Shown here: one piece after another, positions 1-48,145 of the stretch
Layout: each line of letters begins with the position of its first letter
Numbering within the stretch: position 1 is the stretch's first letter
NCBI RefSeq assembly: GCF_022843985.1
Contig: NZ_JALHMP010000032.1
Location: 1-48,145, forward strand
From: Phreatobacter sp.
GTDB lineage: Bacteria; Pseudomonadota; Alphaproteobacteria; Rhizobiales; Phreatobacteraceae
DNA length: 48,145 nt
Direction: 5' to 3'
Translations under genes and position numbers: made by a program
The notes under the pieces: model-generated
Database searches by the model: none
Told to the model about the DNA's origin: nothing
Seen by the model: only the letters and a program-made list of their open reading frames with translations

Positions 1-1
1 C

Positions 2-1135
2 GCCGCCCCACCGGCCGGGCTCCCCGGCCGCTCGCGCGAGGCGCCGGTGGCGGTGCCCTTCCTGTCGGCCCGGCGGCTCACCGGCGAGGGCTCGCAGAAG
101 GAGACCTATCATGTCGAGTTCGACCTCGGCGCCGCCGGCCTCGACTATGTCGCGGGCGACGCCCTTGGTATCTACCCGACCAATGACCTGGGTCTCGTCG
201 ACCAGATCATCGCCATGCTGGGGGCCTCCCACGTCACGCCGGTGCGCGGCCGGACGCTGCGCGCCGTTCTCGCCGACGAGGTGTCGCTGGCACCGGCACC
301 CGACGGCCTGTTCGAGCTGATCTCCTTCCTCACCGGGGGCGACCAGCGCCGGAAGGCCAGGGCCCTCGCCCGCGGCGAGGACCCGGACGGCGATGCGGAG
401 GGGCTGGATGTTCTTGCCGTCCTGACCAAATTCGCGGGGGTCAGGCCCCACCCGGAGGCCTTCGTGGAGGCGCTGGAGCCGTTGCAGCCGCGCCTCTATT
501 CGATCTCCTCCTCGCCCAAGGCCGAACCCGGCCTGGTCTCCCTCACCGTCGACGCGGTGCGCTACGTCATCGGCAAGCGCCGGCGGCTTGGCGTCGCCTC
601 CACCTTTCTCGGCGAACGTGCCGCGCCCGGTGCCGCCGTCAGGGTCTATGTCCAGCGCGCCCATGGCTTCGCCCTGCCGGCGGACCCGGCCGTGCCGGTG
701 GTGATGGTCGGTCCGGGCACCGGCATCGCGCCGTTCCGCGCCTTCCTGCAGGACCGGGCGGCGGACAAGGCGCCAGGACCGAACTGGCTCTTCTACGGCC
801 ACCAGCGGCAGGCCACCGACTTCTTCTATGCCGACGAACTCGCGGCGCTGAAGGCCTCCGGCGTGCTGACGCGCCTGTCGCTCGCCTGGTCGCGTGACGG
901 CAGCGACAAGGTCTATGTGCAGGACCGGATGCGCGAGACCGGCGCGGAACTCTGGCGCTGGCTCGACCAGGGCGGGCATTTCTACATCTGCGGCGATGCC
1001 AAGCGGATGGCCAAGGACGTCGAGGCGGCGCTGGTCGACGTCATCGCAACCCATGGCGGCCGCAGCCCGGAGGCGGCGGTAGCCTATGTCCAGGCGATGA
1101 AGAAGGCGGGACGCTACCAGGCCGACGTCTATTGA
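2..1135 (+). CDS. Sulfite reductase-type flavoprotein, alpha subunit (5' truncated)
   Basis: C-terminal FAD/NAD(P)H reductase half of a CysJ/cytochrome P450 reductase-like diflavin protein. Such proteins pass electrons from NADPH through FAD to a partner such as the sulfite reductase hemoprotein. The reading frame is open to the left edge, so the gene starts outside the window; an internal GTG at 47 is probably not the true start. Visible motifs are RLYSISSSP (FAD binding, near base 490), GPGTGIAPFRAF (NADPH pyrophosphate loop, near base 712), YICGDAKRMA, and a C-terminal AGRYQADVY like the aromatic end of the family. Any flavodoxin domain would lie upstream and is not visible, so a single-flavin version cannot be excluded. 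The next gene, rpmG, is functionally unrelated. Confidence 0.88.
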   Translation, partial: AAPPAGLPGRSREAPVAVPFLSARRLTGEGSQKETYHVEFDLGAAGLDYVAGDALGIYPTNDLGLVDQIIAMLGASHVTPVRGRTLRAVLADEVSLAPAPDGLFELISFLTGGDQRRKARALARGEDPDGDAEGLDVLAVLTKFAGVRPHPEAFVEALEPLQPRLYSISSSPKAEPGLVSLTVDAVRYVIGKRRRLGVASTFLGERAAPGAAVRVYVQRAHGFALPADPAVPVVMVGPGTGIAPFRAFLQDRAADKAPGPNWLFYGHQRQATDFFYADELAALKASGVLTRLSLAWSRDGSDKVYVQDRMRETGAELWRWLDQGGHFYICGDAKRMAKDVEAALVDVIATHGGRSPEAAVAYVQAMKKAGRYQADVY

Positions 1136-1162
1136 AGCGGCGGGCCGAAACCGGGCCTTGCC

Positions 1163-1191
1163 TTGACAAGGCGGCATCGACCTGTCACATC
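1163..1191 (+). promoter_or_regulatory. Putative sigma-70 promoter for rpmG
   Basis: A perfect TTGACA box at 1163-1168 sits about 115 bp before the rpmG start. At 17 bp spacing the -10 position reads CACATC, which is a weak match. The call rests mainly on the -35 box and its location. Confidence 0.35.
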
Positions 1192-1281
1192 CGCCGCAAC
1201 CAGCCGTCGGCGACGCGGCGGGCGTAAGCCCTCTGTCCCCAAGGCACGACCCGATCCAACGACCTTCCGCGAGGACTTGCC

Positions 1282-1449
1282 ATGGCCAAAGCCGCCACCA
1301 TCAAGATCAAGCTGATCTCGACCGCCGACACCGGCTACTTCTACACCGCGAAGAAGAACTCGCGCACCATGACCGACAAGCTGTCGATGAAGAAGTACGA
1401 CCCGGTTGCGCGCAAGCACGTCGAGTTCAAGGAAGCCAAGATCAAGTGA
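1282..1449 (+). CDS. rpmG: 50S ribosomal protein L33
   Basis: A 55-residue protein beginning [14 protein letters not shown] and ending FKEAKIK. This is the usual size and sequence of bacterial L33, a small component of the large ribosomal subunit near the E site. The central block [12 protein letters not shown] and the stretch [15 protein letters not shown] are characteristic. It contains no cysteines, so it is the zinc-independent form rather than the CxxC zinc-ribbon form. The ATG is preceded by a GAGGAC ribosome-binding site, and a strong intrinsic terminator follows about 35 bp after the stop. It is monocistronic: the upstream flavoprotein gene ends about 145 bp earlier. Confidence 0.97.
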
Positions 1450-1482
1450 TTGTCACGGTCGGCATGGCCGATCGGTGACTGG

Positions 1483-1508
1483 AACGGCCCCTTCGGGGGC
1501 CGTTTTTC
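1483..1508 (+). terminator. Intrinsic terminator of rpmG
   Basis: A 9-bp perfect stem (1483-1491 with 1496-1504) with a stable TTCG tetraloop, followed directly by a run of T residues. This is a textbook Rho-independent terminator, 33 bp after the rpmG stop codon. Confidence 0.93.
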
Positions 1509-1807
1509 GTTTGGTGACCATCAGGTTGGCAACGAGGTGGCCGGCCGGGCCAACGGCAAAACGGAGAGGCCATCCGCGCCGAACCCGACCGGCCTGCCCC
1601 ACGGTCCCAGGAGATGCGGCGGACCTGAGTGCACGCAGGGTGTCGACCAGGCCGACGCCGATGTCCCACAGAGGAGATCGCAGCCTGATCTGGCAGAACC
1701 CTAGAGTCCGGGCGGGGCAGCGACAATATCGGCGGACAGGATCGGCCGATAAACCGTTCCTTAACCTCAACAAACGCGGTTTACCGGCACGGTAAACGCT
1801 GCCAGCC
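1509..1807. other. Intergenic stretch between rpmG and pleD, no gene seen
   Basis: About 300 bp between the plus-strand rpmG terminator and the 3' end of minus-strand pleD. Open frames here are short and resemble nothing I recognise. The only structure I find is the hairpin next to the pleD stop, listed separately. Confidence 0.5.
1779..1797 (-). terminator. Possible terminator hairpin after pleD
   Basis: An 8-bp perfect inverted repeat (1779-1786 with 1790-1797, three-base loop) lies 10 bp beyond the pleD stop. On the minus strand it is followed by CGCGTTTGTT, a weak T-rich tract. It is plausible as a terminator, but the stem is short. Confidence 0.45.
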
Positions 1808-3181
1808 TCAGGCGGCGTCGAGGACGACGCGGTTGCGGCCGTCGCGCTTGGCGCGATAGAGCGCCTGGTCGGCGCGCTTGAGGATGACGTCGGGATCGGC
1901 GTCACTGCCCTGGCGCTGGGCCATGCCGATGGAGACGGTCACGTCGATGGCGCGGGCGCCCTTGTGCACCGGGAAGGGATCGCCGGCCACACGGCTGCGG
2001 ATCCGTTCGGCGACGATGGAGGCGACGCCGGCATCCGTGTCCGGCATGATGACAACGAATTCCTCGCCGCCGAGGCGGCAGACCAGGTCGATGCCGCGCA
2101 CGCTCTTGCGCAACCGCTGGGCGAATTCGCGCAGCACCTCGTCGCCCGCGTCATGGCCGTATGTGTCGTTGACCGCCTTGAAATAGTCGATGTCGAGCAC
2201 GAGGACCGACAGCGGCTTGCCGCGGATCGAGGCCTGTTCGACGAGGGTGCCGAGATGGCTTTCCATGTAGCGCCGGTTGTGCAGCCCGGTGAGCCCGTCG
2301 GTGATGGCCATTTCCATCGACTGCTGGACATTGTCCCTGAGGCGCGCGGTGTAGCGCTTCTTGCGCACCTGGGTGCGCACGCGGGCCGCCATCTCATTCC
2401 GGTCGATGGGGCGCATGAGATAGTCATTGGCGCCGATATCGAGGCTGCGCAACAGCCGCGCATCGTCCTCGGGCTCGGCGACGACGAGGATCGGCAGGCC
2501 ACGCGTCCGGTCGAGCGTACGGAGCTGGGAGCAGAGCCGCAGTGGGTCGAATTCGGTCAGGCCGAGGGAGACCATGACGAGGTCGTAGTCGTTCTCGGCG
2601 GCCTTGAAAAGAGCCTCCTGGGGCCGCGTCTCGACCTCGACCTGATGCTGGTTACGCAAGGCCTGGACGATCCGCTCATGGGACGAGGCGCGGTCATCGA
2701 CCACGAGGATGCGGCCGTTCAGTCCGGTTTCGGCGGCGGCCTCCGACAGGGCGTCGCGCATGCCGATCTCGCGCGAGGTGACGGCGCGCATGCGCAGCTC
2801 GTCCTGCATCATCTTGAGCCGGACGAGGGAGCGCACCCGTGTCACCAGGGCGAAATCGTTGACAGGCTTGGTGAGGAAATCGTCGGCGCCCGCCTCAAGG
2901 CCCTGGACCCGGTCGGCTGGCTGGTCCAGCGCCGTGACCATGATAACGGGAATGTGGTGGGTCGCCGGATTGGCCTTGAGCCGACGGCAGGCCTCGAAAC
3001 CGTCCATGCCCGGCATCATCACGTCGAGCAGGACGATGTCGCACTGGGCGCGCTCGCAGATGGACAGCGCCTCCATGCCCGAACTCGCAGTGACCACGTC
3101 AAAATACTCCGCCGACAGCCGCGCTTCCAGCAGCTTCACATTGGCGAGGATGTCATCGACGACGAGGACGCGGGCGGTCAT
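1808..3181 (-). CDS. pleD: PleD-type response regulator / diguanylate cyclase
   Basis: 457-residue protein that makes cyclic di-GMP from two GTP and, in Caulobacter, drives the motile-to-stalked transition. Domain order is REC1 (about 1-120, phospho-acceptor Asp in VLLDVMMPGMDG), REC2 (about 155-270) and GGDEF (about 290-457). The active site reads GGEEF, and the RxxD inhibitory site (RGID) lies five residues before it, so product inhibition is expected. In REC2 the phospho-acceptor position reads MVSLG with no Asp. It is therefore a degenerate dimerisation domain, as in Caulobacter PleD. divK lies 16 bp upstream on the same strand, the classical divK-pleD operon. The start matches the family length. 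Confidence 0.96.
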   Translation of the reverse strand: MTARVLVVDDILANVKLLEARLSAEYFDVVTASSGMEALSICERAQCDIVLLDVMMPGMDGFEACRRLKANPATHHIPVIMVTALDQPADRVQGLEAGADDFLTKPVNDFALVTRVRSLVRLKMMQDELRMRAVTSREIGMRDALSEAAAETGLNGRILVVDDRASSHERIVQALRNQHQVEVETRPQEALFKAAENDYDLVMVSLGLTEFDPLRLCSQLRTLDRTRGLPILVVAEPEDDARLLRSLDIGANDYLMRPIDRNEMAARVRTQVRKKRYTARLRDNVQQSMEMAITDGLTGLHNRRYMESHLGTLVEQASIRGKPLSVLVLDIDYFKAVNDTYGHDAGDEVLREFAQRLRKSVRGIDLVCRLGGEEFVVIMPDTDAGVASIVAERIRSRVAGDPFPVHKGARAIDVTVSIGMAQRQGSDADPDVILKRADQALYRAKRDGRNRVVLDAA

Positions 3182-3197
3182 GGCTGGTCGTGTCTCC

Positions 3198-3569
3198 TCA
3201 GGCCGTGCCGAGAAAATGCCGGACGGTCTCGATGAATTTGGTGACGGAGATGGGCTTGGACAGATAGGCCTCGCAGCCGCCCGCCCTGATTCGTTCCTCG
3301 TCGCCCTTCATCGCGAATGCAGTGACGGCGATGACCGGAATATGCCGGATCGTCTCGTCCTCCTTGATCCAGCGCGTCACGTCGAGGCCCGAGACCTCGG
3401 GCAGCTGGATATCCATGAGGATCAGGTCGGGCCGGTGCTCGCGGGCCAGGGACAGGGCTTCGGTGCCATTGCGCGTCTGGATCGTCCGATAGCCGTTGGC
3501 TTCCAACAGATCGTGGAAGAGCTTCATGTTGAGCTCGTTGTCTTCCACGATCATGACGGTTTTCGACAT
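3198..3569 (-). CDS. divK: Single-domain response regulator DivK
   Basis: 123-residue stand-alone receiver domain. In alphaproteobacteria DivK shuttles phosphate between the polar kinases PleC and DivJ and feeds into the CckA-CtrA cell-cycle pathway. The N-terminus [20 protein letters not shown] is nearly diagnostic. The acidic pocket (E9, D10), phospho-acceptor D53 (LILMDIQLP), switch threonine and conserved lysine (SKPI) are all present, and there is no output domain. I chose the ATG at 3569 rather than one four codons upstream because known DivK proteins begin at this position. pleD follows 16 bp downstream in the same transcript. Confidence 0.96.
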
Positions 3570-3662
3570 CACCACTCGCATGTTCCGGATGGCCGGGGAT
3601 GGTTGCCGGACCTTGACGGATGGCCCTCAAGCTAGCCCCAAATCCTTTCAAAAGGACAAACC

Positions 3663-3965
3663 ATGACGTTGCGTCCGCAAGATCGAACCAGGGCTGCAGC
3701 CGAAGCCATGGCGGCCGAGGCCCTCGCCTTTCTCGCCGGTGACGAGGACCGGCTGCAGCGCTTCGCCTCGCTGGCCGGGATCGATCTCGGCCAGATCCGC
3801 GACATCGCCGGACAGCCGGAATTCCTCACCGCGATCATGGACCATCTGATGGGCGACGAGCCGCTGCTTCTGGCCTTCGCCGCCCATGCGGGAGTCAAGC
3901 CGGAGGCGGTGGTGCGCGCCGCCCATGTGCTCGGTGCGGGTCCGTGGGAGCGGGATTTCGCCTGA
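3663..3965 (+). CDS. DUF3572 family protein
   Basis: 100-residue acidic, mostly helical protein of unknown function, matching the DUF3572 family that in Rhizobiales sits beside divK/pleD. No catalytic motif, signal peptide or membrane segment is visible. Characteristic stretches are [33 protein letters not shown] and the C-terminal [13 protein letters not shown] clear AAGGA ribosome-binding site lies 7 bp before the ATG. It is divergent from divK, with about 90 bp between the starts, so the two may share a regulatory region. dinB starts 49 bp after its stop. Confidence 0.85.
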
Positions 3966-4014
3966 TGCCAAAAGCCCCCTTGCTGAGGCCCGCCATCGCG
4001 TCCACGGTCCGCTC

Positions 4015-5277
4015 ATGGCCGCCTTCGCCTTCTGCCGCGACTGTCTGACGGAAGCCGCCCCGGGCGCCCAGCGCTGCCAGGCCTGCGGATCGCCGCGCAT
4101 CGCCCGGCATGCCGAGCTTGTCGGCCTCTCCATCGCCCATGTCGATTGCGACGCCTTCTATGCGGCGATCGAGAAGCGCGACGACCCCAGCCTGGTCGAC
4201 CGGGCGGTGATCATCGGCGGCGGCCGGCGCGGCGTCGTCTCGACCTGCTGCTACGTGGCGCGCATCCATGGCGTCCGGTCCGCCATGCCGATGTTCAAGG
4301 CGCTGCAGCTCTGCCCCGAGGCCGTGGTGATCAAGCCGAACATGGAAAAGTATGTCGGCGTCGGTCGTCAGGTGCACCAGGCGATGCTGGCGCTTACCCC
4401 GCTGGTCGAGCCGCTGTCCATCGACGAGGCCTTTCTCGACCTGACCGGCACCGAGCGGCTGCACGGCGCCGCACCCGCCATGGTGCTGGCCCGTTTCGCC
4501 AGGACTGTCGAGCGGGAGATCGGCATCACCGTCTCGGTCGGGCTGTCCTACAACAAGTTCCTTGCCAAGATCGCCTCGGACATGGACAAGCCGCGCGGTT
4601 TCGCCGCCATCGGTCGCGCCGAGGCGCTGGAATTCCTCGGATCGAAGCCGGTTTCGCTGATCTGGGGGGTCGGCCGCGCCACCCAGGAGGCGCTGGAGCG
4701 GGAGGGGTTCAGGCTGATCGCCGATCTGAGGCGGCTCGATGAGGGCGACCTCATGCGCCGCTTCGGCGCCATGGGCCTGAGGCTGTCGCGGCTGAGCCGG
4801 GGCATCGACGAGCGGCGCGTCTCGCCGGACAAGGAGACGAAATCGATCTCGGCCGAGACGACGTTCGACACGGACATCCGCGACGCGCGCACCCTCGAGA
4901 AGAAGCTTTTCCTGCTGTGCGAGAAGGTCTCGGCGCGGGCGAAGGCGCAAGGATTCGCCGGCACCACGGTGACGCTGAAGCTGAAGACGGCCGACTTCAA
5001 GATCCGCACGCGCTCGCGCGCCCTGCCCTCGCCGACGCTGCTCGCCACACGCCTGTTCGAGACCGGCCGGGACATGCTGATGAAGGAGGCCGACGGCACC
5101 GCCTACCGGCTCATCGGCATCGGTCTGTCCGAGCTCACCGACCCGGGACGCGCCGATCCCGCCGACCTCGTCGACCCCTCCATCGCCCGCAGCGTCAAGG
5201 TGGAGGGTGCCGTCGACGCCCTGCGGACCCGCTTCGGCAAGGCAGCCGTGGTCAAGGGCATCACCCTCGACGACTGA
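4015..5277 (+). CDS. dinB: DNA polymerase IV (Y-family, error-prone)
   Basis: 420-residue translesion polymerase that extends past damaged bases. Palm motifs are [12 protein letters not shown] (first metal-binding Asp) and [14 protein letters not shown] (catalytic DE); the thumb carries [10 protein letters not shown]. The C-terminal little finger ends near [13 protein letters not shown]. Before the polymerase core is a 40-residue extension with CRDC and CQAC, a four-cysteine arrangement like a zinc ribbon. It is absent from E. coli DinB but occurs in rhizobial homologues. The ATG at 4015 was chosen because upstream in-frame sequence overlaps the preceding gene. I found no GTTC-N7-GTTC LexA box directly upstream, and no terminal QL-type clamp motif is obvious. 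Confidence 0.94.
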
Positions 5278-5283
5278 CGCGGT

Positions 5284-6129
5284 TCAGGGCCGCGTGCAGG
5301 CCGTCTCCGGCTGCCATGCGAGGCTCGCCAGCTCACCGCGCAGGGAAAAATCGCCGTAATGGATGACGAGCTGGCGCGACACGCCGTTCTCGTAGAGCTC
5401 GAAGGCGATGGAATAGACCGGGGTGGCGCTGTCGCGGCCTTCCTCGAAATAGCTGATCGTCACCGGCCAGCGGGCAAGGGCCGCGAGTTTGGGATCGCGG
5501 GCGGCGACCTCGACCTCGCCGGCGCCCGGCGCGATCCGCCGGCCGATAATCGCCGTCGCATTGTAGAGTTTCTCGCCGGTCTCGGCGCCGTCATAGACCT
5601 TCGCCTCAAGAATGGTGTGGCCCTCGCGTGCCGCCGCGACCAGACGGATGAGATGTTCGGTGGGGAAGATCGCAGCGCGGTCGATCTGCTTGTTCAGGGG
5701 GCGCGGCCGCCGGACGACGACGCTCACCGCGTCCGGCCCGCGCGTCGCGGTGCCGTCCGTCTCGACCTTGGCGGCGCCGTTCTGGCTCGACTGGGAGGTG
5801 AAGCGGAAGCCGCTGCCGTCACCTTCCTCAAAATGGGCGGTGCGGACATCCATGACGACCCGGTCTCCGTTCATGGTCAGTTCGACCACCTGGCGGAAGG
5901 AGGTCGTGAAGCCCTCGCACCGGTTGCCGCCGGTCTCGAACAGGATGCGGCCGCGGGCCTGGTCGAGGCCGCGGGCCGGCCGCCGCGGGTCGAGGCTGAG
6001 ATCATAGATGGCCCGGTGCGGCGACAGGGTCGCGGGACCGGTCGCCTGGGCCTGAGCAGCGGCCGCGCCAGTTCCGACGAGGAGCAGACCGGCGACGGTT
6101 ATGGCGAACGCGGTGCGGATGACGGTCAT
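5284..6129 (-). CDS. eipB: EipB-type cell envelope integrity protein (DUF1849)
   Basis: 281-residue periplasmic protein. An N-terminal signal peptide (hydrophobic 7-24, cleavage around AQAQA) precedes one DUF1849 domain. The Brucella abortus family member EipB folds as a spiral beta-sheet with a single disulfide and is needed for envelope stress resistance. Here only two cysteines occur in the mature part, C71 and C278, almost exactly where the EipB disulfide lies. The start MTVIRTAF gives a compact signal peptide; an ATG five codons upstream is an alternative. It is convergent with dinB (6 bp between stops) and divergent from ridA. I am confident of the family; the envelope role is by homology. 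Confidence 0.9.
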   Translation of the reverse strand: MTVIRTAFAITVAGLLLVGTGAAAAQAQATGPATLSPHRAIYDLSLDPRRPARGLDQARGRILFETGGNRCEGFTTSFRQVVELTMNGDRVVMDVRTAHFEEGDGSGFRFTSQSSQNGAAKVETDGTATRGPDAVSVVVRRPRPLNKQIDRAAIFPTEHLIRLVAAAREGHTILEAKVYDGAETGEKLYNATAIIGRRIAPGAGEVEVAARDPKLAALARWPVTISYFEEGRDSATPVYSIAFELYENGVSRQLVIHYGDFSLRGELASLAWQPETACTRP

Positions 6130-6309
6130 CGGGCGGGACTCCATGCGGCGACCTGCGGGACAAGACCCGAGCGCCAGCCTTCGGCATTGCACCATAGAGA
6201 GGCCGCGAGAGGGCGACAACGCGGCATGGTGGTGTCGCGTTGCCGTCCCTTGCCCCGACCGGCTCATTGGGGCAGGTTCCGCCGCACTCACCCCAGACCG
6301 AGGTTCATG

Positions 6310-6768
6310 ATGTCCGCCATTGCTGCCCGTCTCGCCGAACTCGGAATCGTCCTGCCGAACCCCGTCGCGCCGATCGCCAATTACGTCCCCTTCGTGCGGT
6401 CGGGCACCATGCTGGTGGTCTCCGGCCAGATTTCGCTCGGCCCCGCCGGGCTGATGGCCGGCAAGCTTGGCGGCGGTGTATCCATCGAGGACGGCCAGAA
6501 GGCGGCGCGGCAATGCGCCCTGAACGTCATCGCCCAGATCCAGTCCGCGGTCGGCAATCTCGACAACGTCATCCGCATCGTCCGCCTCGGTGGCTTCATC
6601 AACTGCACGCCGGACTTCGTCGATGCGCCTAAGGTCATGAACGGAGCGTCGGACCTGATGGTCGAGGTGTTCGGGGACAAGGGGCGCCACGCCCGTTCGA
6701 CGATCGGCGTCGCGGCCCTGCCCGCCAATGCCGCCGTCGAGGTCGAAGCGCTGGTCGAGATCGCGTGA
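6310..6768 (+). CDS. RidA/YjgF family protein
   Basis: 152-residue Rid-superfamily protein. RidA members hydrolyse reactive enamine/imine intermediates of amino-acid metabolism. The family C-terminal block ARSTIGVAALPANAAVEVEA is present and includes the arginine that in RidA binds the substrate carboxylate. The protein is longer than classical RidA (about 128 residues), with an N-terminal stretch containing ANYVPFVRSGTMLVVSGQI. Two adjacent ATGs exist; 6310 has the better spacing from the GAGG ribosome-binding site at 6300-6303. Its stop overlaps the next gene's ATG by one base, so the glycerophosphodiesterase is translationally coupled. Confidence 0.92.
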   Translation: MSAIAARLAELGIVLPNPVAPIANYVPFVRSGTMLVVSGQISLGPAGLMAGKLGGGVSIEDGQKAARQCALNVIAQIQSAVGNLDNVIRIVRLGGFINCTPDFVDAPKVMNGASDLMVEVFGDKGRHARSTIGVAALPANAAVEVEALVEIA

Positions 6769-7523
6769 TGGGTGGCCGCAGCGATATCGGCTGGCTCACC
6801 GCCCGGCCCATCGCCCATCGCGGCCTGCACGGGCTGACGCCGGGAGTCATCGAGAACTGCCCGCGCGCCTTCACGGCGGCGATCGCCGGCGATTATGCCA
6901 TCGAATGCGACGTGCAGCCGACCGCGGACGGCGACGCCATCGTCTTCCATGATGCGACGCTCGATCGCCTGACGCAGGCGACCGGCCGTGTCGATGCGCA
7001 TGACGCGGCGGCGCTGAAGCGACTCGCCTTCAAGGCGACGGACGACCGGATGATCACCCTCGCCGAGCTCTTCGCGCTGGTCGATGGCCGGGTGCCGCTG
7101 GTGGTGGAGATCAAATCGGACTTCGACGGCAAGCTCGCCCTCACCCGCCGGGTCGCCGGGCTTGCGACCGCCTATTCCGGTCCGGTGGCGCTGATGTCCT
7201 TCGATCCCGCGCCGATCGCCTGGCTGAAGGACAACGCGCCTGATCTCGTCCGCGGGATCGTCGCGGAATCGCACTATGCCGGCGCCTATTGGGCCGGCCT
7301 GTCCCCGGCCATGCGTGCCGAACTGGCGGCTTTCGCGCATATGGAGCGCACCGATCCCGATTTCCTGTCGTGGCGGGTCGCCGACCTGCCGAGCGTCGCC
7401 ACCGAGCGCTATCGCGGCTCGCTGAAGCGGCCCGTCATCTGCTGGACGGTGCGGACGGATGACGAGCGTTTGATCGCCGCCCGCCATGCGGATCAGGTGA
7501 CCTTCGAGGGCTATCTCGCCTAA
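6768..7523 (+). CDS. Glycerophosphodiester phosphodiesterase
   Basis: 251-residue GDPD-family TIM-barrel enzyme that splits glycerophosphodiesters (deacylated phospholipids) into glycerol-3-phosphate and an alcohol. Catalytic motifs are visible: HRG at 17-19, E29-N30, ExD at 46-48 (ECD) and H61 (VFHDATLDRLT), with EIKSD later. No signal peptide is present, so it should be cytosolic, like UgpQ rather than periplasmic GlpQ. It starts within the ridA stop codon (TGATG) and is followed 10 bp later by the FemAB/GNAT-like gene, making a three-gene operon. The exact substrate range cannot be read from sequence. Confidence 0.94.
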   Translation: MGGRSDIGWLTARPIAHRGLHGLTPGVIENCPRAFTAAIAGDYAIECDVQPTADGDAIVFHDATLDRLTQATGRVDAHDAAALKRLAFKATDDRMITLAELFALVDGRVPLVVEIKSDFDGKLALTRRVAGLATAYSGPVALMSFDPAPIAWLKDNAPDLVRGIVAESHYAGAYWAGLSPAMRAELAAFAHMERTDPDFLSWRVADLPSVATERYRGSLKRPVICWTVRTDDERLIAARHADQVTFEGYLA

Positions 7524-7533
7524 GCTCCCGGCC

Positions 7534-8715
7534 ATGAGTTCCGCACCCTTCACGCTCCGCGTCGCGTCCAGCGTCGCGGATATCCCTGCCGATGTGTGGA
7601 ACGCCTGCGCGGCCGGGACATCGGGGAGCGTCGATCCGTTCCTCGACCATGCCTTCTTCCTCAGCCTGGAGGAGTCGCGCTCGGCCGTGCGGGAGACCGG
7701 CTGGCTGGGCCATCACCTGATCCTCGAGCGGGGCGAGGCGGTGGCGGCAATCATGCCCTGCTACCTCAAGAGCCATTCGCGCGGCGAATATGTCTTCGAC
7801 GGCGGCTGGGCCGAGGCCTATGAGCGCGCCGGCGGGCGCTACTATCCCAAGCTGCAGGCGAGCGTCCCCTTCACGCCGGCGACCGGACGCCGTCTCCTGG
7901 TGCGCGCGGGACCCGAGGCCGATCTCGCCCGGACGGCCCTGGTCCAGGGCGCGGCCCAGGTCGCGGTGCAAGCCGGGGTCTCTTCGCTCCATGTGACCTT
8001 CTGCCGGCAGGATGAATGGGAGCTGATGGCGGCGGCGGGCTATCTGCAGCGCAACGACACGCAGTTCCATTTCGAGAACGAGGGCTATGCGGTCTTCGAC
8101 GATTTTCTCGCCGCCCTGTCCTCGCGCAAGCGCAAGGTGATCCGGCGCGAGAGACGCGAGGCGCTCGAGGGCCGGGGCATCACCATCCGCTGGCTGACCG
8201 GCGCCGACCTCACCGAAGAGGTCTGGGACCGGTTCTATGCGTTCTACATCGATACCGGCTCACGCAAATGGGGTCGTCCCTACCTGACCCGGGCTTTCTA
8301 CTCCCTGATCGGCGCGCGGATGGCTGACCGGATCCTGCTGGTCATGGCGGAACGGGAGGGGCGTTACGTTGCCGGCGCCATCAATTTCATCGGCGAAGAG
8401 GTGCTCTATGGACGCCACTGGGGGGCGGTGGAGGAGCATCCGTTCCTGCATTTCGAGGTCTGCTATTATCAGGCCATCGACTACGCGATCCGCCACGGGC
8501 TGAAACGCGTCGAGGCCGGCGCACAGGGCGAGCACAAGCTGGCGCGCGGCTACAAGCCGGTGACCACCCACTCAGCCCATTTCATCGCCGATCGCGGCTT
8601 GCGCCGGGCGGTGGACGACTATCTCGCCCGCGAGCGCAGCTATATCGCCGAGGCCATCCAGGACCTTGGCGCGATGACACCGTTCCGACGTGCGTCCCTT
8701 GACGAGCAGGACTGA
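7534..8715 (+). CDS. FemAB-like GNAT family N-acetyltransferase (DUF482/COG3146)
   Basis: 393-residue cytosolic protein of the FemAB-like DUF482 family, a tandem GNAT-fold group distantly related to peptidoglycan amino-acyl transferases. Recognisable blocks are DPFLDHAFFLSLEES near residue 30, YVFDGGWAEAYERAGG near 90, KVIRRERREAL near 205, FYIDTGSRKWGRPYLTRAFY near 235, and GAQGEHKLARGY near 330, which is the most conserved family signature. The acceptor substrate is unknown for most members. It is the last gene of the ridA-GDPD operon. The next gene is convergent and ends 20 bp downstream. Confidence 0.9.
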   Translation: MSSAPFTLRVASSVADIPADVWNACAAGTSGSVDPFLDHAFFLSLEESRSAVRETGWLGHHLILERGEAVAAIMPCYLKSHSRGEYVFDGGWAEAYERAGGRYYPKLQASVPFTPATGRRLLVRAGPEADLARTALVQGAAQVAVQAGVSSLHVTFCRQDEWELMAAAGYLQRNDTQFHFENEGYAVFDDFLAALSSRKRKVIRRERREALEGRGITIRWLTGADLTEEVWDRFYAFYIDTGSRKWGRPYLTRAFYSLIGARMADRILLVMAEREGRYVAGAINFIGEEVLYGRHWGAVEEHPFLHFEVCYYQAIDYAIRHGLKRVEAGAQGEHKLARGYKPVTTHSAHFIADRGLRRAVDDYLARERSYIAEAIQDLGAMTPFRRASLDEQD

Positions 8716-8735
8716 CACGGAACGTCGCGGCACGT

Positions 8736-9086
8736 CTACAGGTCGAGGCCGCCGAGCCCCTTGCCGATACTGCCGGCGACGTCGCCGACGCCGGACGCGA
8801 TGGTTCCAGCGGTCTCGATGGCGCCCGACGCCATGGCGCCGCCGGTCTCGAAGGCACCCGAGGTCAAGGTTCCGGCCGTCTGGGTGACGGTCGAGGCGGC
8901 GGATGCTGTCGCCTGCCCGACAGAGGACGCGGTACTGGCGACGACGTCGATGACGGTCGCTGCCACGTCGAGCCATCCGCCGGCATCGGCAGCCGCCTGG
9001 TCGGTCTTCTTCTTCTGCTGCTCGGCGTCCTGAGCCTCGGTCAGTGCTTCGGCGCCCGTCACCGCGGATTGGGGATCGATTGCCAC
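8736..9086 (-). CDS. Unknown Ala/Gly/Ser/Thr-rich protein with 11-residue repeats
   Basis: 116-residue protein I do not recognise. A charged N-terminal third (about 1-37, ending in a run of Gln, Lys and Asp) is followed by a low-complexity region rich in Ala, Gly, Ser and Thr. The clearest part is three successive 11-residue units: GAFETGGAMAS, GAIETAGTIAS, GVGDVAGSIGK. This pattern resembles the 11-mer amphipathic repeats of lipid-binding or LEA-like proteins and also glycine-zipper segments, but that is only a pattern resemblance. There is no signal peptide. The GTG start is well supported by a GAGGAGG ribosome-binding site about 6 bp upstream. It is divergent from the arginine-rich exported genes. 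Confidence 0.72.
   Translation of the reverse strand: MAIDPQSAVTGAEALTEAQDAEQQKKKTDQAAADAGGWLDVAATVIDVVASTASSVGQATASAASTVTQTAGTLTSGAFETGGAMASGAIETAGTIASGVGDVAGSIGKGLGGLDL
8794..8892. repeat. Imperfect 33-bp tandem repeat, three units
   Basis: Units begin at 8794, 8827 and 8860, each starting GA(C/G) and sharing a CGGTCTCGA-like core in the first two copies. They encode the 11-residue repeats of the minus-strand protein and keep its frame. The third unit is the most diverged. Confidence 0.65.
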
Positions 9087-9243
9087 GGCGGCCTCCTCAG
9101 AACATTGAAGAATGGAGCGGCACGCCGCTGGTGAAAAGATATCACGAAGAGATCCGATGCGTCCGCAGTCTCACCGCGCTCCGTTTCGGTCCGGTGGCAG
9201 CCCGCGGGATGCCATGTGACGTGGCGTGACAGGCTGACCGCTC

Positions 9244-9271
9244 TTGCAGCATTGTGAACGCCGGCTAAACC
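9244..9271 (+). promoter_or_regulatory. Possible promoter of the first arginine-rich gene
   Basis: TTGCAG (9244-9249) and TAAACC (9266-9271) with 16 bp spacing lie about 90 bp upstream of the start at 9360, in the 273-bp divergent region. Both boxes are imperfect. Confidence 0.28.
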
Positions 9272-9359
9272 TGCCGATATCAGCAGTTCAGGTCGACGGG
9301 ACCAGGATGCAGTCGAACCGGTCGAGACGGTTCGAACATGTCCACAAGGAGAAGGTCCC

Positions 9360-9608
9360 ATGTTGCATCGCCGCTCGTTCTTTGCCGCCCTCGCCGCCGG
9401 GGTCGCCGCCACCACCCTCGCTGCCACCGCCCAGGCCGCCCCGCTCGCCGACACGGTGACGGCGGCTGACACCCCCGAAGCTGCCGCCCTTCCCATTGCC
9501 GGCGAACCGCTGGAAATGCGGCGCCGCCACCGCCGCGCCCGCCGCGTGCTGCGTCGGACCCGCCGCCGGACCCGCCGCATCGTCCGCCGTGTCCGTCGCC
9601 GGGGCTGA
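9360..9608 (+). CDS. Tat-exported arginine-rich micro-protein (paralogue 1)
   Basis: 82-residue precursor of unknown function. The leader has a twin-arginine motif (HRRSFFAAL), a hydrophobic alanine-rich core and a signal peptidase site around TAQA/APLA (residue 26). The mature peptide has a short Ala/Pro/Thr linker, the motif AGEPLEM, and then a tail with 19 arginines among about 30 residues. The ATG is preceded by AAGGAGAAGG. Two more genes in the window share the same plan (9764-10015 and 24221-24481), and this one lies 155 bp before the second in the same direction. Such a cationic peptide could bind a polyanion (polyphosphate, DNA, lipopolysaccharide), but nothing in the sequence identifies a target. 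Confidence 0.8.
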   Translation: MLHRRSFFAALAAGVAATTLAATAQAAPLADTVTAADTPEAAALPIAGEPLEMRRRHRRARRVLRRTRRRTRRIVRRVRRRG

Positions 9609-9619
9609 TCCGCCCCCCC

Positions 9620-9648
9620 GCCCGGCGACACGACCGCGGTCGCCGGGC
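9620..9648 (+). terminator. Stem-loop after the first arginine-rich gene
   Basis: A 10-bp perfect GC-rich inverted repeat (9620-9629 with 9639-9648) lies 12 bp after the stop. No T-tract follows, so it may be an RNA-stabilising or weak terminating hairpin rather than a full intrinsic terminator. Confidence 0.5.
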
Positions 9649-9695
9649 GTCGACATTCAGAAACAGTCGCCTGACAGGGTTGCCACCGAAGCGAC

Positions 9696-9710
9696 TTGAC
9701 GTCGCGTCAA
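9696..9710. promoter_or_regulatory. Perfect palindrome TTGACG-TCG-CGTCAA upstream of paralogue 2
   Basis: A perfect inverted repeat of two 6-bp arms around three bases lies 54-68 bp before the start at 9764. The left arm doubles as a good -35 box (TTGACG). A repressor bound here would block the promoter. No known regulator is identified. Confidence 0.4.
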
Positions 9711-9763
9711 CCGGCGCAGCACTCTTCCCCCATGCGCCAGCACAGCCATCAGGAGGATTGAGA

Positions 9764-10015
9764 ATGATCCATCGTCGTACCTTCTTCGCCGCGGCCGCTG
9801 GGGCTGTCGCGGTCGCCGCCGCCGGCAGTGCTGCCCAGGCCGCTCCCGTTGCGCCGACGGCCACGGCTGCAGTGACGCCGGTGGTCGAGCAGCCCACCGA
9901 GATGCAGTATTACATCGTCCGCCGCCGCCGACGCTTCGTCTACCGCCCGCGGCGCGTCTACTACGTCCGCCGCCGCTTCGTTCGCCGCCGGTTCGTCCGG
10001 CGCTACTACTGGTGA
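9764..10015 (+). CDS. Tat-exported arginine/tyrosine-rich micro-protein (paralogue 2)
   Basis: 83-residue precursor, paralogous to the gene just upstream. Leader HRRTFFAAAAG carries the twin-arginine motif, with likely cleavage at AAQA/APVA (residue 27). The mature part has a Pro/Thr/Val linker, the motif EQPTEM, and a tail of 16 arginines alternating with tyrosine, valine and phenylalanine, including the repeated block RRRFV and a terminal RRYYW. A strong AGGAGGA ribosome-binding site precedes the ATG, which supports this start over upstream in-frame codons. A strong terminator follows 35 bp after the stop. The tyrosine content separates it from paralogue 1, so targets or cross-linking behaviour could differ. 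Function unknown. Confidence 0.82.
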   Translation: MIHRRTFFAAAAGAVAVAAAGSAAQAAPVAPTATAAVTPVVEQPTEMQYYIVRRRRRFVYRPRRVYYVRRRFVRRRFVRRYYW

Positions 10016-10050
10016 CCGCGCGCGGCTTGACGCCGCGCCTCGCGATTGCG

Positions 10051-10083
10051 ACACCCTCGCGGACCGGTTCGCGAGGGTGTTTT
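10051..10083 (+). terminator. Intrinsic terminator abutting the HIT gene start
   Basis: An 11-bp perfect stem (10051-10061 with 10070-10080), 8-nt loop, then TTT. It terminates paralogue 2, but its last T lies one base before the HIT ATG at 10085. The only Shine-Dalgarno-like sequence for HIT (GAGGG, 10073-10077) is inside the right arm. Confidence 0.85.
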
Positions 10084-10084
10084 C

Positions 10085-10531
10085 ATGTCGACCACCGCCT
10101 ATGATCCCAACAATGTCTTCGCCAAGATCCTGCGTGGCGAGATGCCGGCCCAGAAGGTCTATGAGACCGATAAGGTGCTGGCCTTCATGGACATCATGCC
10201 GCGCGCGGATGGCCATGTGCTGGTGATTCCGAAGGCCGCCGCCCGCAACATCCTCGACATTCACCCCGACGATCTGGCCGATCTCTCCCGCGCCGTGCAA
10301 TTCGTCGCCAAGGGCGTCAAGCGCGCCATGGCGGCCGATGGACTGACGATCCAGCAGTTCAACGAGACAGCCGGCGGACAGGTGGTCTTCCATATCCACG
10401 TTCACGTGCTGCCGCGCTGGACGGGTGTCGCGCTGCGGCCGCATACCGGCGCCATGGAAAATGCCGAGGTTCTGGCGACCCATGCCGCCACCATCCGTGC
10501 CGCACTGGAGGCCATGCAGGCCGGCGGCTGA
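10085..10531 (+). CDS. HIT family protein (histidine triad hydrolase)
   Basis: 148-residue cytosolic protein of the HIT superfamily, close to the Hint branch, which hydrolyses nucleoside phosphoramidates and similar nucleotide conjugates. The catalytic triad motif HIHVHVLPRW lies at 103-112. The N-terminus NVFAKILRGEMPAQKVYE and the core VLVIPK are typical. The chosen ATG gives the normal family start; it directly follows a terminator hairpin, so translation or transcription may be unusually controlled. The convergent azlD gene ends at the adjacent base. The physiological substrate is unknown. Confidence 0.95.
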   Translation: MSTTAYDPNNVFAKILRGEMPAQKVYETDKVLAFMDIMPRADGHVLVIPKAAARNILDIHPDDLADLSRAVQFVAKGVKRAMAADGLTIQQFNETAGGQVVFHIHVHVLPRWTGVALRPHTGAMENAEVLATHAATIRAALEAMQAGG

Positions 10532-10882
10532 CTATGTCAGCCCCAGCCACAGGGCGCCGCCGACAATGACGAGTTCGGCGGCGAGCACGCCGAACAGCAC
10601 GCTGCGCCGGCCGATCCAGTAGACCGCCACCCCCGCCAGGAAGGCGCCGATCCGCCAGCCGAGCGGCAGGGTTGCAAGGGCGCCGGCGGGAAAGAAGGCC
10701 AGCTTGGCGACGACAGCCGCGAGCGTCGCGGTGGCCACGGCCCGCACCCAGATCAGGATCTCGGAATTCTCGTCGAGGCCGCGGCCGACGACCAGCGCCA
10801 TCCAGCGCCAGATCTCGCTCGGCAGGAAGCCGAGGAGAATCAGCGCGATATAGGGCGCCAGATCGGAACCGAAGAGGGTCAC
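10532..10882 (-). CDS. azlD: AzlD family branched-chain amino acid export subunit
   Basis: 116-residue integral membrane protein with three to four hydrophobic segments (YIALILLGFLPSEIWRWMAL, VRAVATATLAAVVAKLAFF, IGAFLAGVAVYWI, VLAAELVIVGGALW). AzlD is the small partner of AzlC in efflux of branched-chain amino acids and analogues. Length and the early SEIWRW block fit the family. The start overlaps the azlC stop by four bases (ATGA), indicating translational coupling. The gene is convergent with the HIT gene with no gap. Substrate assignment is by family only. Confidence 0.9.
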   Translation of the reverse strand: MTLFGSDLAPYIALILLGFLPSEIWRWMALVVGRGLDENSEILIWVRAVATATLAAVVAKLAFFPAGALATLPLGWRIGAFLAGVAVYWIGRRSVLFGVLAAELVIVGGALWLGLT

Positions 10883-11619
10883 GCGGCGTCCCTCGCCCGC
10901 TTCAGCCGCGCAAGCCCATAGGCGAGGGTTCCGCCCCCGAGACCGGCATAGAGCAGTTCGAGCCCGTCACCCGCCAGCGCGCCCAGCAGCAGGCCGAAGA
11001 AGCCGAAGCCGATGGCGAGCTGGTCGGAGAGCACGCGGGCCGTGGCGAAGAGCGACAGGAGGAAGAAGATGGGCGTCAGGAACAGCAGCCCCGCCGCGAA
11101 GGCGTGCGGGATGATCCCCGCGAGGCCATAGCCAACGACCGTCGCCGTCGTTGCGGAGGCGAGCAGGCCGGTCCCGAGACCGAGGAAGAAGGGGACGCGA
11201 CCCTCGCCGTCGATCTGAGGCAGCAGACGCAGGCTCTCGACCCAGATCGAAATGGCCACCAGATGGGCGCAGACGACCGCGACGACGGGATGGCGGTTCT
11301 GCAGCCGCAGATAGGGCAGCAACGAGACGACCATGGGCAGGAGGCGGACCGAGGAGAGCCCGACGGTGAGGGCGATCGCGAGCCAGGATGCCCCCGAGCC
11401 GAGCCCCCCGACGAGGATGAGGTGGGCCGGCCCGGCCCAGATCAGGACGGTGGCCAGCACGGCCCAGGCGAGCGGCATGCCGTAATCGGCACAGACCGAA
11501 CCGATGCCGATGAAGGTGGCGGCGAGGATGACCGCCGGCAGGGCGACGGCCGCACGCAATCCGCGGCGGTAATAGACGCCCTGGGTCAGCGGAGGCGAAA
11601 GGGCGCGTTCAGGGTCCAT
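10879..11619 (-). CDS. azlC: AzlC family ABC-independent amino acid permease
   Basis: 246-residue inner-membrane protein of the AzlC family, the large component of AzlCD-type branched-chain amino acid exporters. About six hydrophobic segments are visible. Family blocks include VILAATFIGIGSVCADYGMPL near residue 35, LIWAGPAHLILVGGLGSG near 60 and LSSVRLLPMVVSLLPYLR near 88. It is the first gene of the azlC-azlD pair and probably has its own promoter in the 133-bp gap that separates it from clpA. No regulator gene (AsnC/Lrp type) is adjacent in this window. Confidence 0.9.
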   Translation of the reverse strand: MDPERALSPPLTQGVYYRRGLRAAVALPAVILAATFIGIGSVCADYGMPLAWAVLATVLIWAGPAHLILVGGLGSGASWLAIALTVGLSSVRLLPMVVSLLPYLRLQNRHPVVAVVCAHLVAISIWVESLRLLPQIDGEGRVPFFLGLGTGLLASATTATVVGYGLAGIIPHAFAAGLLFLTPIFFLLSLFATARVLSDQLAIGFGFFGLLLGALAGDGLELLYAGLGGGTLAYGLARLKRARDAA

Positions 11620-11697
11620 CAGGCATCGATCACTCGACCAGACGACGGCTCATGGCAAGAGCGATGATGCATGCGGGCCATTCGCCTCGCCCAACGA

Positions 11698-11735
11698 GCG
11701 AGCCCGGCGCGGTCAAGGGACCAGGCCGGGCTCGC
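11698..11735 (-). terminator. Stem-loop 18 bp beyond the clpA stop
   Basis: An 11-bp perfect inverted repeat (11698-11708 with 11725-11735) with a 16-nt loop lies just downstream of clpA on the minus strand. No T-run follows, so termination activity is uncertain. Confidence 0.4.
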
Positions 11736-11752
11736 AATGGGCAACAAGACGA

Positions 11753-14233
<2,481 letters not shown>

Positions 14234-14302
14234 GGGAACCTCGTCGACGTTCGCTGTGCGCCGTAGCGCCCAAGAGTGCCGGAAAACCGGCGTTCGCAAA
14301 AC

Positions 14303-14638
14303 TCATTTCTTTTCCATCACGCATTGCAGCGGATGCTGGTTCTTACGGGCGAAGTCCATGACCTGGGTCACTTTGGTCTCCGCCACCTCATAGGTATAGA
14401 CGCCGCATTCCCCGACGCCATGCTGGTGCACATGGAGCATGATCCGCGTCGCGTCGTCGGTGCTCTTGTTGAAGAATTTCTGCAGGATGTGCACGACGAA
14501 CTCCATCGGCGTGTAGTCGTCGTTCAGCAGCAGAACCCGGTAAAGGCTCGGCTTCTTGGTCTGCGGGCGCGTCTTGGCGATGACCGATGTGCCCGGTCCG
14601 CCGGGATCCTGGTCGCGCTCGTCGCGTTTTCCGGCCAT
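14303..14638 (-). CDS. clpS: ATP-dependent Clp protease adaptor ClpS
   Basis: 111-residue adaptor that binds N-terminal destabilising residues and delivers them to ClpA. The N-degron pocket is clear: [16 protein letters not shown] with the DD pair and methionine gate, then [14 protein letters not shown], and the ending [12 protein letters not shown] disordered hydrophilic N-terminus ([16 protein letters not shown]) precedes the fold, as in other rhizobial ClpS. The frame stays open upstream with ATGs giving about 28 and 35 more residues, one with AGGA close before it; I prefer 14638 by comparison with family length. It is followed by clpA, a conserved pairing. Confidence 0.93.
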
Positions 14639-14947
14639 GGCGACGGGAGCGCTGGCCTGCCATACCGCTCCCGTCCCGTCCCTGCCCGCTGCTGCGTCTC
14701 GTGTCATCGTCCTGAATTCGTGCCGCATTGACGCCACGCCTGATAAGCCGGTTCGATCCATGCCCAACCCGCTGCGGATTGGGACGCCTGTTCTGCGGGA
14801 ATCATGCCGAGCCGCACCGCCCGACGCTAGTCCCAAAATAGGAGCGGGCGCGCGCTCTCGCCAGAGGTGGTGGATAAAGCCCTGCCGTGATCTCCCCCGC
14901 AACCATGCGGGGACGGACCGGGGTCGGACGGCATTGGCAAGTCGACC
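14639..14947. other. Intergenic stretch between mfd and clpS
   Basis: 309 bp upstream of the chosen clpS start and downstream of the mfd stop. It may include the true 5' end of clpS if an earlier ATG is used, and it should hold the clpSA promoter. I found no convincing -35/-10 pair, hairpin or separate gene. Confidence 0.4.
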
Positions 14948-17900
14948 TCACGCCGCCTTCTTCGTCTCCGCGATCTTCACGAGGTTGCGCAGGATCACCG
15001 CCGTGCCCTTCAGACGGTCATCGGCCCGCGGCCAGTCGCGGATGAAGACGATCTTCTGGTCAGGCCGCACCTTGGCGAGCGATCCCTGCTCGCCGATATA
15101 GCGCACGAGGCCGGCGGGATTGGCGAATTTCTGGTCGCGGAATGCCATGACGATGCCGCGCGGGCCGGAATCGACCTTCTCGACATTGGCCCGGCGGCAA
15201 TAGGCCTTGATGACCGCGACCTTGATCAGATGCTCGACTTCCGGCGGCAGCGGCCCGAAGCGGTCGATCATCTCGGCGGCGAAGGCGTCGATCGCCTCGT
15301 CGGTGTCGAGATCGCCGAGGCGCCGGTAGAGCTGCAGCCTGAGCCCGAGATCCTCGACATAGGTCTCGGGGATGAGGATCGGCGTGCCGACCGTGATCTG
15401 CGGCGACCACTTGTCCTCGACCGTATCCTCGACGAGGCCGGCCTTCATCATCGACACCGCCTCCTCCAGCATCTGCTGGTAGAGCTCGTAGCCGACCTCC
15501 TTGATGTGGCCGGACTGCTCGTCGCCGAGCAGGTTGCCGGCGCCGCGGATGTCGAGATCGTGGGAGGCAAGCTGGAAGCCGGCGCCGAGCGTGTCGAGCG
15601 ACTGCAGCACCTTGAGGCGCCGCTCGGCCTGCGGCGTCACCGGCTTCTTCTCGGGCAGGGTGAACAGCGCATAGGCGCGGGTCTTGGCCCGGCCGACGCG
15701 GCCGCGCAGCTGGTAGAGCTGGGCGAGGCCGAACATGTCGGCCCGCCAGACGATCAGCGTGTTGGCGCGGGGGATGTCGAGGCCGGATTCGACGATGGTG
15801 GTCGAGAGCAGGATGTCGACCTTGCCGTCGTAGAAGGCGCCGATCCGGTCCTCGAGGTCGCCGGCGGCCATCTGGCCGTGGGCGATGATGAATTTCGCCT
15901 CGGGCACATGTTCGCGCAGGAAGGCCTCGGCCTCGGCGAGGTCCTCGATCCGCGGGCAGACGAAGAAGGCCTGGCCGCCGCGGTAGCGCTCGCGCAGCAG
16001 CGCCTCGCGGATGATCAGCGGATCGAAAGGCGTCACGAAGGAGCGCACCGCCAGGCGGTCGACCGGCGGTGTCGCGATGATCGACAGGTCGCGCACGCCG
16101 GTCATGGCCAGTTGCAGGGTGCGCGGGATCGGCGTCGCTGTCAGCGTCAGCACATGGACCTCGGCGCGCAGCTCCTTGAGCCGCTCCTTGTGGCCGACGC
16201 CGAAATGCTGCTCCTCATCGACGATGACGAGCCCGAGATCCTTGAAGGCGATCGCCTTGCCGAGCAGCGCATGGGTGCCAACGACGATGTCGACCGTGCC
16301 GTCGGTCAGGCCCTTCTTGGCGGCGGCGAGATCGGCCGCGCCGACCATGCGCGAGGCCTGGGCCACCGTCACCGGCAGGCCCTTGAAGCGTTCGGCGAAG
16401 GTCTTGAAATGCTGGCGCGCGAGCAGCGTCGTCGGCACCACCACCGCCACCTGCTTGCCGCTCAGCACGGCGGCGAAGGCGGCCCGGAGCGCCACCTCTG
16501 TCTTGCCGAAGCCGACATCGCCGCAGACGAGGCGGTCCATCGGCCGCCCCGAGCCCATGTCTTCGAGCACCGCGTCGATGGCGCCGGCCTGGTCCTCGGT
16601 CTCCTCATAGGGGAACCGGGCGGCGAATTCGTCATAGGCGCCGTCCGGCGGCACCAGTTTCGGCGCCTCGCGCAGTGCCCGGGCCGCGGCGATCTTGATC
16701 AGGCCGGCGGCCATTTCGAGAATGCGCTTCTTCAGCCGCGCCTTGCGCGACTGCCAGGCGCCGCCGCCGAGCCGGTCAAGCTGCGCCTCGGCATCCTCGG
16801 ACCCGTAGCGGGTCAGGAGCTCGATATTCTCCACGGGCAGGAAGAGCTTGTCACCGCCGGCATAGTGCAGCTCGACACAATCATGGGGGGCGCCGACCGC
16901 CGTCACGGTCTTCAGGCCGATGAAGCGGCCGATGCCATGGTCGACATGGACGACGAGGTCGCCGGCCGACAGGCTGGTCACGTCCGACAGGAAATCCTGT
17001 GCCCGCTTGCGGCGCTTCTGCGCCCGCACAAGGCGGTCGCCGAGAATGTCCTGCTCGCCGATGACAACGAGGTCCGGCGTCTCGAACCCTTCCTCGACGC
17101 CAAGCACGGCGAGCGCGATCTCATCGCCGCGCAGGGCCTGGGCCGAGGACCAGCTGGCGACCGGCCGCAGCGCCTTCAGCCCGTGATCCTCGAGAATGGG
17201 CTGCAGCCGTTCGCGCGAGCCTTCCGACCAGGCCGCGACGAGGACGCGTTTCTTGTCCTTGCGCAAAGCCGCCACATGGGCGGCGACCGCGTCGAAGATA
17301 TTGGCGTTCTCGTCGGCCCGCTCGGCGGCGAAGGACCGGCCGCGCCGGCCCTCGAGGTCGATCATTGCCCCGTCGGAGGCGCCGGCAAGGGCGAAAGGCG
17401 ACAGCCGGACCACGGCCTCGCCGCCGCGTCGCCGGTCCCAGTCCTCTGCCGTCAGATAGAGCCCGTCGGGAGGCAGCGGCTTGTAGGCGGTGCCGGAATC
17501 CTGTTCCAGAGCGGTTTTGCGGGCGTCATAATAGTCGGCAATCGTCGTCAGCCGTTCGCGCGCGGCCTCCTCGACCTGCGCATCGAGGACGATGCCGGCA
17601 TCGGGCAGATAGTCGAACAGCGTGTCGAGGCGGTCGTGGAACAGCGGCAGCCAGTGCTCGACACCGGGATGGCGCCGGCCTTCCGACACGGCCTCGTAGA
17701 GCGCGTCGCCCTTGGTCGAGCCGCCGAAGGCGCGCACGTAGGACAGGCGGAACTTCGCCATGGTCTCGGTGGTGATCTGCATTTCCGCCGTCGGCACGAG
17801 ATCGAGGCGCGGCAGGTTGCCGGTGGTGCGCTGGGTCTCGGGATCGAAGGAGCGGATCGATTCCAGCGTATCGCCGAAGAAGTCGAGGCGGATCGGCGCC

Positions 17901-18481
17901 TCGAGGCCCGGCGCGAAGAGATCGAGAATGCCGCCGCGCACCGCATATTCGCCGATTTCGCGGACGGTCGAGGTGCGCAGATAGCCGTTGCTCTCCAGCC
18001 AGACCTGGAGGTTGGCCATGGCGATGACATTGCCGGGCGCGGCGGAGAGGGATTGCCGCGCCAGCACCGCGCGCGCCGGCACGCGCTGCAGCGCCGCATT
18101 GACCGTGGTGAGCACGATGGCGGGGGTGGCGCGGCCGGTCGTGCGCGCCAGGCGCGACAGGGTCAGCATCCGCCGGGCCATGATCGCGCCGTTGGGCGAG
18201 GCGCGATCGTAGGGCTGGCAGTCCCAGGCGGGGACGGAGAGAAGCTCGATGCCAGGCGCGAAGAAGGCGAGCGCCGTCTCCATGGCCTGCATGCGCGGAC
18301 CGTCACGGCAGATCACAAGGAGCTCCGGCGAGGCCTGGTTGCCCTTGGCGTGGAGCTGGCGCGCGAGATCGGCGACGACCAGCGCGTCATAGCCCGGCGG
18401 GACGCCGGCAAGCGTCAGACGGCCGCGCGAGGCGACGACATCGGCGGGCGAACGACCGCTGGCTGTCGGAGATTTGGCCAT
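14948..18481 (-). CDS. mfd: Transcription-repair coupling factor Mfd
   Basis: 1177-residue DNA translocase that removes stalled RNA polymerase and recruits UvrA to lesions. Order of domains: UvrB-like D1a/D2/D1b (about 1-340), RNA polymerase interacting domain (AGDLVVHVDHGIGRFIGLK near 505), RecG-like helicase with Walker A GDVGFGKTEVALRAAF, DEEQ box (VDEEQHFG) and TATPIPRTL. Motif VI is QLRGRVGR, and a C-terminal TRCF domain ends in a short basic tail. Length fits the family. Its ATG overlaps the sdhE stop by one base, so it is probably co-transcribed with sdhE. The partner uvrA is also in this window at 37.7 kb. Confidence 0.97.
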   Translation of the reverse strand: MAKSPTASGRSPADVVASRGRLTLAGVPPGYDALVVADLARQLHAKGNQASPELLVICRDGPRMQAMETALAFFAPGIELLSVPAWDCQPYDRASPNGAIMARRMLTLSRLARTTGRATPAIVLTTVNAALQRVPARAVLARQSLSAAPGNVIAMANLQVWLESNGYLRTSTVREIGEYAVRGGILDLFAPGLEAPIRLDFFGDTLESIRSFDPETQRTTGNLPRLDLVPTAEMQITTETMAKFRLSYVRAFGGSTKGDALYEAVSEGRRHPGVEHWLPLFHDRLDTLFDYLPDAGIVLDAQVEEAARERLTTIADYYDARKTALEQDSGTAYKPLPPDGLYLTAEDWDRRRGGEAVVRLSPFALAGASDGAMIDLEGRRGRSFAAERADENANIFDAVAAHVAALRKDKKRVLVAAWSEGSRERLQPILEDHGLKALRPVASWSSAQALRGDEIALAVLGVEEGFETPDLVVIGEQDILGDRLVRAQKRRKRAQDFLSDVTSLSAGDLVVHVDHGIGRFIGLKTVTAVGAPHDCVELHYAGGDKLFLPVENIELLTRYGSEDAEAQLDRLGGGAWQSRKARLKKRILEMAAGLIKIAAARALREAPKLVPPDGAYDEFAARFPYEETEDQAGAIDAVLEDMGSGRPMDRLVCGDVGFGKTEVALRAAFAAVLSGKQVAVVVPTTLLARQHFKTFAERFKGLPVTVAQASRMVGAADLAAAKKGLTDGTVDIVVGTHALLGKAIAFKDLGLVIVDEEQHFGVGHKERLKELRAEVHVLTLTATPIPRTLQLAMTGVRDLSIIATPPVDRLAVRSFVTPFDPLIIREALLRERYRGGQAFFVCPRIEDLAEAEAFLREHVPEAKFIIAHGQMAAGDLEDRIGAFYDGKVDILLSTTIVESGLDIPRANTLIVWRADMFGLAQLYQLRGRVGRAKTRAYALFTLPEKKPVTPQAERRLKVLQSLDTLGAGFQLASHDLDIRGAGNLLGDEQSGHIKEVGYELYQQMLEEAVSMMKAGLVEDTVEDKWSPQITVGTPILIPETYVEDLGLRLQLYRRLGDLDTDEAIDAFAAEMIDRFGPLPPEVEHLIKVAVIKAYCRRANVEKVDSGPRGIVMAFRDQKFANPAGLVRYIGEQGSLAKVRPDQKIVFIRDWPRADDRLKGTAVILRNLVKIAETKKAA

Positions 18482-18780
18482 CAGCCGACCCAGGCTCCCC
18501 GGCCCTCGGAATGGAAGGTCTTGAGCGCCCGGAAGACGCTGGTGTCGTAATTGCCGGGCGTGTCCGCCTTGTCGGTGACCCAGGCGAAGAGATCGCGGTC
18601 CGGCACCTCGATCAGCCGCTCGAAATCATCGAGTTCGGCCTCGGTGAAATCGCCGATATGGACATCGGCGAAGCGGCCCATGATCAGGTCCATCTCGCGG
18701 GTGCCGCGATGCCATGACCGGAAGAGGATCTTCCGGCGTCGCGGATCGAGATCGGCGGAGGAACGGGTGGTTCCGGTCAT
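18481..18780 (-). CDS. sdhE: FAD assembly factor SdhE (succinate dehydrogenase assembly factor 2)
   Basis: 99-residue small helical protein of the SdhE/SDHAF2/DUF339 family. It promotes covalent attachment of FAD to SdhA of succinate dehydrogenase. The signature RGTREMD (the family RGxxE) lies around residues 25-31, preceded by RRRKILFRSWH. ERLIEVPDRDLFAWVT, a typical family block, follows. The ATG at 18780 gives the family length; the frame remains open upstream, but the extra residues do not resemble the family. The stop overlaps the mfd start by one base, as in other Rhizobiales. The opposite-strand recG starts about 210 bp away, leaving a divergent promoter region. Confidence 0.93.
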   Translation of the reverse strand: MTGTTRSSADLDPRRRKILFRSWHRGTREMDLIMGRFADVHIGDFTEAELDDFERLIEVPDRDLFAWVTDKADTPGNYDTSVFRALKTFHSEGRGAWVG

Positions 18781-18991
18781 CGACAGGGCCTCGTAACGGG
18801 TTGCAGCGCTTCTACGTCCGACATCCGCCCGCGGAGCCGGCGCGAATGCAGGGCAGCTAACGGCAAAAGCCGGGAACGCCCTTTCGGACGACACCCGGTG
18901 CGCGGCACCCCTAGCAAAGACGGCGCGGGATTTACAAGCCGCACCGCGCCACGGTCTGTCAGCAAAGGCACGGGCGGACTAGATTGCCGCC

Positions 18992-21106
18992 ATGCGTCCC
19001 GCCCGACTCGACCCCCTCTTCGCACCGCTCACGACCCTCAAGGGTGTCGGCGCCAAGCTCGAAGGCCTCTATGCCCGGCTGCTCGGCACCGAGGGGCCGC
19101 CGCGGGTGGTCGACCTGCTGTTCCACGTGCCGAGCGGCCTCATCGACCGACGCGCCCGCCCGACACTGGCTGAAGCCGTGCCGGGCGCCATCGTCACCCT
19201 GGCCGTGCGCGTCGAAAAGCACCGCCCGGCCCCACCGGGAAAATCTCGCGCGCCCTACAAGGTGCTCGTCTCCGACGAGACCGGTGACCTGACGCTGGTC
19301 TGGTTCAACGCCCATCGCAGCCGCATCGAGCAGATGTGCCCGGTCGGCGAGACGCGGATCGTCTCCGGCCGGATCGAGCTCTTCGACGGAATGCGGCAGA
19401 TGGTGCATCCCGACCGGGTGCTGGCGCCGGACCAGGCGGCGACGATGCCGCTGATGGAACCGGTCTATCCGCTGACCGAGGGGCTCGGCTCCGGCCATGT
19501 CAGGCGGGCCGCGGAAGCGGCCCTCGCCCGCCTGCCAGGATTGCCCGAATGGCTGGAGCCGCGGCTGGTCGCGCGCGAGGGCTGGCCGGATTTCGCCACG
19601 GCCCTCGGCCGGGTGCATCAGCCGGACAGCCCCGAGACCTGCGCGCCGGAGGGACCGGCCCGCACGCGGCTGGCCTATGACGAACTCCTCGCCAACCAGC
19701 TCGCCCTGGGGCTGGTGCGCGCCAATCTGAAACGCCCCGCCGGGCGGCGCAATGTCGGGGACGGGACATTGCGCGCCCGTATTGCCGGCGCCCTCCCCTT
19801 CACGCTGACGGGATCGCAGACGGCCGCCATCGCCGAGATTGCGGCCGACATGACCGCGCCGACGCGGATGCTGCGGCTGCTGCAGGGCGATGTCGGCTCG
19901 GGCAAGACCGTCGTGGCGCTGATGGCCATGGCGGCGGCGGCGGAGGCCGGACGACAATCGGCCCTGATGGCGCCGACGGAACTGCTCGCCCGCCAGCATG
20001 CGCGGACCCTGACCCCCCTGGCCGCGGCGGCCGGGCTGACCGTGACCATCCTCACCGGCCGGGAAAAGGGCCGCGAGCGCGAGGACATCCTCGCCGGCCT
20101 CGCCTCGGGAGCGATCCCTATCGTCGTCGGCACCCACGCGCTGTTCCAGGACCCCGTCCGGTTCGCCGATCTCGGCCTTGCCGTCATCGACGAGCAGCAC
20201 CGGTTCGGCGTGCAGCAGCGCCTGGCGCTGGCCGCCAAGGGCGAAGCGGTCGATCTGCTGGTCATGACCGCGACACCGATCCCGCGGACGCTCGTCCTGA
20301 CCTATTTCGGCGACATGGACTCCTCGCAGCTCCGCGAAAAGCCGGCCGGCCGCCAGCCGGTCGACACGCGGGTCATCGGCATGGAGCGGCTCGCCGAGGT
20401 GGTGGACGCGATCGGCCGGGCGCTCGATGCCGGCCGGCAGGTCTACTGGGTCTGCCCGCTGGTCGCCGAGGCCGAGGAGCCCGACGAGAACACCCCGGAC
20501 CTCGCCGCGGCCGAGGAGCGCTTCGCCATGCTGCAGCAGCGTTTCGGCGCGGCGGTTGACATCGTCCACGGCCAGATGAAGGGCGGCGACAAGGACGCCG
20601 CCATGGCGCGGTTCTCCGCCGGGGAGAGCCGGCTGCTGGTCGCGACCACGGTGATCGAGGTCGGGGTGGACGTGCCGGCCGCATCGATCATGGTGATCGA
20701 CCATGCCGAGCATTTCGGCCTGGCCCAGCTCCATCAGCTGCGCGGGCGGATCGGCCGCGGCGCGGCAGCCTCCACCTGCATCCTGCTCTACAAGGGCCCG
20801 CTGGGAGAGACGGCGCGCCGCCGCCTCGACACCATGCGCGAGACCGAGGACGGGTTCCGCATCGCCGAGGAGGATCTGACCCTGCGCGGAGAAGGCGACC
20901 TGCTCGGCACCAAGCAATCGGGCATGCCGGGATTCCGCCTGGCGCGGCTCGACCATCACGGACGCCTGCTCGAGACGGCCCGCAACGACGCCCGGCTGGT
21001 GATCGAAACCGATCCGGACCTTGCCACGGACCGTGGCGCGGCGCTGCGTGATCTGCTTTACCTGTTCGGACGCAACGAGGCGATCCGCCTCATCAAGGCT
21101 GGCTGA
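18992..21106 (+). CDS. recG: ATP-dependent DNA helicase RecG
   Basis: 704-residue branch-migration helicase that remodels stalled forks and Holliday junctions. The N-terminal wedge/OB domain occupies about 1-270. Helicase motifs follow: Walker [16 protein letters not shown] near 295, [11 protein letters not shown] near 400, [20 protein letters not shown] near 555 and QLRGRIGRG near 585. The C-terminal segment [14 protein letters not shown] is typical. Start [13 protein letters not shown] agrees with homologues. The next gene, DUF454, starts 2 bp after the stop, suggesting an operon of recG, DUF454, a PfkB kinase and an unknown exported protein. Confidence 0.97.
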
Positions 21107-21108
21107 AC

Positions 21109-21474
21109 ATGCTCGCCCGCCCCCTCCGTTTCCTGGTCTTTCTCGCCGGCTGCCTGTTCACGGTCATCGGCGTCATCGGCGTCTTCCTGCCGGGGCTGCC
21201 GGGAACGGTATTCCTGATTCTGGCGGCCTGGTGCTTCGCCCGGTCCTCGCCCCGGTTCGAATGGTGGCTGCTCAACCATCCCCGATTCGGCCCGTCGGTG
21301 CGGACATGGCGCGAGCGCGGCGCCATCGCGCCCCGCTACAAGGTGATCGCCATCGGTTCCATGGTGCTGTCATGGGGCCTCGTCTGGCTCACCGCCCCGG
21401 CGATCGGCATCGCACTGTCCGGCGTCGCCATCGGCGCCAGCGCCCTCTATGTCGGGACGAGACCGCACGCATGA
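21109..21474 (+). CDS. DUF454 (YbaN) family inner-membrane protein
   Basis: 121-residue membrane protein with about three hydrophobic segments. The family signature [20 protein letters not shown] near the N-terminus and the following [21 protein letters not shown] are diagnostic for DUF454/YbaN. The function is unknown. It starts 2 bp after recG and overlaps the downstream sugar kinase gene by four bases (ATGA), so the three genes are likely translated from one message. Confidence 0.93.
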
Positions 21475-22376
21475 CCGCTGCTCGCGCCAAGCGCATTGTT
21501 TGCGCCGGCATTACCACGCTCGACATCATTTATGCGCTGGACGCCATTCCGACCGTCCCGCTGAAATTCCGCTCCAGCCACATGGTGACCTCGGGCGGCG
21601 GGCTGGCCGGAAATGCCGCCACCGCCTGTGCGCGGCTCGGCGCCGCCGTGACCCTGATCGCGCGGCTGGGCGATGATCCCTTCGCCACGATGATGATCGC
21701 GGAACTGGAGCGCGATGGCGTCGACTGCAGCCTGGTGCGCCGCTGTCCGGGCTACCGCTCGCCGGTCTCGGCGGTGGTCATCGACCGGCAGGGCGAGCGG
21801 CTGGTGGTGAGCTATTCCGACCCAGCCATCCCCTCCGATGCCGGCTGGATCGATGGGCGGGTTCTGCGCGGGGCGGATGCCGCCTATGCAGAAACACGCT
21901 GGATCGAAGCAGCGCTGGCGCTGCTGCCCCTGGCCCGCGCGGCCGGCCTTCCCTCGGTGCTCGATGCCGACCGGCGACCGACGCGCCCCGAGGTTCTGGA
22001 GCTTCCCACCCATGTGGGGTTCTCCGCGCCGGCGCTGCGCGACCTGACCGGCATGGAGGATCTGGCGGCCGCCCTCGCCCATGCCTCCCGTGAGGCCGCC
22101 AACATCTATCTCGTCACCGACGGCAACCGTGGCGCCTGGTATATGGACGGGCGATCGGTCCGCCATGAGCCGGCCTTCCCGGTCCAGGCCGTCGACACGC
22201 TGGGCGCGGGCGACACCTGGCACGGGGCGCTCGCACTGGCTCTGGCGGAGGCCCAGCCCTTGGCAAGGGCGGTGCGTTTCGCCAATGCCGCCGCCGCGCT
22301 GAAATGCACTGCCTTCGGTGGCCGCAAGGGCATGCCGGAGCGCAGCCGGGTTGACGCGCTGCTGGCGGGGACCTGA
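21471..22376 (+). CDS. PfkB family carbohydrate kinase
   Basis: 301-residue ribokinase-fold kinase. The N-terminal substrate lid region carries [18 protein letters not shown], and the C-terminal anion hole/catalytic motif is [17 protein letters not shown] with the catalytic Asp. The pattern places it in the PfkB superfamily phosphorylating a sugar or nucleoside-like alcohol with ATP. It resembles members annotated as generic sugar kinases, and I cannot assign the substrate. Start ATGA overlaps the DUF454 stop. It is followed 2 bp later by an unknown exported protein, so it sits mid-operon after recG, an arrangement that gives no metabolic clue. Confidence 0.92.
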
Positions 22377-22378
22377 GG

Positions 22379-23143
22379 ATGTGGGATAAGGTGGCTTCCG
22401 TGACGACACGCTTCCGCTTCCGTCTCATCCAGGCCCTGATCGGGCTCTGCCTGGCCGTCTGCGCGTCCTCTGCCGAGGCGCGAACGACGTCGGCCTTGAT
22501 CAATGGCCTGACCCAGGCTCAGCTGCTTTTTCGCTCCACCACGTTCAGCCTGCGAACCGGACGCCCCGAAGAGGCCGCCGCGTCCCTCAAGGCGCTGATC
22601 GCCTTGTGGGACGAGACCGCCGCGCAGACAGCCGCGGCGCCACCGCCGATCGCCGCGCGCGTCAACCTCTTCGCCGAGGTCATGGAGGGCGGGCGCGCCC
22701 GCCTGCGCCGCGCCGCGGAAGTGCTGGCGCTGGGGCGGACGGATGGCGCGCTCGAGGAACTGGCGCCGCTCAAACGCGAGTGGGTCGGGCTGCGCCGCAG
22801 CGTCGGGCTCTATGGCCTGGTCGAATGCCTCGAGGAATCGAGCGAGGCCATCGAGGCCCTGATGGCGCACCGCCGGCAGCCCGCCGACCTGGCGCGTGGC
22901 GAAACGCGGGGCGACATCATCGCCAAGGCTGCCGTTTATCGCTTCGCACTGCGCCGCTGCGAGCCCTTCGCGGCGCTCGATCCGATCGGCAACGGCGAGT
23001 TCCGCCGGCAGGCGGATGCGATCGCCGCGGCGATCGACGTGATCGATTCCGCGCTGCGCCTGCGCGACCCGACCCTGCTCGAGCGCGTGCTCGGCGACCT
23101 CAGAACCTTCGATCTGCAACTCTCCCAACGGTTTGGCGGATAG
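22379..23143 (+). CDS. Unknown exported helical protein
   Basis: 254-residue protein that I do not recognise. An N-terminal signal peptide is likely (hydrophobic LIQALIGLCLAVCASSAEA, cleavage around residue 34). An in-frame GTG a few codons later is an alternative start. The mature part is predicted to be nearly all helical, with Ala, Arg, Leu and Glu dominating and no transmembrane segment. Two cysteines (in GLVECLEE and LRRCEPF) could pair in the periplasm. There is no CxxCH heme motif, no metal cluster motif and no recognisable catalytic pattern. It begins 2 bp after the PfkB stop, so it is co-transcribed with that gene. Confidence 0.75.
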   Translation: MWDKVASVTTRFRFRLIQALIGLCLAVCASSAEARTTSALINGLTQAQLLFRSTTFSLRTGRPEEAAASLKALIALWDETAAQTAAAPPPIAARVNLFAEVMEGGRARLRRAAEVLALGRTDGALEELAPLKREWVGLRRSVGLYGLVECLEESSEAIEALMAHRRQPADLARGETRGDIIAKAAVYRFALRRCEPFAALDPIGNGEFRRQADAIAAAIDVIDSALRLRDPTLLERVLGDLRTFDLQLSQRFGG

Positions 23144-23227
23144 CTGGCGGCTGGACAGGGCCGCGGGCGTCATGCCACGACTTCAATCGATTTGAGCCGC
23201 AGAGAACGGCGAAGGCGGGAGGACGGC

Positions 23228-23974
23228 ATGGCGAAGAGGCTGGCAGGCAAGGTTGCGGTGGTCACCGCGGCGGGTCACGGGATCGGACGGGCGATCGCCG
23301 CGGCTTTCGTCGCCGAAGGCGCCAAGGTGATCGCCACGGACATCGACAAGGGCAAGCTTGAGGGCATCGCCAAGGCCAGGAAGCTGCGGCTTGACGTCAC
23401 CTCGACCCGCGCCGTCGAGGCCCTGGCGGCCAAGACCGGGCCGATCGACATCCTCATCAATGCCGCCGGCTGGGTTCATCACGGCAATGTCCTCGACACG
23501 AGCGAGGCCGACTGGGACCGCTCCTTCGACCTCAACGTCAAATCCATGCATCGGACGATCCGGGCCTTCCTGCCGGGCATGCTGGAGAAGGGTTCCGGCT
23601 CCATCGTCAACATCGCCTCCGGGGCCTCGTCGGTCCGCGGCGTTGCCAACCGTTACGCCTATGGCGCGTCCAAAGCGGCGGTGATCGGCCTGACCAAGTC
23701 GGTGGCGATCGACTACATCCGCCGCGGCATCCGCTCCAATGCCATCTGCCCCGGCACGATCCAGTCGCCCTCCCTCGACGATCGCATCAAGGCGCTGGCG
23801 ACCGCCACCGGCCAGTCGGAGGCGGCTGCGCGCAAGGCCTTCATCGACCGCCAGCCGATCGGCCGGCTCGGCACGGCGGAGGAAGTGGCGATGCTGGCGG
23901 TCTATCTGGCATCCGACGAGGCGGCCTATACGACCGGTGCCATCCATATCGTCGATGGCGGCTTCTCGCTGTAG
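23228..23974 (+). CDS. SDR family oxidoreductase (DHRS6 / 2-keto-3-deoxy-L-fuconate dehydrogenase-like)
   Basis: 248-residue classical short-chain dehydrogenase. The NAD-binding loop TAAGHGIG lies at 13-20, an Asp (ATDID) after beta-2 favours NAD over NADP, NAAG lies at 78-81, the catalytic Ser is near 131-134, and YGASK gives Y145 and K149. The overall sequence closely follows human DHRS6/BDH2, including ASSVRGVANR, TKSVAIDYI and the ending VDGGFSL. Bacterial proteins of this type often act on 2-keto-3-deoxy sugar acids or 3-hydroxy acids. No sugar-catabolic genes are next to it, so the substrate is open. The ATG has GGAGGA shortly upstream. Confidence 0.93.
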   Translation: MAKRLAGKVAVVTAAGHGIGRAIAAAFVAEGAKVIATDIDKGKLEGIAKARKLRLDVTSTRAVEALAAKTGPIDILINAAGWVHHGNVLDTSEADWDRSFDLNVKSMHRTIRAFLPGMLEKGSGSIVNIASGASSVRGVANRYAYGASKAAVIGLTKSVAIDYIRRGIRSNAICPGTIQSPSLDDRIKALATATGQSEAAARKAFIDRQPIGRLGTAEEVAMLAVYLASDEAAYTTGAIHIVDGGFSL

Positions 23975-24005
23975 GGTGCAAGGCTCAGCGGAGACTTGAA
24001 GCGGA

Positions 24006-24080
24006 TGGTGAGCGGGGAGGGGATCGAACCCTCGACCACATGATTAAAAGTCACGTGCTCTACCGCTGAGCTACCCGCCC
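24006..24080 (-). tRNA. tRNA-Lys (anticodon UUU)
   Basis: A complete cloverleaf on the minus strand. The 7-bp acceptor stem begins GGGCGGG and has one G-U pair; then come D arm GCTCAGCGGTAGAGC, anticodon loop CTTTTAA (anticodon TTT), T arm GAGGGTTCGATCCCCTC and discriminator A, with CCA encoded in the DNA. It sits between the SDR gene and an arginine-rich micro-protein gene. It is intact, and I see no integrase or attachment-site duplication beside it. Confidence 0.97.
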
Positions 24081-24092
24081 ATCCGGAGGGGG

Positions 24093-24121
24093 GGTTTGGC
24101 GGATTGCCGCGGCGAAGTCAA
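24093..24121 (-). promoter_or_regulatory. Putative promoter of tRNA-Lys
   Basis: On the minus strand, TTGACT (24121-24116) and CAAACC (24098-24093) are separated by 17 bp. The -10 box ends 13 bp before the tRNA 5' end, a good distance for a stable-RNA promoter. Confidence 0.45.
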
Positions 24122-24220
24122 CGGCAGGTGACATCGCGATACGGGCGGACGGCATGAGCCCCCTGCCCGCCCGGGATTGACGAAGCCCGCGCCTTGCGGC
24201 GCGAGCCTCGCATCGGGCTG

Positions 24221-24481
24221 TTACCAGCCGCGGCGATAGGTACGACGGCGCCAGTAGCGCCGCCGCTGGCGGCGGGTGCGCCAATCCCGGCGGTAGGCGC
24301 CGCGGCTGCGAGGGCGCAGCACACGGCCGCGCGGGTTCTGTTCGGACTGCATCTCGATGGGGGCACCGGCAACCGGCACGGAGGCCACGGTTTCCGCATG
24401 GGCGACGCTCGACGTGCCGCCGGCCGTGGCGAGGGCGGCGAGGCCCGCGATCGTTCCGAAGAACAGTCGTCTGCTGGTCAT
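24221..24481 (-). CDS. Tat-exported arginine-rich micro-protein (paralogue 3)
   Basis: 86-residue precursor with the same plan as the genes at 9360 and 9764. It has a twin-arginine leader (SRRLFFGTIAG), a hydrophobic core and a cleavage site near VAHA/ETVA (residue 29). The motif VAGAPIEM corresponds to AGEPLEM in paralogue 1. The tail has 18 arginines plus tryptophan and tyrosine and ends RRGW. An AAGGAGA ribosome-binding site precedes the ATG. It is unlinked to the other two copies (about 14 kb away), which argues for a dispersed family rather than a recent local duplication. It is divergent from the DUF2937 gene. Function unknown. Confidence 0.8.
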   Translation of the reverse strand: MTSRRLFFGTIAGLAALATAGGTSSVAHAETVASVPVAGAPIEMQSEQNPRGRVLRPRSRGAYRRDWRTRRQRRRYWRRRTYRRGW

Positions 24482-24643
24482 GAGAGTCTCCTTGGATGAT
24501 CGTGACGGCTGCGATGGCAGTCGTGCGGCCGCATGTGGCGGCAGAACCGGAACGCATGGCGGCGGACTTTGTTCAATTTCGGCGGAAGCGCGTGCCGCGC
24601 GCGCCCCTCTCCGCCATGGCCGGCAAACATCTGAGAAGCCCGC

Positions 24644-25150
24644 ATGGTCCTGCGCCGAATCGTCTTCTTCCTGGCCCTGGTGCTCGGCGTCGTTGCATCG
24701 CAGCTGCCTGAATTCGCCCAGCAGTATCGCCAGAGACCGGGCGGCGCGGTGGACGAACTCAACCGGATCATCCAGGACTTCGATGCTGATGCCGCACGCA
24801 TGCAGCTCGATCGCGATGCCGGGCTCGACCGGCTCCTCGCCAGTTCCGATATGTTCGTGCGGCAGCGCGGCCAGCAGATCCGCGATGATGCGGCCCGCGC
24901 AGCCCGTCTGGAACGACAGCTTCAGTCCTATCAGGAGGCCGGCCCCGTCTGGCGCCTCGCCACCTTCGCCCGCAGCTATGAGCCGGAGATCGCTCGCCGT
25001 GCCGCGCAGAACTTCGAGCCGGCGGTGCCGGTGACGACGGAGGGTATTCTGACCACCGTCATCGGCTTCCTCGTCGGCTGGCTCGGCGGGCGGGCCGTCA
25101 TTGCGCCGATCCAAAGGCGCCGGCGGCGGATCAGGATCGAACGCGCCTGA
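24644..25150 (+). CDS. DUF2937 family membrane protein
   Basis: 168-residue protein with one N-terminal hydrophobic segment (IVFFLALVLGVVASQLPEFAQQY) and a second near the C-terminus (TTVIGFLVGWLGGRAVI), flanking a long charged helical region. The PEFAQQYRQRxGGAxDEL block is typical of DUF2937, a family of unknown function in alpha- and gammaproteobacteria. The topology suggests a periplasmic coiled region anchored at both ends, with a basic cytoplasmic tail (RRRRRIRIERA). It is convergent with the next gene, the two stops lying 3 bp apart. Confidence 0.85.
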   Translation: MVLRRIVFFLALVLGVVASQLPEFAQQYRQRPGGAVDELNRIIQDFDADAARMQLDRDAGLDRLLASSDMFVRQRGQQIRDDAARAARLERQLQSYQEAGPVWRLATFARSYEPEIARRAAQNFEPAVPVTTEGILTTVIGFLVGWLGGRAVIAPIQRRRRRIRIERA

Positions 25151-25153
25151 TGG

Positions 25154-25516
25154 TCATTCCATCGCCATGCGCCTGACCCCGTCCCTGATGAAGACCCGAA
25201 AGGGCGTGGTGCCCGTGGCGCTGCCGTCCTCGGACCGCCAGCGGCCGTTGGCGCAGAGGATGCCGCCGGCGGTGGGCACGGCGTCGAACTCCACCCGATT
25301 GCGATAGACCGTGCCGTCGGGCGTGGTGGCGGTGAAGGCGGTCGTGCATTTGCCGCCGTCAACCACGGGATCGTAACCGCCGATCATGATTCCGCCGCCG
25401 GCCGTGCTGGGAAAGGGGTCACGCAGCAACGGCCAGGTGACATAGTCCTCCGCCGCCAGGGCGGTGCCGATGGCCAGAGCCGTCATCGTTACGGCGGTGA
25501 TGATGGTCGTCCGCAT
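25154..25516 (-). CDS. Small exported protein of unknown function
   Basis: 120-residue protein with a clear signal peptide (MRTTIITAVTMTALAIGTALA, cleavage before EDYVTW). The mature domain of about 98 residues contains two cysteines (GGKCTTAF and GGILCANG), probably a disulfide, and a beta-rich central region. It has GGYDPVVDGGKC and C-terminal RVFIRDGVRRM. I do not recognise a named family. The ATG is well supported by AGGGAGAGG a few bases upstream. It is divergent from the PPK2 gene, sharing a 135-bp intergenic region, and convergent with DUF2937. Confidence 0.78.
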   Translation of the reverse strand: MRTTIITAVTMTALAIGTALAAEDYVTWPLLRDPFPSTAGGGIMIGGYDPVVDGGKCTTAFTATTPDGTVYRNRVEFDAVPTAGGILCANGRWRSEDGSATGTTPFRVFIRDGVRRMAME

Positions 25517-25651
25517 GTGCCTCTCCCTGTCGCGCACCGGCGCGTCATGGCGGGAACACGGGCAAGACCCGTTCTGGATGCACCCGGCGCGCGCTTGCGC
25601 TCCTGGCCGGGACAGGGGATCAATGCGTCCCCTCCCCCTCACCGGTGGCCC

Positions 25652-26476
25652 ATGTCGCATTCCTGCCCGAAACATCTCAGCCACCTTGTCGTCACGCCCG
25701 GCACCGCCGTGGATCTCGGTGCCATCGATCCGCGTCAGGTCGACTTCCTCGGAGATGAGGACAAAGTGCGCGCCCGCCTGAACGAGGACGCGATAGCGAT
25801 CGACCGCCTGCAGGACCGGCTCTATGGCGAGGGCAAGCGCGCGCTGCTCGTGGTGCTGCAAGGCACCGATACGTCGGGCAAGGACGGGACGATCCGCGGC
25901 GTCTTCAACGCCACCGGGCCGCTCGGCGTGACCGTCACCGCCTTCAAGCGTCCGAGCGAGGAGGAACTGGCGCATGATTTCCTCTGGCGGGTGCACAAGG
26001 CGGCGCCGCGGCGCGGCACGATCGGCCTCTTCAACCGGTCGCATTATGAGGACGTGCTCGTGGGCCGGGTGCGCAACCTGGCGCCCAAGGACGTGATCGA
26101 AGCCCGCTACGACCAGATCAACGATTTCGAGCGCCTGCTGACGGAGAACGGCACCGTGATCCTGAAATTCATGCTGCACATCTCGAAGGATGAGCAGGCC
26201 GAGCGGTTGCAGGAGCGGCTCGACGACCCCGGAAAGAACTGGAAGTTCAACGCCGGCGACCTGGAAGACCGCAAGCTCTGGGGGGCCTACCAAAAGGCCT
26301 ACGAGACCGCGCTCTCCCGCTGTTCGACGACCCACGCGCCCTGGCATATCGTGCCGGCGGACCGCAAATGGGCGCGCAACGCCATTGTCGCGGCCATCGT
26401 CCGCGATACGCTGGAGGCGATGGATCCGCGCTATCCGAAAATGCCGTGGAAACCCTCGGATTTCAAAATCGTCTGA
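25652..26476 (+). CDS. ppk2: Polyphosphate kinase 2 family protein
   Basis: 274-residue PPK2-family kinase that transfers phosphate between polyphosphate and nucleotides (AMP, ADP or GDP depending on class). Walker A GTDTSGKDG is at 71-79, and the lid/Walker B region FNRSHYEDVLVGRV is near 127-140. The C-terminal signature PWHIVPADRKWARN also fits. One PPK2 domain is present, as in class I and III enzymes; the class cannot be decided from motifs alone. The chosen ATG begins a normal N-terminus; the frame is open further upstream, but that sequence overlaps the divergent promoter region. It is convergent with tgt (9-bp gap). Confidence 0.93.
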   Translation: MSHSCPKHLSHLVVTPGTAVDLGAIDPRQVDFLGDEDKVRARLNEDAIAIDRLQDRLYGEGKRALLVVLQGTDTSGKDGTIRGVFNATGPLGVTVTAFKRPSEEELAHDFLWRVHKAAPRRGTIGLFNRSHYEDVLVGRVRNLAPKDVIEARYDQINDFERLLTENGTVILKFMLHISKDEQAERLQERLDDPGKNWKFNAGDLEDRKLWGAYQKAYETALSRCSTTHAPWHIVPADRKWARNAIVAAIVRDTLEAMDPRYPKMPWKPSDFKIV

Positions 26477-26485
26477 CGGAGCCGG

Positions 26486-27622
26486 TCAGCCCTGCCACGG
26501 GGCGATGTCGCCACGCGCCCAGCCATCCCGCACCTCGGCCATGTAGTCGCCGTAGCGCCCCGCCGCGATGGCGGCGCGGGCACCGGCCATCAGCTCCTGG
26601 TAATAGGCGAGGTTGATCCAGGTGATCAGCATCGCACCCAGCATCTCCTCGGTGCGCACCAGGTGGTGCAGATAGGCCCGCGAATAGTCGCGCGCCGCGG
26701 GGCAGGACGAGGTCCCGTCCAGCGGCCGCGGATCCTCGGCGTGGCGGGCATTGCGGAAATTGACCTTGCCGAAGCGCGTGAAGGCCTGGCCGTGGCGGCC
26801 GTTCCGGGTCGGCATGACGCAGTCGAACATGTCGATGCCCCGGGCGACGGCGGCGAGGAGATCATCGGGGGTGCCGACGCCCATCAGATAGTGCGGTTTC
26901 TCGTCGGGCAGGTGCGGCATCACCGCCTCGATCATGGCGAGCATCACGTCCTGGGGCTCGCCGACCGCAAGGCCGCCGATGGAATAGCCGGGGAAGTCCA
27001 TGGCCGCGAGGGCTCTGGCGCTGGCGACGCGCAGATCCGGCTGGTCTCCGCCCTGGACGATGCCGAACAGCGCCCGGCCCGGCGGCTGCGCCTCGAAGGC
27101 GCGCTTCGAGCGCTCGGCCCAGCGCAGCGACAGCTGCATGGCCTTGTCGATGGCCTCCCGCGCATTGGGCAGCGCCACGCATTCGTCGAGCTGCATCTGG
27201 ATATCGGCGCCGAGCAGGCCCTGGATCTCGACCGAGCGCTCCGGCGTCAGCTCGAAGCGCGAGCCGTCGACATGACTGGCGAAGGTCACGCCCTGTTCGG
27301 TGAGCTTGCGGAGCTTCGCCAGCGACATGACCTGGAAGCCGCCGGAATCGGTCAGGATCGGCCCGGTCCAGCCGCCAAACCGGTGCAGGCCGCCGAGCTT
27401 GGCGATCCGCTCGGCACCCGGGCGCAGCATGAGGTGATAGGTGTTGCCGAGGATCACGTCGGCGCCGAGCGCCCTGACCTGATCCATGTACATGCCCTTG
27501 ACGGTGGCCTGGGTGCCGACCGGCATGAAGGCGGGCGTGCGGATCGCCCCGCGCGGGGTGTTCACGACGCCGGTGCGGGCGGCGCCGTCGCGGGCGGCGA
27601 TGGCGAAGGAGAAGCCGGTCAT
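26486..27622 (-). CDS. tgt: Queuine/preQ1 tRNA-ribosyltransferase
   Basis: 378-residue TIM-barrel enzyme that exchanges guanine-34 for preQ1 in GUN-anticodon tRNAs, leading to queuosine. Active-site features are intact: D92 (TDSGGFQ), nucleophile D267 ([13 protein letters not shown]), and GGLAVGE, whose Val is typical of bacterial preQ1-type enzymes. The zinc site is not conserved. Where E. coli has Cys302, Cys304, Cys307 and His333, this protein has Ser305, Cys307, Ala310 and Ile336, although the surrounding [12 protein letters not shown] block aligns well. It overlaps the queA stop by four bases, so the two are translationally coupled. It is full length with no frameshift. Confidence 0.96.
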
Positions 27623-28695
27623 CGCGCATCCTCGCGGAAAAGAAGCGAGCCGTCGCCATAGGAATAGAAGCGGTAGCCCGAGGCGATGGCGCGCGCATAG
27701 GCCGCCTTCATCGTGTCGAGCCCGGCAAAGGCCGAGACCAGCATGAAGAGGGTCGAGCGCGGCAGGTGGAAATTGGTCATCAGCACATCCACGGCGCGGA
27801 AGCGGTAACCCGGCGTGATGAAGATGGAGGTCTCGGCGGCGAAGGGATGGATCGTGCCGTCCTCCGCCGCGGCGCTTTCGAGCAGCCGCAGCGACGTCGT
27901 CCCGACCGCGACGATCCGGCAGCCGGCGGCGCGGACGCCGTTAAGCGCGGCGGCGGTCGCGGCCGTTACCAGTCCATATTCGGGGTGCATCCGGTGATCG
28001 GCCGTGTCCTCGCTCTTCACGGGAAGGAAGGTGCCGGCGCCGACATGGAGGGTGAGGAAGTGCAGGCCAATCCCGCGCGCCTTGAGCCGGTCGAGAAGCT
28101 CCGGCGTGAAGTGCAGCCCGGCGGTCGGCGCGGCGACCGAGCCCTCGTCCCGGGCATAGACCGTCTGGTAGTCGGCGCGGTCCTGCGCATCCTCCGGCCG
28201 CTTCGAGGCGATATAGGGCGGCAAAGGGATATGGCCGATACCGGCGATGGCGGCGTCGAGATCGGCGCCGGCGAGATCGAAGGCGAAGACCACGCCGTCA
28301 TCGTCCTTGCTGATGACGGTCGCATCGAGGCCCGCCAGCAGGCAGGTGCCAGCAGCAGCGCCGAAGCGGAGCCGGTCTCCCGCCTGCAGCTTCTTCGCGC
28401 CCCGGACGAAAGCGAGCCAGCGATCGGGCGCCAGGCGACGGTGCAGGGTGGCGGAAACCGAGGCGACCTGCCCTGCCCGCTCGCGGATGCCGTCGAGCTG
28501 GGCGGGGATGACGCGGGTGTCGTTGAAGACAAGCGCGTCGCCGGGGCGCAGGATGTCCGGCAGGTCGCGGACGATCCGGTCCGCCCCGGTCGGCCCCGGT
28601 CCGACCACCATCAGCCGCGCGGCATCGCGCGGGCTTGCCGGACGGAGCGCGATCCGCTCGGCCGGAAGGTCGAAGTCGAAAAGGTCGACGCGCAT
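27619..28695 (-). CDS. queA: S-adenosylmethionine:tRNA ribosyltransferase-isomerase
   Basis: 358-residue enzyme that moves the ribosyl part of S-adenosylmethionine to preQ1 in tRNA, forming epoxyqueuosine. Family motifs include [15 protein letters not shown] at the start, [39 protein letters not shown] and [15 protein letters not shown]. The ATG at 28695 is the family start; the upstream in-frame ATG lies within the preceding terminator region. tgt follows with a four-base overlap. A terminator separates queA from the upstream cyclophilin gene, so queA-tgt probably has its own promoter. Confidence 0.96.
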
Positions 28696-28715
28696 CGGGT
28701 CGGCGGGCTCCTGCC

Positions 28716-28749
28716 AAAGAAAACGGCGCCCGGATCGCTCCGGGCGCCG
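28716..28749 (-). terminator. Intrinsic terminator between the cyclophilin and queA genes
   Basis: On the minus strand, an 11-bp perfect GC stem (28749-28739 with 28734-28724) has a 4-nt loop and is followed by TTTTCTTT. It should end transcripts coming from coaD and the two cyclophilin genes. Confidence 0.92.
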
Positions 28750-28767
28750 CGTCCCTACCATGGGAAA

Positions 28768-29268
28768 TCAGAGCTTGGCGATGATCTCGCCATAGGTGGC
28801 GGCATCGTCCGCCGCGATCTTGGCGACGACGATCTTGTCGGGATCGCGCACCGGCTCGCCACGCTTGATCCCGTCGACATTGTCCATGCCGTCCACGACC
28901 TTGCCCCAGACGGTATACTGCCGGTCGAGGAAGCGGGCGTCGTCGAAGCAGATGAAGAACTGCGAATTGGCCGAATTCGGGTTCTGCGCCCGCGCCATGG
29001 AGGTCGTGCCGCGGACATGCGGCTCGGCATTGAACTCGGCCTTCAGGTCCGGATATTTTGAGCCGCCGGTGCCGGTGCCCTGCGGGCAACCGGTCTGGGC
29101 CATGAAACCGTCGATGACGCGGTGGAAGACGATCCCGTCATAGAAGCCCTCGCGGACCAGCTTCTTGATGTGGTCGACATGGCCGGGGGCCAGATCCGGC
29201 CGCATGGCGATGACGACACGACCCTTGGTCGTCTCGAGGATCATAGTGTTTTCTGCGTCCAGGGCCAT
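28768..29268 (-). CDS. Cytoplasmic peptidyl-prolyl cis-trans isomerase (cyclophilin)
   Basis: 166-residue cyclophilin without a signal peptide, catalysing proline isomerisation in the cytoplasm. Active-site blocks are FHRVIDGFMAQTGCPQGTGTGGS, MARAQNPNSANSQFFICF and YTVWGKVVDGMDNVD. The N-terminus LETTKGRVVIAMRPDLAPGHV is the usual bacterial PpiB-like form. It lies 33 bp after a paralogous exported cyclophilin gene; both derive from a duplication preserved across Rhizobiales. A strong terminator follows. Confidence 0.94.
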   Translation of the reverse strand: MALDAENTMILETTKGRVVIAMRPDLAPGHVDHIKKLVREGFYDGIVFHRVIDGFMAQTGCPQGTGTGGSKYPDLKAEFNAEPHVRGTTSMARAQNPNSANSQFFICFDDARFLDRQYTVWGKVVDGMDNVDGIKRGEPVRDPDKIVVAKIAADDAATYGEIIAKL

Positions 29269-29301
29269 CCAGGCCTCCTGTGTTGGTATGCGGGAAGGAA
29301 T

Positions 29302-29868
29302 TCAGCGGCTATCGGCGGCGACGCGGACGCGGACCATGCGGTCCGGCTGCGTCACGGTGCCGTTGGCGGACGGATTGCCGCGCTTGATCTTGTCGACCGC
29401 CTCCATGCCGGAGACGACATTGCCGAAGACCGTGTACTGGCCGTTGAGGAAGGAGCCCTCGGCGAACATGATGAAGAACTGCGAATTGGCCGAGTTCGGG
29501 CTCTGCGACCGGGCCATGCCAAGGGTGCCGCGCACGAAGGGTTCCCGCGAAAACTCCGCCTGGACATTGGGCAGCGACGAGCCACCCATGCCGGTGCCCT
29601 GGGGGTCGCCGGTCTGGGCCATGAAGCCCTCGATCACCCGATGGAAGACGATGCCGTCATAGAAGCCCTGGCGGGCGAGCGTCTTGATCCGCTCGACGTG
29701 GCGCGGCGCCAGATCGGGCCGCAGGCGGATGATGACCGGGCCGTCCTTCAGTTCGATGACGAGCGTGTTTTCAGGGTCCGCGCCGGCAGGCAGGCGGATG
29801 GCCTGGGCGGCGGCGGGAGCGGCGGCGGCAAGGGCCAGCGAGCTGGCGAGGAAGGTGCGGCGCTTCAA
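29302..29868 (-). CDS. Exported peptidyl-prolyl cis-trans isomerase (cyclophilin)
   Basis: 188-residue cyclophilin with an N-terminal leader (MKRRTFLASSLALAAAAPAAAQA, cleavage about residue 23), so the mature enzyme folds proteins in the periplasm. The leader has KRRTFLAS, close to a Tat motif, though Sec export cannot be excluded. Core blocks are FHRVIEGFMAQTGDPQGTGMGGS and SPNSANSQFFIMF. It is the partner of the cytoplasmic cyclophilin downstream and follows coaD by 36 bp, in the order coaD, periplasmic cyclophilin, cytoplasmic cyclophilin. Confidence 0.93.
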   Translation of the reverse strand: MKRRTFLASSLALAAAAPAAAQAIRLPAGADPENTLVIELKDGPVIIRLRPDLAPRHVERIKTLARQGFYDGIVFHRVIEGFMAQTGDPQGTGMGGSSLPNVQAEFSREPFVRGTLGMARSQSPNSANSQFFIMFAEGSFLNGQYTVFGNVVSGMEAVDKIKRGNPSANGTVTQPDRMVRVRVAADSR

Positions 29869-29904
29869 GGGACGTCTCTCCGGTTGGAACGGGACCGCGC
29901 GCGG

Positions 29905-30411
29905 TCAGGCGCGGCGCTGGACCTTGGCACCAAGCGCCTCGGCCACGGCAGGGGGCACGAAGGAGGTCACGTCGCCTCCCATGGATGCGATCTGGCGGAC
30001 GAGCGTGGCGGTGATGGGGCGGACCGTGGGCGAGGCCGGCAGAAAGATCGTCTGCACGCCCGGCGCCATCGCCGCATTCATGCCGGCCATCTGCATCTCG
30101 TAATCGAGGTCTGTGCCGTCGCGCAGGCCGCGGATGAAGAGGCTGGCGCCGACACGCTGGGCGGCCCAGACCGCGAGGTCGTCGAAGGTGATGGTGCGGA
30201 AGGCGCAGTTCTCGGCCGCGGCGATCGGGGCACAGACCGTCGCGAGCAGAGCCAGGCGCTCCTCTGCGGAGAACATCGGCGCCTTGCCAGGATGCACGCC
30301 GACACCGACCACGAGCTCATCGGCCAGGCGGCAGGCATGACGGATGACGTCGAGATGGCCGTTGGTGACCGGATCGAACGACCCCGTGTAGAGCGCGATG
30401 CGTTTCGTCAT
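29905..30411 (-). CDS. coaD: Phosphopantetheine adenylyltransferase
   Basis: 168-residue nucleotidyltransferase for the penultimate step of coenzyme A synthesis (4'-phosphopantetheine plus ATP gives dephospho-CoA). The TxGH-type ATP motif appears as TNGH at 16-19 within [35 protein letters not shown] and a C-terminal [15 protein letters not shown] block (the family SSTxVR motif) also fit. The start at 30411 has GGAG about 6 bp upstream and matches the family; an ATG five codons earlier is less likely. It heads the coaD-cyclophilin-cyclophilin operon and is separated from gyrA by the oppositely oriented M20 peptidase. Confidence 0.95.
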
Positions 30412-30581
30412 GGGGCTCCGCCGCAACAGGACCGGCGAGGCTTAGCGAAGCCGGGGGGCCGGCGCAAGCGAAGCGGCGACCCGTGCCCGGCGTTCATGGG
30501 CCGCATGCGGCGGATCAGTTGCCACGTGGCGCCGCAAGCTGGAAAAGTGTCGGCCCCGCCCATCCGCTTGCCGAGGCCGTC

Positions 30582-31748
30582 ATGACCGCATCGACCGAGA
30601 CCCGCATCACCGACTGGCTCGCGGCGCGGAAGGACGCCATGGTGGACCTGCTGCGCGAGGTCGTCGACATCGATTCCGGCTCCTACGACAAGACCGGCGT
30701 CGACGCGGTCGGCGCCCGGTTCGAGCGCTTTTTCGCCGAGCACGGAATCTCCGCCTGGCGCGAGCACCACGATGTCTACGGTGACGCGATCCATGCCCTG
30801 GTCACAGAGCCAGGTTCAAACGAGAAGCCGATTCTCCTGATGGGACATCGGGATACGGTATTTCCTAAAGGTGAGGTCTCACGACGGCCCTTCAGCATTG
30901 CCGGCGGTCGTGCCTACGGGCCCGGCGTTGCCGACATGAAGGCGGGGCTGGTCATGAACGTCTTTGTGGCTGCCGCCTTCAAGGCGCTCGGCGGCATGCC
31001 CTGCCCGATCCGCGTCCTCATCACCTCGGACGAGGAAATCGCCTCGCCGTCGTCGCGTCCGATCATCGAGCGCGAGGGCCGCGCGGCGCGCGCCGTCTAC
31101 AATTCCGAGCCCGGCCGCCCCTCGGGCAATGTCACGACGGGGCGCAAGGGCGGCGTCTTCATGCGCTTCGACGTTTATGGGAAGGCGGCCCATTCCGGCG
31201 GAAATTTTACCAGCGGCATCAGTGCGATCGGCGAGCTTGCTCACAAGATCATTCAGATTCACGCGCTGACCGATCTCGCCAGGGGCATCACCCTGAATGT
31301 CGGTCTGGTCTCGGGCGGCCAGTCGGTCAACACGACGGCGCCCCATGCCGAGGGACAGATCGACCTGCGCTATATTGAACCGGCCGACCGGGCGCGTACG
31401 CTCAAGGCGATCCAGCGCATCATCGACACGCCGACGGTCGCCGGTACCACCGCGAAACTGGAGATCAGGGGCGAGTTCCTCCCCGTGGTGCAGACCCCGG
31501 AGGCCAAGGCCATCTTTTCCGCCTACCAGGCGGCGGCGCGCGATGCCGGGCTGGCGACCCTCGACGGCGAGTTCTCCGGTGGCTGTGCCGATTCCGGTTT
31601 CACGGCGAGCGTCGGCACACCGACGATCTGCGGCGTCGGGCCGGTGGGCGGCAATGCCCACACGGTGGAGGAATATCTGGAGATCGACAGTATCGTCCCG
31701 CGGGCCCAGGCCCTGGCCCTGGCGATCCTCAGGACCCGATTGGATTGA
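30582..31748 (+). CDS. M20 family metallopeptidase (glutamate carboxypeptidase-like)
   Basis: 388-residue two-zinc M20 peptidase resembling carboxypeptidase G2, which removes C-terminal glutamate from substrates such as folates. Metal and catalytic residues are visible: H89 and D91 (GHRDTVFP), D118 (GPGVADMKAG), E151-E152 (SDEEIASPSS), E176 (NSEPGRP) and the C-terminal H in GGNAHTVEEY. The dimerisation domain includes GKAAHSGGNF. There is no signal peptide, so it should be cytosolic, unlike secreted CPG2. It is on the plus strand inside an otherwise minus-strand gyrA-coaD-cyclophilin-queA-tgt block, suggesting insertion into an ancestral order. Substrate not determinable. Confidence 0.92.
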   Translation: MTASTETRITDWLAARKDAMVDLLREVVDIDSGSYDKTGVDAVGARFERFFAEHGISAWREHHDVYGDAIHALVTEPGSNEKPILLMGHRDTVFPKGEVSRRPFSIAGGRAYGPGVADMKAGLVMNVFVAAAFKALGGMPCPIRVLITSDEEIASPSSRPIIEREGRAARAVYNSEPGRPSGNVTTGRKGGVFMRFDVYGKAAHSGGNFTSGISAIGELAHKIIQIHALTDLARGITLNVGLVSGGQSVNTTAPHAEGQIDLRYIEPADRARTLKAIQRIIDTPTVAGTTAKLEIRGEFLPVVQTPEAKAIFSAYQAAARDAGLATLDGEFSGGCADSGFTASVGTPTICGVGPVGGNAHTVEEYLEIDSIVPRAQALALAILRTRLD

Positions 31749-31780
31749 GTCGCTTCGTTCGGCAGACCAAGAACCTCTGG

Positions 31781-31805
31781 CTCCGCCTTCTGCCCGCCGG
31801 CGGAG
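31781..31805. terminator. Weak hairpin between convergent M20 and gyrA
   Basis: A 7-bp inverted repeat (31781-31787 with 31799-31805) with an 11-nt loop in the 121-bp gap between convergent genes. No T-run on either side, so the terminator role is only suggested by position. Confidence 0.25.
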
Positions 31806-31869
31806 CAAGGACAGGGATGAGGGACAGAGACGCCAGAACCCCTGGCAAACCCCCTGCCCGCTGCGCCCC

Positions 31870-34629
<2,760 letters not shown>

Positions 34630-34839
34630 GAGAACACTTCCGGTGGGGCGGGCGCGGGGCGCACGCTGGATGGCCTGTTCTAGCCGATTCCGGCGCCGAC
34701 CTCCAACCCCAAAGGCGGAATCGTCGTCGCGGTTTTCTTCGTTATTTCAACATGTTGCCATCAACGACATCAGGACTGTGGACGGCATGGGCCGCGAATG
34801 CCCACAATCACCGCCGCAGCACATCGAAACGGGGCGCTC

Positions 34840-35469
34840 ATGACCGTCGAATTCATCACCAGCGCCCTCGTCACGCTGTTCGTCATCGTCGAGCCGATCG
34901 CGCTCGTCCCGATCTTCCTGGCCGTCACCCCGGGCTTCTCGGCGTCGCAGCGCCGGCAGGTCGCCTGGCGCGCCTGCCTGATCGCCTTCCTGATCCTGGC
35001 GGCCTGCGCCTTCTTCGGCGACTGGCTGCTGCGCATGCTCGGGATTTCGTTGCCCGCCTTCCGCATCGCCGGTGGCCTGCTGGTGTTCTGGATCGCCTTC
35101 GAGATGGTCTTCGGCCTCAGGGCGAGCCGCAAGAGCGAGACGGCCCGCGAGGCCATCGACAAGGAGCACATCGTCAATGTCGCGGCCTTTCCGATGGCCA
35201 TTCCGCTGCTGGCGGGCCCCGGCGCCATCACGGCGACGCTGCTGCTCGCCGGTCAGGCCGCCGGCAGCACGGTGATGATGGCGGCGCTGATCGGCGTGCT
35301 GGCGGTGGTCATCCTGGTGTCCTGGGCCTGCCTCAACATGGCGGAGACGGTCAATGCAATGCTCGGCACGCTGGGCAATGCCGTGGTGTCGCGCCTGCTC
35401 GGGATCATCCTCGCCGCGCTGGCGGTGCAGTTCGTCCTGGACGGGGTCAGGGCGGCGCTGCGCGGCTGA
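34840..35469 (+). CDS. MarC family (UPF0056) membrane protein
   Basis: 209-residue inner-membrane protein with about six hydrophobic segments. The family signatures are VIVEPIALVPIFLAVTPG near the start and AFPMAIPLLAGPGAITATLLLA in the middle. MarC was once linked to multiple antibiotic resistance, but its function is unknown. The ATG at 34840 gives the family N-terminus; an earlier in-frame ATG adds 14 atypical residues. It is convergent with the DUF2306 gene (9-bp gap) and divergent from gyrA. Confidence 0.92.
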   Translation: MTVEFITSALVTLFVIVEPIALVPIFLAVTPGFSASQRRQVAWRACLIAFLILAACAFFGDWLLRMLGISLPAFRIAGGLLVFWIAFEMVFGLRASRKSETAREAIDKEHIVNVAAFPMAIPLLAGPGAITATLLLAGQAAGSTVMMAALIGVLAVVILVSWACLNMAETVNAMLGTLGNAVVSRLLGIILAALAVQFVLDGVRAALRG

Positions 35470-35478
35470 CCCGGCGCC

Positions 35479-35874
35479 TCAGCCGCCGAAGACCGCCTTG
35501 GCCATGATGCGGCCCGGCAGCAGGGTGAACAGCCCTGCCCCGGCCCAGCCGGCGGCAATGCCGATCATGTGCCATTTGTGGGCGGTGATCCGGCCCTGCC
35601 GCCGCGCGCGGATGCCGAGATAGAGATTGGCGAGTGTGAACAGCGACAGCGCATGAATGGGGCTGAAGGGCCCGACCAGCCTGATGCCGTGGATCCAGAA
35701 CGACGAGACCGCCGTCACCGTCATGAGGACGACCCAGGCCCACCCGATCCAGCGGTGCCAGTCGCCGCGCTTCGGCCGCCACAGCTGGATGGCGGTCAGC
35801 GGAATCAGGGCCAGCGCCGCCACCACATGCAACTGGACAGCGACAGAGGCTGCAAGGATCGGGGCGAGGGTCAT
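35479..35874 (-). CDS. DUF2306 domain membrane protein
   Basis: 131-residue protein with four hydrophobic segments and conserved histidines (VQLHVVAALALIPLTAIQLWRPKRGDWHRWIGW, then SFWIHG, AHKWHMIG). This pattern is typical of the DUF2306 family of small four-helix membrane proteins, possibly heme-binding; function unproven. Start 35874 has GGTGGAG about 6-10 bp upstream; an ATG eight codons earlier is an alternative. It is preceded by an AT-rich region containing two palindrome-like repeats, so it may be specifically regulated. Confidence 0.85.
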   Translation of the reverse strand: MTLAPILAASVAVQLHVVAALALIPLTAIQLWRPKRGDWHRWIGWAWVVLMTVTAVSSFWIHGIRLVGPFSPIHALSLFTLANLYLGIRARRQGRITAHKWHMIGIAAGWAGAGLFTLLPGRIMAKAVFGG

Positions 35875-35894
35875 GGTCGGCTCCACCGTCAATA

Positions 35895-35944
35895 TCAATG
35901 CCTTTTACATTGAGGGCCACCGATGTCAATTCTCTTCACATTGC
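35895..35944. promoter_or_regulatory. Two tandem TCAAT-N9-ATTG operator-like sites
   Basis: Site 1 (35895-35913) is TCAAT, nine bases, ATTGA, and reads as TCAATG-N7-CATTGA. Site 2 (35926-35944) is TCAAT, nine bases, ATTGC. The sites start 31 bp apart, about three helical turns, in an unusually AT-rich patch just upstream of the DUF2306 start. This looks like a regulator-binding region; the regulator is unknown. Confidence 0.45.
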
Positions 35945-35991
35945 GTCCAAACCGGGCGTGAAGGCGCGGCAAGGGCGACGGGTTCAGGGGG

Positions 35992-36537
35992 TCAGTTCGC
36001 CGCCGCAGTCGCCCGCAACGCCAGCCATTCCGGCCGCAGGGTCGACATGAGCGCCAGGCTCGCCCTGCGGCCGTCGGCGCGGACGATGCTCTCGCGCTGC
36101 ACCCCCTCCTCGACGAAGCCGACGGTGCGGTAGAGGGAGCGGGCGACGGCATTGTCGGTGAAGACATCGAACCAGAAGCGGTGGCAGGCCGTTTCCGCGA
36201 AGGCCCAGTCGGCGAGTGCGAGGAGGAAGGCGCGGCCGGTGCCCTGGCCGGGGGTCGCGATCGAGATGCGCTGCAGCGCGATATTGCCGTGGCGATCGGT
36301 CAGGCCGCGGAGAATGGCGTAGCCGAGCGGGATCCCCCGGTCGTCGAGCGCCAGCCAATAGGCGTAGTCGGCATCGGCCAGGCAGGCCTCATGGCGCTCC
36401 AGCGGCCATTGGCTGATGCGCAGATCGTTATGGTCCATGCGCTCGGTGGCGACGACGAAAGCGAGGTCCGCGGCGGCGGCCCGCCGCAGGCGGATCGAGC
36501 CCCCAGCCGTCCCGGCACCCTCACGCGGACCGGTCAC
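35992..36537 (-). CDS. GNAT family N-acetyltransferase
   Basis: 181-residue protein of the RimJ/RimL-like GNAT group, expected to move an acetyl group from acetyl-CoA to an amine. The acetyl-CoA binding loop appears as ISIATPGQGTGRAFLLAL (Q/RxxGxG/A variant) near residue 95. FWFDVFTDNAVARSLYRTVGF is the usual GNAT C-terminal block with the N/Y residues. The substrate is unknown. It lies 14 bp after the ssb stop on the same strand, so it may be a downstream cistron of ssb and partly follow its DNA-damage control. Confidence 0.9.
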   Translation of the reverse strand: MTGPREGAGTAGGSIRLRRAAAADLAFVVATERMDHNDLRISQWPLERHEACLADADYAYWLALDDRGIPLGYAILRGLTDRHGNIALQRISIATPGQGTGRAFLLALADWAFAETACHRFWFDVFTDNAVARSLYRTVGFVEEGVQRESIVRADGRRASLALMSTLRPEWLALRATAAAN

Positions 36538-36551
36538 GCTGTCCCCGCCGG

Positions 36552-37079
36552 TCAGAACGGAATCTCGTCATCGTCCATCGGACGGCCGCCTGCAGGCGCA
36601 GCGGACCGCCGCGGCGCTTCCGCTCGCCCCCCGCCGGAACGGCCCTCGATGGCGCCGCCGCCGAAACCACCGCCGCCACCGAAGCTGTCGTCGCCATAGT
36701 CGGCGCCGCCACCGCCGCCGCCACCGCCGCGGCTGTCGAGGAGAACCATTTCACCGCGGAACCGCTGCAACACCACCTCGGTCGAATATTTCTCGACGCC
36801 CGACTGGTCCGTCCATTTGCGGGTCTGGAGCTGCCCCTCGACATAGACCTTCGAGCCCTTCTTCAGGTACTGCTCGGCCACTTTCGTCAGATTGTCGTTA
36901 AAGATGACGACCTGGTGCCACTCGGTGCGCTCCTTGCGCTCGCCCGAGGCCTTGTCGCGCCATGTCTCGGTGGTGGCGAGGCGCAGGTTGCACACCTGCT
37001 CGCCGTTGTTCAGCCGACGGATCTCGGGATCACGGCCCAGATTGCCGATCAGGATGACCTTGTTGACGCTGCCTGCCAT
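36552..37079 (-). CDS. ssb: Single-stranded DNA-binding protein
   Basis: 175-residue SSB. The OB fold spans about 1-110 ([41 protein letters not shown]). A glycine-rich linker follows, including a run of nine glycines, then the acidic tip DDDEIPF that recruits repair and replication partners. The ATG at 37079 (MAGSVNKV) is the family start; the frame is open for 45 codons upstream, but that sequence is unrelated. It is divergent from uvrA with a LexA box in between, the standard SOS arrangement. Confidence 0.97.
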
Positions 37080-37224
37080 CGTCGCTCTCCCCTTCCCCGC
37101 GGCCATGGCCCGGGGCGCCTTGCGCTCACATCCAGCCTGACGCTTCCCATGTTCCAGACGCCGCGTCACGGTGCCGGCCGGCAATTCGGGGACTATTCCC
37201 CAGCTTCGCGTCATCGGCCCTATC

Positions 37225-37239
37225 GTTCCTTATTTGTTC
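37225..37239. promoter_or_regulatory. LexA (SOS) box, GTTC-N7-GTTC
   Basis: GTTC at 37225-37228 and GTTC at 37236-37239 with exactly seven bases between, the alphaproteobacterial LexA consensus. It lies 146 bp before the ssb start and in the ssb-uvrA divergent region. On the ssb strand a TTGCCG sequence about 17 bp away would place the box over the -10 region. Confidence 0.88.
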
Positions 37240-37339
37240 TTGCGTCGCCCGGCAAGACCCCATAGGTTCGCATCAGGACTCATCCCGAGTGCCGGACGGA
37301 TCGCAACCGGACGGTGATCGGAAAATAGGATTATCGTCC

Positions 37340-37368
37340 TTGACAGCGCAACGCTGGTGCGGTAGTTT
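37340..37368 (+). promoter_or_regulatory. Putative sigma-70 promoter upstream of uvrA
   Basis: TTGACA (37340-37345), 17 bp spacer, TAGTTT (37363-37368). It is the best promoter match in the region, but it lies about 295 bp before uvrA and 100 bp from the LexA box. Confidence 0.45.
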
Positions 37369-37664
37369 CCCGTCATGTTCGATGACTGCGCCTTGCTGCG
37401 ACCGCGGGCATGGCTTCCTTCGAAGCGATCACCGGTGCAGAGTCTCAGGCGGCCTCCGAACGCGATCAGCGCAGCAGGCCGTTGGGCGCACGGCTGACAT
37501 ACTTTCTGACGGCAGGTCTGGTTTTCCTCCGGATGCGTTCTAACTTCGGATGCGTGGCGCGCGGGCGCCGCCTGCTGACATATTCCTGCCGTGACGCTGC
37601 CTAGCTAGTCGCGCCGTCCAAAGCCGCTTCGCGGTCTGGTGGTGCTGTCCGAGAGCCCTTTGCG
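37369..37664. other. Long leader region upstream of uvrA
   Basis: About 300 bp with no convincing gene. Short open frames exist, but none has a good ribosome-binding site or family resemblance. The 9-base word GCTGACATA occurs twice. If transcription starts at the promoter above, this would be an unusually long 5' untranslated region. Confidence 0.4.
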
Positions 37665-40586
<2,922 letters not shown>

Positions 40587-40638
40587 CGACCGGGCCACGC
40601 CAGCCTGGTGACGACCGGAAAAGGGGGTGGCGCGGAGC

Positions 40639-41916
40639 ATGACCGAACTCGAACTCGCCGAGCGCCTGGGCGTCGCCCTCGCCATTGGCGCCCTGGTGGG
40701 CGCCGAACGCCATTGGCGTGATCGCGGCGAGGATGACGGCCAGCGCACCGCGGGACTGCGCACCTATACGCTGATCGGCATGCTCGGCGGCATTGCCGGC
40801 GCACTCGAACTGGCGCTCCGCGGTACGGCGCCTGGTCCCGCCGGCATTGTCCTGGTCGGGATCTTCATCGCCTTCGCCCTCCTGTTCGGGCGCTTCCAGC
40901 TGCGCGAGCTCCAGGCCGAACAGTCCTATAGCGTCACCGCCGTCATCGCCGGCATGGTCACTTTCGTCCTCGGCGCGCTCGCCGTGCTTGGCGACATGCG
41001 TCTGGCCGGAGCCGCGGGTGTCGTGCTGGTCGCGATCCTGGCAGCACGCGAGGCACTGCACCGTTTCGTCGAGGCGCTGACCTTTGCCGAACTGCGCTCG
41101 GCCATCGTGCTGCTCGCCATGACCTTCGTGATCCTGCCGCTGGTGCCCACCGATCCCGTCGGACCGTTCGGCGGCGTGTCGCCGGCGCGGATCTGGACCC
41201 TGGCGATCCTCGTTGCGGCCATTTCCTTCGCCGGTTACGTGGCGGTGAAGCTTCTCGGTGAACGCAATGGCGAGCTCGTCGCGGGCGCCGTCGGAGGGCT
41301 TCTGTCGTCCACGGCCACCACGGTCACCAACGCCCGGCGTTCGATGGGAGCCGGCGAGACCAACCGGCTGGTCGCCGGCGCGCTCGGCGCCGGGGTGGTC
41401 TCCTATGGACGCACCGCCCTGCTCGTGCTGGTTCTGGCACCGGCGCTGCTGCCGATCGTCGCCGTACCCCTGGCCGCCGCGGGCCTCGTCATGGCGTCTG
41501 CGGCCCTCTGGCTGGCACGACGCGATACCGAAGGCCATGTGGCGACCGAAGCCACCAATCCGTTCGACCTGAAGCAGGTGCTTCAGATGGCGATCCTGCT
41601 GACGGCGATCGCCTTCGCGACCCGCGCGGCGGCGGCCTGGTTCGGCGACCCCGGTGCCGTCGCCGTGTCGGCCATCACCGGCCTCGCCGATGTCGATGCG
41701 CCGGTGATCACGGTTGCCGGCCTGTTCGGCAGCGGCCTGTCGGCCGAGGTGGCGTCGGTCGCGATGATCGTCGCCGTGACCAGCAACACCGTCGCCAAGG
41801 CCGGCTATGCGCTGCTGCTCGGCGCCTGGCGTTTCGGCACCTTGTTCGCCGCGGTAACAGCGGCCGCCCTGATGGCGGGCGGCGCGGGTCTGGCTGCGAC
41901 CCGGCTCCTCGGCTGA
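40639..41916 (+). CDS. MgtC/SapB - DUF4010 membrane protein
   Basis: 425-residue inner-membrane protein with about 12 hydrophobic segments. The N-terminal MgtC-like part carries LGVALAIGALVGAERHWRDR and TAGLRTYTLIGMLGG. The C-terminal DUF4010 part includes NGELVAGAVGGLLSSTATTVTNARR and MIVAVTSNTVAKAGYA. The fused architecture is widespread; transport of a cation or another solute is suspected but unproven. ATG 40639 is chosen; a GTG four codons upstream (GGAAAAGGGG before it) is possible. It is 52 bp downstream of uvrA in the same direction and may be co-transcribed, without an obvious functional link. Confidence 0.9.
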   Translation: MTELELAERLGVALAIGALVGAERHWRDRGEDDGQRTAGLRTYTLIGMLGGIAGALELALRGTAPGPAGIVLVGIFIAFALLFGRFQLRELQAEQSYSVTAVIAGMVTFVLGALAVLGDMRLAGAAGVVLVAILAAREALHRFVEALTFAELRSAIVLLAMTFVILPLVPTDPVGPFGGVSPARIWTLAILVAAISFAGYVAVKLLGERNGELVAGAVGGLLSSTATTVTNARRSMGAGETNRLVAGALGAGVVSYGRTALLVLVLAPALLPIVAVPLAAAGLVMASAALWLARRDTEGHVATEATNPFDLKQVLQMAILLTAIAFATRAAAAWFGDPGAVAVSAITGLADVDAPVITVAGLFGSGLSAEVASVAMIVAVTSNTVAKAGYALLLGAWRFGTLFAAVTAAALMAGGAGLAATRLLG

Positions 41917-42054
41917 TTGAAATTCATTAAGGATCGCATGTGCCTATCGCATAGCTGCGGTGCACAATTTATCATCTCGCAACTGCAGCATAATGATTAT
42001 CTAGCAGGCAATCGACAGGGACAGAGCCGCCCCGTCAGCCTCAGGATTCATGTC
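41917..42054 (+). promoter_or_regulatory. AT-rich leader of the DUF1127 gene
   Basis: 138-bp AT-rich region. The heptamer ATCGCAT occurs twice with a 13-bp period (41933-41939 and 41946-41952), and CATAAT (41989-41994) could be a -10 box. No full promoter pair is convincing, but composition and the repeat suggest regulated transcription. Confidence 0.3.
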
Positions 42055-42219
42055 ATGCTGTACCTCTTCAACGCCCTCGTCGCCCGCATCAAGGCCCAGA
42101 TCGTCTATCTGCGCACCCGCGATGAACTGACCCAGCTCGACGACCGCGCCCTGGCCGATCTCGGCTTCCAGCGCGGCGAGATCGAGTATATCGCCCGTCA
42201 GGTCGCCGACGCCCGCTGA
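42055..42219 (+). CDS. DUF1127 domain protein
   Basis: 54-residue basic protein matching the DUF1127 family, short helical proteins common in alphaproteobacteria. Some members affect RNA turnover, phosphate and carbon metabolism through their arginine-rich C-terminal motif. The core ELTQLDDRALADLGFQRGEIEYIAR is diagnostic. ATG 42055 (MLYLFNALVARI) has an AGGA sequence about 10 bp upstream. The frame is open to the previous stop, but the upstream residues do not resemble the family. It is convergent with the squalene-synthase-like gene (5-bp gap). Confidence 0.9.
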   Translation: MLYLFNALVARIKAQIVYLRTRDELTQLDDRALADLGFQRGEIEYIARQVADAR

Positions 42220-42224
42220 GCCGG

Positions 42225-43112
42225 TCAGCCGCGCCCAAAGCGCCCGGCCCAGCGCCACATCGCCCATTGCAACCGCCACTGGGGCACATCCGGCGGCGAC
42301 GCGAAGGGGTCCTGGTGGCGTTCCAGTCGCGTCAGGCGCGGCAAGACTGTCGCCAGGGGCAGGAAGGCCGCACAGGTCCGCCGGTCGGCGGTGCCGACCA
42401 GCGCCGCGGCGGCCAGATGGTGCCGCCGCGCCAGGGCGATCATCGCCTGCCGCACGCGCCGCAGGGCCGGCGAGTCGCGGCCCGTCACGACCTCGTCGCG
42501 GCCCAGCCCCTCGGCGGCCAGCATGTCGGCGGGAATGAAGACCTGGCCCCGCGACGCATGCCGGCCGACGGATCGCACCAGGCCGGTGACGGCATAGGCG
42601 ATGCCGGCATGGCCGGCGAGATCGGCAGTCCGCGGGTCGTCGCCCTCGGCCATCACTAGGGCCGCCATCTGCATCAGCGCGGCACTGGTCTCGCCGCAAT
42701 AGCCTTCCAGATCGACCGTCGACGGCATCGGGTCGTCATAGAGATCGAAGACCCGCGCATCGATGAGGTCGAGAAGCGGCTTGATCGGGAGGTTGTGCCG
42801 GCCGACGACGTCGAGCAGCGCGCCCGCCACCGGGTGGGCCATGACGTCGCCCCGGCCCTCGCCGTTCAGCACGTCCCGCCACCATTGCAGCCGCACCTCG
42901 CCGGGCAAGGGATCCGAGACGCGTTCGCGGACGGAGGCGATCTCCAGGTTGAAGGCATGGAGCGCCATCAGATCGGCGCGTCTGTCGGCCGGCGCGAAGA
43001 GGGCGGCGAGCCAGCGGTCCTTGTCGCCCTGCCGCACCATGGTGTCGCAATGGGCGTAGGAGACGGCCAGTGCCGCAGTCGGTGGGAGCGGCGCCATCGG
43101 CTGGCCCGTCAC
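42225..43112 (-). CDS. Squalene/phytoene synthase-like protein (NDUFAF6-type)
   Basis: 295-residue all-helical isoprenyl-synthase fold. The two aspartate-rich motifs needed for prenyl condensation are missing: the first region reads HAFNLEIASVRE and the second LVRSVGRHASRGQVFIPADML. Catalysis as a synthase is therefore unlikely. This is the pattern of mitochondrial NDUFAF6, a complex I assembly factor, and of its alphaproteobacterial homologues. The start overlaps the stop of the DUF498 gene by four bases (ATGA). DUF498 is itself an NDUFAF3-type protein, so the pair is a plausible NADH dehydrogenase assembly module behind secDF. Role inferred, not shown. Confidence 0.85.
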   Translation of the reverse strand: MTGQPMAPLPPTAALAVSYAHCDTMVRQGDKDRWLAALFAPADRRADLMALHAFNLEIASVRERVSDPLPGEVRLQWWRDVLNGEGRGDVMAHPVAGALLDVVGRHNLPIKPLLDLIDARVFDLYDDPMPSTVDLEGYCGETSAALMQMAALVMAEGDDPRTADLAGHAGIAYAVTGLVRSVGRHASRGQVFIPADMLAAEGLGRDEVVTGRDSPALRRVRQAMIALARRHHLAAAALVGTADRRTCAAFLPLATVLPRLTRLERHQDPFASPPDVPQWRLQWAMWRWAGRFGRG

Positions 43113-43507
43113 CCGACGGCAATCAGGGCGGCCGCCACCCGGCGATTCTCGCCCAGCATGATGTTGTAGGTCCGCGCGGCGGCGCCCGTCGGCATCACGT
43201 CGAGCCCGATTCCCGCTTCGCGCAGGACCCAGCGGATGGAATCGTCGATCGGACGCGGCACGCTACCGGTTCCCAGCAAAAGGACGTCGATGGCGGCGCG
43301 CTCGGCAATCACCGTTTCGAAGGCGGCGGGTGTGAACGCGTCACCTTCCTCGATTGACCAGGCATGCACGCCCGACGGCAGAGCGAGGATGGAGCCGCGG
43401 TGGCTCATCTCGGCGAAGCGGAAGCCGCCCCGCCCATAGGCGTCAATGGCGAAGCGTCCGGGAACGAAACCCTCGTGCAGAACCTTGAGCGGTTCCCCCC
43501 GCGGCAC
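43109..43507 (-). CDS. Mth938-like / DUF498 protein (NDUFAF3-type)
   Basis: 132-residue single-domain protein of the Mth938-like DUF498 family, whose mitochondrial member NDUFAF3 helps assemble respiratory complex I. Family blocks are FVPGRFAIDAYGRGGFRFAEMSHRGSIL and LLLGTGSVPRPIDDSIRWVL. I chose the GTG at 43507, one base after the secF stop and with AAGG 7 bp upstream. An ATG at 43543 would overlap secF by 35 bp and lacks a well-spaced ribosome-binding site. It is coupled to the next gene by a four-base overlap. Confidence 0.9.
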   Translation of the reverse strand: MPRGEPLKVLHEGFVPGRFAIDAYGRGGFRFAEMSHRGSILALPSGVHAWSIEEGDAFTPAAFETVIAERAAIDVLLLGTGSVPRPIDDSIRWVLREAGIGLDVMPTGAAARTYNIMLGENRRVAAALIAVG

Positions 43508-43508
43508 G

Positions 43509-44471
43509 TCACACCTTGGCCTTGCCGGCCGCTCCGTCACCATCCTCGCCGGGTTCGGAGCGGGCGGCGCCGAAGCCGCCCTCGCGCAGGCCGAGATAGA
43601 TCAGGATCGGTGACGCGATGAAGATCGACGAATAGGTGCCGACAATGACGCCGACCAGCATCGAGGCGGTGAAGCCCTGAATGACCTCGCCACCGAAGAA
43701 GAACAGTCCGAGCAGCGCCAGGAAGGTGGTCGTTGCCGTGATGGTGGTGCGCGACAGCGTCGAGTTGATGGCGATGTCGAGCAGATCGGCGACCGGGAGC
43801 TTTTTGTGTTTTCGCATCATCTCGCGGATGCGGTCATAAACGACGACGGTATCGTTGAGGGAATAGCCGATGATGGTCAGGACCGCGGCGATGGATGTGA
43901 TGTCGAAATCGGCCTGGGTAAACACAAAAAATGCAATGATCGCCATGACATCGTGCAGCGTGGCGATCATCGCGCCGACGGCGAACTGCCACTCGAACCG
44001 GAACCAGAGATAGATCAGCACAGCGAGGATGGAGAGGATGACGCCGACGACGGACATCTGGACCAGTTCGGCGGAGACGGTCGGGCCCACCACCTCGGTG
44101 CGCCGCACTTCGAAATCGGCGTCGATCAGCGCACGCACGCGCCGGAGAGCCGCCTGCTGTCCGGGCTCGCCTCCCGGTTGCTCGCCATAGCGCAGCATCA
44201 CCAGGTTCGGGCCGCCGAATTCCTGCAACTGGACATCGCCGACATTGGCGCCCTGCAGACGGGTGCGCAGTTCGGCGATATTCGCGTCGCCCTGTTTGGT
44301 CTGCAGCTCGACCAGGGTGCCACCCCGGAAATCAATACCGACATTCAGCCCGATGGTCAGGAAGCCGACGATCGTGACGATGGAAATCAAAGCCGACAGC
44401 CCGAAGGTGAACGGCCGGAATTTCATGAACGGTACGGACGTATCGTCCGGGATCAGTCTCAGCAGGCGCAC
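43509..44471 (-). CDS. secF: Protein translocase subunit SecF
   Basis: 320-residue inner-membrane RND-type protein that, with SecD, uses the proton gradient to complete protein export through SecYEG. Six membrane segments surround a periplasmic P4 domain. Motifs include VGIDFRGGTLVELQ near the start, SLNDTVVVYDRIREMMRKHKK and STLSRTTITATTTFLALLGLF near the C-terminus. A basic/acidic cytoplasmic tail follows the last helix. It starts 25 bp after secD and is followed by the DUF498 gene. Confidence 0.97.
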   Translation of the reverse strand: MRLLRLIPDDTSVPFMKFRPFTFGLSALISIVTIVGFLTIGLNVGIDFRGGTLVELQTKQGDANIAELRTRLQGANVGDVQLQEFGGPNLVMLRYGEQPGGEPGQQAALRRVRALIDADFEVRRTEVVGPTVSAELVQMSVVGVILSILAVLIYLWFRFEWQFAVGAMIATLHDVMAIIAFFVFTQADFDITSIAAVLTIIGYSLNDTVVVYDRIREMMRKHKKLPVADLLDIAINSTLSRTTITATTTFLALLGLFFFGGEVIQGFTASMLVGVIVGTYSSIFIASPILIYLGLREGGFGAARSEPGEDGDGAAGKAKV

Positions 44472-44496
44472 GGCGGAATTCTCCCAGTCGCCCGGA

Positions 44497-46113
44497 TCAC
44501 ATCGGGATCCGTGCCGGCTTGAACACGCGCAGCCAGACGATGACCAGATAGCGTGTGAAAGTGATGGCGGTGAACATGGTGGTGATGATGCCGAGACCCA
44601 GGGTCAGCGCAAAACCCTTCACCGGCCCCGTCCCCAGATAGAAGAGGATGATGCAGGTGATGAGCTGGGTGATGTTGGCATCGATGATCGTGCCCATCGC
44701 CTTGGTGAAACCGCCGTCGATGGACGCGATGACACTGCGACCGCTGCGCACCTCCTCGCGGATGCGCTCGAAGATCAGGACGTTGGAATCCACCGCCATG
44801 CCCACCGTCAGCACGATGCCGGCGATGCCCGGCAGGGTCAGCGTCGCGCCAATCAGGCTCAGGAGCCCGAACATCATCACCACGTTGACGATGACAGCGA
44901 GGTTGGCGAAGAGGCCGAAGAGGCCGTAGGTCGCGAAGATGTAGATCAGCACGAAGACCGAGCCGATGATGGCGGCCTGGGTTCCCGACGTGATCGAATC
45001 CTGGCCGAGCGAGGCGCCGACCGTGCGCTCCTCGACGACGGTGAGCGGCGCAGGCAAGGCACCGGCGCGCAGCAGCAGGGCGAGATTGGCCGAGCTTTCA
45101 GCGGTGAAACGGCCGGAAATCTGACCGGAGCCGCCGAGGATCGGCTCGCGGATGACGGGCGCCGAAACAACCTTGTTGTCGAGGATGATGGCGAAGGGGC
45201 GGTTGACGTTCTCGGTCGTCGCCTGGGCAAACTTGCGGCCGCCGGAGGAATTGAAGCGGAAGTTCACCACCCATTCGGCCTGCTGGGCGTTGAAGGCCGC
45301 CTGGGCATCGACGAGTTCCTCACCCGAGACGATGACGCGGCGCTGGATGACATAGGGGACCTGCTGGACGACGCGGTTCCCCTCCTTCACCTCCTCGTAG
45401 AGGATGACGCTGTCGGCCGGGGGCCGCCCGGCCAGCGCCTGCTCCGGCGTGACCGACTGGTCGACCATGCGGAATTCGAGCTTCGCCGTCTGGCCGATGA
45501 TCGTCTTCAGCCGCTGCGGATCCCGCTCGCCGGGCACCTGGAGAAGGATGCGATCGATGCCCTGGCGCTGGAGCACCGGCTCGGTCGTGCCGAGCTGGTC
45601 GATGCGCCGGCGCACGACCTCGATCGACTGGGTCACGGCGCGCGAGATCTTGTCGCGGATGCCGGCATCGGTGGCACTGACGACGAAACTGTCACCCTGT
45701 CGCGAGACTTCGAAATCATATTGGCCGGAGGTCGAGAATGCCCCGCCGATCAGCTGCGGGAGCTTGCGCAGTTCGGTGAGGGCGAGTTCGTTGTTCTGGC
45801 CCTCGCGCAGGCGGACGACGACCGCATTGCCCTGAAAACCGAGATTCTGAACCTGCAGCCGCGAGTCGCGCAGCACCCGTCGCACGTCGTCGCGCAGGTT
45901 CTCCAGCATGGTGCGGCGAACCTCATCCGAATCGACCTGCAACATCAGGTGGACGCCGCCCTGCAGGTCGAGGCCCAGCGTCATGTGCGTCCGCAGTGCG
46001 CGCGGGAGCTTATCCACCCAGGACTGCGGCATGATGTTGGGTGCCGCCAGCAGCATGGTGGCGAACACGGCCATCAGAATCAGTGTCGCCTTCCAGCGCG
46101 TGAAGCTCAGCAT
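44497..46113 (-). CDS. secD: Protein translocase subunit SecD
   Basis: 538-residue partner of SecF. The signature LGLDLQGGVHLMLQVD lies near residue 48, and a large periplasmic P1 region follows, including the P1-head (DQLGTTEPVLQRQGIDRILLQVPG). The C-terminal membrane part holds GIVLTVGMAVDSNVLIFERIREE. One N-terminal and five C-terminal helices are expected. It follows yajC by 45 bp and precedes secF by 25 bp. SecD and SecF are separate proteins here rather than fused. Confidence 0.97.
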   Translation of the reverse strand: MLSFTRWKATLILMAVFATMLLAAPNIMPQSWVDKLPRALRTHMTLGLDLQGGVHLMLQVDSDEVRRTMLENLRDDVRRVLRDSRLQVQNLGFQGNAVVVRLREGQNNELALTELRKLPQLIGGAFSTSGQYDFEVSRQGDSFVVSATDAGIRDKISRAVTQSIEVVRRRIDQLGTTEPVLQRQGIDRILLQVPGERDPQRLKTIIGQTAKLEFRMVDQSVTPEQALAGRPPADSVILYEEVKEGNRVVQQVPYVIQRRVIVSGEELVDAQAAFNAQQAEWVVNFRFNSSGGRKFAQATTENVNRPFAIILDNKVVSAPVIREPILGGSGQISGRFTAESSANLALLLRAGALPAPLTVVEERTVGASLGQDSITSGTQAAIIGSVFVLIYIFATYGLFGLFANLAVIVNVVMMFGLLSLIGATLTLPGIAGIVLTVGMAVDSNVLIFERIREEVRSGRSVIASIDGGFTKAMGTIIDANITQLITCIILFYLGTGPVKGFALTLGLGIITTMFTAITFTRYLVIVWLRVFKPARIPM

Positions 46114-46158
46114 CGGTCAGTTATCCTTGGCGGCCGGCCGCTCGCGCGGCCTGATGCG

Positions 46159-46488
46159 TCACTTCTCGTCGGCGGGTTCGCTCTTCGAGCGCAACTCGGA
46201 GACAAACTGCTTCGCGGCGCGAATCCGCACATTATCAGCGATCTCGAGCTCGATGGTCGAATCGTCGATGACCTTGGTGATACGGCCGATCACGCCTCCC
46301 GACAGCGTCACCTGGTCGCCGCGGCGCAGGGCGCCGATCATTTCCTGATGCGCCTTCACCTTGCGCTGCTGGGGGCGCAGGATCAGGAAATACATGATGA
46401 TGAAGATCAGAATGAAAGGCAGCATCGACATCAGGATGTCGTTGGTGCCGCCCGCACCGGTCTGAGCGTAGGCCGGGGTGATGAACAT
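46159..46488 (-). CDS. yajC: Preprotein translocase accessory subunit YajC
   Basis: 109-residue single-span membrane protein that associates with SecDF. A short N-terminal segment precedes the helix MLPFILIFIIMYFLILRPQQRK, the hallmark of YajC. A cytoplasmic domain with RRGDQVTLSGGVIGRITKV and a charged tail follows. It is the first gene of the yajC-secD-secF operon. The DUF815 ATPase gene is divergent, with 222 bp between the starts. Confidence 0.96.
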   Translation of the reverse strand: MFITPAYAQTGAGGTNDILMSMLPFILIFIIMYFLILRPQQRKVKAHQEMIGALRRGDQVTLSGGVIGRITKVIDDSTIELEIADNVRIRAAKQFVSELRSKSEPADEK

Positions 46489-46710
46489 GAGGCATCCTCT
46501 TGGGGATTTCCGGCCGCGGAAGCGCGACGGGACGGGATTTTGGCGCGGACTATAGCCAGCAAGGCGTCGATTGCAACGACACCTTCGCGCAAGCCACGAC
46601 CTGAGGGCGAGCAGCCATGTAAGCCCTGCGCGACATTCTTTCCAGTGGCCTCATTGCCTCACGTGCAGGGCTGGTGCAAGGGACGGGAAAATCACGCCGG
46701 AGAAACGCCG

Positions 46711-47586
46711 TTGTCCGATCCCCTCACCCTTGATGCGCTGCACCGGATCGCCGCCGCGCTGGAGCGGCTCGCCCCGCCCGCCCCGAAGACGGCAGACCTC
46801 GCGGCGGCCGACGCCTTCGTGTGGAACCCGCTCGGCCCGCGTCTCGATCCGGTGGCGCGCGTCAACCGCGTCGAGATGGTCCTGTTGCGCGGCATCGACC
46901 GGGCACGCGACACGCTGATCGAGAACACCCGCCGTTTCGCCGAAAGCTTGCCAGCCAACAACGCCCTCCTCTGGGGCGCCCGTGGCATGGGCAAGTCCTC
47001 GCTCGTCAAGGCGGCGCATGCGACCGTCAACGCAGACCTCACGCAGGCGGGCGGGAGCGCCATCCTGAAACTCGTCGAAATCCACCGCGAGGACATCGAG
47101 AGCCTGCCGCAGCTGATGGGCCTGGTGCGCGGCAGCGCCTATCGCTTCATCGTCTTCTGCGACGACTTGTCCTTCGACCACGACGACACCTCCTACAAGT
47201 CGCTGAAGGCGGTGCTCGAAGGCGGGATCGAAGGCCGTCCCGACAATGTCATCTTCTATGCAACGTCCAACCGCCGTCATCTCCTGCCGCGCGACATGAT
47301 GGAGAACGAGCGTTCGACATCGATCAATCCCGGCGAGGCCGTCGAGGAAAAGGTCTCGCTGTCGGACCGGTTCGGCCTGTGGCTCGGCTTCCACAAATGC
47401 AGCCAGGACGAATATCTGGCGATGGTCAGCGGCTATGCCGATCATTTCGGCCTGACGACCGAAGCCGGACAGCTGCGGGCCGAAGCGCTCGAATGGGCGA
47501 CCACACGGGGCTCCCGGTCGGGACGCGTCGCCTGGCAATTCGTCCAGGACCATGCCGGCCGGGCGGGCCTTCGCCTCGAACCCTGA
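46711..47586 (+). CDS. DUF815 family AAA-type ATPase
   Basis: 291-residue P-loop ATPase of the DUF815 family. Walker A GARGMGKSS is at 89-97, Walker B FIVFCDDLSFD is near 150, and sensor-like ATSNRRHLLPRDM near 190. The start is a TTG (MSDPLTLDALHRI) with GGAG 8 bp upstream; no ATG lies nearby in frame, and the open frame further left runs through antisense secD sequence, so it is not real. Function is unknown; in Rhizobiales it is commonly found between yajC and an NlpD-like gene, as here. It is convergent with the NlpD-like gene. Confidence 0.9.
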   Translation: MSDPLTLDALHRIAAALERLAPPAPKTADLAAADAFVWNPLGPRLDPVARVNRVEMVLLRGIDRARDTLIENTRRFAESLPANNALLWGARGMGKSSLVKAAHATVNADLTQAGGSAILKLVEIHREDIESLPQLMGLVRGSAYRFIVFCDDLSFDHDDTSYKSLKAVLEGGIEGRPDNVIFYATSNRRHLLPRDMMENERSTSINPGEAVEEKVSLSDRFGLWLGFHKCSQDEYLAMVSGYADHFGLTTEAGQLRAEALEWATTRGSRSGRVAWQFVQDHAGRAGLRLEP

Positions 47587-47603
47587 CGTCCCTGAAACGG
47601 GAT

Positions 47604-47627
47604 GGGGCGGCACTGCCGTGCCGCCCC
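47604..47627. terminator. Hairpin between convergent DUF815 and NlpD-like genes
   Basis: A 10-bp perfect GC stem (47604-47613 with 47618-47627) with a TGCC loop, 17 bp after the DUF815 stop. Only GAAAA follows on the plus strand, so termination may be inefficient. A second 8-bp hairpin lies at 47680-47698. Confidence 0.5.
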
Positions 47628-47712
47628 GAAAAGACCGGTCCCTTTGGAGGTCGCAGGAGAGGACCGATCGACTACCCGGCCCCGGCAGCCTGCCGGGGAA
47701 TGGAATGAACGC

Positions 47713-48145
47713 TCAATTGGCGCCGAGGAAGGTCATCGGATCGACCGGAGTGGCACCGCGGCGGATCTCGAAGTGCAGCTGCGGCGAGGAGACGTTGCCG
47801 GTCTGGCCGGCGGCGGCGATGGTCTGGCCGCGGCGCACCTGGTCGCCGCGCCGGACAGCGATCGTCGAATTGTGTGCATAGGCGGTGACAAAGCCGTTGG
47901 CATGGCGCACCAGGACGAGATTGCCGTAGCCGCGCAGCTCGTTGCCGGCATAGGCGACGACGCCGTCCTCGGCCGCCTTGATGGGCGTGCCCTGCGGCAC
48001 CGACAGCTTGATCCCGTCGTTCGAACCGGCGCGGAAGCCGGCGACCACCCGGCCACGGACCGGCCAGCGGAACTGCGGCTCCGCGGATGCGGACCGTGCC
48101 GGCGCCTCGGCGGCGGCCGGCGCTTCGGCGACCGGTGCGGGGGCC
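47713..48145 (-). CDS. LytM/M23 domain protein, NlpD/EnvC-like (5' truncated)
   Basis: Visible C-terminal 143 codons of a LytM-domain protein; the start lies beyond the right edge. After an Ala/Pro-rich linker the domain reads VAGFRAGSNDGIKLSVPQGTPIKAAEDGVVAYAG, then YGNLVLVRHANGFVTAYAHN and SSPQLHFEIRRG. The zinc ligands of active M23 peptidases are incomplete: there is no His before the GI(D/K) segment, and the HxH motif reads QLH. It is therefore probably a catalytically dead activator of cell-wall amidases, like NlpD or EnvC, acting in the periplasm at division. A LysM domain, if present, would be upstream. Confidence 0.85.
   Translation of the reverse strand, partial: APAPVAEAPAAAEAPARSASAEPQFRWPVRGRVVAGFRAGSNDGIKLSVPQGTPIKAAEDGVVAYAGNELRGYGNLVLVRHANGFVTAYAHNSTIAVRRGDQVRRGQTIAAAGQTGNVSSPQLHFEIRRGATPVDPMTFLGAN

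Follow-up and report, generated by a model that had tools for sequence, protein, structure and literature searches.

The three small arginine-rich genes found in the window, by which we mean the whole stretch of 48,145 nucleotides of Phreatobacter sp. DNA analysed here, belong to a real and unnamed protein family that is expanded within the genus and new in detail. Exported low-complexity basic proteins of Hyphomicrobiales are a kind that already has named members, e.g. BA14K. The members of the new family share one plan, consisting of a leader with an arginine pair (RR), a short linker, an E-M junction and an arginine-rich tail; they exclude lysine, and part of the family carries stress-type promoter motifs. 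The family thereby provides a natural series from environmental bacteria, in which one fixed leader and junction is combined with Arg tails that differ mainly in the partner residue (Tyr, Trp, His, Gly or Val). This series allows one to ask which role Arg-aromatic low-complexity chains play outside the cytoplasm and for what reason Lys is excluded, and whether such chains shed light on further exported basic proteins of Hyphomicrobiales that are still uncharacterised, among them the BA14K relatives.

The Three Genes of the Window

The preliminary description of this DNA had reported genes A, B and C with the coordinates, precursor lengths and arginine counts given in Table 1, each with an RRxFF leader, and all of these features are present in the sequence. 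As read from the sequence, the leader motifs are HRRSFF (A), HRRTFF (B) and SRRLFF (C), and the junctions are AGEPLEM, EQPTEM and AGAPIEM, respectively, exactly as they had been described. The predicted cleavage site, which had been placed at residue 26-29, corresponds to AxA sites after residue 26 in A, 26 in B and 29 in C, and the ribosome-binding sites that had been called strong were found as AAGGAG (A), AGGAGG (B) and AAGGAG (C) just 5′ of the three starts. Genes A and B are flanked by a GNAT-like gene (7534-8715) and a HIT-family gene (10085-10531), names which, like ssb and uvrA below, were read from the translations without a database match. Gene C is located 14 kb from the pair on the minus strand. 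The ORF beside the pair (8736-9086, minus strand) encodes a low-complexity protein of 116 aa rich in Ala, Gly, Ser and Thr, with repeats such as SGAFETGGAMASGAIETAG.

Table 1: Coordinates of genes A, B and C, their parts and the signals around them, in positions of the window.
Feature	Position	Strand	Remarks
Conserved element 5′ of gene A, TGAAC-N6-TAAAC ... GTTCAG	9255..9291	+	few changes among 11 aligned group A upstream regions
Gene A	9360..9608	+	82-aa precursor, 19 R, nearly pure Arg tail; counterpart (orthologue or positional) in 12/12 genus genomes searched
Gene A leader, MLHRRSFF...AQA, Tat-like	9360..9437	+	RR retained in 76/81 profile hits
Gene A Arg tail, downstream of E-M junction	9519..9605	+	
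Hairpin 3′ of gene A, strong, terminator-like, without T-run	9619..9649	+	-27.1 kcal/mol, z -3.6
Conserved element 5′ of gene B, CGAAGCG..TTGACG	9688..9701	+	9/9 aligned upstream regions
Gene B	9764..10015	+	83-aa precursor, 16 R, Arg/Tyr/Phe/Val tail
Gene B Arg/aromatic tail	9905..10012	+	dN 0.01, dS 0.35 vs G003
Intrinsic-terminator-like hairpin into T-run, 3′ of gene B	10050..10081	+	fold of 10040-10090: -26.7 kcal/mol, z -4.1
Gene C	24221..24481	-	86-aa precursor, 18 R, Arg/Trp/Tyr tail; 7-member group in 12 genus genomes
Predicted sigma-EcfG-type motif of gene C, GAAC-N16-CGTT	24551..24574	-	93 bp 5′ of start; 7/7 group members

A Genus-Wide Multicopy Family

The third, dispersed copy mentioned in the preliminary description does exist but is not the last one. 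Four more copies were detected outside the window, at C42:2858, C8:43790 and C23:1263 and, as a Gly/Arg-rich variant, at the end of contig C34, and the window's own genome (G000) contains at least seven. The Gly/Arg-rich paralogue runs off the end of C34, and contig C23 begins (10-177) with sequence that corresponds to the latter half of a profile built from Cys-ended members; repeats of family genes may have broken the assembly at these points.

A profile search, which had been proposed earlier as a check of conservation, demonstrated that the family is present throughout the genus. Profile A2 yielded 81 matches with E up to 1e-4, distributed over all 12 genus genomes searched with six to eight matches each. 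RR was found in 76 of these hits (within the first 12 residues in 75, further in in one), and the junction was EM in 77 and DM in three, being absent from one; the profiles were built from members initially chosen by their RR and EM pattern, which favours such matches. The five hits without RR comprise three proteins with Sec-like leaders, one (G002:C16) with an unclear start and one at a contig start that looks damaged or misread. Many of the paralogues located elsewhere in the genomes have a C-terminal end resembling RRCWINRWGERVCR with two Cys.

The tandem arrangement of A and B is likewise conserved. An array was present in all 12 genus genomes, comprising two genes in nine of them, three in G006 and four in G002 and G008. 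It adjoins the HIT orthologue in 12 of 12 genomes and the GNAT-like orthologue in 11, the contig of G009 ending before this gene. This conservation of the array beside the same neighbours is more than chance. When 80 loci sharing the GNAT-like neighbour gene were inspected, the family plan was found within the flanks of three (L117, L118 and L119), some of the flanks being short; these loci are from the same genomes as G003, G011 and G002 and are not independent evidence.

The junction also occurs on other leaders. Four out of the five relatives with Sec leaders seen in the genus, one of them in the window's own genome, carry a P-(V/I)-E-M-Q-R-R junction. L116 (G000:C8:10616-10969) combines a Sec-like leader with the junction GQPIEMQRRGGGFRGG, followed by a hydrophobic stretch and an end that contains Cys, and presents the same junction on another leader; similar proteins were observed in G008, G004 and G011.

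Selection and Composition of the Tails

All four orthologue groups compared (A to D) are under purifying selection, which identifies the three ORFs of the window as real genes; with at least seven copies in one genome, these are members of a genus-wide multicopy family of real genes. Between G000 and G003, the tail of gene B showed 1.0 replacement in 79.7 sites versus 8.0 synonymous changes in 28.3 sites, and values of 1.0 in 124.5 and 12.0 in 37.5 were obtained for group D. In the tail of gene A, 8.0 replacements in 58.2 sites were obtained versus 6.0 synonymous changes in 28.8 sites (G000 versus G003). The tail had a lower dN/dS ratio than the leader and linker in 12 out of 15 comparisons from groups B (4/6), C (4/5) and D (4/4) but in only two out of six from group A (0.27-0.63 among G000, G003 and G009), all of these values being derived from small genes with small counts and without a significance test. 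The opposite direction, with a tail ratio that was not lower, was observed in group B for G005-G010 and G007-G001 and in group C for G007-G001. Based on this distribution, the sequence of the tail is retained in most of groups B, C and D, whereas in group A it seems to be mainly the Arg richness that is kept. Strongly divergent tails were found in group A for G011-G004 and in group B for G005-G010, and between some orthologues the tail length varies by short units, e.g. by 4 residues in group B.

Lysine is nearly absent from the proteins: the 81 profile hits contain 6 Lys versus 1561 Arg in 8170 residues, compared to 243 Lys and 500 Arg in eight hand-picked ordinary genes of the window. In the 59 tails with low Gly content, Arg accounts for 45.6%, Tyr for 11.5%, Trp for 7.7% and Val for 6.0% of the residues. 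The partner residues (Tyr, Trp, Phe, Val, His and Gly) interrupt the Arg runs mostly one or two at a time, and beyond the first two lags only weak Arg periodicities were detected in the tails. Averaged over 75 proteins, the net charge is -1.2 for the linker and +16.1 for the tail.

Transcription Signals

Genes A and B are probably transcribed separately, since a hairpin follows each of them in the sequence and gene B is preceded by a conserved element of its own (Table 1). Upstream of gene A, GAAC-N7-AAAC was found to be exact in eight out of 11 aligned group A upstream regions, and both arms of the hairpin downstream of the gene are conserved in nine out of nine aligned sequences.

Stress-type promoter motifs were evaluated for 79 copies, two of the 81 members being left out as they have too little upstream sequence. 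The pattern GAAC-N16,17-[CG]GTT, representing the sigma-EcfG consensus GAAC-N16,17-C/GGTT as given in PMC4814048, was present within 130 bp upstream of 25 of the 79 copies compared to 9 out of 347 ORFs in the background set (p 2e-13; narrower variants of the pattern, 12/79 versus 2/347 and 20/79 versus 2/347), and GTTC-N7-GTTC, the alphaproteobacterial LexA consensus as given in PMC3091678 (GTTCN7GTTC), in 9 of 79 compared to 4 of 347 (p 7e-5; within 150 bp, 11/79 versus 6/345). Both p-values are overstated: the patterns were fixed after viewing the upstream regions with several variants tried, the regions of related members do not count as independent observations, and the controls were six-frame ORFs taken mechanically, of which many are not genes. 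In the group of gene C, the seven members of which were assigned by us, the EcfG-type motif is located at -91 to -94 within one conserved block in five members and at -74 in the other two. The nine LexA-type boxes belong to group D (five out of five members with enough sequence) and group E (four out of seven), and all are located at -61 to -66; group D is represented in the window's own genome by C42:2858-3091. Five of the 25 copies with the EcfG pattern also carry a LexA-type box, the two patterns overlapping or adjoining each other, and these double matches may represent one signal only.

Judging from these motifs, several paralogues including gene C appear to be under control of the general stress response and others under SOS control. 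Neither an EcfG nor a strict LexA site was found upstream of the members of the two groups to which the pair belongs (0/12 in group A, one of them with only seven upstream bases, and 0/9 in group B); the link to stress therefore rests on the paralogues and on gene C. How often a LexA-type box may arise by chance is visible within the window, where two of three boxes are found within coding sequence, at 5869 and, in gene B itself, at 9980. The third one, GTTCCTTATTTGTTC at 37225-37239, is intergenic and located between ssb (36552-37214, minus strand) and uvrA (37665-40586, plus strand), as expected for alphaproteobacterial SOS genes.

Leader and Export

The preliminary description had assigned the leaders to the Tat pathway. 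In favour of this, an RR-x-F/L motif is present at the leader start in all three window proteins and TatC is encoded in the window's genome; the curated Tat model PF10518, however, matched gene A only below the cut-off (E 0.088) and gave no match for B and C. Compared to the Tat consensus S-R-R-x-F-L-K given in PMC5539426, the position three residues past the first R is occupied by F in 60 and by L in 16 of the 76 RR members, and RR is preceded in most cases by D or H instead of S. An AxA motif within residues 19-40 was detected in 76 out of 76 RR members, which is an easy test since the leaders are Ala-rich. Against Tat, the c-regions contain zero Arg or Lys. The peak 12-residue mean of the h-region was 2.10 (sd 0.20, range 1.78-2.62, n = 76) versus 2.23-2.64 in seven hand-picked Sec-like leaders of relatives; the ranges overlap, and the difference does no more than lean towards Tat. 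As the avoidance of Lys turns any basic n-region into an Arg-containing one, RR is weaker evidence for Tat in this family than it would otherwise be. Taking these leader features together, we consider export by any route highly probable and export via Tat likely.

Relatives and Known Families

No match above the cut-off was obtained in Pfam and NCBIfam for the three window proteins or for 10 paralogues. Among the weak hits below the cut-off, the best was that of one paralogue to the GRP model PF07172, with E 1.5e-6 and 29.1 bits versus a cut-off of 30, which was attributed to Gly composition. A search of solved structures with E up to 0.1 yielded none, and gene B had no match among plasmids (BLAST with the low-complexity filter on). 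In the literature searched, with most subscription papers outside reach, no description of this family was found.

Within the order, 37 matches with E up to 1e-4 were detected in 34 out of 285 other genomes. Seventeen of these, namely, those with loci except L103, were translated; 11 have an RR leader and an Arg-rich tail, and six have a Sec-like leader, among them L097 and L099, which contain the Pfam domain BA14K (7.3e-14 and 4.2e-12, respectively). On the strength of these matches, the family is not wholly isolated but has distant cousins across the order, two of them with BA14K. The earlier statement that no described family follows this plan holds with respect to Pfam and NCBIfam matches above the cut-off and is qualified by these cousins. 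Neither the conservation of the tails nor the stress-type promoter motifs of the paralogues had been noticed in the preliminary description. L094, an RR/Arg-tail relative from another family of the order, has a strict LexA-type box (GTTCACCGCGCGTTC) at -71 from the start of the match. Beyond the order, the genomes sampled contained no convincing relative. Among the matches listed, profile A3 hit two of 289 genomes class-wide, G000 itself and G327, the latter with a 324-aa protein that was judged unrelated, and profile A2 hit two of 385 with E up to 1e-6, G000 and G091 from the same order.

Three other known systems resemble the family in part. Asr of E. coli (NF033636), a small, exported, disordered envelope-stress protein, is rich in Lys and Ala, whereas the Arg-tailed proteins are nearly Lys-free; NF033636 gave no hit to the window proteins, and among the 10 paralogues it reached only one (from G008) with E 0.068 and 13.9 bits versus a cut-off of 50. 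DUF1127 proteins, which are small and Arg-rich and belong to the same class, are shorter and not known to have a signal peptide, and this domain was absent from the Pfam hits of the window proteins with E up to 1. The Gly-rich repeat peptides of the GRRM radical-SAM family have Gly/Arg repeats in common with some paralogues. A GRRM-type RiPP precursor was rejected, as GrrM (TIGR04261) had no match in the window's genome; among the 12 genomes searched for it (eight of the genus, including the window's own), two gave matches, none over the cut-off, and the Gly-rich-repeat models of NCBIfam did not hit any of the 10 paralogues.

Proposed Function and Alternatives

We give even chances to the proposal that the family consists of Tat-exported polycations that bind anionic polymers of the envelope under stress. 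The RRxF leader would direct export of the precursor, most likely via Tat, and signal peptidase would cleave at the AxA site. The resulting mature chain would consist of a short neutral or slightly acidic Pro/Ala linker, the E-M(Q) junction and a tail with a mean net charge of +16. This tail might function by its composition, with guanidinium groups holding phosphates and carboxylates and aromatic partners contributing cation-pi and stacking contacts, and might bind and cross-link anionic polymers of the envelope or outside the cell (lipid A/LPS, acidic exopolysaccharide, DNA), resulting in a stabilised envelope. The general stress response would induce some paralogues including gene C, and the SOS response others. 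A role at the envelope is suggested by the stress-type promoters of the paralogues and by Asr and BA14K as precedents. We further infer that the chain is disordered in the cell; the AlphaFold model of gene B, calculated with a 12-row alignment, has no confident fold (mean pLDDT 59.6, pTM 0.23), and its tail was predicted as low-confidence helices, not coil.

A more far-reaching version of this proposal, which we consider doubtful, would regard the proteins as Lys-free Arg/aromatic "polycation glues", with paralogues distributed over different stress regulons (general, SOS and others for the pair), which partly replace divalent cations in the bridging of LPS and in which selection acts on composition more than on sequence. 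A link to low-ion water is speculation based solely on the origin of P. oligotrophus from ultrapure water, as stated in the title of a work cited by PMC11411728.

Several alternatives to envelope-binding polycations were considered. The tails could represent cationic antimicrobial peptides that are freed outside the cell and kill or inhibit neighbours. Several consist almost entirely of R/W or R/Y, e.g. RRRYWRRRYWRRRYYW. LexA-type boxes, present in 9 of the 79 copies and confined to groups D and E, suggest SOS control, which would be compatible with a bacteriocin-like role. This appears unlikely, however, as the hairpins after A and B suggest single-gene transcripts and inspection of the ORF list did not reveal any obvious gene for immunity, a protease or an exporter next to the pair. 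In addition, the Gly- and His-rich tails of the same family do not fit an antimicrobial function, and gene B tails are conserved rather than diversified in most comparisons.

It is likewise improbable that the proteins are lectin-like or adhesive surface proteins of the BA14K-like type (PF07886, Hyphomicrobiales), in which an Arg tail binds a sugar or surface and the BA14K domain itself has been lost. Such proteins are also small with a signal peptide, and in L097 (LQEVRW) and L099 (VQTVRD) a short, comparable junction and an Arg-rich stretch precede BA14K, a likeness that was judged by eye and may be inflated by composition; the junction of the Sec-leader relatives in the genus points in the same direction. 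According to PMC12354254, ba14K is among the three genes most strongly activated by sigma-EcfG in B. abortus, and gene C is predicted to be a target likewise. In contrast, the window proteins have neither a C-terminal BA14K domain (no hit with E up to 1) nor a hydrophobic segment past the tail, and their leader is of the RR and not of the Sec-like type. For the lectin-like activity of BA14K itself, the sources are the title of a cited reference and an entry in a table.

A structural or condensate-forming protein that coats a granule or matrix in the periplasm or on the surface, comparable to sulfur globule proteins or RGG proteins, would be consistent with the low-complexity, RGG-box-like and R/Y/W-rich tails, which vary among paralogues, and with the short units by which the tails of orthologues differ in length. 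Nevertheless, no granule system is suggested by the neighbourhoods inspected, in which most neighbours are unannotated, and we regard a coat function as improbable, too.

Still less probable is a non-exported protein, i.e., a membrane-tethered or cytoplasmic, protamine-like binder of nucleic acids that is induced by stress. Arg runs would suit nucleic acids, and PMC12354254 lists dps, together with ba14K, among the top EcfG targets of B. abortus; this is opposed by the leader with RR, hydrophobic stretch and AxA in all 76 RR members and by the Sec-leader relatives with a similar junction and basic stretch. Finally, the idea of spurious low-complexity ORFs in a GC-rich genome, in which CGC-rich DNA gives Arg-rich frames and long ORFs are also found on the opposite strand, is close to refuted by the synonymous excess, the ribosome-binding sites, the conserved flanking signals and the array that is syntenic in 12 out of 12 genus genomes.

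Apart from this family, the ORF at 3886-5277 of the window encodes, according to its translation, a DNA polymerase IV-like protein, the N-terminal part of which shows a zinc-ribbon-like Cys pattern.
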